Origin: Lytechinus variegatus
Taxonomy: Eukaryota > Echinodermata > Echinoidea > Temnopleuroida > Toxopneustidae
Assembly: GCF_018143015.1 (NCBI RefSeq)
Contig: NC_054742.1
Location: 59,404,853-59,468,852, forward strand
Reading direction: 5' to 3'
DNA length: 64,000 nt
In this document: piece after piece, positions 1-64,000 of the stretch
Numbering within the stretch: the first letter of the stretch is position 1
Layout of the letters: the number at the start of each line of letters is the position of its first letter
Position numbers and translations under genes: made by a program
The notes under the pieces: generated by a model
Database searches by the model: none
Told to the model about the DNA's origin: nothing
What the model saw: the letters and a program-made list of their open reading frames with translations, nothing else

Positions 1-59
1 CTAAACTCAACAATTATGAATATTTTGTCATTGTATTTGTTTTAATGGGAGATTATTAT

Positions 60-215
60 ACTTCAAAGGTTTCATGAGGTGCCCACAAGTTACAACTATG
101 GTAATTTTCCATTATTGCAACTATCATGGTAATAGGAATCAGCAGCCAATTACAATCAACAGTCCATGATAGTTACAATAATTTTCAAGTTACGATAGTT
201 GCTAATGCATGAGAT
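60..215. repeat. Foldback repeat, CAGCAGCCAAT family
   Basis: The stretch carries AACTATGGTAA and AACTATCATGGTAA, a central CAGCAGCCAATTACAATC, then a reverse-complement arm CATGATAGTTACAA. The same layout recurs at 29437-29577, 53221-53344, 54437-54575 and 57795-57978, so it is a dispersed non-autonomous element. This copy is degraded at its ends. Confidence 0.6.
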
Positions 216-450
216 TGAGGAAAGGAATTTATACTGTACACCCTGCAAACGTCGACCTCCTTTAAGTCATATAATCGCCAAACTGGGCATTATTTTAGAC
301 CAGAATATATAAAACATATGTTGATATCACCATAGATTTCTGTGGATCCAAGAGATTTGACTTTGGCAGTCACCTGTATGTTTCATTCATTTCATTTATT
401 TTCCATTAAATACTCAAAACAAATACAATTTTCAATCATAATTGTATCCT

Positions 451-624
451 GGTGGGTGTTTCATGAAGCTGTTCGTAAAGTTAGGCACAACTTTACGTAC
501 CACTGGTGACCTTTCTTGTGCCACACGATATATACCTATGTAGCTTTCTTAGCACCTGAGATCATGTTTCAGTTGTGCGTAAAGTCGTTCGTAACTTTAA
601 AAACAGCTTTATGAAACACCCACC
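451..624. repeat. Foldback MITE, GGTGGGTGTTTCAT family
   Basis: The arms GGTGGGTGTTTCATGAAGC and its near reverse complement GCTTTATGAAACACCCACC enclose GTTCGTAAAGTT-type inner inverted repeats. The total is 174 bp. Relatives lie at 7019-7103, 10079-10125, 43318-43492, 50687-50859 and about 59576-59630. Confidence 0.8.
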
Positions 625-1597
625 TGGAATATTCTGAAGGGAAGGGCGTAAGTTGAATTATAACACATATTCTATTTCATTTCATGTTGTAAAGAATTTC
701 ATTGCGTGATAGAAATAGTTTTAACTTAAATTGTTGTCAGGAAGCCATTTGATGAATCTGTATTAGTTAAGCACAACTTTACCCTTTCCACACTTTGCAA
801 AATATACTGATAACACACTGTACACTATGTAAATAACATAATGGTCTGCATTGTATTCTCAGCACAACAATTTCATGGAGATATCACAAAACTGCTGTAT
901 TTCGTAAATATTCAATAAGAAAACCTTCCACTCACATTTATGCTTTTCATGTTTACTTTGCGTAAAGTTGTATTCGGCTTTTCATATTTGACTCATGATT
1001 AAAAGTTTTGCATAATTTCAGCTCAATGAAACTTTCCTCAGAACTAAAATTATGAATCAGAGTATTAAATCAACTCTCTCTCTCTGTCACAAGCATTGAA
1101 AATGCACAAATACAGGTAAAGAAAAATATGTGATAATGTGCAACATTTATTAAAAATTGTAGCAAGGTCGTTCACATTTCATACTGGATTTGACCAAAAT
1201 CGATATATGATTTTGGTGGAACTAGAGTAATTTGCACTCAGTTCATCGCCCTAAATATTTCAATGCCATGAGGTGGCGGTTCTTCCATCTTTCTATTATT
1301 CAATGAAAACAATTACAAAACATCGATTGTATAAATCCAGTGGGAATATCTAATACTTTTGGCCCAACAAATAGTGATATTGATGACTAATATTCAACAA
1401 AAAATATATACAAAACCAAAAATTTGTACTCATTGACAGTGTAAGGAAAAAAAGTTCCTTGGCACCAACCAAGTTGACATTTTATAGTAATATTAAGAAT
1501 ATAAAACAATGTGATTGATACAGTCGTTTCTAAACACTTGGTTGTCTGTGTAAAACTTTTATCAGATTGAACAGGCCTACCAATATAAAAGTCAAAC

Positions 1598-2130
1598 TTA
1601 AAGGGGAATCCTCCCTAAATTTTTTCTAGGAAATTTTTTTTCGAGTAAAAAGAATAATTAGACAAGTTGATGGGTAAAAGTTTGAACAATATCAGACAAA
1701 CAATATGAAAATTAGAAATGTTAAGATGTTGCAAGAGTTGGTAATCACTATACTAATGGAGACTTCAAATTGGCCGCATTTGTGATGTCACAGTGATGTA
1801 AGGCAAAGGCTACCCTTCTTGGTACTCCAATACAAATAATGGCTAAAACATTTTTTTTTTTCAATAATTTTACCTCAAATTATATTTTTCTTTCATGAGG
1901 ACATATAACAATAGGCTACCTGGGTTATATTTCGATTACCTGTACTGCCCCAGGGAAATATGTACTTGGAGGGAAACCACAAATCCATAATATAGTCTTG
2001 GGGATCTAAATTTTAAAGCAACCATAACTTTCTTACTGCTTGTCCGATTTCTTTCAAAATTTCACCATTCTGTTTTACTTATTTTTCTCCTTTTAATACA
2101 TTTTATGACCAAGGTTGGATTCCCCTTTAA
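1598..2130. repeat. Foldback repeat, TTAAAGGGGAATCC family
   Basis: The left end TTAAAGGGGAATCC is matched by GGATTCCCCTTTAA at the right end, 533 bp apart. The inside includes TGTGATGTCACAGTGATGT and AACTTTCTTACTGC, typical of an abundant echinoid foldback class. A related element is at 32277-32774. Confidence 0.65.
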
Positions 2131-2702
2131 CCTTGAGGCATTAAAACAAAACTTGAATACTGAAAATAATAGCTGGTGATATTGGTATTGAATGGTCTAA
2201 TTTATCCAAGGTTAACCACTAGGCAGACCACTGTTGTAAAGTGCCAGTCACCTTAATCCTATGGTGAAAAGTTTGCAATTATTTTATTATGAAATGAGAA
2301 GGGACAATAAGATTGTACACTGAATTTAGCACATTATCTTATCATGAATATTGAATAATACAAAGAAATCTAGCATTTCATAGAAGCGTCAACTAAAATT
2401 CTTATATAGCATCTTGAACCTGGGTTCAACTACAAGAATACAACCCATCAGAAAACTACTGCAGGGACACGGTTTTAAAGGTGAGCGAGAGCGAATACTC
2501 CCTACCATTCTCCTTAATCCATTTGAGGTAGAACGATTTATCGTTTGCTTAACAAGAGTGTCAGTCAATGATCAAAATGTTAGAGCCAACCTTGAAAAAC
2601 CTCATTCTCAGTCAAGGTTTAAGAAATAACACACAATTACATGGAAGCAAAAAGGCCTGGTGCCAGTGCATTTACAAATGCAAAGAGGATGCAGGATATA
2701 TA

Positions 2703-3521
2703 CAGTGCGTCCCAGAATAAACGAAACCGAGATTTAGCGATCATTTATCATTACTTAATCATAAATAAAATAGACAAATGACCTACCAATTTAAAGCTTA
2801 GAATCTCCTCTTTCATCTGATATTACTTAGCTTATTTCTTATTCACGCATGAGTGAGCAAAAACAATGTGAAGAAAGGATACCAAAATCTCATTTGGCGA
2901 GGGGTATCTGGGTTTCAAAAAGAAAACCACATTTCTGAAAAGTTAAATATCTGCTCTTTAATTTGGTACCTCAATTACAGAAAATGGTCAAGAAATAAAA
3001 AAGTTCTGGTCATTTGAAATAAGGCTTGCATTTCCATAATTTCATGAGATAAACGTGTTTTCACCAGTTTCCCACAGAAGCTTTCACATGGTGAACAAAA
3101 GATTCAATGCATGGCTGATCGTCAACAAAACGGAGTGTCGAGTGAGTTTGAAAGCCAGCCTGGAGAACTTCTTCATTTTATGAAATTATTGAAATTCAAG
3201 CCTTATTTCAAATGACCAGAACTTTCTTATTTCTTGACCATTTTCTGTAATTTAGGTATCAAATTAAAGAGGAGATATTGAACTTTTCAAAAATGTGGTT
3301 TTCTTTTTGAAACCCAGATACCCCCGCCAAATGAGTTTTTGATATCCTTTCTTCAAATTGTATTTGCTCACTCATGCGTGAATGAGAAATAATGTAAGTA
3401 ATATCAGATAAAAGAGGAGATTCTAAGCTTTAAATTGGTAGGTCATTTGTCTATTTTATTTATGATTAAGTAATGATAAATGATCGCTAAATCTCGGTTT
3501 CGTTTTTTCTGGGACGCACTG
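2703..3521. mobile_element. Tc1/mariner-type foldback MITE, 819 bp
   Basis: The ends are CAGTGCGTCCCAGAA and its inverted match CTGGGACGCACTG, flanked on both sides by TA, the Tc1/mariner target duplication. The two arms of roughly 350 bp pair almost throughout (CATTTGTCTATTTTATTTAT, ATTTCAAATGACCAGAAC), leaving a loop of about 120 bp near 3055-3170. No transposase frame remains. Arm similarity looks high, so the element is not very old. Confidence 0.85.
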
Positions 3522-4096
3522 TATAAAAAAAATTGCCATCTGTTGGAACATGCTATGCATTTGTTGTGTACCCGTGACATACTTGTTTCATACACCCGTT
3601 CTTTTCTGTTGTTTTCACAAATTTTATGGAGTGGATGTAAACAGATGGAGTCACCTCCAAGATTTTGCTCATCAGTGGGTCATTTATTTGTCATTTGTGT
3701 CCATCGGCCATTGGGACCGGGCCTTAGAGAAAAATGTAATAGTATAAATGATATGCAGGTGTGAGTGATAATGACTCAAGGTTGTTTACAATGGAGAACG
3801 AATCTTGAGGTAAATGAAAATAATAAATAATGAATTTAACAAAATACTGAAGTACCACACATTGGTCAAATAAAGAGCATTCCCTAAATGTTAAGGACGG
3901 AAATTTCCTAAGTGATTCTGCAGTTAAAATAAGTCCCATTCAGTTGCATTTTTTTCAATTCAGCGATACCTCTTTTAGATGTTTGAACAGTTCAAATGAA
4001 ATCCATGTCATATTCACTGATTTTTGTACAGACTTTATACTTCAGGTAGAATTAAGCAATCAAGAGAGCTGGGCCTCTGCCTGGGGGTAGAGATAT

Positions 4097-4385
4097 TGCC
4101 CGTATTCTGATGTCAGGTCTAACTGTAGTTTAAGTATGTGAAGCTAAAAGTATCAATTTTTTATTAAGTTGTGTGTTTCTTCTGTTTACTGTGCTCTTTC
4201 CTGATTCATTGATGGTAAAGACAAATCGTCTATTTATACTTCCGAGACAATCATGAATGAATTGAGAGCCAATTGAGCTGAAGTATGATATCTCTACTGT
4301 TAGTGATTTATGTAACAATTGGCTATCCATACTTAAACAACTTTAAACCCTAGTCTAAGTTAAACCTGCTATCAGAATACGGGCC
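4097..4385. repeat. Foldback MITE, GCCCGTATTCTGA family
   Basis: The ends GCCCGTATTCTGATGTCAGG and CAGAATACGGGCC are inverted. Inner arms GTTTAAGTATG and CATACTTAAAC also pair. The length is about 289 bp, with no coding capacity. Confidence 0.75.
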
Positions 4386-4750
4386 ATTGAGTTTAAATCC
4401 TTATTTCTCAGACCAAACCAATGTAAATTTTAATCAAATTTTCCAATTTGGTTCACAAAGTTACAACCAATATTCAGAATACATTTACACTGCGGACAAT
4501 TTGCTAAAAATTACGAAGATTTTGAATACAGTGCAGCAATCTTATGATTTGGGGCAATTACGTAAAACAATCTTGTTGGATATCCGACCCAAACCTTTTT
4601 TCTCTCCATTCTTCACTTAATGAGGTTTCCATGACAATCATTTGAAAGCATTACAAATAAGAAGTAGTAACAGAGACTATCCTTTCAGGGGGTCGAACTT
4701 ATGTACTTAATGGGACTTCCCAGTAGTCTGTTGAGTTTACAAATTAGGAT

Positions 4751-4774
4751 GTGTGTGTATATATATATATATAT
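4751..4774. repeat. (TG)n(TA)n microsatellite
   Basis: A TGTGTG run is followed by about nine TA units. Confidence 0.9.
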
Positions 4775-6210
4775 GATTTAATTTTTTTCAGTCACAAGAT
4801 GTTCTATGTAAATTTACGTATTCAAATTAATGAAACTGAACATCACTGAGACTTCTGTAAGTTTATTGATTTGGTGGGAACATCCATATAATCTTACAAG
4901 ATGGCAAATTAATCAGCAAATGTACATGTAAATGAACTTAAGTTATAAATACAGCAACATACATCATGACTTTCCTAATTTCAAGCAATGTAAATAACAT
5001 AGTCAAACCTGTCCTGTCTATTATGGCTAACCAAGGGAAACTGAAAAAGTGACCACTGGGGTCATTCGGATTGCAATTACAGACAGTTTAACAAATGTTT
5101 CTTCCAACTTGGTGAAAATTTTGGTGGCCACTAAAGACATGCTTTCACTTCAGACGGGAATTCCCAAGACAGGTTGACAGCGTAGCTTAAATTATAGGCA
5201 ACTAAAAAGCAAAGGGCCATTGAATGGCATTTACATACAAATATTCACATTTTTACAAAATGTCAGATCAACAATTTCATTTTTAAATACATTTTTTACA
5301 TACAAGTAAGTGAATGGGCATCTGTGCAAACCTGAAGTCTGTCCACCTGACAATCAACTCCTACAAGCATGCTAGGTTTACACGTTAATACTTTGTTAGT
5401 ATATTCCTTTGAACCGAGTATGGAAGCGATGATGATGTCACCATTTTCTTTTTTGCATTTCATAGCTTTTGATACCATTTCTCGGCAGAGAATGACGAAA
5501 AACATCCACAGCCTACATTTGGAGAGAATCATTCCTCATGTGGCCCAATATCTGGCCACATAAGTGCATAATAATCCCCATTAAAATCAGTGTAATTTAC
5601 CTGGTTCTACACAGTAATCAACTAGGCCAATAATACATTTGATTTAATTCATGTCAACGTTGGTGCTTGCAGGTTTTACATCATGCTCCACTGAAATATG
5701 GTATTGACAATGCTGGAATGCACAAAAACAAGTTCAATATCGCACTAAGATATTCTTTATACTTGGAAGAAGAAAATAATGCAACCTAGGAAAACGAAAC
5801 AAAAAGTTACAATCTGTAGGTGAATGCCCTTTCCTCGGAATTCGTAAAAATAAAGTACTAGTAGCCATAGCAATAAATATTCCTTTTGACAGGCCTTGTT
5901 CGTGTTACTTGTGCTTTGTCAAGTTCACAATTTTACAATAGGGACTTGCGATTTGTGCATTCACCAGTGAACTGCTATAAGTGTCTCATAAGCCTCTGCT
6001 TTGTGACCACAGCAAACAAAGTTGGTAGAGCTGAGCACTGCCATACACAGTACATGTGCAAGCAGCTTTTTCAGGACACTGCCTGAGACTGTTGACATGA
6101 CATATGCTCCTGCGAAATTTGCTCTTCTTAATATCTCAGAGGGCATTAGATTAGAGTAAGGATTGTAATAGAGTTTTGGGCTCAGAATAATGTAAAGATA
6201 AGGATTATGA

Positions 6211-6216
6211 TTTATT
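6211..6216 (-). terminator. Candidate HAT1 polyadenylation signal
   Basis: This is the nearest AATAAA on the minus strand downstream of the HAT1 stop that I noticed, implying a 3' UTR of about 580 bp. That UTR would include the foldback element at 6522-6664. No transcript evidence is available. Confidence 0.25.
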
Positions 6217-6521
6217 TAGTTTTGGAGGTTTGGTTATATGTTTGGCTTAACATGCAGGTTTTCCATCGAAGCAATCGTCTCTGGAGTGATTGTTGCCGGA
6301 GCAAATGTCATGGAACCACCTGACCACTAACCTGGTAAAAACTTTCAGGGAACTTTGCATCATCGCCACAAACAGATGATGTAAGGCAACCTAGATTAAC
6401 CTCAGGCATACTCCACGTCTCACATTGCTTCAGTCCACCGACTTAATATGCTGTGAGCACAAAGCAGACTACATCGTTACATAGTACAGTAAACTCTGCA
6501 TAAGTCTCAAAGTCAGACCAA

Positions 6522-6664
6522 GGCCCCATAACACAAATGTTAGCAATTAATCGCTAATTCAAACATTCTGATTGGTTCCTTGTCAGTCGACTGAGCAAAG
6601 TGAGCATTAATTTCGATGAGCCGTTTCAAGCGAATACTCGCTAACCTTTGTGCTACAAGGCTCT
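6522..6664. repeat. Foldback MITE, GGCCCxxTAACACAAA family
   Basis: The left end GGCCCCATAACACAAATG is matched by the inverted right end CTTTGTGCTACAAGGCTC. An internal ATTGGTTCCT box is also present. The same family lies at 43490-43628. The copy probably sits within the HAT1 3' UTR. Confidence 0.7.
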
Positions 6665-6789
6665 GAGTCTTTAAAGCCAAACACGTTTCTATGGTCCTAA
6701 GAGATTCGAATTGAGCAGAGCCACCTGTAGTTCACTCGTAAACATGCAAATCGAAAAGTCCTAAATCAATACCACTGAGAATATTAACA

Positions 6790-9700
6790 TCAGTCGCACA
6801 TTGAGAGACGGTCCAGGACCTTTCGGTAGTCCTCGAGGAGATGCTGGTACCATTTCTCAAGGGTCTGGTGTCTCTCCTCCAGGCTGGTGCCCTCTTCCGC
6901 TGCCGTCAATTCCTCTGGCTTCAGGACCTTCTTGAGCTTCTCATAATCAGCCTTTTGTTTCTGGAAAGACAAACAGAACAGTCACAAAATTGCAGTAATC
7001 AACAAAGAAAATCAGAAGGTGGGTGCTTCGTAAAGCTGTTCAGAAGTTACGAATGACTTTACGCACGACTGGTGATCCTTTCTTGTGCTATAAAGTGATA
7101 TACCCTGAATTACATAACAGACTAATGAAAATAATCTTGAATAATGCTAGCCTATTCATAAATCAGCATTTTGTTCCTGATCAGACAATGACAATTACAA
7201 AAATGGAAGCAATGATCAATCAACATTGTTGCAAACCAATGAAAATAATACAAATAAGAATGTCCTATCTATAAATCATGAATCAACTTAATTTAATTAT
7301 GTGATGAGGTGGTTCACCATTCATTATCATGGAACTTTTGTGTTTTGCTGACCCTTTCAGCCCTATGTAAAGCCAGCAATGCCAACATCTACAATGCATA
7401 TTTGTTCAAAATATTTTCTAGATATGATGGATATTCATGCATTCCTTGTTTTCTTGAAAATTCACTGTGCTTCTCTTTGTTTACTAAGGACATAGTGCAT
7501 ATTACCACAGTATGAAAAATTATATTGATGGATTTCCATACAGTCAAGTGTGACCGGATCATTTGTAACTCTTTGCAAGACAGGGGCACAGAGTCATAAT
7601 GCAGTATATATTATTCTTACACCTGACACCATGCGCATTTCTCTTCTTTCATTTCTTATCTTTCTTTCCACTGACACCTTACTCAGTATTCCTCCATAGC
7701 AAACACACACTCACTTGAAATGGAATATTGAGTCTCTTTTTGACATCAAGTCTGTAGTCCCTAGCTTGCGTTGCGTTACTGTAGTCTGTCGCTTTGAGCC
7801 GTAGGATCTCGTAAACCCTCCTAACTTGTTTCTGCAATCGAAAAATAAAACACTCCTAATAACATATAGTTTTATGTCAGTTATGCAGCCTACATGCATC
7901 ATACACAAGTTCGAAAGGTACTACAGAGAAATGTTTAAAGCAATCTCTGAAAATGTCTCAATTTTTTCTGAAGACAACATATATTTGTGGCAACTGTTGG
8001 AATCTGCTGTATGATTGTGCCAACCACCACCCCCCCAAAAAAAATATTCAGTGTGATTTAATTTCTTTTATCCTTTAAAACATATTGCTCACCAAGAGTA
8101 CTGCTTGGCTTTATAATCATTTGGATGAAGGATGGACAGACCAAAAATCCCCTTAAAATGATGGTTCTGGCAAATTCCAAAGGTGGAGGAGGCATGATAA
8201 AAATGAATCTCCTAGGAGTATATACTCACAACAGTCTCTATCAAGACAAGGATTTTACATAAGCTGAACCCTTCATTATCAAGTTTTCCAGAACATGTTA
8301 AAATCACCTTATTTAGCTTGAGCTTATCAAGAGCTTCCTTCTCCATGGCACTGCAGAATCCTTTGACAAGGCTCTCCGATGAAAAGGCAGGGAGTTTAGC
8401 ACAGGCCCTGCAGTCAACGAAGTCTCTTAGTCGCACAAAATCCTCGGATGGCTCTTCAACTGTAAATCAATGTAAAAATGAGGAGTAATGAAACATGAAC
8501 ATTTAAGCAGTAATAATAATACCAATATCCCTTGTCAATATTGTTAGATATATCTAATCACATCTATGTGCATACTCGGACCAATTTTGAAGTTGATCCA
8601 TCATATGGTTCTTTAGTCACATCACTAGAATATGGGATGGATGAACAGACGAACGCAAAACACAATGCCTCCAGCAACCAGCAGGCATAAATATGCAGAC
8701 AGCACTACCAACATTTGAAGGTGTTGATTTTTATCATTTCCCCGAAATATACAAAGATCGTTTCCACTAGTTTGTGTGTAATTGAATATGATCTCTTTAA
8801 ATTCTCAGCAAACTACTCTCTGAAAAGTGACTATTCAAAGCTTAGAACCAATACAAATTAAATCAATGTGACTACTATTATTCTTTTTTCCCCAATACAA
8901 AGGAAAGCAAAAACAAAACATAATCATGTTCAAATAAAAAAAAGACATCTTTGGCAAATGAAAGCAGCACTTTCATTCAAGGCTGGCCTTGACTCAAGGA
9001 AAATTATGTGGCCTCTACCTTGGCCTTGGGCCCTTGCGGTAAATCCTTGGAAAAGCCAAGACAAAGCTGGATAAGGCCAAGTAATACTTCAGAAATAACA
9101 TAATGATAAATAAGTCAATAGATCTATATATTTTTATGGTGTAGTGTTGTCATCCTCAAGCCTGGTCTTTGAGGCTGACCTCAAAGACAATTACCACTGT
9201 AGTGACAACACTGTTTCCTCACCTGTGATATCAAGAATCTCAGGGAATGTCCTGAAATCTGCATACATGGTCTCTAAGAATCGAGCTCCGTGGCCTTGTC
9301 TTTGGAATGGAGGGAGGATCAGGGCTTGACTGAAACAAGACAAAGAGTAAATAATTACATTACCAAACAAATGATTTTTTTACATGAGAGATAATATCCA
9401 ATAACCCAAATCCACTTCAAAGTTGGGAAATCACTGAATAATTCACTCAGACTCTTATAAAAATTAGAAATTTAATCTACAAAGATTGAACTTAAACAAT
9501 TGATGAGAATCATAGGCCTGAATTCACAAAGGTGGTCTTGAATCTGAGATTTTAAACTATTGTTCATCCAGATTTCATACATCTTTATCAGAGCGGATAG
9601 CAAGAATGCATCCAGTAATGACGGATGCTTGTTACTACATTAGTTGAATGTTAATGGAAATTAATCAAAACGAACAGCAGACTCATGATTGCTCTAACCA

Positions 9701-12700
9701 AGCGTCAATTATTATTTTGTTAAAATTATGTTTTTCATTACCACACTTATTCTGAATATACCCACTGAATTAAAATCTGAAAAATAGTATAAACCATGAA
9801 TTGAAACCAATTATTCAAAACCACCTCTTGTAAATCATATTTTGGCCATAATCATTGAGAATCTATAGACCTTCTGCATTGTTGCCATTGCGCTGCCATG
9901 TTATCAGTCAGTGCCACTGCCTTGCAAGCGATGGTGATCTGCAGCTGGCGCATCTCTAACAACCCTGTTTATGCGTATTCCTACAGCCTCTGAGGGACAG
10001 TGCAATTAGATTATGACACCACATACAGTAAGGCCTATTTTGATTCAGCATCCATGATATGGTCTCCATTCATACGTCATGTTGTGCGTAACTTACAAAC
10101 AACTTTTAAAAATAACACCCAGTTTCCAGAATGATTAACCAGATCAAAGATGCACTCACCTAATCCTAGGTCTGATCTTGTCAGGATAGGCATAATACCT
10201 GTACACCGTTGAGTAGCCTGCTGTCGTGTATCGCTTTGTTCCTTCATAGGGATATCGTTCAAAGCTGCAAGAATAAGGATATATTTTAGTGTTAGGAGAG
10301 GTGGCACTTCGAATGAAAACAGTCTCCTAGTTATTGTGAGGGGAAAAAGTCCCCCAAACAGACAAACTGAAAATATGTTGCCTCTGGCAAACAGCTACTG
10401 TGGGTAAGGGCTCCTTGTTGTCAGTGGTCGCCACCAGATGAAACTTATTACCATTCAAAACATCCAATCGGCACTCAATGCAATATCACATCTGCCTGAC
10501 CGTCACAAATTTCCCCGCTGACAAAGAAAATGATATGAAATCACACTTAAAAACCCTGAAAACTGTACTTTTTGTCCCCCCCCCCTGAATATTTGCGGCA
10601 AGATGGCGGGTCAACTCCTATGATAAAGTGACAACCTTATTTTAATAAGACTTAATAGCTTGAACTCACATTGTGTAGTACATCCATCTCTCGTCATCCA
10701 CATCAATGTAGGAGGATCCATCCACAAACCACCATAGCAATGTTTGTAGGTGCGAGTGATACTCCCTAAACCCTGGCGTCATGATGCTACTCTTGTAGAT
10801 CTCAAAATGCCTTGAGGTGCCCTGAGCTTCGTCTGTGATGGAGTAAGAATGGAGAAGGTCGCCCATCGGTTGGAAGCCGACGTCGTCCTCCAGGCTCATC
10901 ACGAACCGATCTAGGTTATCCATGGGTGTTATCTCCAGCTTCTCCACAATGGGTTTGAGAATAGGATCCGCCTGGTGAGATATGAGAGAGAGAGAACAAT
11001 GTAACTATTATTTCTCCATAATGATCATAACGACCAAGTTTATGAATGACATAGATTCAGGAATAAGATAGAACATGATACAACAATGGAACAATCACCT
11101 TTCAATAATAATCTTAATGACCACGTTTCTGCATGGTATGTGCACTATATAGGACTGAATAAAATTATTATAATTATTATTACAAGGATGAAACAATCAC
11201 ACTGTCCAATAAAATCAAGACAAAGTTTCTGAATGACAAGCATACACGAGTATACAAGAATATGATACAAGAATTTAATGATTATTTTTCAATAAACTTA
11301 ATGACCAAGTTTATGAATGACATGAATACAGGGGAAACAGCAAGGTATTTTGTCAGGGGAGAAGACAAGGTTTGTAGTTTTTACTACTCTTCATTCTGCC
11401 GTTTTCTTCTTTCCCCAATTTTTTTTCCCTTCTTTATGGGCCTTTTTTAACCAACAAATTTGGCAGTGGACTAAATGAGACTTAGTCATAGTGTGGTGTA
11501 CCGTAAACCAAACCACAACTAGACCAAATCGATGCACCTCCAAATAGAATCAGCCCTTGTGATATCAGACTTTCTGAGTCGTAGATCAACTTTTTGTTGA
11601 CCAAATGAATATAAACAAATTACACTCACCTGCACACCTTCAAATTTCTTAGGATTGACTTTCTCTTCAAATGTGTATGTGAGATAATGTGTTAGCTTAG
11701 CGGCTGACAGGTACAACTGTACTTTTAATCCTTTGTATCCAAAGACTGTTTCACTGAAAAATATTGATAATCATATTTACAATATGATGATATTGAATAA
11801 TAATAAATACAACTTTAAAAGAATATATTCATTATGATTATCATTATCAAATATAAGTTTTCATATGATATGAAATTAATTACTGATACAAAAAATACTG
11901 TAAATTCATCTTAGAATTCGGCATTGACTCATAAAGACTACCCCCCCAAAAAAGGATTATTGATCACTTAAAACATGTGATCAACATAAGTTTAAGACTT
12001 TAAGGACTTAAAAATGTCTTTAACCATTGAACATATATTCACATAAGTATAAAACATATTATTCAAAGACTTGAGCCTTGGGCATAGAGGTAAATGTGAA
12101 TTGGTTTCTCTAGAGGTCAGATCCTTACACTTGTTAAAAATCCCCATTTCTCATGATTTCAGAATACTTGATGAGAATTTAAATACAACTTACTTGTCAC
12201 CAAAGATTTGATGGGTGAAGGTAGGAGTAAATGACCTTGTAGAATCCTCAATATCCTCCTTAGAGCGGACTAAATGGGTTTAAAAAAGAACATTTAAATG
12301 GTGAACTGTGTTTTGATTGTACATAGATGTAGAAAGACTTGAAATGAGTTATATGTAACAGCATTAAAAACTTGAACATCAAATTTAGTGCTTTTAAACT
12401 CTATCCTTTGAATGAAATTACTGCCCACCTTTACAATTAAAAAAAAATAAATTGCACTTGTTTTATTTTATGTTAGCCTTATCTAATGATAAAGAGGTGA
12501 AGAAAGTGGCAATATTATTCCACAAGGATTTATGGTGGAAGGTATTAGAGCAGGCAGTATGGGAATATAAAAAGATGCAGTTTTTGTGCAGCCTCATTGC
12601 ATAACTCAGGAACTTGAACTTACCTAATTTCATTTCTATGACATCATTAGCTCTACAAATAAACTCCTCCAATGCACTCCTCATGCTATCCATATTGTTA

Positions 12701-15700
12701 GCTACAGCACCTGTGAGTAAAAAAAAACCCCACTAAATTAATATTTGGATGGAATACATTCTAAGACAACTCGATCAGGAGGCCTAAGTCTATACATCTC
12801 TGCTTGAGAGAAGCCCGCGGGCAGAGAGCACTATCATTCTGTCACCACAATTAGTGTAGTCAGAAATAGAGGTCCCTGTGAACCATCATATTACATTTTT
12901 TAAAACCAACTTTGTTTGTATTGCCTGAAGTGTTGAATTAATGAAATGTGAGGTTTTGATTACAAATCAAGCCCCATTTTGGTTAAAAATTGGCAATTTT
13001 GACAGACATCTTTAAATTTTCATTAAAAACACATTTTAGTTTACTATTTATTGACAGTTTTTTTAATCAATTTGAATCAATAGAAGAAAGAGGAGGTGGA
13101 ATGAAGCAGAAGTACGATTTCACAGGAGGGAATAAAGAGAGTACTCCCTCGGTCCCCCCCCCCCTCTTCTGCTGTCCATGTTTGGAGGGATGCAGATGCT
13201 CATTCCTGTGATGCATGGATACAAGGAGGGGCTTTCGTGCCTGACACAATTCCACTCCATAGAATTGTGAAAAATAAAAACATTAAAAAAGGGTAAGATT
13301 TACTTTTCACCTGGGTATTTTTAAGAGGGTGGGAAAGAAGAGGAGAAACAAGAAGTGTTGCTCCAATCCCATTCATCATCTCTTCTTCTCACATTCACTC
13401 TCTGTCCCTCGATCTTCTGTCCCCTTCCTCATCTCGCTTCTTCTTCCTCCTCCCATTCACCCTATCCCTTCTTCTTCCATTCATCCTCTCCCCACTTGAT
13501 CCTCCTCCCATTCATCTTCGATCCTAGAAAGAATCACACGAGGTCTCCTCCCATTTAATCATCTTCATCACGCCTTCACTTCATTGACATTGTCTCCCTC
13601 TCCCATCCTCCACTCACACTAGTGTGAGGTTTCTAACCTCGCAAAAAGATTGTCATTGGATTTCTAACTAGGACCTAGCCCTAACCTAAGACTAAGCACT
13701 CCTAGTACCAATGAGGTCCAAACATTACATGTATGGACCTCATAGGCGACATCAGTGCTAAAATTGGGTTAGAGATTTATGTGGATCTAAATTTATTGTA
13801 ATTTCAACAAAAGTACTAGCTAAATTTGAGGCTTTTGTTGAAATTTTGCTTTAATGATACATTAATGCTTCAATAATTAACAAAAAATTGAAAGAAATGA
13901 AGGGGAACTTACATTTTGACGACTTTTTCCTGATTTTCTTGGCAGTTGTCCTTCACTTCTGACTCTCGATCGGACCTGATATGCAGATCACGTATACGCG
14001 TTCTCGTCAGGTGATCGGTCGGTTATTCTTTTCGCCAGATGTTGATAATTATATATTTCATAACGCAGCGTTCATCGCAAATTTAGCTGAAAGAGATTGA
14101 AGTTGAACAGCGCAAGCTTTAATTTATTCAGAAATAACGTTTGATTGCACAAGTTTCGCCTCGGACATTTAGGATCATTTGGTCCCATATTGGCGTAACT
14201 ACGGGGGGGGGGGGGGGGTGTCCCTACCACCGTCCACACCGGGCGTCCACAAGCCAGCAATTATCTTTTTTCTCTTTTTTTAACCAAAATGCTTCCCCCC
14301 AGAAAAAAAGAACCAGGGTTAAAGAGAAAGACAATTATGATAGAGGAACACAAAATACTTTATTTTTTCAGCTTTTAATGCATCGACTTATAATCAAATA
14401 TTAAATGGGGCTTAGAACATTTTTTTAAAAAGTCAATTAATAAAAATATTCCGCTCTTCGGGATTTGAGCTTTCATGAAATATCCGATCTTTTTCATGAT
14501 TACCGAAAATACTTCAAATGTCAAAAAAAAAATTATCGGTGTAGTAGCTGATACCTTGCGCCCGCCTTAATTATTTTAATGTTGAGATACTTTGCTTTAA
14601 TTTAATGAATTCCTAAAAGCATTAATTCTCAGATCATTTGTCGCAATCGAATGATTCGATTGGTAAGCTAGTTATATAATTATTATGATTCATGAATTGT
14701 TTAAAATGTGTCTCTCTATCAGTTTTGAATATTTAAAAAAATGTCAGCTCGTGCTTTTTGCTCGCAATATTTTGATTAGTAAGAAATTCTTGTGTATGCG
14801 AGTTTGATACATAAATAACTAGAGAGAGAGGGGGGGGGGTGTCCCTCAGCTACTTGTCCTTGCTTATTCCAATTTTTTTATTATGCTCGTGTTGTGAGTA
14901 TTTCAAAGTCTTTTCTTTTTCTCACCCTTTTTATTGTCTCGGAGCTTCCCTCTATTTCTTTGCTACGATGTATAGCCCATCTTACTTGTTTCATTTTTTT
15001 ATGTTCTCATTTCATTGAAAACATAATTATTAAACTGACGTAGAAGACTTTACAACAAAATTTTGATATTGTTTTTTCTTGTTTGTTTGGCTTTCTTTTT
15101 TCTTCTCCTCAGTCCTTTTTCTAATTAGTTTCCCTTTCCTTATTTTATATTATTTCATTTCATGAGGCATCCGCCAACTTATATACAACAACAAACGTTA
15201 GAGGCGGATATCCAGTAAGGGGGCGTGGTGGTGTGCCCTCTAAAAAGAGGAAAATAGGAAGGAAAAAAAGCAGGATTTATCTTGGTGAAGATGATAGTGG
15301 TGGTGATGGTGGCGGTGATGATGATGATGATGATGATAATAATGATGGTGGTAGTGGTGATAAAGATGAGAATGAAGTTGGTGACGATGATATGATGATG
15401 ATGTAATTTTGTCTTTAAAAAAATAATAGTGCAAAGGCGAAATCATTTAAAGTTTATTATGAAAATAGCAGAAAAAAATAATTTGAAAAATTGTACGTAT
15501 GCGTATGGAAAATCTATCCCCCACCAAAAAAGAAAAAAAGTGAGATTTTGTTTTGTTATTTGTGACGGCGTAGGCCTATGCGAACAGCTGTGTGATATAA
15601 TTATGGTAAAAAAAGTAAATGAAATGCCAAGAAATACATGATAATGACTTTTATTGTACATTCAGTATATCAGTAGATAAATTCATACTCGTTCCAAAAA

Positions 15701-18700
15701 AAGAAGAAAGTGGGTATATTATGGACCATTAAAAATGGGCAGTTGCTCTATATATTATATTACATAGAATATATAGAGCAACTGCTCGTGTGTAGCGGTA
15801 AGTTATTCACCTGATCTACATAATTCATGCGGCGCACGGCGCGTGCGCAATGTTTAATAATTATTGTTGTGAATACAATGAATGTCATCAAAAACATAAT
15901 AACACAGATCAAATAGTGCCAGCTCGACGCGCAAAATGAGAAAAAAATATATATTTTCTGCCCTGATAATTTGATAACCCTAACCTAACCCAATTTCTAA
16001 GTATTTTTATCATAAACAGGATAACTATATACAATGATTGAAATTAACTTTATATTCTTTTGCGAACAAAATGAATATGAAAGACAGCTTTTTGATAAAG
16101 AACACAGTTTTAGAGCGTTAGAGCGCGATTTATACCTACAACCGCTAACATAGGCGGATCCAGGGGGCCGAGGGGCCCGGGCCCCCCTATTGGCGGAGCA
16201 AAAAAAGAAAAAAAAAGAAAGGAAAAAAGAAAAGGAAGGGAAAAGAGAGGAAAAAAGAAGAAAGGCAAACATAAGAGGAGGAACATGATTAAATGAAATA
16301 ACATTAGGGGAAGACTCTGAAAATAATTTTTTTTAAATCTATTTGTTAGGATAAAAAATTTTCGCTCGCGCTTCGCGCCTTATTGTCTTTTAGGGTATTT
16401 GCATATCTTGCTCAATATGGAGCTTGAAAAATCAAACTTTGAAGTCATTATACAAAACATATTTCAGCTGGGAAATTGAACTTTCATTATTTTGTTTCAT
16501 TTACAAATTGATTTTTAAAAAGTGCTCTGTAAAAATGTCTGTGATATCATCTGAACATTATCATTTTCTGCTTGCGCTGCGCGCTCGCAAAATTTGAATT
16601 TTCAGGTACGTATTATTTTCCTGTATTCCATAAAGTTCTCAAAAAGTTCCCTATTCAGGTCAGATTGTTAAAACGTATCAGCTAGCGCCGCACGCTATAG
16701 CATTTGGATTAGTCGGTTATGTATATCCCAATATTAATTCTAAATCAAACTAATTTGATGACAGTTTATCAAAAACTTCGACTCGCGATTTCTGCTCGCA
16801 TTGATAGATATATAATGCCTCTTATGCATAATTACAAAGTGCTTTAAATGTCCAGTTTTCAGGCCATAAAATTAACACATTTCGCGCTCCCATGCGAGAG
16901 AAATAGGAAGATGGTCATCAATTTCATATGATGACATAATGCCCTCATAGCATGTTCCGGTCCTATGTAAAAACTCAAAGTAATAAAAATAAAATACATC
17001 AGCTCTTTTTTAACTGTGATCCATCACAATTCACAATTTTCCCACAAAGTGTTTGCATTACAGAGCTTAAATTCACCCTTTGTTATATCATATATTTTTA
17101 GCTCGCGCTTTGCGCTCTCTTTATTGATTTTCATGATAAGAAAGTTACTTAGAATACCCAAATTCTAGGTCGAAATCTAAAACACACGTTAATTCAGATA
17201 CGCAGATTGTTCTCTATTTAAATCATTATCCAGTTTCAGATCACAATATCAAAAAGTGTCTGCTCGCGGATAAATAACTTATCCTTTTCATGATAAAACA
17301 TGAATAGTGCGTCCAGAATCTTTCCCCATAATTTTGTTTACCCATCACATTTCTCCTATTTTCTCCTCCCTTTTATTTTCCATTAATTTTTCTTTCGTTC
17401 ACTTTTTTTCTGTCCTCTTTTCCCATAATTTATTTTACCCATCACATTTCTCCCTATTTACTCTTCCCTTTTATTTTCCATTAATTTTTCTTTCGTTCAC
17501 TTTTTTTCTGTCGCCTTTCCCCTTCTAAGTTCTATTTTTTTTCTCGTCTCACCGCTTTTCCTCATCCCCAGCCCTCGATCGACGCCCGTGCAGATTCGCA
17601 AACAATATCAAGAGTATATGTCTACTTGCAAGGGCGGAAATCTCTCCCCAAAGGTAGGGGGACCAGGGGCTGGAAAATTTGACAAGCAAAAAACAAACAA
17701 AAAAAGAAGGTTTATCACCCTCTAAAGAAGGTCATCTTGACCAAAAGAAATTTGACAAGCAAACAAGCAAAAAAAAGGGGGCATGCCAAAAGTAAGATCG
17801 TCTCTTCCAAAATACATTTCGAATTTGAACGACATGACCAAAAATAGTAGGGGGACATTTCATAATGTGCCCCCTACTATTTTGGGTGAGGGGACATGTC
17901 CCCCGGCCCTGGGGTTTGCGCCCATGTGGGTGGGGGTGTTGCGCCTCCCTATCGGGATCATATCACAGCGAGTATACACTCTTCCATATTGGAAGAGTGT
18001 TTACTCGCTGAGATTTCGATCTCACACATAATTTTATAAAAAAAAATAGAACAGCTACGCCTTGAACACAGGCCAAAATGCCTAACGATTTCTCCGCGGC
18101 ATTAACAACTCTCGTAAAGGGCGCTCCATTTATAAATAACGTTGCATGAACAGCTCTCTATGGCGACGAAATTTACCGCGGAATTGCAGCCAGCAGCGTG
18201 GGAAATTGGCAGAAAATTCAAGAAGAGAACCGGTGAGTACCGATTTAACAGTATTCATGTATTAATTAATATTTATTTAATCATAAGAATATTTGTTTTT
18301 TACGGAAAGAAAGCTTAGTTCTAAGCTAGGGCGGCCCAAATGCGCGTGAGTGGAGTCCCAGTTTCTTAACACGGGTAAGTATTACGGTGTCGCCTAGAGT
18401 GAGGCTAAGCTAGTGCCGTGGTTCACGCGTGGTGCTGTACGTCTTTCTAATCTAATGTGACTTAACGTTTAAGGTTCTATGCCTATATAGGCTATGGCTT
18501 GATTTTTCTACGTGCGGCAGCATGCATGAATTTTGAGAGTTGAGTCATTGAGTGCCCATCCAGACTGCTAGTGCTAATCCTATTCCCCCCTCAATATTAT
18601 GACTCTAATTTATCAATTTAATTTTAAACTGCAGCTGCAGGAAGAGTAATTGCCATACATACATTGGCGTTGCATCGGCAAATGGCAGCTGTTACGTTAT

Positions 18701-19095
18701 ATGTAGGCCCTATGCAATTTTTTTTTAGGTCACTGTCACTGTCTGAATCATGACTGTGCACTGCCACTAGCATGACTAGCACTGCCAAGCCCAAGCCAAA
18801 GTGCCAGGACGTGCCAGTCTGTGTGCCAATGCCAATGCTGTGCACCACCATCCACGGCCACTGAGCTGAGCTGAGCTAGCACTAGCAGCTAGCCATGGCT
18901 CACTCACCACTCACACATTGCATTGTACGTCGTCTTAACAAAAAAATCACAAATGTTATTTAACGTTGGACTTTAAAGTAAACAAAACATTTCAAGATTA
19001 TAGTGTGCATGAGAAAATACCTTAGTCTATGGCATGTCTGAATACATCAAAAAGTGGATGATTTGTCAAGTTTTTATTGTTTACTTACCCGCCAT
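6790..19095 (-). CDS. HAT1: HAT1, type B histone acetyltransferase catalytic subunit (10 coding exons)
   Basis: Coding exons in transcript order: 19095-19089, 12710-12624, 12269-12194, 11753-11630, 10971-10670, 10264-10160, 9329-9223, 8459-8308, 7831-7715, 6960-6790. All junctions are GT..AG and all phases agree. The total is 1248 nt, or 415 residues (human HAT1 has 419). The product acetylates newly made histone H4 on K5 and K12, normally with RBBP7. Seen in the sequence: the N-terminal domain with FGYKGLKVQLY, the IDVDDERW segment, the acetyl-CoA motif QRQGHGA at about residues 243-249, and DITVEEPS with the expected catalytic Glu at about 271. The C-terminal helical region ends ...DRLSMCD. 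The start is chosen because ATGGCGG joined to exon 2 reads M-A-G-A-V, matching human M-A-G. A downstream in-frame ATG at 12693 is an alternative. The gene is head to head with the SLC25A12/13-type carrier. I see no lesion. Confidence 0.95.
7019..7103. repeat. Fragment of GGTGGGTGTTTCAT-family MITE in the last HAT1 intron
   Basis: It begins GGTGGGTGCTTCGTAAAGC and runs through GACTGGTGATCCTTTCTTGTG, the inner segment also seen at 50687. The right arm is missing. Confidence 0.65.
10079..10125. repeat. Fragment of GGTGGGTGTTTCAT-family MITE
   Basis: A degraded right arm: TTGTGCGTAACTTAC followed by AAATAACACCC. Confidence 0.45.
14203..14980. repeat. Degraded CTCGCGC-type repeat block with poly-G start
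   Basis: It opens with a 16-G run. Further on it holds CCGCTCTTCGGGATTTGAG (about 14450) and CAGCTCGTGCTTTTTGCTCG (about 14745), each followed by AT-rich DNA like the units at 16350-17290. A second G run is at 14830-14839. It looks like an older relative of that block. Confidence 0.45.
15286..15403. repeat. (GAT/GGT)n microsatellite
   Basis: Imperfect GAT and GGT triplets give a histidine-rich frame on the minus strand and an Asp/Gly-rich one on the plus strand. This is low-complexity DNA, not a gene. Confidence 0.9.
15739..15785. repeat. 47-bp palindrome
   Basis: GCAGTTGCTCTATATATT pairs with its reverse complement around an 11-nt loop. It stands alone in the intron without larger terminal repeats that I can see. 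Confidence 0.8.
16140..17310. repeat. Degenerate tandem array with CTCGCGCTTCGCGC motif, about 100-bp period
   Basis: The block begins with GGCGGATCCAGGGGGCC and GGGCCCCCCTATTGGCG. It then carries the motif or its decayed form near 16352, 16571, 16683, 16783, 16884, 17101 and 17262. The gaps of about 219, 112, 100, 101, 217 and 161 bp mostly fit one or two units of about 105 bp. Between motifs the DNA is AT-rich. No coding capacity is seen. Confidence 0.6.
17321..17520. repeat. 98-bp tandem duplication
   Basis: Two near-identical pyrimidine-rich copies (starting about 17321 and 17419) share TTCCATTAATTTTTCTTTCG and ACCCATCACATTTCTCC. The high identity suggests a recent duplication. Confidence 0.85.
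17966..18010. repeat. Strong 45-bp hairpin
   Basis: The 20-nt arms CAGCGAGTATACACTCTTCC and GGAAGAGTGTTTACTCGCTG pair with one mismatch around a 5-nt loop. Weaker pairing continues outward (GGGATCATATCA against TGAGATTTCGATCTC). Confidence 0.9.
19089..19095 (-). CDS. HAT1: HAT1 first coding exon (7 nt, Met-Ala-Gly)
   Basis: On the minus strand the sequence reads AAGATGGCGG followed by the donor gtaagt. Exon 2 begins with GT in the phase that completes a Gly codon, giving M-A-G-A-V-A-N-N-M-D. Human HAT1 also begins M-A-G. The upstream 5' UTR lies at higher coordinates in a CpG-containing stretch. The exon is placed 6.4 kb from exon 2 by phase, donor quality and N-terminal agreement, not by transcript data. 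Confidence 0.75.
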
Positions 19096-19206
19096 CTTTC
19101 TTGATTTCGCGCGAGACAACTCGAAATCCACGACACGACATCGACCCGGAAGTACTTTGTTCGGCCGGCGACTACCGTCGATCGCGATCAAGCTGCTATT
19201 CCAGGT
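19095..19206. promoter_or_regulatory. Probable HAT1 promoter, possibly bidirectional, with ETS and YY1-like sites
   Basis: This short CpG-containing stretch sits in otherwise AT-rich DNA next to the HAT1 start codon. It contains CCGGAAGT at 19146-19153, an ETS/GABP-type site. The HAT1 start context AAGATGGCGG matches the YY1 consensus that often overlaps the start of housekeeping genes. On the plus strand the stretch ends in CTATTCCAG followed by gtcagt, a plausible donor for a noncoding first exon of the divergent carrier gene. The bidirectional role is inference. Confidence 0.45.
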
Positions 19207-19579
19207 CAGTCTCAATTTTTATTTAATTTTATACCTGAAAACCTTAGCTTGACAATATTTATCGAATGACATGTTACATGAAATATTTAATTCTTTAATA
19301 ATAGCGTCTATTGGCGCCTTCCACATTTGATTTTCTGATACAGTGGCTGTATTTCTGATGCTACGTCTGCTTGGCCGGTGTTTGGAATTTCCAGAGAGCT
19401 TCTCGCGGACACCGCGGGGTCAGCTATCACGCATCGAGAAAGTGTTAGCAGTGCCAGCCAGAACTTCGGCGCGACGTCAACCAAACTCTGCTTTGCCTTT
19501 GCTTGATCTGCGGTAGGGTGAGAACGATGGGGGGGGGGGGGGTGGTCGATAGTGGATTAACACTAACAGGCTTCCTTTT

Positions 19580-19700
19580 TAAAGGTCAAGTCCACCCCAG
19601 AAAATGTTGATTTAATTACTTAAGAGCTAAGAGAAAAATCAAACAACGGAACAAGGCAAAAAATGCTGAAAATAAATTTCACGGAATTTAGAAAGGATGT
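19580..19700. repeat. Left end of AAAGGTCAAGTCCACC repeat family
   Basis: AAAGGTCAAGTCCACCCCAG followed by GAGAAAAATCAAAC is the start of a repeat class I know from echinoid DNA. The matching right-end type, GAAGTTGTCCTTA, is seen at about 23940-23956 in another copy. Confidence 0.6.
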
Positions 19701-19789
19701 AAATTTAGAAAGTTACCGTATGACTAGTTACGCTAGTAATAGTATGAGCACTAGTTAGTATATATTCATCATAATTCAAAGATTTTGAC

Positions 19790-20345
19790 ATATTCCTGAA
19801 AATATTTAGAAATAGGGAATTTATCTTAATTTCATACCTTTGTTATTTCCAGGGTAATCTGTTGTCGGTATTTTCTTTATCAATCTGTCGACTGTATGTG
19901 TGGATGAGGATCGAATTATATGGCGATGGCCTTTTGTTTTGCACTGAATGGCACTAGGACTAGTATTCAATATGTAGTGAGGATAGATAGCGAATCTCAA
20001 ATTGGTTTACATTGCTAAATTAGATCTAGGTCTATGTAAGTCTGCGGCTTTGATGAATTCCCTGTTTGGTCTCATCTCAAATGGTCTAGTCCATAGTTGG
20101 ATGGAACAAGGGCAGATTGAGAGACAGGGCCATCTTTCATTGCTAGGTTGAATACTAGTGCCGACGGATTGAATACTAGTGCCCAAAACCATCGCCATAT
20201 AATTCGATCGCCCGCGCACACAGTCAAGTGGTTGAATAAAAAAGTAACAGAAAAAGAATAACCAGCATTTGCTCTTGGAAATAAGACGGGTCTGAAATTT
20301 AGGTAAATTCTATATTTCTATATATTTGAGGAAACTCTCCAAACG
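19790..20345. repeat. Long imperfect inverted repeat
   Basis: The left arm (about 19780-19965) and right arm (about 20140-20345) pair through ATCGAATTATATGGCGATGG, ACTAGTATTCAA and TTTCATACC/TTTCAGACC-type blocks. About 180 bp lie between. It is diverged and has no coding capacity. Confidence 0.7.
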
Positions 20346-20607
20346 GGTTTAATACTAGTGCCTTTATGGTAATGTCAATAACGCCAAAGGTCTAACGCTA
20401 TTCGTTAAACAATTAGAGAACTAGTCAAATAGACTGATAAATCTGCTGTTTCTGAGGAGTTTTTCAACGTTTTCTGATTTTTGTTACGAGTCCTCTTCCT
20501 AGTACACAGACATGACAGATGGATGACCTCCATTGGGCTTGTGGTGAAGCAAGCAGCTGCTGCTTAACTACATGTACCAGCACTTATTCAATAACCACTC
20601 ATTCAAT

Positions 20608-21790
20608 GAACAAGGTTATGATATAACCATGTTCTCAATTATATCTCCGTGTGTGGCAAAATAAGGGTGGCAATGTTTGGCTTATTTTCTCTTATTCTGT
20701 GGGGCAAATGCTTGATTTTTTTTACACTGACAGTTTCCATTACACCTATTATTCATACAACTTGGCTGTTCAGTAAATTTGATTCTTTAAATCATTTTTT
20801 AAAATTAAAAATAGATTTTCTTGCCATATTATTACTTTCCACCAATAGAGGGCGTACAGAAAAATATGTCAAAAATTCAAGTTTTTGAGCGCTCTGGGGA
20901 ATACAAAAATTATTCCTGAGTTACTAATGAAAAATAAATTGCAACTGTATCGAAATTAGAAATTTTGGTCACAAAAGTGATATTTTAATGATTTTTTAAA
21001 GTGTGTGCTCTGTACAACATTGGGTGATTTCAAGTTCGGTTTTGGTGTTGGTGTTAGTGTTGAAGTTTCGATTGCTTCCCCTAGCTCCAAACCTTATTCA
21101 GAGTTTGTAAAACTAATCCAGATCACATTATTGACATCTCAACAACTAGTGAGTGACTTTTCGGGACCATCCTCATTTTATGTTTGGTGTTATAATCGTG
21201 TAAAAATTGACCCAACACCAACACCAAAAGGTCAACACTGAACTTGAAATCACCCATTGGCATACCATACATGTAGTCCTACCAGTAGATTCCCCACACG
21301 CAGGGTGGTAGCAGTGAACAAGTGGATATAACCTTGTTCTCAGTTACATCTCCATGTGTGGCACAATAAGGGTGGCAATGTTTGGCTTTTTCTCTTTTTC
21401 TATGGGACAAATGCTTGATTTTCTTACACTGTCTGTTTTCATTACAGCTATTCATCATATAACTTGGATCTTATGTAAATTTAATTCTTTGAATTATTTT
21501 TTTCTTAATTGAAAATAGAGATCAAAAAATGAAAATTTTCTTGCCATATTACTTTCCACCAATAGAGGGCGTACACAAAATGTGCCCCAAATTCAAGTTT
21601 TTGAGCGCTATGTTGAATACAAAAATTATTCCCAAGTTACTGATGAAAAATAAATTGCAACTGTATGGAAATTAGTAATTTTGGTCACAAAAGTGATATT
21701 TTAATGATTTTTAAAAGTGTGTGCTATGTACAGCTTTGGCATACCATAGTCCTACCTGTAGATTCCCCACAGGCAGGATGGTTGCAGTGA
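20608..21790. repeat. Tandem duplication of a roughly 470-bp unit
   Basis: Copy A starts about 20608 and copy B about 21316. Both carry AAGGGTGGCAATGTTTGGCT, CACCAATAGAGGGCGTAC, TTTTTGAGCGCT and GTAGATTCCCCACA. The copies differ by scattered substitutions and by a 234-bp insertion in copy A (21022-21255). Confidence 0.9.
21022..21255. mobile_element. MITE inserted in copy A of the duplication
   Basis: The terminal inverted repeats GGGTGATTTCAAGTT and AACTTGAAATCACCC are flanked by ATT on both sides. Copy B at about 21730 shows the site without the insertion (TTTGGCATACC). Internal TGTTGGTGTTAGTGTT repeats pair across the element. Related sequences lie at about 53862-54090. Confidence 0.85.
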
Positions 21791-21840
21791 AAAAGTGTGT
21801 ACCAGCATCTATGGAGAAAGGGTGCACTTTTAGGAGTTTT

Positions 21841-22734
21841 GCACCCTCCTCGATTACTCCTAAATTTTGCTTTTTGACAGGAGAACAAGTAAGAAATAGA
21901 TCTAATATATCTGTATCAAATACAATCAGCTTACCGTCTATCTGAAAAGTATGGCCAGTTCCCCCAAGTCTGCGCATTCCCACTTGTCTGCGCACACGCG
22001 TATCTGTGTGATTCTAGTGAAAGAAGATATGCAATGAACACAGACTTTACACATGCAATAGACAGGTATTCATTAAAAAATCTGACTCAAAATAGTGGAA
22101 AAATATTGAATTTAGGGCATTTCATGTGACGGCCTCAAAATGCAGCCTTTCTCATCAAAATCCCTGAATCGTGTGCAAAGTGAATGGGTGCGCAGACATG
22201 CATGTGGTACCATTTTTTTTTCAATCTGAAAATGACTGCCCGAGGTTTTTTCAAGAAAATCCTATATTTTTTTTTCATTTTTCAATGAGAAATTTGCTAC
22301 ACTTACTCATAATAATATAAGGAACATTATTAATTGAAAGATCTTGTGAAATAAGAAATTCATGTTAAATCTTAACTCAAATTGTTAGGTGCGCAGACTT
22401 GGGATCCACCATAATATGCTGGAAAGTTGTGAATTTTTATGACAAACAGATCGGGATCAGCCAGGTTCTTCGATCGCTGCAGCGCAGTTACAGCTGATTG
22501 GCAGGCACGTTCTTACGCTCGGCTCAGCTGTAGCTACACTGATGGCGATCAAGCGATTGAAGAAGAATCTGGCTGATCCTGATCTGTTTGTCATCAAAAT
22601 TCGCTATTTTCCAGCATGTTTTTCAGAAATGTGGTAGGGCCTATTAAGCTGATTGTATTTGATATAAATTCATCTCTATTATTTCTTCCTTTTTCCCCCA
22701 TCAAAAAGCAACATTTAGGAGTAATTGAAGAGGG
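21841..22734. repeat. Inverted pair of a roughly 90-bp sequence
   Basis: The left arm 21841-21930 and right arm 22648-22734 share GCTGATTGTATTTGATA, TCAAAAAGCAA and ATTTAGGAGTAAT in opposite orientation. Homology resumes on the far side of the LINE insertion (21797-21830 against about 23455-23485), showing that the LINE landed inside the right-hand copy. Confidence 0.75.
22414..22619. repeat. Foldback element, GACAAACAGATC family
   Basis: The left arm ATGCTGGAAAG..GACAAACAGATC..GGATCAGCCAGG pairs with the right arm CTGGCTGATCC..GATCTGTTTGTC..CCAGCAT. The arms are about 60 bp and the whole is 206 bp. It lies between the two arms of the neighbouring inverted pair. Confidence 0.8.
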
Positions 22735-23455
22735 TTGGTGTAAACTTCCAGGATAACCTTAAGTGGAATCACCATGTAGACAAAACAACTAAGTCTGCCA
22801 ACTCAGTCAGCAGCTTCCTGCAGAGAAATATCAGAGACTGTCCTCTCAAGACGAAAGTGTTGTGCTACAAAGCACTTGTCCTTCCAGTACTGGAGTATGC
22901 TGCTGTGGTGTGGGACCCATTTACCCAGAGGAACATCTCAAAACTGGAAATGGTACAACGCCGTTACGCCCGCTTTGCTTTAGGAGACTTTCGACGTACC
23001 AGCAGTGTATCAGATATGCTAAAGCAACTCCAGTGGGCTACTCTTCAGGAAAGAAGGGCACAACAGCGAGCTAGCATGGTCTACTGCATCATCAATAAGC
23101 TTATTGACATCCCGGATGACCACTTTATCCCATCAACTGGTCCATGTACACGTGGAAATCCTGATAAGTTCCAAATTCCATATGCCAGAACACAAGTATA
23201 TCAAAAGACATTCTTTCCTGATGCTATCAGAATATGGAACTCACTCCCAGCAAAGATAGTTCACAGCACCTCCCTTGCGTCTTTCAAGCAGGAGGTGCAG
23301 CAAAGGAGGCTTCGTTAAGACCTCTTCTGTTTTTAGCCGCACATAGTTTTGTAGAGATTTTTACTTGCACTATTCATCTGGGCACTTGACAAGCACAAGT
23401 ACGATAATATGCCAACGGCAGTCTGTACTTTACAGGAAGAAGAAGAAGGGTGCGC
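22725..23455 (+). mobile_element. 5'-truncated LINE (Jockey/CR1-type), reverse-transcriptase C-terminal part
   Basis: A 197-codon frame (22725-23318) reads NFQDNLKWNHHVDK, VLPVLEYAAVVWDP, LEMVQRRYARF, and RIWNSLPAKIV near its end. This is the usual thumb/C-terminal region of Jockey and CR1-superfamily LINE polymerases. A 3' UTR of about 120 bp follows, ending in a GGAAGAAGAAGAA tail. The catalytic core is absent. The frame is open to its natural end, so insertion was fairly recent. Flanking DNA matches an uninterrupted sequence at 21800-21930 in the opposite orientation. Confidence 0.85.
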
Positions 23456-23639
23456 CAGCGTACCCTTTCTCTATAGGCGCCGTAGTTAAGCGGCGGTTGT
23501 TTGCACCACCATTACGAGCCCAATGGCCGTCATTGGTCTATTGATAGAGGGGATGCTGCAGAGCCAGATGAAATCTCAGCGGAGCGTTTCCCTTACAGAA
23601 ATAGACCTATTTATCAGTCTAATATGCCGATAGACCTAC

Positions 23640-23960
23640 ATGTATATAACTTTTAAAGTTTCCCTTAAAGTTTCCCAGGGAGGAATGAAACTTTGTTTCA
23701 CATAATGAATGAGGAGAAAATTAGAATATTTAATATTTCATATAATGAAAAACAAAATTAATAGTGAGTTGATGATGTCATTAGTCACCTCATTTGCATA
23801 CTGACCGGGAGGTGCATATACATGTATAACTGTTCTTAAAAATGCTATAACCTTCTTATTTTGCATCCAATTTTGATCAAATTTTCAGTATTATCCTTGT
23901 AGATTTTTCTCTTTTTATTCAAGTCAACTTATTGTTGGGATGAAGTTGTCCTTAACGATC
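23640..23960. repeat. Repeat of the AAAGGTCAAGTCCACC class, right part
   Basis: It contains TTGATGATGTCA, TCATTTGCATACTGACC, TAACCTTCTTATTTTGC and ATTTTGATCAAATTTTCAG. It ends CAACTTATTGTTGGGATGAAGTTGTCC, the typical far end of this family. Confidence 0.6.
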
Positions 23961-24099
23961 AAACCCAAAGCTGCGTTAGCCTTGAAAAGAATAGCCAGAA
24001 CTTCCAGAAGTGAAAAAAAGGGAATGCTTCCCTGGGGATGATGAAGGCTCGGCATTATGGTATCTTGTTGGTATCGCAGGTCTTAAAATACTATAACTA

Positions 24100-24535
24100 T
24101 CAGTCAAGGGCGCTTCTGTGCAGGTTTCCCTCTACCGTTCTCTGTTTGCGCTTTGGTGGGGTTACCCAACTGATGCGAGCAATCAATATCTTGTTTGGAG
24201 ATCTCCAATGCCAGTTTATCATTTGCTATCTTGCAGATGAAGTCATCCATGTCTACATTACTCTGCTTTTGGACACCAAAGAACTGAAGACAGTTTCTGC
24301 GTGAAAATTGCTCTAAATCCAGTGTTGATAAGCAAAGATTATTGTTGCTTGTTGATCTTCTATTATGTCAGAGAGGCGACTAATCTCTTTAGCTTGTTCT
24401 TTGCTCTCTACTTCAATGTCTTTCATTCTATTCTCCTGATCATTCAAGCGATCAAGAAGTTTTTCAAATTCCTCATTCACTGCCTCATGATTGATTATGT
24501 TAATAGACTCAAGTAGCTCTTTGTTTTGAGAACAT
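24100..24535 (-). mobile_element. LINE ORF1 relic (coiled coil plus nucleic-acid-binding domain)
   Basis: The minus strand reads ELLESINIINHEAVNEEF, then LLDRLNDQENRMKDIEVES, a heptad-rich coiled coil. In a second frame it reads LEQFSRRNCLQFFGV and then ISKQDIDCSHQLGNP, the conserved core of many LINE ORF1 proteins. One frameshift separates the parts, at about 24340, and a stop follows KPAQKRP near 24104. No matching ORF2 lies beside it. Confidence 0.7.
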
Positions 24536-24575
24536 GTTGTTGATTAGCTTGTTAGTGACGTTATCTACCTGTGCC

Positions 24576-24754
24576 GGCCGCACAGAAACGTTGTTAGCCT
24601 AACAGAGCACTAACAGTAAGCTCAGTCACATCTTTCGGATTGTGAAGTCAAACCATTTATTTATTTCAATGTGTAAGTACTGCATTGTTGTAACATTAGG
24701 CATCACTGCCACATTAATGGTTGTAACGCGTATTGTTAGCGTTTCTGTGCGGTC
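24576..24754. mobile_element. MITE with GACCGCACAGAAACG ends
   Basis: GGCCGCACAGAAACG at the left and CGTTTCTGTGCGGTC at the right form terminal inverted repeats. TTAGC and GCTAA continue the pairing. The length is 179 bp, with no coding capacity. Confidence 0.75.
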
Positions 24755-25371
24755 AGTACTGGTCAGTCTATCAATAAGAAGTTCCCAATTACGAAAAGTA
24801 GACGTTGCATTGCATTAACACTCCACCACACAGTAGAAATCAGTTACCGGTATTTATAAGTTGACGAAATATTATACATGTGGATTCAGTAAAGTGCGAA
24901 TATGAAGATAAGTACAGATGATATCGCAGCAATATTAGGTTCATAACTCTTAAGTATTCAGAATCTTTATACTCCCGTCTAATTTCCAAATTAGTCAGGA
25001 TATACATTTGAAACAAATAAGGAATGGTCAATCTTGTAGTGTAAGGAAGAGATGGAAGGTATGCATACCTAGCATATATACTCCACAGTCGCACAAAACA
25101 TCGGAGTACATGTACGTACTGCAATTCCGTGGTATATGTATCGCAATCAAAAGAGTAGTCTAGCATGTTGCGAACATGAGAGGGTCCTGCTCCACTATTT
25201 TGACAATTGGCAAAATTGAATCATAATTAGACAATCTACATGTATGATGCTGATAGGAAGGAAGTGCCTCAGAATCCTACAAATGAGTCATTTTATCTTC
25301 AATGGATAGTAAACTCTGAGTCTGTAATTGATTTATTGCTGGTTCTACAGAGAGCGTGTATGATGCGTCTG

Positions 25372-26090
25372 TTACGGTCTTAATCGGTACTCGGTCTTGG
25401 TAAATTGTATACCTGTTGATTGAGTTGGGACTTTCTCCATTTGATAAAGAGCCCTTCCTTTATTTTGAGCTGAAAATGTCAAGAATTTTGAAGCATTGAC
25501 TATTGGAATCTGACAGGCAATAGGGTGATGATTGTACATGTTTCCAAACATGGGAGTTTTGTCCTTCCCCAGGTGCTCATGTACTTGTGTCATAAGTGAC
25601 GTTTGGTTTGACCAATTTTGTGAGCATTACATCTGGAACATGTAAATTGGTATATGACACGATCCCGGATCTCCTGGGGAATGGAATCCTTGACAGGAAG
25701 TAAAGAACTTCGCTTGAAAGATGAAAACGAAAGAGATATGTGGAGATCCTTGCAATATTGATTGAGTCTCTTTTCAAGTTCTTGTGATGCTTTACCAATA
25801 TAAGGCAACCTTGAATACCTTTCAGTCTTCTCTTCACAAGTATTGTTTTGGTTTTGGGCTTTTTGAAGGTATTGGTTCAATGACCTTTGGATCAACCAAC
25901 TTGGGTACATATTTCTATTTAACATCCTTTTCAAATCCTCGATACTAGCATCAAAGAGATAGGGTGACTACTTACATGTATTTTGTAAGCCCTATCAAAG
26001 TTCTATTCAATCCGGTTTTGTATTTGAAACAGGTGAAACTGAGAAATTTTGTGTACAATCCAGTGTAATTCTTCTTGTGAAAGACCATAA
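25372..26090 (-). mobile_element. Penelope-like retroelement relic: RT C-terminus and GIY-YIG endonuclease
   Basis: Several minus-strand pieces match Penelope-like elements in order: GLYTKFLSFT near 26050, a linker ending RLPYIGKASQELEKRLNQYC, and VIYQFTCSRCNAHKIGQTKR, which is the start of a GIY-YIG nuclease with zinc-binding-like cysteines. The rest of the nuclease domain follows (EHLGKDKTPMFGNMYNHHP). The element is 5'-truncated and broken in several places. No flanking repeats are evident. Confidence 0.8.
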
Positions 26091-26224
26091 TAGTATAACC
26101 ATCTGTTATTTTCAAGAGGCTGTTTCCATGAATTCCCTCGGTTTTCCTCGATTACGGAAAATCGCTGTCCCTATATTCTGTGGAAATCCACCCTAAACGA
26201 GGATTTGATTACCGGTGATTATTT

Positions 26225-26295
26225 GGACATACACTAAACGACCTCACAATCTTGAGTCCAATGCTCTCACCACTAGGTCGCACAACATCAATTTT
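26225..26295 (-). repeat. Possible tRNA-derived SINE head
   Basis: The minus strand reads GACCTAGTGGTGAGAGCATT and then GGACTCAAGATTGTGAGGTC, resembling the A-box arm and anticodon arm of a tRNA. No full cloverleaf or B box is evident, so it is not a tRNA gene. Confidence 0.4.
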
Positions 26296-26434
26296 AGATT
26301 CACATACTGGACTGTGCTTATTATTACACTTACATACATTTATGATGGATATTATAGATTTACTACTAGATGTATATATAACTACTTTTTGCTCTGTTTG
26401 ATATGCTAATAGGTGCAGCATCTGAAAAAACAAG

Positions 26435-26485
26435 ATGTTCTTCAAGACAGCCTCCTGCGAACCAAGGTCGTTTGCTTCACGTCGG
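26435..26485 (+). CDS. SLC25A12/13: Candidate start exon of the aspartate/glutamate carrier
   Basis: The first firm exon (26986) has no in-frame ATG, so an upstream start exon ending in phase 0 is needed. Here an ATG opens 17 codons ([17 protein letters not shown]) ending exactly in phase 0 at CGG followed by gtaagac, a strong donor 500 bp before the next exon. The joined N-terminus leads into [10 protein letters not shown], which matches citrin VALTKRADP, and the total length then equals that of human Aralar. An acceptor-like stretch (pyrimidine tract, tgctaat, then ag) lies just upstream at about 26380-26420, so a noncoding exon could precede it. The 17 residues themselves resemble nothing I recognise, and repeats lie close by. 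Confidence 0.45.
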
Positions 26486-29400
26486 GTAAGACAGCAGATC
26501 CTCCTTAATTTTAAAGACATCAATTACCATTTTATACTGTGTTCACTTTGTAGGTCAAGATCTAGAGATAGGGTCGATTGTAAACTTTATACATCAGAGA
26601 AGAAGGTGAATTGTATTTCTTGATGCTTTGTATTGATAATGTGTGGAAGAGTACAGAACTCCATGCTGAGTGGGGATTATGTGCTCTTGCCCCCCCCTCC
26701 ACAAAAAAAGTGTGAGTGTGGGCTGAAACAACCAGGTACTGGTAGAGTAATCAGTGCCTGCTGACCTCTGTTCCCTTCGGTATCACCAATTAAGAAAGTG
26801 GCCTTGACCATAAATGTTTTATAAAAAAAATTATGGATGATTGAAGTAAGTTAACTCTGAGAGCTGTGTGAGTTTTAATCAAACTACAAAATAAGATATT
26901 CATGATGTATTTATATGCAGCATACAGCAATGAATAATCATGTTCTACTAGCAATAATCCATTTTATATGTATGATTGTATGTAGGCACTTCACCTTGTG
27001 AAGCGAGCAGATCCAGTCCAGCTCCGCAATGTCTTCAGTAAAGTAAGTTCATTTCATCCTAATTTGTTCTGTCGAAAATATTCCATTAGAACAATTCGAA
27101 TTGCTATACATTTATCATCATTATTATACATATTAGAATTGATAGAGATTTGTAATCGTTATTAGTTAAATTAGAATTGTTAGAGATTTATCATTATTAT
27201 TATTCATTTATTTGGTATTTCAAACATTAAACATAAGCTACTTTATAGTGTATGAGAGAAATAATAATAAAAAATGTTTCTCCTGCTTCATTTCCTAAAG
27301 CTACCTAGAAGAAAAAAAGAAAGTCTTGTTTGTCTAAGACCATGGTTTAACTCTCTGCTAAAATTATAGAAAGCCAATTATGTCAATAATTTGTCTTGAC
27401 CCTACATTGTTGTGATATTTCTTCACTGTGCTTCCTTCTTCCTGCTTATATGAAGAAAACTTTTTCAGTAAGTATTCCCTGCCAATTATGTATGAGTTGA
27501 GTGACAAATTATCTGATAAATATGCAACAGTTGGCTTTTCATAGTTTAATAGAAATTAAACCCAAGTTCTGAATATGGTCCATATGGGTTGGGGGCATGT
27601 GCTAATTAGGTGATACTTACCTATAAAAGAAATCCAAATCATCTCATTCAAGTTTTACCAAGTTACAACATTGCATTTCTTGATATATTTTCTTTCAGCA
27701 TGCGAGCATTGAGCGGGGAGGGGAGCGTTTCATGACCCCCGAGGATTTCATCAGAGGCTACCTCAACATGCAGCCTGAGAGGAATTACAATCCAGATACC
27801 CTGAAACTACTAGCTGGTGTAGCGGATCAAACAAAAGATGGGTAAGTCATGGATTCATGTTTTCAACATCACGGTTTTGATCATTCTGAAGACCAAGAGC
27901 ATACATTATTTGTATAAAAAGAAATAAGCAAGCAACGTTTGTTGTCCAATGTTTGTAAATAGAGTATGCCTAACATAAAATGGGAAAGGAATTTTAATTT
28001 TAATTTACAACAGTTGACTCTTTGGAAGTACAGATTTAAGAGAATATTTAAAGCCACTCTCGATACCAAGATACTTTTTTTTTAAGTTCATACATGGAAG
28101 AAATTAACTGCAACCAATGATTTTTTTTAAATTTCCAATTAAAGTTGACACTTCACCCAATTGTTACTTCTGTTTTTCTGTTATGATAACAACAAAAATC
28201 TTATGCACCTGTTATTATTGTCAAATTATCATGGAATGAAGTTAGCAGATGGTTGCTTGGTTTTAAAGGTTCTCACTGTGCCATTCTCTGTTCTAGGTGT
28301 CTGTGTTGGAGTTAACACAAAAAGTAGTTTAAAAAACGCACTATTGTTTTATGCAAAATATACTTTATTTATAAACAGAAAAAGTAGAAAGTGAAATTGT
28401 AATAGGGCAAAAATAGAATTTCAGTTAACCATGTCAAATGGAAGCATTGGATGTCTCTTCATGATCCTACATAGTTTCGGGTTCCCAGCCCATCAGGGAA
28501 ACCAGGGAAAATAAGTTTACTTTTTTTCAGTCAGGGAAAATTATTTTACGTTTTTCGGGTCAGGGGAAAATCAGGGTATTTGATTAAAAAAATACCACAA
28601 ATCAGGAAATTTTGATTAGCCCAAAAGTCGAAAGCATGGAAGTCAGTCAGACTCTGTTATATTTTGTTGCATATCAAAACAACATCCATTGAATGATCGG
28701 TTATTGTGGTTATGGGGTATGGTGGATGGAGGTTTGGGGAGAAGGGAGGCCATCACATGCCTGTGTAACAGTACTAATTAGTTTTACAATATTGTTTTTA
28801 TACTGAAAATACATGTAATTCACTGCGACAACTTAGAAAACATGCAAAACTGGGAATGCGTTTAAATAATTATCAGGGAATTTTTAAACTTCATCAGGGA
28901 AAAACTCAAGTAAAAATCAGGGAATTTTGTTGTCTTGAAGAGCTGGGAACCCTGTTAGTTATAGCACTTTATTTTTCCTAAAATTGAATTAAAGAGACAA
29001 AGGTAAAAGGGTTTTCTTAGGCTCGGTCAGCTTACAGCAAACAAAGTTGATTTATTTTTTGCCTCAGTGTTTTGAGTGAAATGGGCAAGGAACCATAGCT
29101 TGAGCCATTGCCATTTAGCAATTAATTGAAAACCTGTGAGTTACAGAGCCCCAAGTGTTGAAATTACACTTTTCTGTTATTGATGCTACAGGTTGATATC
29201 ATTCATCGAGTTCCAGGCCTTTGAAGCAATGCTCTGCTCTGCTGATGCTACTCATATGGTAGCCTTTCAACTGTTTGATACCAATGGATCAGGATTTGTT
29301 TCATTCAGTAAGTACTTTCTAGTTCAAAGGTCAGGAATTCATAGGACAAATGCTGTTGAATATTTATGACTTAATAAATGTGTACTGCAAGCTGCAATTT

Positions 29401-32400
29401 ATGTTGTATGAAAGTTTAAATTGAATCACTTCCCCTTGTGCCCGTTTCATAAAGGACTTGCCATTAAGGCAACTACCATGGTAACAGGGCTCAGCAGCCA
29501 ATCAAAATCAAGGTTACCATGATAGTTGCTATAATGGCAAAGTAACAAAAGTTGCAAGTCCTTTATGAAATGAGCCCCTGATCACATGAAACTGAAAAAA
29601 AAAGAAAACTGGGCTTTCCCACGACCTATCTACTGCAAATCCATATATGAGTTAATCTCTGTCATTATACATTTTGAACAAATTGCCATTTACACTCTGT
29701 GATAATTGTATTCTGTTTCAGATGAATTCAAGCAAGTTTTCAGCCTCACAGAGGTGTTCCAGAGAATCCCATTCAACTTTGACTCCAGTTTTGTCAAACT
29801 TCATTTCGGAACGGAGAAGAAGAAAGAGCTGAGCTTTGTGGAATTCACACAGTTTCTTCATGTAAGGATCATTAAAAATGTTTAGAGGGATGGATAGGGA
29901 GGGGTAGGGAGGGGTTTGGATGGGGGGGGGGTGTGGACGTTTGCAAGGATTGACTTTTCACTGTATTCAGTTTTCATTCAGTTTCAAATACCTTCATATA
30001 TTTTTTGAGATTTTATGAAGATTTCTAAAATCATCAATGGCCAAGCTCCTGAAGTCCTCACCAACCTCATCTCCTTTTGTCCTTCTAGCTGTCTCAGCCC
30101 TCTTTATTTATCATCAACTTTGAAGCTAATCCAGGGCCTAGGAACAAATATATGTTATGGTGATCAATCCTTCTCTGTATTTGTCCGAATCCAATGGAAT
30201 GAATTACCAACATAGATCCTTAATGCCAACTCCCTCGATCAATTTGAAACCTGAATAAAGACACACCTTTTTAATGAAGAGAAATTTTCCCCATTATGTT
30301 TATCAACTCGAGTCGGTCAACATTCAGACGCACATCTTTGTTTGTTTGTTTTCATTGTCAATGTCAACAATGAGAGATCTATTTATTTGTATTTATTGAT
30401 TACATTTGTATTTTAAGGTTCCATGAAGTAATTTATCATCCCTCCGAAATGTGTGCTAAGAACCAACAGTATTTTAATCACCTTACAAATTTTGTAATAA
30501 TTACAAATTACAATCCCAATATTAAATGTACTTGAATCCTTTACTGTATAAGATAAGAAAAGATCTCATCCATTTTGATTTCCAATTTTCTTTTCTCTTT
30601 GTGGGTGGAACCATTGTTTACATACAATAGATCCTAAATCTTGTTTGGCCAGAATGTTCCAGCGCCAGTGACATCTGATCAACAATGTTTGTCGTTGTAT
30701 TTTTGTTAAAACAGAACTTGCAAGAGGAGCATGCGATGCAAGCCTTTGTCAAAATGGATAAGAACAATGTAGGCATGATTTCTGCATTGGACTTCAACAA
30801 GATCATGACCACCATCTTGGGTCACATGCTCACCGATTACGTCCAAGATAACCTTGTCACAGTAAGTATACAAACAATTTTTCTAAAATATTACATACAA
30901 GTTACTTTGTCTCAGTTAAACCTTCTGGGACCACAGAAGTATGTTGACTTCGTAGATATGCGACTTAGAAGAGGTACTAGTATATATCACTTGTTTTGTA
31001 TCATCTGGTGTGAAATATGACTTTAAAATATCCCTGGAAACTAAACAAGGAGCCCTGGAAATCCCCATTCATCGCAATGTAAAAGTTTATTCAATGTTCC
31101 AGATTTAGGCAGTAAGTTATAAAAAGAAGCCCTCTAAAATTAGACAAAAAAATATAGATTTTGGCCTGGTTATCATACATTTTGGCATAAAGACAAAAGA
31201 CAGAATTTCTACAGGATAATGTTATCAATAAAAATAAAGAAATTTATTTATTTTTTGTGTTCATTTTTTGTTTTCCAGGTTGCAGGAGGAGAGACCAAAC
31301 ATCTTGTCAGCTTCCCTTACTTCAACGCTTTCGTCAGTCTACTCAAGGACATGGAACTAATGCAGAAAATCTATGAACAGATCACCAATGGCTCACACAC
31401 ACAACCTGTTACAAAGGGTAAGGAGAAATTGGCCAATATTCTATTTTTTTTTGGGGGGGGGGGAGAGGATTAGTGTCTAGTCTGTCTGTGGGGCCTAGTT
31501 CGGAGTCAAGTCAGATCACAATGTAGGTATTTCATAACTTGTATGATCATGATATACTTATGAATGCAGTTAATTTCATTATGGTCATTCTACATTTAAG
31601 GAACTAGTTTGGCAAGTGCAGAATAAGGACTTGTATCTGTAAGAATACCAAATCACCTCACTTTACCTTGAGTGCATCACAATGTGGATGAAATTCTTGT
31701 TGAAGAAAATCAATCTTCTAGTTGGAATGCCTCTCAAGGACTTGAGAAAATGATCACATTGAGTGCAGGCAGGCTGGGATCCAATGACCGGAAAAATGAT
31801 ATATTTGTTAGGATCTTCAAGATGGTTCCATGACATTTGCTCTGGCAAAAATTGCTCGGCTTAAAAAAAAAAATTCAATACACTAATCGAATGACTAACT
31901 TCAAATCTTGATTTAACACGTTACCCTAATGATAATCATAGTAATAATAATATAGAGTTTTTTCTAAAGCGCCAAATCCACATTATGTACTCAAGGCACT
32001 ACCTTAAACCTAACCATATCATAAAACCATATTTTAACTCTAGCAATCACCATACATTTTACACGAATTATAGCCCGGAGCGCTTTATGAAAGTAGATAA
32101 TTATTACTATTACAATGATGATTATCATCATTTTCTTGCTTTATTATTTTTTTTTCAGAGGAGTTTCTTCACGCTGCCCAGCAATATTCTCAGATCACCC
32201 CTATGGAGGTATCTATTCTCTTTCACATATGTTGCCTGGAGGAATCAGTAGGGTAAGTTGTTGATCACTGTCGGTATTTAAAGGAAAATGAAACCTTTGC
32301 ACCAAGTGGGCTTGTGTGGAAAGAGAAAAATCAAAGAATGAGATCAACAAAATTTTGAGAAAAATTGAATAAATAATAAGAAAGTTTTGAGCTTTGAAGT

Positions 32401-35400
32401 TTAGATCATTATCATGATGTAGATCCTCCAGTTGGCAATGCAACAAAGATGTGTGATGTCACTTTTCTATATATTTCACTTATTCTGCCTCTTTTATCGC
32501 ATCTCTCTGTAGATCATGTATTCATTCTATAAGAAGGCATGTAATATGGATTTTAAAGAATACATTGTGGATAAAAAATTTGTATCACCATAAGAAAGAG
32601 CAAAAAAGGACATTTTAGGGGTATTTTATAGTCCCTCACAGGGGAAGCATTAGTGATTGCAATATTCAAATGCTCATAACTTTCTCATTATTTGTTCGAT
32701 TTTTCTCAAATTTTCTTTGATTTTCTCTTTCCACACAAGCCCACTTGTTTCAAAGGTTTCATTCCCCTTTAAATCAACTATGCAACATTTTTTTTACCAA
32801 GTAGTTTACTTGAAGGTACAATTCCTGGCTTCTTACCAGTAAATATGATCATATATTCAAGCTGGAAAAAAAGTCAGAACAGATCGTGGCAGAACAAGTA
32901 CTCTCTTCTAAAAAAACAATTCAAAGCAATTCATTACAAATTTGTGTTTAATTGAAGAACTTATGCTTGATTTGGAACGGTACAAAAGTTTCTTGCAATG
33001 CCCCATTAGAGAAATTATCTATGTTTAAGATCTACTCAAGTCTCTTACTGTAGGATGGCATGATGATCCTTGCATTCTTGAAAATTTGCTCTTATCACCT
33101 CCCTTCAGTTCACTGTATGAGCCATTTTGTGGTCAAGTCTTGGCTTCAATAACTTCAATATCCATAGATATTTAAAACATGGAGAGCTTCATCTGTGTGC
33201 ACAGAGAATAATCAATCCCTATAATGAGAGTTTTTTTTTCATGAATAGCTTTTATTTCCCTTGGGGGAAAAATTTAATCCTGGGTATCCTGCAGTATATG
33301 AAGTTCATGTGGTGATTTTGCCCTCATGATAACCAAATTGCCCCTAAAATTCCCCCAAATTTATGCTTTGGGGCGACCATTCTATCTAGATTCTCCACCC
33401 CCAAGATCTGACACAAACAACATTAAAGATTATTTAGAAAATCAGTAATAATGATATTTGCTGCAACTGCATAATTGATTGTTATCCCTAAAAAGTCACC
33501 CTTAAAATGAAAGAAATAGCCCCCAAAATACCACAATGGCCCAAATGTAGATAAAAAGATAGCCCCTGAAAAAAATATTGTTATTCACTACCCTGGTATC
33601 ATTGAATACAGTTTGAGTGAACAATAACAAAAGAATGACTCTGTAATAATTCCATAGAGCATACTTACATCAAGATGAACATTTCAATTTTATATTACTT
33701 TTTATTCCATAGATCACATTTACATCATGATGGACATTTCAAAATTGATATTGCTTTTTGCCACATATAGTACAGGCTTAGTTCAGATTGGATTGTTTGA
33801 TGTTTTATTTCATTTTCAATCCAACTTCTTAAAATAGATGATGATAACATGAACATGCTATACTTTGAGACTAACAGAAGAAGTCGATAAAGAAATAGTA
33901 AACAATCTATTATTGTAAATATAATATTTTATTTACTTATTTTTTTAAATTTTTTAGCAGAGAGGATCCAGAAATTATCACACTTGGGTTAGCAAATGTA
34001 TGTTTTTAACCATTTTTTGATGTGCGATTCTCTGTCCAATAAACTAAAGTCCGTAGATAACATGTTGGTCGATGCATGGATTTAAAAAAATATTAAGTCT
34101 GATTTAGATTTAGGTTGTATAACCTAGCTTGTTGCCAGTGGTGTATGATAAAGATTAATTTCACTCATACTTTAAACTCTAAATCATGGAATGCTTCCCT
34201 ATGTTCCAGAGGTAATAATAATGTCGTTTTGTATTATTTTAATCAAAGTCTTCAAAGAATATTTAGTCGAGAAAGGTAAGTGTCATGTATTGTGTACAAA
34301 TGAATACAGGTGGTGATGATTTTATAACTAACCTATAATTTTCAAATTTCCCTTTTAAGATATGAAATATGTAGATAATGTGAATGAAATGAATGTATAC
34401 TCTTTTTTCCTAAGTGGTGGGTGCAATACATGGTAAATGATATTAACACAGTATGTTCACATGATAAAGCTATAATATACAATATACAGGTACATTTAAT
34501 AGTTGATGTTTTCCCTTTTTGGTAGGGGGAGCATTTTCTTGAAATTGAAAACTTAATAATTTTGGCAAATTTATAGTCAGTTATTTATTGTTTTGCAGAA
34601 GGTTTAACTGACCGTTTTGTCCCAGTCATTTTAATTAAGAATTTGGTTAAAATCCCTTCTTTTTAATATTAAATGGTTAGTTTTATAACAAATCATTATT
34701 GTTTGGATATCGAAATTGGAGATGCCTATTTATATTCCCATCTGGCGACAAGAAATATGTATCTATTAAAGTCTGTAAATTCCCCAATTTATATCCTGGT
34801 GACAAATATATGCTGACTTATCATTTATTTCTAATGTATATTTTAAAATTTTGTTTATCTGTCCGACAGTATTCAATATGTTTATATAACTCCTGATTAA
34901 TTTTCATTTTTTTTCTAAACTTGCACCCAGTCATACGGTTGGTCTAACAATACAAAATAATCCAGACTATATCATTTACTGTGATGTGTGACCTAACTTC
35001 ATGCAAAAACTTGTTGACATATATCTGCACAAAACTATTGTCCAGTTTATGTTGTACATTACTTTCTACAAAAGCGAGAGCACTTTGTCCTATAAACACA
35101 CAAATCTTTATCAGAAGTTTTATGATGATATTCAATCAGGTAAAGGGATCTTTCACAAAGACGTATGTGTGATTTGAACCAACTAATAAGCACCAATATC
35201 CACATATATTCAACATGTAAACTTGTTGATGATTACATACCGGTAGTTAAGCTCATAGAGAATAATGTGACCATCATGATGCTGTGGTATGTACTACAAC
35301 TTACAAGAAATTTAAGTGCGACTATTAAGTTGAATTTTTTTTTTCAAACTAAGATGTTTTACTGACTTTTCATGCAGTGATTCCATTGTGTGCATGGTAA

Positions 35401-38400
35401 TGATTATGAGTACTTCCTGTATGGTTCAAACCTTAGACCAATTGGCCCTTTTTAAACTCTTTACAAATTGAACCATGTTCTAAGTCTGTGCTGATATGGG
35501 AATACCAAAATGTCAAAACTTTGTTTATGACATATATTCTAATAATAATTTACTCAGGGTAGCCACTTCATCCATTATGAAATGTTCTCCCAGCGAGCCC
35601 TGCATTACACAACATGCTATTGTTGCCTTTTTCCATTCTAATATGCCGAGCGTCTGATAAGAAGGCAGGGGGTCCAATTTTTAAAGTCTTTGGTATGACT
35701 TGGTTGGGGATTGAATGATCGAGGATGAAATTGTTAAAAATTCTTGAACTGCATGAAGATGGGGTGTAGAGGCTGTCTCCTGATAAAATAATGGTAACAA
35801 ATATTTTTATGTTCTTCTTTGTGTGTTAACTACAGTCGAGTCACGTTTGATGATCTGGTGAAGATCACGCCGCCAACTGACGTCATCAGCAAACTTCAGG
35901 TGTCACAGCCCAAGGAGAAGGTGGAACGTACAGCCCTCCTTTCTGTATTCGAGTCCGTGTACAGATTCACTTTGGGTGCTATAGCAGGAGGTAGGATATG
36001 ATTAGGCCCTTTCTAGACCAACTTTACTTTCAAATTGTATATATTTTGAAAGAACTTTTAACTACCCATTTCCAGTTGTGCGTAAATCAACTCTAATATT
36101 GATCTAACTGATCAGGGGATGGGGGTTGAGGGTGTAGGCTAGGAGAGAAGAAAGGAGGTACATATAGTTAATAATACCTACACATAGTTAAACAAAATTA
36201 AATATTAAATTCTCAAACCATCAACATGAACATTCATTTTTAAACTGCGATACAAACCAAAGAGAGAAGAAAAAAAACAAAAGCAGAAGAGGGAGAGAAT
36301 ATAATGTTTAACATTTAATTTGTATACACATGTTTTCAAAATAATGATTTTACTATACCATTGTATTATTTATTAGATACACTCTTGATTGTATTTGTAT
36401 CACCTAACTTTACCGATACTTTATCACATTCTTTAATTTGTATTGACTCAACTTTTAATCTTCTTTTTTTGGTCATATTTGTTAACAATTTAAGATATTT
36501 CTTTTTAAATTTATCATTTCTTTCTTGCAATCATTTGTAGTTAAGCCCTAGCCTCAGGCTGAAAGAAATAATTTCAATAAATGACAATAATATGATTTAG
36601 AACGCACAAAATCCACTCTGCAGAGTACACCAGGGGAGTGTTTCATGAAAGGACTTGTCGGACGTTTTATCCGACAAGTCTCCTTTTATCCGACAGTTAC
36701 CGTAGGAACAGTGCCTCTCAGCCAATCAAAATCATGGAAAGATGTCAGATCTCACAACTTGTCGGATGAAAATATTGATGAAACGCTCCCCAGGTGGCAT
36801 GAAAGAAGAAGATAGAGAGAGAGAGAGAGAGAGAAAGGAATAAAGAAGTATGAATAAAGACTATCATTAAAACAAAATGTTGGTATTTTGTCTTTGTCCA
36901 CCAGCCACTGGAGCGACGGCAGTATATCCCATTGATTTGGTCAAGACTAGAATGCAGAACCAGAGGAGTGGTCAGATGGTCGGTGAACTCATGTACAAGA
37001 ACAGCTTTGATTGCTTCAAGAAGGTCATTAGGCATGAAGGCCTCTTTGGTCTCTACAGAGGTGAGGGTCAATAGTCACAGGTCAATAGGTCAGGGGTCTA
37101 GGGTTGCTGACTTTGATTGTTTAGGGAGAATTTCTTGAAAGGACTTGTTAGCGTGTTATCCAACAAGTCCTGTTTTATCCCACAGTTACCACAGTAACAG
37201 TGCTTCTCAGTAAATCAGAATCAAGGAATGTTGTCAGATCTGACACCCTGTCGGACAGAAATGTTGATGAAGTGCTCCCCTGATATCAGGAATTCATTGA
37301 TCATATTCATAACCAGTGGTGGACCGTGACCCGGAGGAGACAATGATTGGAGGGGCACTGTATTGTTTGTGAACGTTGCTGTGCCCCTCCAATGCTTTGT
37401 CTCCTCCGGGATTCGGTCCACCTCTGTTCATAACTTTCTCAAATCACAATACCATACAATTCTGTTGTTAGAGATATTACTTAGATTTGTATGGAAGATC
37501 ATAGCCTCTATTTGAATTGTAAATTTAACATTTACCAAGCACATACCACGCATTTTCCAAGTAACAGCTGTTAAAACCTTGTATTTTGAAATAAAAGAAA
37601 ATGAGGGCAGCATGGAAGAACATTTATTTTACAAATAGTGGCACATTCATATTATTTGAAAACAGTCTCCTATTTCCTGGGGAAAACCCCCTTCTAGGCA
37701 AAAGAAGATTGCCACTTGAGTCATAAATAAAAAAAATCCCCTTTTTTGAGCTGCCCTAAGATCTTTTTTTTTTTTGAAATGCAAGGTTTGAACAGCCCAG
37801 TGAGTAACATAATGCAATTTACGTATATTTGATACCATTGAGATTTTTAGCCATTATTTTTAGCCACTATAGCCATTATGCAGCGACCTGTATATTGTGT
37901 AACTTCTGAAGGTTTTTTTGGCGAAGAAGAATAGTGTAGTAGGATTCACGGTACACTATTATCTTTCTTGGGCAAGTGTTGGTCCTGAAAAGGACCACCC
38001 AATATCGACGCTTCGACAAGTGTGTTCTTCTAAAAAGAATTCTTCGGAAGACAACAAGAACACTCTTGTCAAAACGTCGAGATGGGGTGGTCCTTTTCAG
38101 GACCAACACTTGCCCAAGAAAGATACATGGTGTCCCGTGAAACCTACTACACTGCCCTGTATACTTAATCTAAATGTTGAAAGTCACTGCAATAATTGGC
38201 ATTTCCCTGGCCTTGGAACAGGATAATAAATGTGTAATGGGACAGGATAATAATCAACTGAGCTCAAAAGATTTGATAATACCACAGGTATTCTCAAGAG
38301 ATGTCTGGTGTCAGAAAATAAAGTTCTTGCACATAGGAGAGTAGGAGAGTTTCATGAAAAAAAAAGTAGGCAACTTTCACCGACTATTTTGCTCTGAGCC

Positions 38401-41400
38401 TATCAGATACAAGGGTTTGGTGACCTTTAAAAATTGTGAAAATTGCTTTATGTAAAATGAAATGCTCCCCATGCAAGCTGAAGATGGACTGCTCTCAATA
38501 AAAATGTGCATTTAATTAAACAAACCTCTCAACCATTTTGGAAGGAAGATTCTGGACTTAAACCATTCATAGCTCGTGCTAAGATATGATTGTCCTATTC
38601 TTTTCAATTATTTTTACTGTTCACTCCTCTGGGAAAAGGCAATATCCTTCTTTATTTTCGAGCAAAACCATCCCTATTTTTTTCAATCAAGTAGGTTAGG
38701 AGGTCTGATTAAGTGGTTTATAACAGTGGGTCACCATGAATTGAAAATAAATCATTGCTGCTTAATTTCAGGTCTTCCTCCCCAGCTGATAGGAGTAGCA
38801 CCAGAGAAAGCTATCAAGCTAACTATGAATGACTTTATGAGAGACAAAGTAAGGAGAAAGGATGGCACATATCCATTCTGGGGAGAAATGCTCGCAGGAG
38901 GATGCGTAAGTATTACCTTATCAGGGTTCCCACTGTCATGGAAAATCCTGGAAAAATTTGTGGTCATTGAAAGTCAGGGAATTTGGAAAATTTGTGAAAA
39001 GTCATGGAATTGCATTTACCTCTTGGCTATGGCAGCTTTCCAGTTTGTCATGTCTTGCAACTCTCGTACTCTGTGATCATACTCTGCTATTTTAATTGGT
39101 GTTCATGATTTCCATTTTTCCCAGTTTTGTGACATCCCTAATTTTACATAACTCCCGGGATGTCATGGTAAGTGATGGAAAGCAACAATTTAATCATGGA
39201 AAAGTCATGGAATTCTGTTTTCCAATTTCTGTGTGAACCCTGCTTATATAAAGCATTGTGCTAGTGTTGTGTATAAAAAGATGGAAGCTTCAACCATTAT
39301 ATTTTGATGGACTATTGTGTCACAGTGGGTTTTTAGTCATCACTCTTAGGCTTCCATATAAGGTCATTCCTTGTTCCATAATGTATTGTTTCTTTACTTC
39401 CATTTACACTTTGACCTTTGACATTTCGTTGTCTAGTGGGTCACAGTATTTCTCCACTATTCTTAAAAAAAGAAGATTTTAAAAAAAGTTTTCCAATGTG
39501 GGTAGACTTCAATGCGAGATCATTATCAGTTCCAGAATGTATTCTTTTTAACTGTCATCTACACTCACTTTTTACACTCTGACCTTTGATATTTGACCTT
39601 TTTTACTTTTGACAGGCTGGTGGGTCACAGGTTATGTTCACCAATCCCTTGGAGATTGTTAAGATTAGGCTTCAAGTAGCTGGCGAGATTCAGACAGGTC
39701 CCAGGGTATCGGCCATCACTGTTCTGAAAGACCTTGGTCTTTTGGGACTCTATAAGGTATGATAGTTTTACCATCAAACTTCAATGAGAATAATAATGAT
39801 GTTATTGACTTTATGTGACATCATAATCACCCTCTCTTAGAGAGAGTTGTCAGAGATGCGCAAATAGTGTAAGTGCAAAGGTCCTATAATGATTGTTTGA
39901 TTATCATTCAGATAGTAGTTTTATTTAAAGGAGTATATGTTTTGAGCACATTTTTTTGTTCAATTTGTTGATCTAAATAGCGCAGTATGTATGAGTCTAT
40001 TCATAGGCCTTATGTACTCAACTAAACTTTGTATACAATGCATATTGTTGGTTCGGCTGGAGCTGGGCCGCCATTACAGACACCACAGCGTTCCAGGAAT
40101 AAGTCCTGCCAGGTACCCATTTACTTCACCTACTTAAAAATGAAAGGGATAGAAGAACAAGTAAAATGAATTCGAGTGCCTCATGATAATAGGTATGAAT
40201 ACTTATGAATATGAATCTCTTTCTTTCCTGTCAGGGATCAAAAGCATGCTTCTTACGTGACATCCCATTCTCTGCGATCTACTTCCCATGTTATGCTCAT
40301 CTAAAAAAATACTTTGCTGACAAAGACGGTCATAACTCGCCAGGTTCACTGCTTGTTGCTGCTACAATTGCTGGTAAGCTACAAATACTTTTTGCATCCA
40401 AATTTTAAGTGCCATGTTTGTACTCTCTTCACTGAAAATTTATCATTTTATCATAATTAACCTGCCTTGTATGTTTTATGACTTTGTTTTAATCCTGTAA
40501 ATCTTTTGTGAATATTGTGATTTTTTATGATTTATCTTAATACATACTTTAAAATATGTTTTAAAAAATTTGAGTGCCATGAGTAAATAGGGCTCTTATG
40601 GTTCCCTTTCTTAAGGTAATAGGCCTACAAGTCACAATGATACTTAGGTATAATATAAATAGGCATTTATTGAGGAAAATATGAAAAAGAAGTCCACTAC
40701 ATTAGATCCTTGTATGCTGATCCATGATGTTTTGTTAAGCAAAAACAAAACATGGGACTACACTAAAAGTTCAGTACAGTCCCATATACATGTATGCCCT
40801 TTTGTGTTCTTGATATGCAACATGTCACCCGTAATCATTTGAATTTGATTTTTCAGGTGCCCCTGCTGCATACTCTGTGACGCCAGCCGACGTGATCAAG
40901 ACGAGACTGCAGGTGGTAGCCAGAGGAGGCCAGACCACCTATACAGGAGTGATAGATTGTGCAAGGAAGATCTACAGTCAAGAGGGTTTCAGGGCATTCT
41001 GGAAAGGAGGACCAGGTAAGAAGCAGTGCGGTGTAGCGGTCGTGACTCGTATCTTGTAATCCCATCGAGGTCTATCGTCCTGTTAAGATGTCAATCCACA
41101 GTTTGCCCCTCCCCGCCCAGATGATGAACGAGTATCCGGTAGGATGCGAATGCTGGAGTATGTAGTCTACCTTGCAATTGGGTTTGGTAACCTTTTTGGA
41201 ATGCTCCCCAGGGAGAGGAAAAAGTCAGGATATGATGACCCGGGTGATCTACGAATTCTCTCGAGATGTTGTTGTGATGTATTGAGGGTTATACAAAAGT
41301 GGAGTATTATTATTACAAATGTTTCACAAAATAATAAGCTCTGTAAGGTCCCTTGACAAAAGTCACAGGGCTTTCCCAGTTCCCTCCCAATATTGGTTTG

Positions 41401-42852
41401 TCCATGAACAGATTAGAGGATTGGAAGAGGAAAAGTGGCTCAGACGTTATATTGGGTATTCAATGGGGGGGGGGGGTTATAGTTAGACATGGGTTCTCAG
41501 CTGATTCTCAGCCAATCAAAGTCAAGAAAAATTGTCAGATCTGACTTGTCAGATGAGAAATGTTGATGTAACTCTCTCCATTTGTTTTCATAGTTGAACT
41601 CAAATAGAATGCTTTTATCTCACTTTTAAACTTACAAATGTGATTTTTCCTCATTGCTTTTCAGCTCGTATCTTCCGTTCATCACCACAGTTTGGTGTCA
41701 CCCTGCTCACATATGAACTTCTACAGAGAGCTCTACCATTGGACTTTGGAGGAAGGTAAGCATTTATTCTGGGTTTTACTGGTCCTTGGAAAACCTCAAA
41801 AGTCCTGGAATTTAAAAATGTGCTTCCCTCCAAAAGTATCTCTGCTTTAATGGTATATTTTTAACCCAAATGGTAATATATATACATACATTTCAAAGGG
41901 TTCAGGGAAGTCATGGAATTTTAATTTATTGCTTTTTATGTGCAGAAAAGTCATGGTTTTCTTTTTGTTGAAAACATGAAAAGTCATGGATTATCAAATT
42001 ATGGACGAGTGAATAAATGGAGATGTTTCAACCTTTTTCTTTTGGTGGTGTCTTTCATTCGTAACATTTGCTGACTGATGTAAATGAATGTGTATAGCGT
42101 GATATGAATGTTAACTGAGAAAAGCATTTGGGTATGTGTATACGAAATACGTGGGTATGTGTGTATGTGTGTGCAATGCTCTTTCTTGGGCCACCAGAAA
42201 TTAAAATCGGGCAACCATTACTGGGAAATGTGAAGTTTTGGCGGCCCTGATCACATAAAGTCCCCTTCAGCATGTGATTTATGTATTTAAACTGGAGCAA
42301 CACAAAAAGGCTTGTTTTTCATTTTGTTTTGTTTCACTGCCTGATCATTCAGGCATATGCAACTGAAAGGTAAACTAACCATTGAGTCAAACCAATATTA
42401 AAAACATATATATTCACATTTCCATGAATCATTATGTCCAGCAGTTACAAAGTCTATTCAATATCAGTGACACATCCAGCGGGGGGGGGGGGGGGGGGGG
42501 GGGGGCTGTGCTTCTGTATTTGAGAATCACTCATTTAACATAGTATACAAGCGAATGAAGTTGAATCTAAAAAAATTGTTATCTGGGCCATCTCTATTTT
42601 GACATCATGGATCTGCCACTGAATATATTGTGCAATTTCATAACTAATATTTGCATTACTGTTTGTTTATTGCTTTGTAGCCGACCGGAGGGATCCCAAG
42701 TGAAGGAATCACATCATCCCGCTGATCTACCCCCAGTCAATCCCGAACACATCGGTGGTATGCAACTAGCTGTAGCAACCTTCTCTGGTGTCGAGACAAA
42801 GTTTGGTCTCTTCCTACCGAAATTCAGAAACCTCCAGTCACAAGCAACCTAA
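26435..42852 (+). CDS. SLC25A12/13: Calcium-regulated mitochondrial aspartate/glutamate carrier (Aralar/citrin type)
   Basis: Firm exons: 26986-27042, 27699-27841, 29192-29307, 29722-29861, 30715-30861, 31279-31417, 32159-32252, 35836-35990, 36905-37060, 38772-38905, 39616-39756, 40235-40373, 40857-41015, 41665-41755, 42681-42852, plus a proposed start exon 26435-26485. All phases agree; total 677 residues (human paralogues 675-678). The protein exchanges mitochondrial aspartate for cytosolic glutamate plus a proton at the inner membrane and feeds the malate-aspartate shuttle. Seen: an N-terminal EF-hand domain with calcium loop D79-E90 (DQTKDGLISFIE) and a second complete loop D113-E124 ([12 protein letters not shown]); then three carrier repeats with PIDLVK (356-361), PLEIVK (455-460) and PADVIK (547-552); then a C-terminal helix FGLFLPKF. 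The stop is TAA at 42850-42852. The sequence does not decide which vertebrate paralogue is closer. Confidence 0.95.
28479..28953. repeat. Foldback repeat with GGGTTCCCAGC ends
   Basis: GGGTTCCCAGCC at the left and GCTGGGAACCCT at the right are inverted. Inside, ATCAGGGAAA-type motifs occur many times near both ends. It lies in a carrier intron and resembles the element at 38923-39242. Confidence 0.7.
29437..29577. repeat. Foldback MITE, CAGCAGCCAAT family, best-preserved copy
   Basis: The left arm TTTCATAAAGGACTTGC and right arm GCAAGTCCTTTATGAAA pair exactly. ACTACCATGGTAAC and GTTACCATGATAGT flank GGCTCAGCAGCCAATC. 141 bp, in a carrier intron. Confidence 0.85.
32277..32774. repeat. Foldback repeat with AAAGG..ATGAAACCTTTG ends
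   Basis: The left TTTAAAGG..GAAACCTTTG and right CAAAGGTTTCATTCCCCTTTAAA ends are inverted. Arms continue through AAGTGGGCTTGTGTGGAAAG. The length is 498 bp, beginning about 24 bp after the carrier exon 32159-32252. Confidence 0.8.
33651..33764. repeat. Diverged 55-bp tandem pair
   Basis: Both copies run TCCATAGA, ACATCA.GATG, ACATTTCAA and TAT.ACTTTTT-type blocks with scattered differences. Confidence 0.65.
36631..36793. repeat. Foldback MITE, GGGGAGTGTTTCATGAAAGG family, copy 1
   Basis: CAGGGGAGTGTTTCATGAAA pairs with the inverted right end ATGAAACGCTCCCC. Inner arms GACTTGTCGGA and ACAACTTGTCGGATG pair, with TCAGCCAATCAAAATC in the centre. It lies 111 bp before carrier exon 36905-37060. 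Confidence 0.85.
37123..37280. repeat. Foldback MITE, same family, copy 2
   Basis: It has the same order of blocks and the same orientation as 36631-36793 (TTGAAAGGACTTGTTAGCG, CCAACAAGTCCTGTTTTATC, GTTGTCAGATCTGACA, AGTGCTCCCC). It lies 62 bp after carrier exon 36905-37060. Confidence 0.8.
37931..38153. repeat. Inverted repeat whose arms carry histone-type 3'-end signals
   Basis: The two arms, about 100 bp each, pair from AGTGTAGTAGGATTCACGG to the inverted CCGTGAAACCTACTACACT, with the centre near AGAATTCTTCGGAAG. Each arm, read outward, carries GGTCCTTTTCAGGACC (plus strand 38089-38104; minus strand 37996-37981). This fits the replication-dependent histone stem-loop consensus GGYYYTTTTCARRRCC. 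Ten nt later comes CAAGAAAGA (38115-38123; minus 37970-37962), the sea urchin histone downstream element that pairs with U7 snRNA. No histone coding sequence is present. The element lies in a carrier intron. Confidence 0.85.
38344..38470. repeat. Degraded GGGGAG.GTTTCATGAAA-family MITE
   Basis: GAGAGTTTCATGAAAAAA at the left and AAATGCTCCCC at the right, with GCCTATCAGATACAAGG in the middle, match the layout of copies at 36631 and 37123 at low identity. Confidence 0.5.
38923..39242. repeat. AGGGTTCCCAC/GTCATGGAA repeat
   Basis: The ends AGGGTTCCCACTGTCATGG and TGTGTGAACCCTG are inverted. AAAGTCATGGAATT recurs inside. It begins 18 bp after the donor of carrier exon 38772-38905. A degraded relative is at about 41775-42000. 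Confidence 0.75.
40050..40125. repeat. Fragment of an echinoid short interspersed repeat
   Basis: CAGCGTTCCAGGAATAAGTC followed by CTGCCAGGTACCCATTTAC matches a very common sea urchin repeat as I remember it. No ends are visible. Confidence 0.45.
41465..41580. repeat. Poly-G run and partial GTCAGATCTGAC-type MITE
   Basis: A run of 12 G is followed by TCTCAGCCAATCAAAGTC, TTGTCAGATCTGAC and GATGTAACTCTCTCC, the right half of the family seen at 36631. Confidence 0.6.
42481..42505 (+). repeat. 25-base poly-G tract
   Basis: An uninterrupted run of 25 G lies in the last carrier intron, about 175 bp before the final exon. The length is likely to be polymorphic and hard to sequence. Confidence 0.9.
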
Positions 42853-43317
42853 GAGAACCTATAGCTATAGGAATATTCTTTTATTTTAACTTAAACCCAG
42901 CATAAAGCTGGTTATATAATACTTTTTAAAAAAGTATGACATGAATATGACATGATGCAAGTTTGTTTCCTTTCGGTAAAAAGGCATGAAGGTTGGCCGT
43001 TCACGTGCGTGTTGTATGAGAATAGAGTATATACTATATATTGATCTTTTATATACAAAGTACACCTTAAAAAGGGGTTTATACCGGAGATAAATGCTTT
43101 TATAGTCAATTGTTATGAAAAAAAGATGAATTCATTCTAGTCATAGAATACATGATGTTAAAGCAGTCTATGATGAAGTTCATGAAAAATTAAAATGACG
43201 CCAATGAAAGAAGAAACATCTTTCGTTAACTTTTATGCAGAATATTCAAACTGAATTGGAGATAATGCAAGGCAAGTTAATCATAAAAATTACAAGCTAT
43301 TGCTCTACATTAATGCC

Positions 43318-43492
43318 GGGGTGATGTTTCATAAAGCTGCTTGTAGAGTTACAAACAATTTTACGCACTACTTAACCTGTTTTTATCTGCTTAGACAGCT
43401 ATTTAGGGGATATGTCATTGTGCACAAGGAAGGGTCACAAGTTGTTTGTAAAGTCATTCATAACTCACGGATAGCTTTAAGAAATGACCACT
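43318..43492. repeat. GGTGGGTGTTTCAT-family MITE
   Basis: GGGGTGATGTTTCATAAAGC and the inverted AAGTCATTCATAACTC..ATAGCTTTAAGAAATGACC enclose TTACGCACTA and ACAAGTTGTTTGTAAAG blocks. It abuts a second, different MITE at 43490. Confidence 0.7.
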
Positions 43493-43628
43493 TGGGCCCT
43501 GTAACACAAAGGTAAGCGATTAATCGTACGCTTGATTTTCACGATTGATTGCGTATTGTAGTCTATGCAATCAATTGTTGAAAAATGTTCTACGATCATT
43601 GCTAAGCTTTGTGTTACAGGCCCCAGGT
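43490..43628. repeat. GGGCCxTGTAACACAAAG-family MITE
   Basis: GGGCCCTGTAACACAAAGG and CTTTGTGTTACAGGCCCC are inverted ends. GCGATTAATCGTACG and TACGATCATTGC continue the arms. Same family as 6522-6664. Confidence 0.85.
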
Positions 43629-43854
43629 CTTAGTTGGCCTAGGGTGACCTTGCAGAGCCTGTGACATATCACATCTTCCATATTTTACAATCTGTCTTGA
43701 GATACAATCTCTGACCTCTTCTGTGCTGGTGCAGCCCCGCCCCCTATTCTGTGATTTCTTTGATTCCCTTCCACCATCCTCACCCTTCAAATTTTGTTAA
43801 GTGGGGAAATGTCAGATGTGTTGAAAATTTTCAAAATTTGTAAACCTATAGGCA

Positions 43855-43860
43855 AATAAA
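43855..43860 (+). terminator. Candidate carrier polyadenylation signal
   Basis: This AATAAA lies about 1 kb past the carrier stop codon. An ATTAAA at 43187-43192 is an earlier alternative. The UTR would contain the MITEs at 43318-43628 if the later site is used. Confidence 0.25.
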
Positions 43861-44095
43861 CCAAGAATAGATGGCATCACATGATCATCGAAGGGACAAT
43901 TTAGGGAGGTCTGGTTGCGATCATCTTACTGTGATCGTACAGAGATAACAAAGACATTGTTTGACTTTTGCACAAAATTTGTAGAAATTTTGGGCAACAT
44001 TTACATTTTTTTTTCATAGATGTCATGTTAAGGAGACCGTATGATATGGCACAATTCTTGGTGGAGCCTCGGTATGGCCTACCCAAATATGGGGG

Positions 44096-44238
44096 GGGAG
44101 GCATTTCATGAAAGTTGACTTACTAAATTGTCAGTGCTGACAATTTCAGTGAAATCCTTTGTTGTAATTGGCCAAGAAGCACTGGCCCTGCCTGTTGCTG
44201 TGGTACTGTCGGAGCAAACATCATGAAACAGTCCCTTG
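44096..44238. repeat. TTTCATGAAA-ended foldback MITE
   Basis: GGCATTTCATGAAAGTTGAC and CATCATGAAACAGTCCC are inverted ends. TTGTAATTGGCCAAGAAGC lies in the centre. Distantly like 36631. Confidence 0.6.
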
Positions 44239-47200
44239 GTCCGCGAATGAACTCGCAAGGTGCTGTAGATAATGTGACACTAGTGCAACAACAAAAAAAC
44301 AGAAGTAAGTTGTTAACCATGCGATATCTGCGGCCAAACCTCACGTGAGGATGACCAGTAGATCCATACTACCATACTAGGACTCTTGGACAATACAGGG
44401 CATATTGCATGGGATTGAAGTTCTTCATGGTGATGAGTTTGTTGGTAGTATAAATAAGAATGTCAAACTGACATTGTGAATGTATGCAGTTATTTTATTT
44501 TTGAGAAACATGTCAAATACATGTCTGTGTTTTAAATAATTGTTTGATTTGAAGGCTACCAGTTGAGACTTATCCAATTGTATTTAGGAAAAAGTCCATG
44601 AAATATTAGAGATTGATTTACGTTTTAAGTCATTAATGTCAAGAGTTGTTTAAGGTTATATAAACTTCTCTAAAACTGCAGTGTATAATTAAAAATTTAT
44701 TTTAGAATAGGCTTGTATTCATCACTTTTTCAGCATTAGTCACAGAGCAGCAAGGATAGTCTGACTATTTGAGCTACAAAGTTTCCCAACTGTTTTACTC
44801 CCTGAAGAACATGACTTTGAGAGTCCTGCAAGGCTGGTCGTATTCTTTGGTTTTCCTTTGGGGTTTTTTCTCCTACATCCTCCACTCCTATGCTTCTATA
44901 TATGTCTTCATTGAGTTGAGATATATCTCCCTCTGTGAAGTCAGTAGGATTAAATTCTCGACTCGATAAAGCAATTTTCAATGATAATGCATATATTCCA
45001 GGTGGGTAATCAGTATATACTTTTGATTAATTTGATGTGTGCCAATCTATGCAACTGTAATGAGGGATATGTGGTGTAGTCTTGCCATGTTATTGTCTGA
45101 ATTAGATCCATTTGCTCTCAGGACACAGAGCAATTTGTCAATCATTTTTTTTGTGAATGGTTTGGGCGTTGCGGTTGTAGTATCATTTCCTATTTGACAA
45201 AATGATTTAGTTTGAATACATAATACACAGATAATTTCTGTTCTGCTTAGAAAGGGCTTAAAGAGCTTTCCATTGTCATAATGGCCATATTTCACTTTTA
45301 ACTGACAATAAAGTGAGTTTGAGGGCAGAGTTGCAGCCTCAATAATTCTCATTTGTTTCTTCTGTAACTCATCATATTTCTGATATAATTATTCAATTAA
45401 TTTCATTTTTTTATGTATTTTTGTGTTTTATTATATTATAATGATTATTTTTCTAATTCTAATAATTTGTTAGCAAATTCATTATTATCACATTTAAAAA
45501 TTATTTTGTGGATTATTATGATAATGATGGTTATTATTTTATTATTTACACTATTATGATTATTATAGTTTGGGGTATTTGTAAAAATGAAATATTCAAT
45601 CACCTTTTTCATTATTCTTTGAAGTTGTATTAAGGCTGTCATACTTGGTGGAAAATATTATGATTTCTGAACAGTGGGATATCCATTTGTAGTTAAATGA
45701 TGCGTACTTTTCATCTCTTTGTAAATGAAATTTGAATTGATTTTCGATTAGGGAGTCATGGTTCATCCTTAATTTGAAAGTGCCATCTTGTAAATCATGT
45801 TGAAATTCAATTGATGAAAAATTAATTATAAAACAATGCCGGTGTATGTTTGATATGAGCTTGGGGCTTGATTTGATTAATTGTATTGAATTAATGCATA
45901 AAGTGCTTGCGTGTAGATATATATCAAATTCTATATTTTATTAAAAACTAAGGTCACAAAATCGCTCCTTTTCCTTATTTTTGTAATGATTTATTTATCC
46001 AATTTTGGGTTATTGGTGTTAAGATTTTAAACATTTTTCATTGGTCAGCACTTTTGTAGAAATGCTTATAAATAATATCTAATGACCAATGGTGGCGGTA
46101 GACTAAAGATTACATGACAAACATGTTAACCAGTGCTTGCTTTCAAGGTTCCATGACACTTGCTCAGCGACAACTGCTGTGAAGGAAAATCTGCACAATA
46201 AGCCAAACATAAAATTTAATCTCCAACACTAAGTAAACCCTGATCCTTAATATTATTCTGAACAAAATATACTAAATTTTAACGCTATGCCCCCTGAGAT
46301 TTGAATACAGAGAAAATGTTGTGTCACCGCTTTGAATTTAATTTTCCATCAATGTTGTATTCAAGTTATTGTCACTGTAATATTCCTCAACTTCATATAT
46401 TTTTCCTTTTATTTTTTTTCTGATAGCATCTTGAAGACTTGAAAATCATCACTATAACAATAATAATGACTGGGATTGAATAGTTGCCCCTCTTGTACAG
46501 ACATATTGAAAATTATATCAAGTTGCATATTGATGTAACTGAGTTAATATCAATGTTATATTTATGCATGCGTCCCTTCATTCATTGCATATTGATTCGT
46601 AGTATGCAAAACACCTTGAATCTCTATTTGTGCCATTGAAATTAATTTGTTAGCGGAAAGTCTCCTAACTTGATCCTCTTGTAGTATCTAATTGATTTTT
46701 ATTTAACGTTGTGGTTATAGGTATTACTTACTCTTCTATCTAATAAGCATTTATGTAACACCTTTGTCCCCTATCCTCTTGTTGGACACAAATCATTGGA
46801 ATGTGACATTACTAAGAACTATTCTAGTACACTTCTTATGTTCACTTCTTCCATTTTATATCCATGTAATATGATGAAAAGACAGTGAATGAACATTGCA
46901 TTCCAACAATGATTTATTTAAATAATTTTGCTGATTAAAGTCAACTCTTTGGAACATCAGAAAGCTCTTCGTCATAGGAACAACAAAAAAATCAACTTTG
47001 TATCCATGTTTTCATGTTTTCCACAATCTGGTCTCAAACTTGCTTTGACTGAAGGGAATATTTGAATTTGGCAAGGTTGCTTTAATTGAAACTTTATCTG
47101 TAGTTTGCACCAGAGAGACTGTACTGTGTGTAGTAATATGTTAAAGTGTGCTTGGTCTACAGACTGGATCTTTCAGAAGTTAGTTTGATGGCTTTTTGAG

Positions 47201-48439
47201 TTGAGGTTGGAAATGAAAAGAAGGGGGCGGGGGAGACCTCCACAATCTTGGGACTAATGCAGGGGGGGGGGATGGTCATCCTTTAAAATGTGCTGTTCAG
47301 AGTGTTAGGAAAAGACTTGAGCTTCCATACAGCATGTATTCCTTGATCGGCTGGTGTCATTGTCATAGTCAAAGCCGTTGAAATGTTCATTTTGATGTGA
47401 TATTACCTTGCTTAGGTCCTGTTTGTAATGAACATCACCACAGGGTTTTATAGTTTCCGTACAAATGAGGGCCCCACATCGAAACGCTTCCCTTTGAAAT
47501 GCCGGTGCTAATACGATGAGGTTTCTAAGACCTAAAACTACTTGCCATGAAGGGAAAGCTTGCTCTTGAATAGATGCACATTTCTACAACATTGTGTGCA
47601 ACAATAGTTATTTTTTTAACCTTATCTTCATCTTAACTAGGCCTGGGAAGCGGGAGGGTGCTCTCACCCCTGGCACAATATATCAAAATCTTGAAAGATT
47701 TCGCTGCAACATTTCAGGATGTTTTCTTTAAAATAAGTATTGAGATCCAATCTTGTTGTCTTGGTGCACAGTTTTGAAATGTGCTCATTTTGTCACAGGC
47801 GACATGCATGCACGATCAAACTGCACGACCGTTGTCTGAGCAGCTGTATGATCTACCGAATATGCATGCCTAGTTAGCGTTGAAACACTATCAGGTGATG
47901 GATGTATAATTAATTTCCTAACCTTGTCCCCAATGTGTTAATTTCAATCCTTAGTGGCTTTTCTTCTTATTTTGATTATTTGAACACAATCTTTGTCCAG
48001 GTCCAATGATGTGGAGAAGTTTGCCAATGGTATTGAGCACATTGTAGTTAATACTGGTTTACTATTAAAGCAGGCATAGAACAAATGATGAAATACAGAT
48101 TGTCTGCAGTTTAACCAGTTAAGCCAAACTGTATACTCTGGCTCTGTATGTGTCTAGCCTTCACAATAAGTGGTTTGACTTTTTAACACTGTTGTATAAA
48201 TATACCAACTTGGATTGTTCTATGAAAAATATATCTAGATATTTGATTCTACTAAAGCGAATTTGGTATGATGCCCGAGTGACGTTAAAGGAAAGGAATA
48301 AATTTGCTCTAAACAGTGCTGTGCTTTTTTGTACAGACTTGAGAAAATAAAAATAACATTTGTTTCAATGTCTGTTTATTATTTAGTGTCAAGAGTTTGT
48401 ATTATGAAGAGTGTGGTATTATGTTTGATATAAAATATA

Positions 48440-49250
48440 TTATTAGAGTAATCATTTTCATCATCATCACCATCATAATTACCAATCATTTTCATGATTA
48501 TCATCACATCTTAATCATCAACTCCACCACCACTATCATTATTTCAATCATCATCATTGTCACCGTCACGATATTATGTTAATCATCTTTAACAACATCA
48601 CCATCATCATCATCTACATAATCATCAACACCACCATCATCACCACCATCTTTTCATAATAGTGATCACCATTATCATTATTGTCATCATTATCATCTTC
48701 ATCATTGTCGTCGTAATCATATTCTTCATCATTATCACTACCAAACCTTTAAAAATGATGATTTTCATCTTTGTTTTCAACTTTTTATGACAGTCATGAT
48801 CACAATCATAACAATCATCGTCATGATCACCACCACCATCTTCATCATCATCAATACTATCATCACCATCATGATCATGATCGTCATCATCACCACCATA
48901 ATTATCATCTCCATCATCACTGTTAATCGTCACCATCATTAGCACCATCATATCATTATTATCGAGATAATCTCCGTCAATCATCTCCATCATCCCCACT
49001 ATCATCGTCATCACCAACGGCATTATCAATCATCACCATCATTTTCGTCATCCCCACCACCACCATCATCATCTCCATCATCACCATTGGCATTATCAAT
49101 CATCTTCCCCACCACCACCATCATCATCTTCCCTACATCCATATCACCTACATCCATATCACCATCGGCATTATCAATGAACATCTGCATTATCATCATA
49201 AGCATCATCAGCATCGCCATCATCTCCATCATCACCGTCACCATCATCAG
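48440..49250. repeat. (CAT/CAC)n satellite, 0.8 kb
   Basis: Imperfect CAT, CAC and ATC triplets fill the region. Near 49015-49180 a longer unit, GGCATTATCAATCATC plus CAC triplets, repeats about three times. Minus-strand frames rich in Met, Asp and Gly are by-products. Confidence 0.9.
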
Positions 49251-50686
49251 CAGCTAGGACCTCTCCATCTGGCTCTGCGCAATATAACGCAAAACAACGA
49301 ACAATTCTTTTCAGATAAACAAAAGCCCTCACATACACGAGCAAAGAAGGTAAGCCACTTTGATTTTTATTCAAATCTCTTCCAAAATCCAAGTCTCAAA
49401 CAAACATTTAAACCTCAGATGTTTTTACTATACTTCGATAATCAAATATAACACGACAATGATGATTTCTCTTTAGATCAAGAAGGGGGAAAGTATTGAT
49501 CAAGGAGAATGTATTTCAACGATGTTTTCTTTACGTGATAAATGAGTATACGATTATTGTCCAAAATCAAATTATCTAATTGTTCATTAGTCGAAAAGAT
49601 CGACCTTTTTCAAAGTTTGGCTAACATCTCATAGACCCGCTAGTTTCCAATTTCGCATCTATGCTCACGGTTTCCGTCTTTGTTGAATGGTTGAAATGAA
49701 TATAATCGTATGCTCGAGGTAGTTGATTGAATGGAATATTTTTCATTCGCACCAATGCGGTCAGAACTTTGTTTAAATTTACTTTAAACTTGTGCGTAAA
49801 AAACACTTAACACCTCAAAATTGCTAAATTTGATATTAAAGATCGTCATGAACAAAGACTTATCCTATATATCCTGAAATGGCATCTTCTTGCAAATGGA
49901 CACCATATTCATGTGGTATATTGTGTATGCTTTGGTGATCAGAAAGCGTCATTGCTGTGATGTAAAATTAGATTTGGTTCAAAGTGTAGGCCTAATAAGG
50001 CATGGCTGCAACGAATTAATAGCAATGAAATTAATGATAAATATACTTTCAATAATTCAAATGAATATTGTTTAAGAAAAAACGGCACTTTTTAGTATCA
50101 ATTTTCCTGTTGTTCATTTAATTGCAAAGATTTTCACATTGAAGTTTACCGAATCTCTAAGTATAGTGACATCATGGACATCAAGATTCATCACGTTTAT
50201 GTCAGTCATGCAACAACAACAACAACAACAAATACCTAATGATTATCAAAGCTTCAACATATACCACATAAAAATGGTAAAATATTGTTGGGGAGAATAT
50301 ACTTTATCAAGACATAATATGTAAGAGTGTCATGTTCATGACATGCTTTAATAATATCATCATTAATGATATATTTTTTTTAAACTGACGATTTTTGAGG
50401 AGTGAAGTTTCTTCTGACTCACTTGGTACAAATAAGACGATTTCTTTTCAATGTTTTATGCACCACAATCATGACATAAACTATGGGTAGTGGGTAGCAG
50501 CCAAGTGAACTTGTCTACTACTTCAGGGCGTGACGACCCTGCCCGACACGAGTCCCGGGTTCTTCAGCTGGCTCCGGCTGACAGTATACCCGGTATGGAC
50601 CCCCCCTCCCCGTCCAGGGTAAAGGATTTATAGGAGTGGAGCCCCGGCCGTAGATGATCTGGTACTGTATACCCTTTCTTAGACAT

Positions 50687-50859
50687 GGTGGGTGTTTCAT
50701 AAAGCTTTTCGTAAGTTAAGAACGACATTAGGAACGACTGGTGATTCTTTCTTGTGGTAAATTGTATATTCATAGGCGATTGTTTAGCGCGTAAGAAAGG
50801 ATCACCAGTCGTTCTTCAAGTCACTCTTAACTTACGAACAGCTTCATGAAACGGCCCCA
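50687..50859. repeat. GGTGGGTGTTTCAT-family MITE, complete copy
   Basis: GGTGGGTGTTTCATAAAGC pairs with GCTTCATGAAACGGCC. GACTGGTGATTCTTTCTTG pairs with AGAAAGGATCACCAGTCG. The centre is near 50775. 173 bp. Confidence 0.85.
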
Positions 50860-52771
50860 AGGCTTGGCGCCAAAAAACTGAACTGGAGAGGAAACGTACC
50901 GATGGAAGGAGGGGCGTGGTCGCAGAAAGCGAACAGTTATTGGGCGCATATTATAATATCTTTCGATACAAACAGATTCCGTTTAGTTTGGAATGTAAAC
51001 TTAATTTAGTCTATCATTTATTATTTGAGATGATTTTGGGAGAAGTCCCTTCACCCCCTCACCCAGCACAAAAATGATTCTATATTTTAAGTCATTGATA
51101 CAATTTATCAGTAAGAGATTTAAATGATAAAATATGTTATATAAAAAGTACAACATCGAATCAATTACATAATTCGCATATTTGGTATGATAAAGTGTGA
51201 AAATTCATAATTTTCTTCAAACCATGCCAATCGACTTATAGCACATAATATCACATAAAGAAAGCTATGATAAATTTGATTATAATTACGTCAGAAATAA
51301 AAACATGTAAATCATTTCAAAACTATTATTTATTGAATGTTATAATAATAATTATTGGGAATAAGAAATGAAAGTACTCGTAGGTAATAAAATGTTTTTA
51401 TACATTTATTATAAGTTTGATTTGTGATATAACAAATATGTACATTCATATTGTTTATTACAATATTCACATCAAATCATATATTCAATCGTATTTGTCC
51501 TCATCATAAGACAGTCTTCATATCCTTTTCAATCAACCTCTTGATTGAACAAAAAATGCTTTATGTGCATCATCGATCTTGTTTGAAATAATTTGTGATT
51601 GAGATACGTGCTGCAAGGAATGTTTTTTTAGTGAATAAATAAAAACTATTATTATCATCATCATGTTATCACTTGTTTCTTTTTAAGCTGTCTCTGGCAT
51701 TCCCACATTGATATTTTATTTTACTATGTATACGTACAGTTTTATGAATGAAATGAATCGAATTGAAATTATTATGATTATTATTGTTATTATGGAAATA
51801 AGATTATTTTTTCAGTTGGATGCAGCCAAGAACACGGAAATGTTACTTCAATGTCAGGGGCCGCGGAATGGTTTGCAGGGGGGGGGGGGGGGCTGACCAT
51901 GCAAACATGTCACAATCAGATGGTCGATGTAGTTTCTTTATCACGAGTTTGTGACAAAATCATTTTCTCGTGAAACTTCCAGTTTCTGATAAAGAACTGC
52001 AAAATAGTATTCATCCTTATTTCAATTTATAAAAGTATTGAACCTTGTCTATATGCAAAATTCTTCAGAAACTTTTATCTTTTGATATGAGCCGCTCTTC
52101 ATAGAGCAGTCTATGGGAGTGAGTTGCCCCCGTCCTCCACCCCCTACCATACCAAAGTCTCACGAAATTTTGATTATAATCTGTAATTCGTTTCATTACC
52201 AAAGTTATATTGAAACAATGATTTTTCTATTTATTGAACATTTTATTACAATATTATTGATTACCGATGTATATCTTTGACTTTTAATGTGTTTTGTAAA
52301 TTCATATACAATTACAATTATGTTTCTTGTTATATTTACTATTTAATAATGGAAATGAATATTTTGGAATTGAATTGAAACTTTATTTACCAAAATCTTC
52401 ATAAAAACATACAAATGAAGATTAGGTAGAATTGATAGAAATAATTTCTGTTGTCGCTAAAAACTGTTGAAATGAACGTTCCTTCTAGCGGGATAAAGGA
52501 TTGCTACCACTTCCAGTAATAATCAATGTATTCGAATTTCCGAAAAGATTGGGGTCTTGAAGCGCTTCTTTCATGGATAGAGGGGTCACCCATTACTTCC
52601 GGTAATTGAGTTAATCCAATTCCATGTATTAAATCCATGTCATCCAGGTATTCGACTTTCGTCAGAAGCGGTTCTTTCTTGTATGCGAGGTCAGGGGTCA
52701 TTCAGTAGTCACTTCCGATGTTCATTAGCCCTTGTCAACAAAACGTAACCGTTATAACAAATAAAACATAT

Positions 52772-52777
52772 TTTATT
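52772..52777 (-). terminator. Candidate PDE11-like polyadenylation signal
   Basis: AATAAA on the minus strand lies about 25 nt past the stop codon. That is close, so it would give a very short 3' UTR. Later signals cannot be excluded. Confidence 0.3.
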
Positions 52778-52800
52778 TCTATAGTCCTTTATCCTTGAGA

Positions 52801-55800
52801 TTAAACACTCCCTTGCTTGGAGTTGAGATAAGAGCTCTTTTTCCTTCTCTTCCTTTGTTCATTCAGATCATACCATTTCTGTCTGTTTGCTCGGACACCG
52901 TCCAGCATCGGTCTGAACTTAGTTGATACATGGGTGAGAGACTGCATACAAAAAGAAATACAAATATAATCGTTAGAGACCACTTAAAAATGTAAAGAAA
53001 TCAATGAAAGTATTTATGTAACAAACATTTTCAGTGTCAATTAATATGTGTATCATCACAGGCATTGATTGGGCTATATAACGGAAAATGGCGGCTTTAA
53101 TCGTGGGTATAGAGCACCGCCTCATGAACTTGCTATTGCTCTTAACCAATCAGATATCACATTTCAGCAACTTTTATATAGCGTAAAAAAATGATATCAT
53201 TTATGAAATAGGACGAGGCACCTGTTTCATAGAGTATTTTTGTAAGGGTGAATTAAGTTCCAACTATCATGATAACAAGGCTCTGCCGCCAATAATGAAC
53301 AAGCCTTCCATGAATGTTACCAAAATGGCAACGGGGCCCAACCTAGTCCCAGCTTACTTTGGTTTTAGTAGATATAACAAATGACTTGGTAGTATCATAA
53401 CCATTTTTGTGAAATGGGGGCCATTGGTCCCTCTCCTTTCTCTCTTGATATTTCAAGAATAGTCAGGCGCTGATCCAGGGGCCTCCTCCAAATCCTTTTT
53501 TTCTCTTCATTTTTCAATGGGATCATAAGCCCAGAATTTTCCCCTGTTAGACATAGAGAACTATAACGGAACCTACCTCATAGAGTGGTATACAGACTCC
53601 GTCGATGAAACCAAGCTGCATTTCTGGGAGCTCATCTTTCCTTCTTCGATCAAACATAGACTGAAATTAAAAAGAAAAATAATAGAACAATAATAAAGCG
53701 CCAATTATCTATTATCAATTATCTAGTTGCGCGCGGCATATACCGTCTTTTACTTCTAGATACCCACAACACAAAATTGTTGGTTTAGAAAAAATGATAT
53801 GAATCTCTTCAGCGATACCTTAACATCTGGCTGTTGAAATTGTTCTCAACACCAGCCTCATTTCAAGTTCAGTGCTGGTGTACAAAAAACCCAGCCAAAA
53901 GTACCAACATTAGGTGTTAACACTAACTTGAAATCACCTAATGACAACAGTGAAATAAATTGATTGCGAACACGTTTGTGAAGTCATTTCAAATACGATC
54001 CGTATTTCAATTTCGGTGCTATGGTTAGTGTTAAAGTCGCTAAATATACACACCTAATTGCTAACACCAAAACTTGAAAACACTGAACACCTTGCTCAGC
54101 TAAGACCCTTACCGTTGGTTCGATCTTGAGTTCGTTTCTCTCCATGTCTCCCTGATCAAAGAACTCACTTGTCACTAGTTCAGCAATCTTAAAGTAAAGT
54201 GATAGGAAGAAATTATAGAGATTATCTCGTGAGATATAAAAGGGTAAGTATGCAGGTTGTTTATCGCAGTGGGATTCTCAGAACTGTAACATATATAATT
54301 ATAGAATCGAGCCTAACTTAAGGTCTAAGGGACAAATACAATTTACAATCACTTTTTGACGTTTTCTGTATTCTTTGATCCTATATATGACGAGACTTCA
54401 TTTTGTTCGACCGACTTTCAATAGTTTAAGAATGATGGCCTGTTTGATAAAGAATTAAAACTATGGTAACATTGCCATTATGGCAACTACCATGGCCATA
54501 ACTGCCATAACGGGACTCGGCAGCCAATCACAATCAAGGTTATCATAATTTCAACTCTATATAAAACAGCCCCCCCAAAAAAACCCCGTCGTTGCGGGAG
54601 ATCAAAAATAATTTTACATTTCATTTTAAGCTGGCAATAATGTAGATAACTCACTTCACTCTTTAAAGCAGTATTTTCAACAAAATAATGAAAATTGTAA
54701 TTTTCTTTTTATATGACTCACTTTCTGCTGTATCCTCCAGGGTTAGTGCTCGCAGCGACATCACTTGCTGTCATCAATATTGACCTGTGTGTCGATGTAA
54801 AAAAACAAGAGTTTTCAACATAATTAATAGCCTAAAAATAAGCATTTTGAGAGAGATATCAACATTTTGAGTTCCAGGAAAAAAAGTAAGTTTAGTAATC
54901 AGTAAAAATCTTATTCGGATGAATTAGATGAACGAGAATGCGAAATGATGATTTATGCAGATACATAGCCAACAAAACAACACAGCGAGTGACATGATAA
55001 TCGATCGTTCCTTGGACTACTTTAACTCTATTAGTTTATTATTTTTGTTTGATTATATTTATATTTCATTTTCATTAATTTATTAATTCACTTATTCATT
55101 TATCTCATTATATTTTATTCCTTCATTAACTTATTTATTTAATCATCTATTTATTCATTCATTTATTTATGTTTATTTTGGCTTATCCGTTTAAAATTTT
55201 TATCTTTTCTTTTTTTGGGGAGGGGTGGGGGTGAGAGCTCTAATCTAGTTCAACCATGGTACTGATCAGAATATTCCAAGATCTACGAGATACGAATTTT
55301 GATTGCACTAAGTTGTACAGCAGTATTGTTTGGTTGCAATATCTGTAATTATTTTGAACAAGAAAAGGGATGGGCTACCAAATGAATTCTTGCCAAAGGA
55401 ATGTTAATGCACCTATGCCAATTCACTTATATCGTTACACTGAAAGCGCTTTAAAACCCAAGACGCACCCCTCAGAATATCATTATGTTTAGAAAATTTC
55501 ATGATATGAAAAATATGACATATGTGTTCATAATCCTGTAGAATTATATGATGTTATAATGCATGCGTAACAAGTCGCAATCCTTTATAGGGATATGAAG
55601 AAAAGAAATTGCAATTACTACCACTCTATGCCGTAAAGCATTTTGGTAAAGAATTAACATACAAATATGAATTAGGTTGTTTACAATGTAAGCTCTCCTG
55701 TATTTTATAACCATGTTTTCTTCAGGATTTCAGTTACATATCATTTTAATTCCCTCCCCCTGGCCGCGCATTTTGAATAATCTCAAATGATATGATTGTT

Positions 55801-58800
55801 TACCGAGTTTTTATTGTCATGATTGTAGGCGAAATGAATTTAATGCCCAGTTTAACAAAAATATATGTGGGAGTTAGCTTTCGGTTTATTCTGATGTTAG
55901 GGGTTCTTATTCCACATCGGAATTACAATGTTTTACTGGTTAGATTGTAAGATATATTTTTAATGTGTATTTTAGATTATTTTACGTAATTTCATGTGTA
56001 CATAATATATTTAACAAATTGTGATATTGTTTATGCTCATACTTCTGCATGATCTAATTGTGATAATTTGTATGTTATCATGCGGACAGATGAGTTGTGG
56101 AGAGCTGTTTTGTAACTTAGATTGCTACCCTGTGTAAATAATACTGAAAATAGAATAAACAAATAAATATGTTTATAATTATGCATTAATCAGAGCCATC
56201 TGTTGCTGTATGTCACAGTCACGACAAAGAAAATCGGATCCAAACCTATCAATAGAAGGTCTATGTAATTCAAGCAAACAATAGCTTTGTTCGGTCAGAG
56301 GTCCGTTGCAGAAAGAGTTGCGTTTAAACGCAAGTAAAAAAATCAATCTTAATTAAGTCCCAAATGCCGCTGTTGATTGTTTAAAATCAAGTTGCGCAGG
56401 ATTTCTTGAGTTGGATTGATGGCATCTCTTTCTGCAACGGGCCCCTGGTATCGGTTTGTTGGTAAGACTGTTACCTGAGAAGTTCTTTGTTATGTGATGC
56501 TGTCCAGTTATGATTTTGAGTTCTTATCATCTCAAAAAATTGACCCCGAACTCTGAAAAATAAGTTAAAATCAAAATGGAAAGTTAGATTTAATCACACT
56601 GTCAGATATATAATATCGAAAAGATAACTATTTTTCAACACATACTTTGAACAAAAATATCACTGCATGAATTAAAATTTTGGTCAATTTGATACACAAT
56701 TATTATTTATGTGAAAAGGTCTGTTCTATTTTTCGCTCTCTTCACTCACTCACATTATTTAAGAACGAGTCCACTGTCTCTTTCAGACTGATTAAAATTG
56801 GCTTTGTATCTACTTGGTTGCTATAGCAGATTGTCAAATTCAGGGGCACGTTGCACAAAACTTTTGCCATTAAAAAACTCTGGCAAGCAAAATTATGCCA
56901 TTGAAAATTACAAATTAAAAAAACTCTTGCAAAAAATTTGCCAGAGTTATCTAGGGCAAAAGTTTTATACAACGTGCCCCAGATCATCTATAACACCTTT
57001 AATATATGGCCGCTAGACACCGTCTTGGTCTGGTATCAATTTGGTATTATTACCAGATAACCTTTTGGTCCAACTATCATTTTGGTCTAATACGCAGTTG
57101 GTCGAACTGTCATTTAGTCTAATGCCCCGATAGTCTCATGACCATTTCGTCTACTTTTTATTTTGCATTTTTGTCATAAAAAATATCGATAGATTAAAAG
57201 TTCATTAAATCATATAGAATACGTGGTTGTAAAAACACGGGCAAACTGAGTATAATTACCCATAAATTAGACAAATGGTAATTTGGGGGTAAATGTCTAA
57301 TGTCTTATATCAAATGGTTAGTAGAAGACGGACTAGGATTAAGTAATTAGACCACGTTGAATGAGACCAAACGGATAGTGGACAGGTGGATAGGAATGTA
57401 GAAAATAAATTTTATATATATATGATAGATATATATAATATTTTGTTCCCTGTACAAGTTTTCATAAATTTACGGATATTTTAGTGATCGAGTCGGTCTG
57501 AAAAACCTAACGTACTACAGGGCACAACTTCGCACGCCATCAAACCTATACCTTTTCAAGGAACAAGGCACTATGGGTGAAATGAGAAAGATACACGAGG
57601 TTGTTCTGTTTTAATTTGGCGACCCTGAGCATGTTGGAGGGGATAAGAGAAAACTTACTGAAGTGAAGAGCGAGGTCAGTTGAGATTATTGAATGCTTGA
57701 GAATATTCATTGCCTCGCTGTATTGCTCAGATGACAGGTTCCCGAAGATGTTATGACCCTGAAGATGAAAAAGGAACGTGGAAACATTTGAGTCTTAATA
57801 GGGTTTCCAATTTTATCTCGGTGGATAAAAATTACTATTGCATTGTTACTTTGTAATCTAATGGTAACTGCCATGGTTGCACTATGCTCAAAAGCCAATC
57901 AAAATCAGAGTTTTCATGGAAGTATACCATTGGATGGCAAAGTTATCATAATATTAACCTTTTTTGTGCAACAGGGTTGCAAAGCACCATTGTAAAATTA
58001 TTTAACACCACGGTTGTGAATATGTGGGTTATTATGTTTTATTGACGCTGTATTGACACATTTCTCAAATAAAAAAAAATCTATCTGGAAATTGTAACTA
58101 AAATGCACATAAAATGCCAACCAAGATCTTGTTTTTCAACTTCCAAATGCAAAAAGCCTACCAAACATCTTGTTGGTTAATGCGGTCGCTTCACTTACTC
58201 GCTTATTGTGTGTTCAAACATTAATATTTACTCCCCCGCTCCCGTATAAAGTTCTGCGTCTGGTTATGATGATCATACCTTCAACATAATAGGACATTTT
58301 TTTTTATAAGTTAATCCTTCCCATCTGATCACATCCACCAAATAAGAATCTATTGTGTTTCTCTCTTTTTTGTTTAAATTTCCTTTTCATTTCAGTTGAT
58401 TCCATGGATAGAAATATTCTTCATGACTATACAGAGTACCGCAAGGCATAACATTCATGGCATTAAGACCGCTACTATTTGCAAGTTAATGATTATTTTA
58501 CTGATCTAGGCAATACTTTCTAAGTAAGCCACATAAAATGGATAAGTAAACAATAAATAAACAAGATAAATGAATATGAAATAAATATACAATGAAATAC
58601 ATACATGAACAGAATGAGTAAATGAATATTATGTAAATAAAAACCTCCCGCCTCAACCGTTTCGGAGGAAATACCGTATCCAAATGCAAAATTTTATGGG
58701 GTCATGATTAAAATGAAACCCAAAATTGAGGCAATATACCAATAGATAATTACCTAAACATGATTCTTACCTGGCTACTAAGGATCATGACTGCATGATT

Positions 58801-58861
58801 GAAGTGATGATATTCCATGGTAGCCTTTGAACCATACAACTGTGCTAGGGGCGATTGTGAC
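52801..58861 (-). CDS. PDE11A: PDE11A-like cyclic nucleotide phosphodiesterase, C-terminal part (5' end not in window)
   Basis: Exons in transcript order: 58861-58771, 57758-57659, 56779-56754, 56530-56475, 54784-54722, 54187-54113, 53660-53577, 52941-52801, with stop TAA at 52803-52801. They encode about 211 residues of the class I PDE catalytic domain, which hydrolyses cAMP and/or cGMP. Seen: [22 protein letters not shown]-type signature, [24 protein letters not shown] with the metal-binding Asp, [14 protein letters not shown], and MQLGFID with the purine-binding Gln and the clamp Phe. The C-terminus is LTHVS, PMLDG, NRQKW. Similarity is nearest PDE11A in most exons and PDE5 in some. The GAF domains and the HD-motif exons are not seen up to 64000. 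Exon 54722-54784 has an apparent one-base deletion. The 26-nt exon is the least certain. Confidence 0.85.
53221..53344. repeat. CAGCAGCCAAT-family foldback, degraded
   Basis: CCTGTTTCATAGAGTATT, AACTATCATGATAACAAGG and GTTACCAAAATGGCAACGGG match the family layout. In a PDE11-like intron. Confidence 0.5.
53862..54090. repeat. TTTCAAGTT..AACTTGAAATCACC MITE relics
   Basis: CATTTCAAGTTCAGTG and CACTAACTTGAAATCACC are inverted. A second decayed pair follows (TTTCAATTTCGGTGC against ACCAAAACTTGAAAACAC). Related to 21022-21255. Confidence 0.6.
54437..54575. repeat. CAGCAGCCAAT-family foldback
   Basis: GGCCTGTTTGATAAAG at the left, GGGACTCGGCAGCCAATC in the middle and TATATAAAACAGCCCCC at the right. 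In a PDE11-like intron. Confidence 0.65.
54722..54784 (-). CDS. PDE11A: PDE11-like exon with apparent single-base frameshift
   Basis: The first part of this exon reads [13 protein letters not shown], matching PDE LMTACDL.A.T, with the metal-ligand Asp. The second part reads PWRIQQK, matching the PDE5 PWPIQQR, but in a different frame. One base is missing at about 54742-54745, where AA is followed by CCCTGG and a Lys or Asn codon is expected. The flanking exons fit only if the second frame is used at the donor (gtgagt), so the splice structure is intact. A sequencing or assembly error, a disabled allele and a true pseudogene are all possible. The other exons show no decay, which favours error or polymorphism. 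Confidence 0.75.
54785..56474 (-). other. PDE11-like intron, 1.7 kb
   Basis: AT-rich, with ATTTATTCATT runs near 55020-55200. Apart from the foldback element at 56300-56456, I see nothing of note. Confidence 0.5.
56300..56456. repeat. Foldback MITE, CCGTTGCAGAAAGAG family
   Basis: GGTCCGTTGCAGAAAGAG and the inverted CTCTTTCTGCAACGGGCCCC are the ends. GTTGCGTTTAAACGCAAG and TTGATTGTTTAAAATCAAG are internal. It ends about 19 bp before PDE11-like exon 56475-56530. Confidence 0.85.
56843..56980. repeat. Foldback MITE, GGGGCACGTTGCACAAAAC family
   Basis: GGGGCACGTTGCACAAAAC and the inverted GTTTTATACAACGTGCCCC are the ends. TTTTGCCATTAAAAAACTC and CCAGAGTTATCTAGGGCAAA continue the arms. 138 bp, in a PDE11-like intron. 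Confidence 0.9.
57003..57390. repeat. TTGGTCTAAT-type interspersed array
   Basis: TTGGTCCAACTATCATTTTG, GGTCTAATACGCAGTTGGTC and TTTAGTCTAATGCCCC repeat a TGGTCTAAT core every 20-25 bp. Inverted forms (TTAGACCACGTTGAATG, AGACCAAACGGATAG) close the block at about 57340-57375. Confidence 0.7.
57795..57978. repeat. CAGCAGCCAAT-family foldback, degraded
   Basis: AATGGTAACTGCCATGGTTGC, CTCAAAAGCCAATCAAAATC and ATGGCAAAGTTATC keep the family order. Confidence 0.55.
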
Positions 58862-61800
58862 CTACGAACCAAAAGAGAAAAATCAGTTAAAATGTGAATG
58901 ATAATCAACATCACAACTCTGGCGTGTACTGCTGTCGTGGAATGCCTGTAAATACAAATCTGCATAAATGACCTATTAATGGGGGCGTGGGGACACTGGA
59001 CCCCAAAAGTCCGACCATTGAACCATTCAATCTTGGCCAATAATGAGTTGGTTTTTTTTTCTTAAAATTCGAATGGTGAACCGTATCGAGGTGCCACCTC
59101 AACGGGGCATCTGGGCATGGGGAGACCGCCCCAAGGTTATTTTTTCTTGAGTATTAAAAAGGGGGGGGGGATAAAAAAAGAAATGGAAAAGAAGGAAGGG
59201 TGTATAAAGGAGAGATTTTGGACCGTGATAATATATCTATGATAAATAAAATGAAAGACTTCCCCTTATATAAAAATGCAGGCGCTTATCCCTGTAATGG
59301 ATTCATGATTTTAAGATGATATAGAGATCTAGTGCAACTGCAATGCGATGTCTTTTAACGAATTGTATTTTTTCATGCTTTCACTGACCTGTCCTTGAAA
59401 GAAAAATGTCAGCATACTACTTCTAAATCGTAAACAACGTGTTTTGTTTCTCTCCCGGGCATTTTCTCTAGTTCTTCGCAGTCCCCCCCCCTTATATCAG
59501 TTGTATCCCAAGTAAGCGCCTCTGATATATAGGTGATTCATTAATCTGATCGTAATGTTACGCATCATCATTTATCAAGAAAGGGTCGGCAGTTGTATGT
59601 AACTTACGAACAGCCTCATGAAATGTAGCACCCTACGACTAACACACTCGGCCACTTTGTTACCCGCCTGTTTCATTTCCCGCCCTTTTCGCCATGTCCA
59701 AAGAAAACCATCGATTTTCACCTGAAACTGTTGTCTACTCGTATTTCTTTTTCTCACCCGTACGCTGCAGTTAATGAGTAACCCAATCCGAGAAGAGCCT
59801 CATGTAACGTGTATTTATGCAGTATATTAGGCTTTTCGCTGGGAGCCAACGAACTCATCCTATTCATAGAATAATATGACATACATTTGATTCCAAGGCT
59901 TCACCGTTGTCAGTGGTGAAAACAAGGCACAAATAATGGGGGGCGCGAAATGGCGTATGGCACAAATTTATAAAAACAAGACGACAGCGTGATTTAAAAA
60001 ATTGACATGACGTGCATAAAAAAAAATGTATTTCATCCTTTCCTCCAGTTTTCTCTATTCCACATTATCCTTCTCTTTCTTTTCTGATTTTCTTGGACGT
60101 AAACTGTTTTCGCGCCAGGGGTGGGGGGGGGAGGGTTTTTAGGTTTTCGTGTTCTTCATGCTCCTTACGCCATGCAGTAAATGGTGTAAAAGGATAGGAA
60201 ATTTAAAGTAGACTATAATCGTAATATTCCCTAACAATAACTTTGCGAATCTCAAACAAGAGGCTGGGGGAAAAGGGAAGGAATACGGGCGCAACTGCCC
60301 GTATGGACCATTTCATGCGATGGAAAGGTACAAAAAATAGGAAAGAAGAATAAGGCAAAATGATAAAGAATAGTATAAAAAATATCTCTCGGTTTTTCAT
60401 TGAAAATTAATAACATGAAATCGAAATAACCCAAATACTGATATTTTCATGCTCTAAAACTTTGATAAATTTAGATAATATACACTGTGTACCTCGGATA
60501 TGATGTGAAAAAACAGGGTCCCGTGGTCGATAAAAAAAGTTACAAGCATACATAGCAACAGGGGGGGGGGGGAAAGCAACCCAAGCAACTGAATTCACCA
60601 GCACATGACATCCATCTACGCATACAACTTTCTTCGTTAGATGTGAATGTAGTTGAGACAATAAGCTCCAAAACCTGACAATCCCAAATGAACAAAATGA
60701 TCATCCCCAAACCAGCCATCTTTGATGCAGTGGCCGAATGTATAGAAAGAAATATAAAAGAAAAGAAAAATAAACTAAGAGGAAGGGTAGCGCAGTTGAA
60801 GGTTAAGTGATGAAATGAAAATAAAATGTATATAATCATTGCATCATATTCGCTCTTTTTATCTCGTAATTAATATGCATCAGGAATATATTTTTCAACT
60901 GGAATAAAAATCACTTGCATGCTCAGCAGTGGCCCCTCATAGTCGATATTATTTTGTCTACATCGAATGTCTTTCCATAATTTTACTTATAGTGTAATTT
61001 AATAATACTTTAATAATCAATGGCGTATCTTTTGTTATGTTTCCTTATATCATTGCTTTTTGTCATAATAAAATGGCATGTCAAATTGAGCCCGTATCAA
61101 ACCTTTAGAACAGTTTCGACGGGAGTTTTTCGATGGATATCCGAAATTCTCCCTAACATGATACCAATAGACGTCTATGGAGCAGAAGAGTAGGCGGCAA
61201 TGCATGACATTTACCTGCCGAATATCAGCCCCTCGGGCGGCGCGAAATCCGACTCCATCTGATCCACTCATCTATCCGTTCATTTTGAACGAATCCCGAC
61301 CGCCCGGGCACGTATCGCCCGCATACACGATCGCCCTTTCAAGATTCGCCCTTTCAATACACTTTCCACCACAGGGCTCGTGCACAAGAGAGTTTTTGCA
61401 GATTTAGGAAAAAGAAAAAAAAATATGGGGGGGGGGGGGGCGGTCTACTCTCCTTCCCGCAAACTCCTCGGAGTCACCTTAATGATTAATCGTAATTTAG
61501 AAAGCGCAATATTTAAGTAACTTCGTCTGTCGGTAAAAGAAAAAAACTATAAGATGCGTTCTTAGCGAAGTATAGGCCTATATACAGAAGCTGACAAGGA
61601 CACCCGTATTAGAAAAAAAAGGATTTAAAATGCAGATCGAAAGTGCCAATAAATTTAACCAAAGGCCGTCATTTGAATACTCTCTTGATACTACACACAA
61701 GAATTGGAATTGAAATATCAACCCTTTGTATATTTTTGTAGCTAAACGTCAATAGTTTTGCTCCAAGAAAAACTGACCTTTTCTAAAAAACAGAAAGATA

Positions 61801-64000
61801 GAAAAAGATCTGATGAATAAAGTAATTAATGATTTTGAAAACATGATAAATAAATGTATAAAGAAAAATAAATGGATATGATTAATTTATGTACGTGCGG
61901 TAACGAGGTTACGACCATTTAATTCCTCAATATATAATCTAACCAGGTAATTTAAAATGAAAGCCACAATTTATTGTGAGTTTTTAACATTCCAAAGAAA
62001 GAAATACGATGAATAGCGGAGTAATTTATATCTATCTACATTTATTTACGAAATCGATTTCTTTCTCCACTTCTTTTTCTTATATAAGTACCATTATGAT
62101 TATTATTTTCCCCTTTTTTGTTTTTCTTCTTGCTCTTCTTCTACTTCTCAGTTTCCCTCTTTTTCTTTCTTTCATTTTTTTCTTGCTTCTTTCCCCATCT
62201 TATTCTTTTTTTTCGATGTTTTTTCTTCATCCTTTAAAAATTCAAAGAGCACTAGCTGCTTGGTCAACCCCCTTAAAAACACCCTTCCTTGAAATATATG
62301 GCCCTATGAACATTACTTCTGTTCCGTATAGCAATTTCGTAGCCATGGTATACCAAATTCATTAAACCTATGCATTCGTAATGTGTCTTACAACTCAATT
62401 GAGCACGCACAATGAAAACTACACTATATTCTTTTCAAGTGTTGAGAAACAAGCTTTGTGATTGATAAGGTAATTTCGAAGATGGATTGCTTCATCTAAC
62501 CAGCATATTATTACTTCTTTCATGGTTTATTATATTTCAAACGAATCTTTTGACACTTTGCTCATCTTAGGTATGTCTAATCTCAAATCTAAGAGGTAAA
62601 ACAAAAATCATGGCTGTTATTAATTTGGTAGGGTTTGATATATTTTTTTAAATAACTTCCATGAACTCACATTCATACATTAAAATGGTACTCTGGCCTC
62701 AAAACTAAATTGAATTTATAAAATCGAAGAAGCGAGACGCTGAAAGTTTGATCAGAATGGGATGATAGCGTGTTTTTTATGCATCATTTCTTACTGTTCT
62801 TTGTACTGTTTTGTCGATGTTATGTTTGTTAACATGGTTAAAGTTTTATGTTCAGTCAAAATATAAGACCATGTGACAACGTCACAAGCGCCTCAAAGGT
62901 GTCGCTTGTAGTATCCACTTCATGAAAAAAAAGTAAAAATAAGTATCAGTTATTACAATAATGTTAACAAACAAAAGGAGAAAGGGGACGTGTTATGATC
63001 GGATCATTCATTACATAATTGGCAACAGTCTAGGTAAAATCTAGGCAAAAGCCCTGCATGAATTTTCTAATTTTTGGTACATTTTCTCCTGCTTTCAATA
63101 CGTCTTTTCGAGTTTTGCTCACCTAACTCGATTACAATTTTCAAATCACCTTTGATTTCGGAAAGGGAACTCTTTAACGAAATGAATATGCATATTATGA
63201 AGAATAAAGTATTTATCTCTGTTTGGAAATGCATGACAGAAAGTAACTGCAGTGCTATTGACAAGTCAGTGGCCATGACACACCTACACTCTTAAAAAGT
63301 GTGAATTGAAACATTTTTGTCCCAAATTTGTAACCTTCCACAATAAGACCAAACAAAAAATGTTACAAAATGGCTGTTTAAGGTAAACTCTAATCTTCTA
63401 GCAAACCTTAAACGTTCCAAATACGGGACAAGCATATAGAACCCCCTATAAGAACCCTATTCTTCTAAGAGTGTACGATGTAGTAACAAAGCAAACATTG
63501 TAAGGGTGCTAAGGATTCATTTTGATATAGAAAGCACTATTTCGTAAAAACTGTCAAGAAAATGGCGCGAAGCTACTGAGTTCTGAGCTAGATCAGGAAT
63601 GTCACACAGTTGAACCGATCAAACGTTCATGCAATTTCTAAATCCCCCGCCCCTGCCCCCTCCAAACACCCACCAATACGCCAGTGGTTGAGGAACATGG
63701 CATTGCCCACTTCCTTCTGCTTGTTTCAATTTAAGGGCGTTCGTTTTCCTGGGTAAACATATTTTAATGGGTGCAAGAAAGGTCTCCGGCCTGAGATGGT
63801 AAGACAACTTGTTGACAAAGACTCGTATTACGCAAGGCATCTCCAGATGGATACTAATGTGCGGTAATGGTGGTGGAATGCCTTGCCATTGCTTACTGGA
63901 AGGTTAGGAGGCTGGATGGAATATGCGGTCGAAGTGAGAAAAAGCAAGTTTGCTTTCTGTTTTAATGACACCTGCTATGAAATATTTAAAATGAAATACA
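58862..64000. other. Right flank: probably PDE11-like intron, no exon recognised
   Basis: The next upstream PDE exon, with the HD metal-binding motif, was looked for on the minus strand and not found, so this is probably intron. A CpG-richer patch at about 61180-61330 contains a minus-strand ATG frame (MSGSDGVGFRAARGADIRQ) followed by gtaaat, which could be a first exon of some transcript but cannot be assigned. Poly-G runs lie at 60561-60572 and 61427-61440, and pyrimidine-rich DNA at 62050-62230. Confidence 0.45.
63285..63475. repeat. MITE with TACACTCTTA ends
   Basis: TACACTCTTAAAAAG at the left and TTCTAAGAGTGTA at the right are inverted. The interior repeats AAC.TT and AAACCTTAAACGTTCC blocks. 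191 bp. Confidence 0.65.

Follow-up and report, generated by a model that had tools for sequence, protein, structure and literature searches.

Penelope-like elements (PLEs) are retroelements whose RNA 3'-end formation is at issue here. The PLE of Anolis possesses an optional 'tail', bounded by two internal sites at which reverse transcription starts, and its protein cuts and extends both strands in vitro (accessible text of PMC11167929). The hammerhead of PLEs is described as a minimal motif without helix III (accessible text of PMC6155905). In the histone system, U7 processing cuts the RNA 4–5 nt after the stem (accessible text of PMC7026596).

In the window, by which we mean the whole 64-kb stretch of Lytechinus variegatus DNA analysed here, the initial annotation had marked an inverted repeat with a histone-type stem-loop and a purine element in each arm. 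We confirmed both parts: read outward, each arm contains GGTCCTTTTCAGGACC, a 10-base spacer and CAAGAAAGA, the spacing being the same on both strands. A search with GGYCCTTTTCAGGRCC, allowing up to 2 mismatches, recovered 2 matches in the 64 kb, both in the foldback, against 0.03 expected; the two-part histone-type signal of the arms exceeds chance. Taken alone, each stem has a folding energy of -10.2 kcal/mol, a value equalled or beaten by 12 and 13 of 200 shuffles for the two stems, and stem folding energy by itself is therefore no evidence. An Rfam scan of the window yielded no family at its gathering score. The Histone3 model gave 17.2 and 16.2 bits on the two arms (gathering score 34), which is histone-like and sub-threshold, and the top score at the foldback, that of MIR6234 on the long hairpin, was likewise sub-threshold (41.7 bits, gathering score 90). 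The arms do lie within the originally assigned 37931–38153, but the left boundary had to be moved, since the element runs on through a tail and spans 37901–38153. The inverted arms match at 93% over 37960–38029/38056–38125 and at 89% over 37933–37959/38127–38153, and 6 and 2 extra bases adjoin the element inside its target duplication. The parts are as follows:

37887..37894, no strand: left target-site duplication CCTGTATA (from sequence)
37901..37932, minus strand: PLE 'tail', the optional extension of about 32 bp, on the left side only (tail as described in the accessible text of PMC11167929); the ORF start codon that relatives hold here is degraded
37933..38029, minus strand: left arm, an antisense copy of the PLE 5' leader (inverted-repeat and reference alignment)
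37962..37970, minus strand: CAAGAAAGA, like the histone downstream element (from sequence)
37981..37996, minus strand: histone-type stem-loop GGTCCTTTTCAGGACC (sequence, pattern count, folding)
38030..38055, no strand: degenerate centre where the 5' ends of the two leaders meet; the right-arm equivalent of the start site lies near 38039
38047..38081, plus strand: decayed hammerhead-like motif (GAAGACAACAAGAACACTCTTGTCAAAACGTCGAG), recognized by eye, with a better kept form in locus L087
38056..38153, plus strand: right arm, a sense copy of the PLE 5' leader that stops at the tail start
38089..38104, plus strand: histone-type stem-loop GGTCCTTTTCAGGACC (sequence, pattern count, folding)
38115..38123, plus strand: CAAGAAAGA, like the histone downstream element (from sequence)
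38156..38163, no strand: right target-site duplication CCTGTATA (from sequence)

Closely upstream of the foldback, 37309–37431 form a second nested hairpin, built from inverted pairs of 35 and 22 nt. The ORF at 38576–39076 has a weak Mito_carr match (E 0.042, below the cut-off) and appears Aralar/citrin-like by eye; it is perhaps an exon, in which case the foldback insertion may sit in an intron. A further ORF at 22725–23318 (197 aa) resembles by eye the C-terminal portion of LINE reverse transcriptases, and had no Pfam match.

The genome searched comprises 869,567,369 bases in 33 contigs. With the 223-nt foldback as the query we obtained 80 match rows (best 40 of 1198 candidates scored), and foldbacks among them match the query on both strands. 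The majority sequence of 36 foldback arms carries the stem-loop and CAAGAAAGA, so that the signals do belong to the family consensus. Solo copies (loci L035, L036 and L043–L045, the last three looking like duplicates of one insertion) carry longer shared sequence, which shows that each foldback arm belongs to a larger unit. In this unit TATATAAG is followed by CTCATTCTCC or a close form, and L035 and L036 have a CCAAT box too. Next come a hairpin, CGACAAG...CTTGTCG, set in a hammerhead-like frame (CTGAGGA...GAAACGTC), the stem-loop and CAAGAAAGA, and after these ...CTACTACACT and, in most of these five copies, ...ATGGAAACCTTCAGAAGTT.

Two other sets of sequences came up in the searches. A different dispersed repeat (L081:6986–8804 with its relatives L082, L083, L039, L042 and L057, 93–95% alike) carries GGCTCTTTTCAGAGCC and CAAGAAAGA. 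In L039, L042 and L057 it passes the Rfam Histone3 model at 40.1 bits downstream of an ORF ending in ...SAFTWGEGDDSDFE before the stop, and it looks as if this repeat picked up the last exon of a gene with a real histone-type 3' end. An IMG/VR scan gave 31 stretches (L094–L124), in none of which the six-pair stem was seen by eye; a 35-nt sequence without a stem, CCTTTTCAGG...CAAGAAAGA, recurs in 23 of these 31 contigs and is taken as coding DNA unrelated to the PLE signal.

The promoter part of the unit, used as a genome query (best 40 of 156 candidates scored), produced two pairs of matches that are close and inverted (L087 and L088), and in these loci inverted repeats (603 and 608 nt) enclose reverse transcriptase (RT) coding sequence. 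The open 819-aa ORF of L088 matches RVT_1 (E 4.6e-12), contains a YVDD motif (RYVDDTF) and displays a GIY...YIG-type pattern, GVY...YIG..R, at residue 712. The GIY-YIG domain itself had no match in Pfam, NCBIfam or PHROG, the fold prediction for this part reached a pLDDT of 32, a PDB search with the 819-aa ORF returned weak matches only, mostly to RTs, and a search of the phage collection gave no match. In relatives, the full unit has a CCAAT box and TATATAAG ahead of the inferred start site, after which come the hammerhead-like motif, the stem-loop, CAAGAAAGA and the optional tail of about 32 bp, which holds the in-frame ATG of the RT and GIY-YIG-like ORF (METFRSY..., residue 13 of the listed L088 ORF). 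Sequence and coordinates place the leader both upstream and downstream of the ORF in relatives, i.e. as a pLTR. At C3:16146865-16149056, a member of lineage A, as we term the lineage of this ORF, the coordinates give the direct order promoter, stem-loop, ORF part, promoter and tail word; its ORF is damaged, covering aa 13–583 with 8 stops. The hammerhead-like CTGANGA...GAAACGTC was recognized by eye in three lineages, and Rfam gave no hammerhead match in L036, L089 or L091. The anatomy of the foldback in the window identifies it as a dead insertion in which two 5' leaders from a Penelope-like retroelement are joined head to head.

The boundaries of the copies are informative as to how such insertions could arise. 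Of the two arms in each of the 18 non-redundant foldbacks, one extends to reference positions 275–279 (the tail) and the other stops at 236–255 (the tail start), a pattern that fits the 'tail' between the two internal reverse-transcription start sites of the Anolis PLE. A target duplication of 8 nt or longer, in one case with a mismatch, was recognized at 16 of 28 loci, and 6 of the 28 had no score; these loci are the 18 foldbacks and 10 hand-chosen others, L043 and L045 among them being duplicates. When flanks were swapped between loci as a control, 1 of 28 gave any score. Leaders copied from both strands of one target would yield such foldbacks, and the window element fits a by-product of Penelope-like retroposition, with two head-to-head leaders, one of them tailed, between target duplications. 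The initial annotation had considered a mobile foldback: a mobile family of hundreds of copies is supported, but a separate class of foldback is not. The longer arm ends at reference 128–135 in 16 of the 18 foldbacks, and position 133 is 31 nt downstream of the first TATATAAG base (TATA); from these positions we infer that the arm ends mark where the copied RNA began, i.e. the start site. For a 72-nt RNA that begins at this putative start and runs slightly beyond the stem, the folding energy is -25.8 kcal/mol (z -2.97), a value matched by 0 of 200 shuffles. Given that the retroposed copies extend past CAAGAAAGA into the tail, the copied RNA was uncut at the upstream signal.

The histone genes of this genome stand in tandem, and the similarity of the foldback to them is limited to the stem, the loop and the purine element; capture of a histone 3' end, which the initial annotation had raised, would be one possible origin of these. 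A plain histone gene remnant was rejected, as no GGTCCT occurs among 32 stems from 17 of 20 histone loci. The inferred start, CTCATTC, resembles the sea urchin histone cap box; a histone-like cap site was nevertheless discarded as evidence, because TATA followed by YCATTC within 15–35 nt is absent from 20 histone loci. CCAAT and TATA boxes are also present in the four H3 promoters examined, and these are too common to carry weight as a histone link.

Beyond the window family, the 819-aa query detected further ORFs, many of them stop-free, that are 53–54% identical along most of their length; other ORFs matched at 37–48%, and there were partial matches at 50–60% and 78% (best 55 of 998 candidates). 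One of these loci, L089, is a pLTR between two tandem ORFs of lineage B (53% protein identity to lineage A), and has the order hammerhead-like motif, AGTCCTTTTCAGGACT, 5 nt and CAAGAAAGA. Elsewhere in lineage B, the ORF at C1:38155299-38157698 lies between two stem-loops, at 38155160 and 38158276. The highest-scoring ungapped blocks between L089 and the lineage A pLTR were the tail word (29), the stem core (28) and promoter words (26 and 25), followed by hammerhead parts (24 and 19), an out-of-order CCAAT word (19) and CAAGAAAGA (18). The best score among 60 single-base shuffles was 24, which is surpassed by the tail word, the stem core and the promoter words; the other blocks count by their order only. 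The L089 stem core is collinear with the hammerhead, CAAGAAAGA and tail blocks of lineage A.

Pattern counts extend this comparison to the genome. The form GGYYCTTTTCAGRRCC (a GGYY stem) with CAAGAAAGA within 4–16 nt has 416 matches and its reversed pattern 0; among the 100 of these matches listed, 89 have a GGTCC stem and 11 a GGCTC stem. A second form, in which the first stem base is not G, has 1049 matches with CAAGAAAGA versus 1 for the reversed pattern, and the 15 shown comprise 13 of the type AGTCC...GGACT, one of lineage A with a changed base and one starting CCTCC. The looser TTTTCAG...CAAGAAAGA gave 1822 matches versus 22 for its reversal. Thus, on one lineage B locus and the genome-wide counts, two PLE lineages keep the stem-loop and purine element while most of the other pLTR sequence diverged. 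Compensatory stem change, which the initial annotation had named as support, is seen between the PLE lineages and histone genes. In an alignment of 10 hand-chosen stem sequences that cover histone genes, both PLE lineages and the window, all 60 of 60 cells are paired and 3 of 6 pairs are changed on both sides; 0 of 500 shuffles reached the covariation score, and 18 of 500 reached the count of pairs changed on both sides.

Both signals are absent from the pLTR of L091, L092 and L093, whose ORFs are at 38–40% identity, and PLEs therefore do not need them. L092 and L093 are alike, so that these three loci amount to two lineages, and the L091 pLTR still has TATA and CTCATT as well as the hammerhead-like motif. 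The stretch examined at L090 (ORF match 48%) had no pLTR and counts neither way. Among the lineages covered, which exclude those at 41–43% and 37%, two thus have the signal, and it is absent from three loci that represent two lineages further removed. The pLTR promoters of L092 (C1:22447300-22447810) and L093 have three ATTTGCAT octamers each, a CCAAT box and TATAAA.

We propose, with an even chance of being correct, that the repeated leader in the ancestor of the two PLE lineages gained a 3'-end signal of the histone type, and that U7/SLBP processing ends the RNA. The downstream pLTR would act as a histone-type terminator: SLBP would bind the PLE stem-loop, the U7 snRNP would pair with CAAGAAAGA, and the RNA would be cut 4–5 nt past the stem, giving a capped, non-polyadenylated, S-phase-coupled PLE RNA. 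As the unit is repeated around the ORF, an RNA that starts in the upstream pLTR and ends at the stem-loop of the downstream one would have a terminal repeat of about 71 nt, which would bound it at both ends like R in the RNA of LTR elements. LTR elements skip promoter-proximal poly(A) sites, and by analogy the upstream copy of the signal would have to be skipped; the copies do indicate that insertion used RNAs that retained CAAGAAAGA and the tail. A search with RF00066 found no U7 match in this genome, and none in any control genome either. The broader statement, that a retrotransposon clade ends its RNA by the host histone machinery, non-polyadenylated and tied to S phase, and that the histone-type signals of this genome are by copy number mostly of retroelement origin, appears to us to fall just short of an even chance.

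A different account, which we consider unlikely, is that the stem-loop and purine run arose convergently and are kept for a PLE-specific reason, be it protein binding, an RNA fold by the hammerhead or DNA target recognition. The signals do follow the hammerhead-like motif and precede the tail, close to the pLTR-ORF junction at which reverse transcription starts (accessible text of PMC11167929), and Rfam makes no Histone3 call, lineage A scoring 16–17 bits versus 34 and the lineage B locus L089 having no match at E<=5. Nevertheless, a UUUC loop, a 6-bp stem and a G-C second pair in 10 of 10 sequences are much to arise independently, as is the exact 9-nt CAAGAAAGA shared with most histone stem types seen in the genome, and the three signal-less pLTR loci manage without them. 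Alternatively, the signal might work in the 5' leader, where U7/SLBP cutting or SLBP binding would attenuate or time PLE expression and yield a capped RNA of about 71 nt. The stem-loop and CAAGAAAGA lie between the inferred start and the ORF start in lineage A and just upstream of the ORF in lineage B, as such a role would have it; yet cutting there would strip the cap from the coding RNA and selection for the site is harder to see. We consider this role distinctly improbable.

Comparison of dead copies bears on whether the 3' end of a histone gene was captured once by a PLE ancestor and has since been a functionless passenger. In 36 arms from 18 foldbacks, non-CpG substitutions number 12/576 in the stem-loop, 9/324 in CAAGAAAGA, 26/1028 in the leader, 22/360 in the spacer and 34/991 downstream. 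Against the 82/2379 of leader, spacer and downstream sequence combined, neither the stem-loop (p=0.11) nor the stem-loop with CAAGAAAGA (21/900, p=0.12) differs significantly, and exact 16-mers of the stem (539 genome-wide) are about as numerous as those of the word after the purine element (522). Given this p=0.11 and these near-equal counts, stem and non-stem sequence of dead copies decays at a similar pace, as expected of a passenger. The refuting condition set by the initial annotation, free variation among copies or a consensus that lacks the signals, is thereby only half decided: the family keeps them, but single copies are without significant extra constraint. A passenger is nonetheless hard to reconcile with the paired stem changes and with a signal that outlived divergence of the lineages to 53% protein identity, unlike most of the neighbouring pLTR sequence, and we regard it as a decidedly poor prospect. 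Finally, a DNA-transposon foldback or MITE holding the signals by chance has negligible probability, for despite the long, nearly complementary inverted repeat it is contradicted by target duplications that vary in length (8–14 bp), by 5'-truncated and solo copies, and by ends identical to the pLTR termini of RT elements.

If histone-type termination of the downstream pLTR holds, it would explain how a PLE could do without poly(A), would couple PLE RNA to S phase and the early cleavage divisions, and would make PLEs a user of U7 and SLBP outside the histone genes. Histone 3'-end scans in such genomes would pick up many retroelements. The claim is directly testable in sea urchin embryos. A literature search for PLEs or transposable elements with histone-type 3' signals, in whose scope subscription papers mostly did not fall, found no report.

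Three described systems come close to the urchin element. Retrozymes, the hammerhead-bearing retroelements, likewise form small non-autonomous copies with a hammerhead-like motif, but histone signals are not mentioned in the accessible text of PMC7229834, and the urchin motif is without an Rfam match. The Penelope/Poseidon-type PLE PAc of Anolis has the same RT and GIY-YIG-like ORF, pLTRs, a hammerhead-like motif near the start codon and an optional tail of 30–40 bp, and its two-strand cutting and extension would suit the head-to-head copies found here. The urchin pLTR adds to this the histone-type stem-loop and purine element, and the accessible text of PMC11167929 has 0 occurrences of 'histone'. 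Replication-dependent histone mRNA 3' ends (U7 snRNP/SLBP; accessible texts of PMC7026596 and PMC5011920) share the 6-bp stem and UUUC loop, a spacer of about 10 nt as in lineage A, and CAAGAAAGA as found in the histone genes of this genome. The PLE signal differs from these in its stem, which is GGTCCT or AGTCCT versus the histone GGCTCT/GGCCCT, in the lack of a histone ORF and of the A-rich 5' flank, in its other flanks, in the 5-nt spacer of lineage B, and in its occurrence both before and after the ORF.
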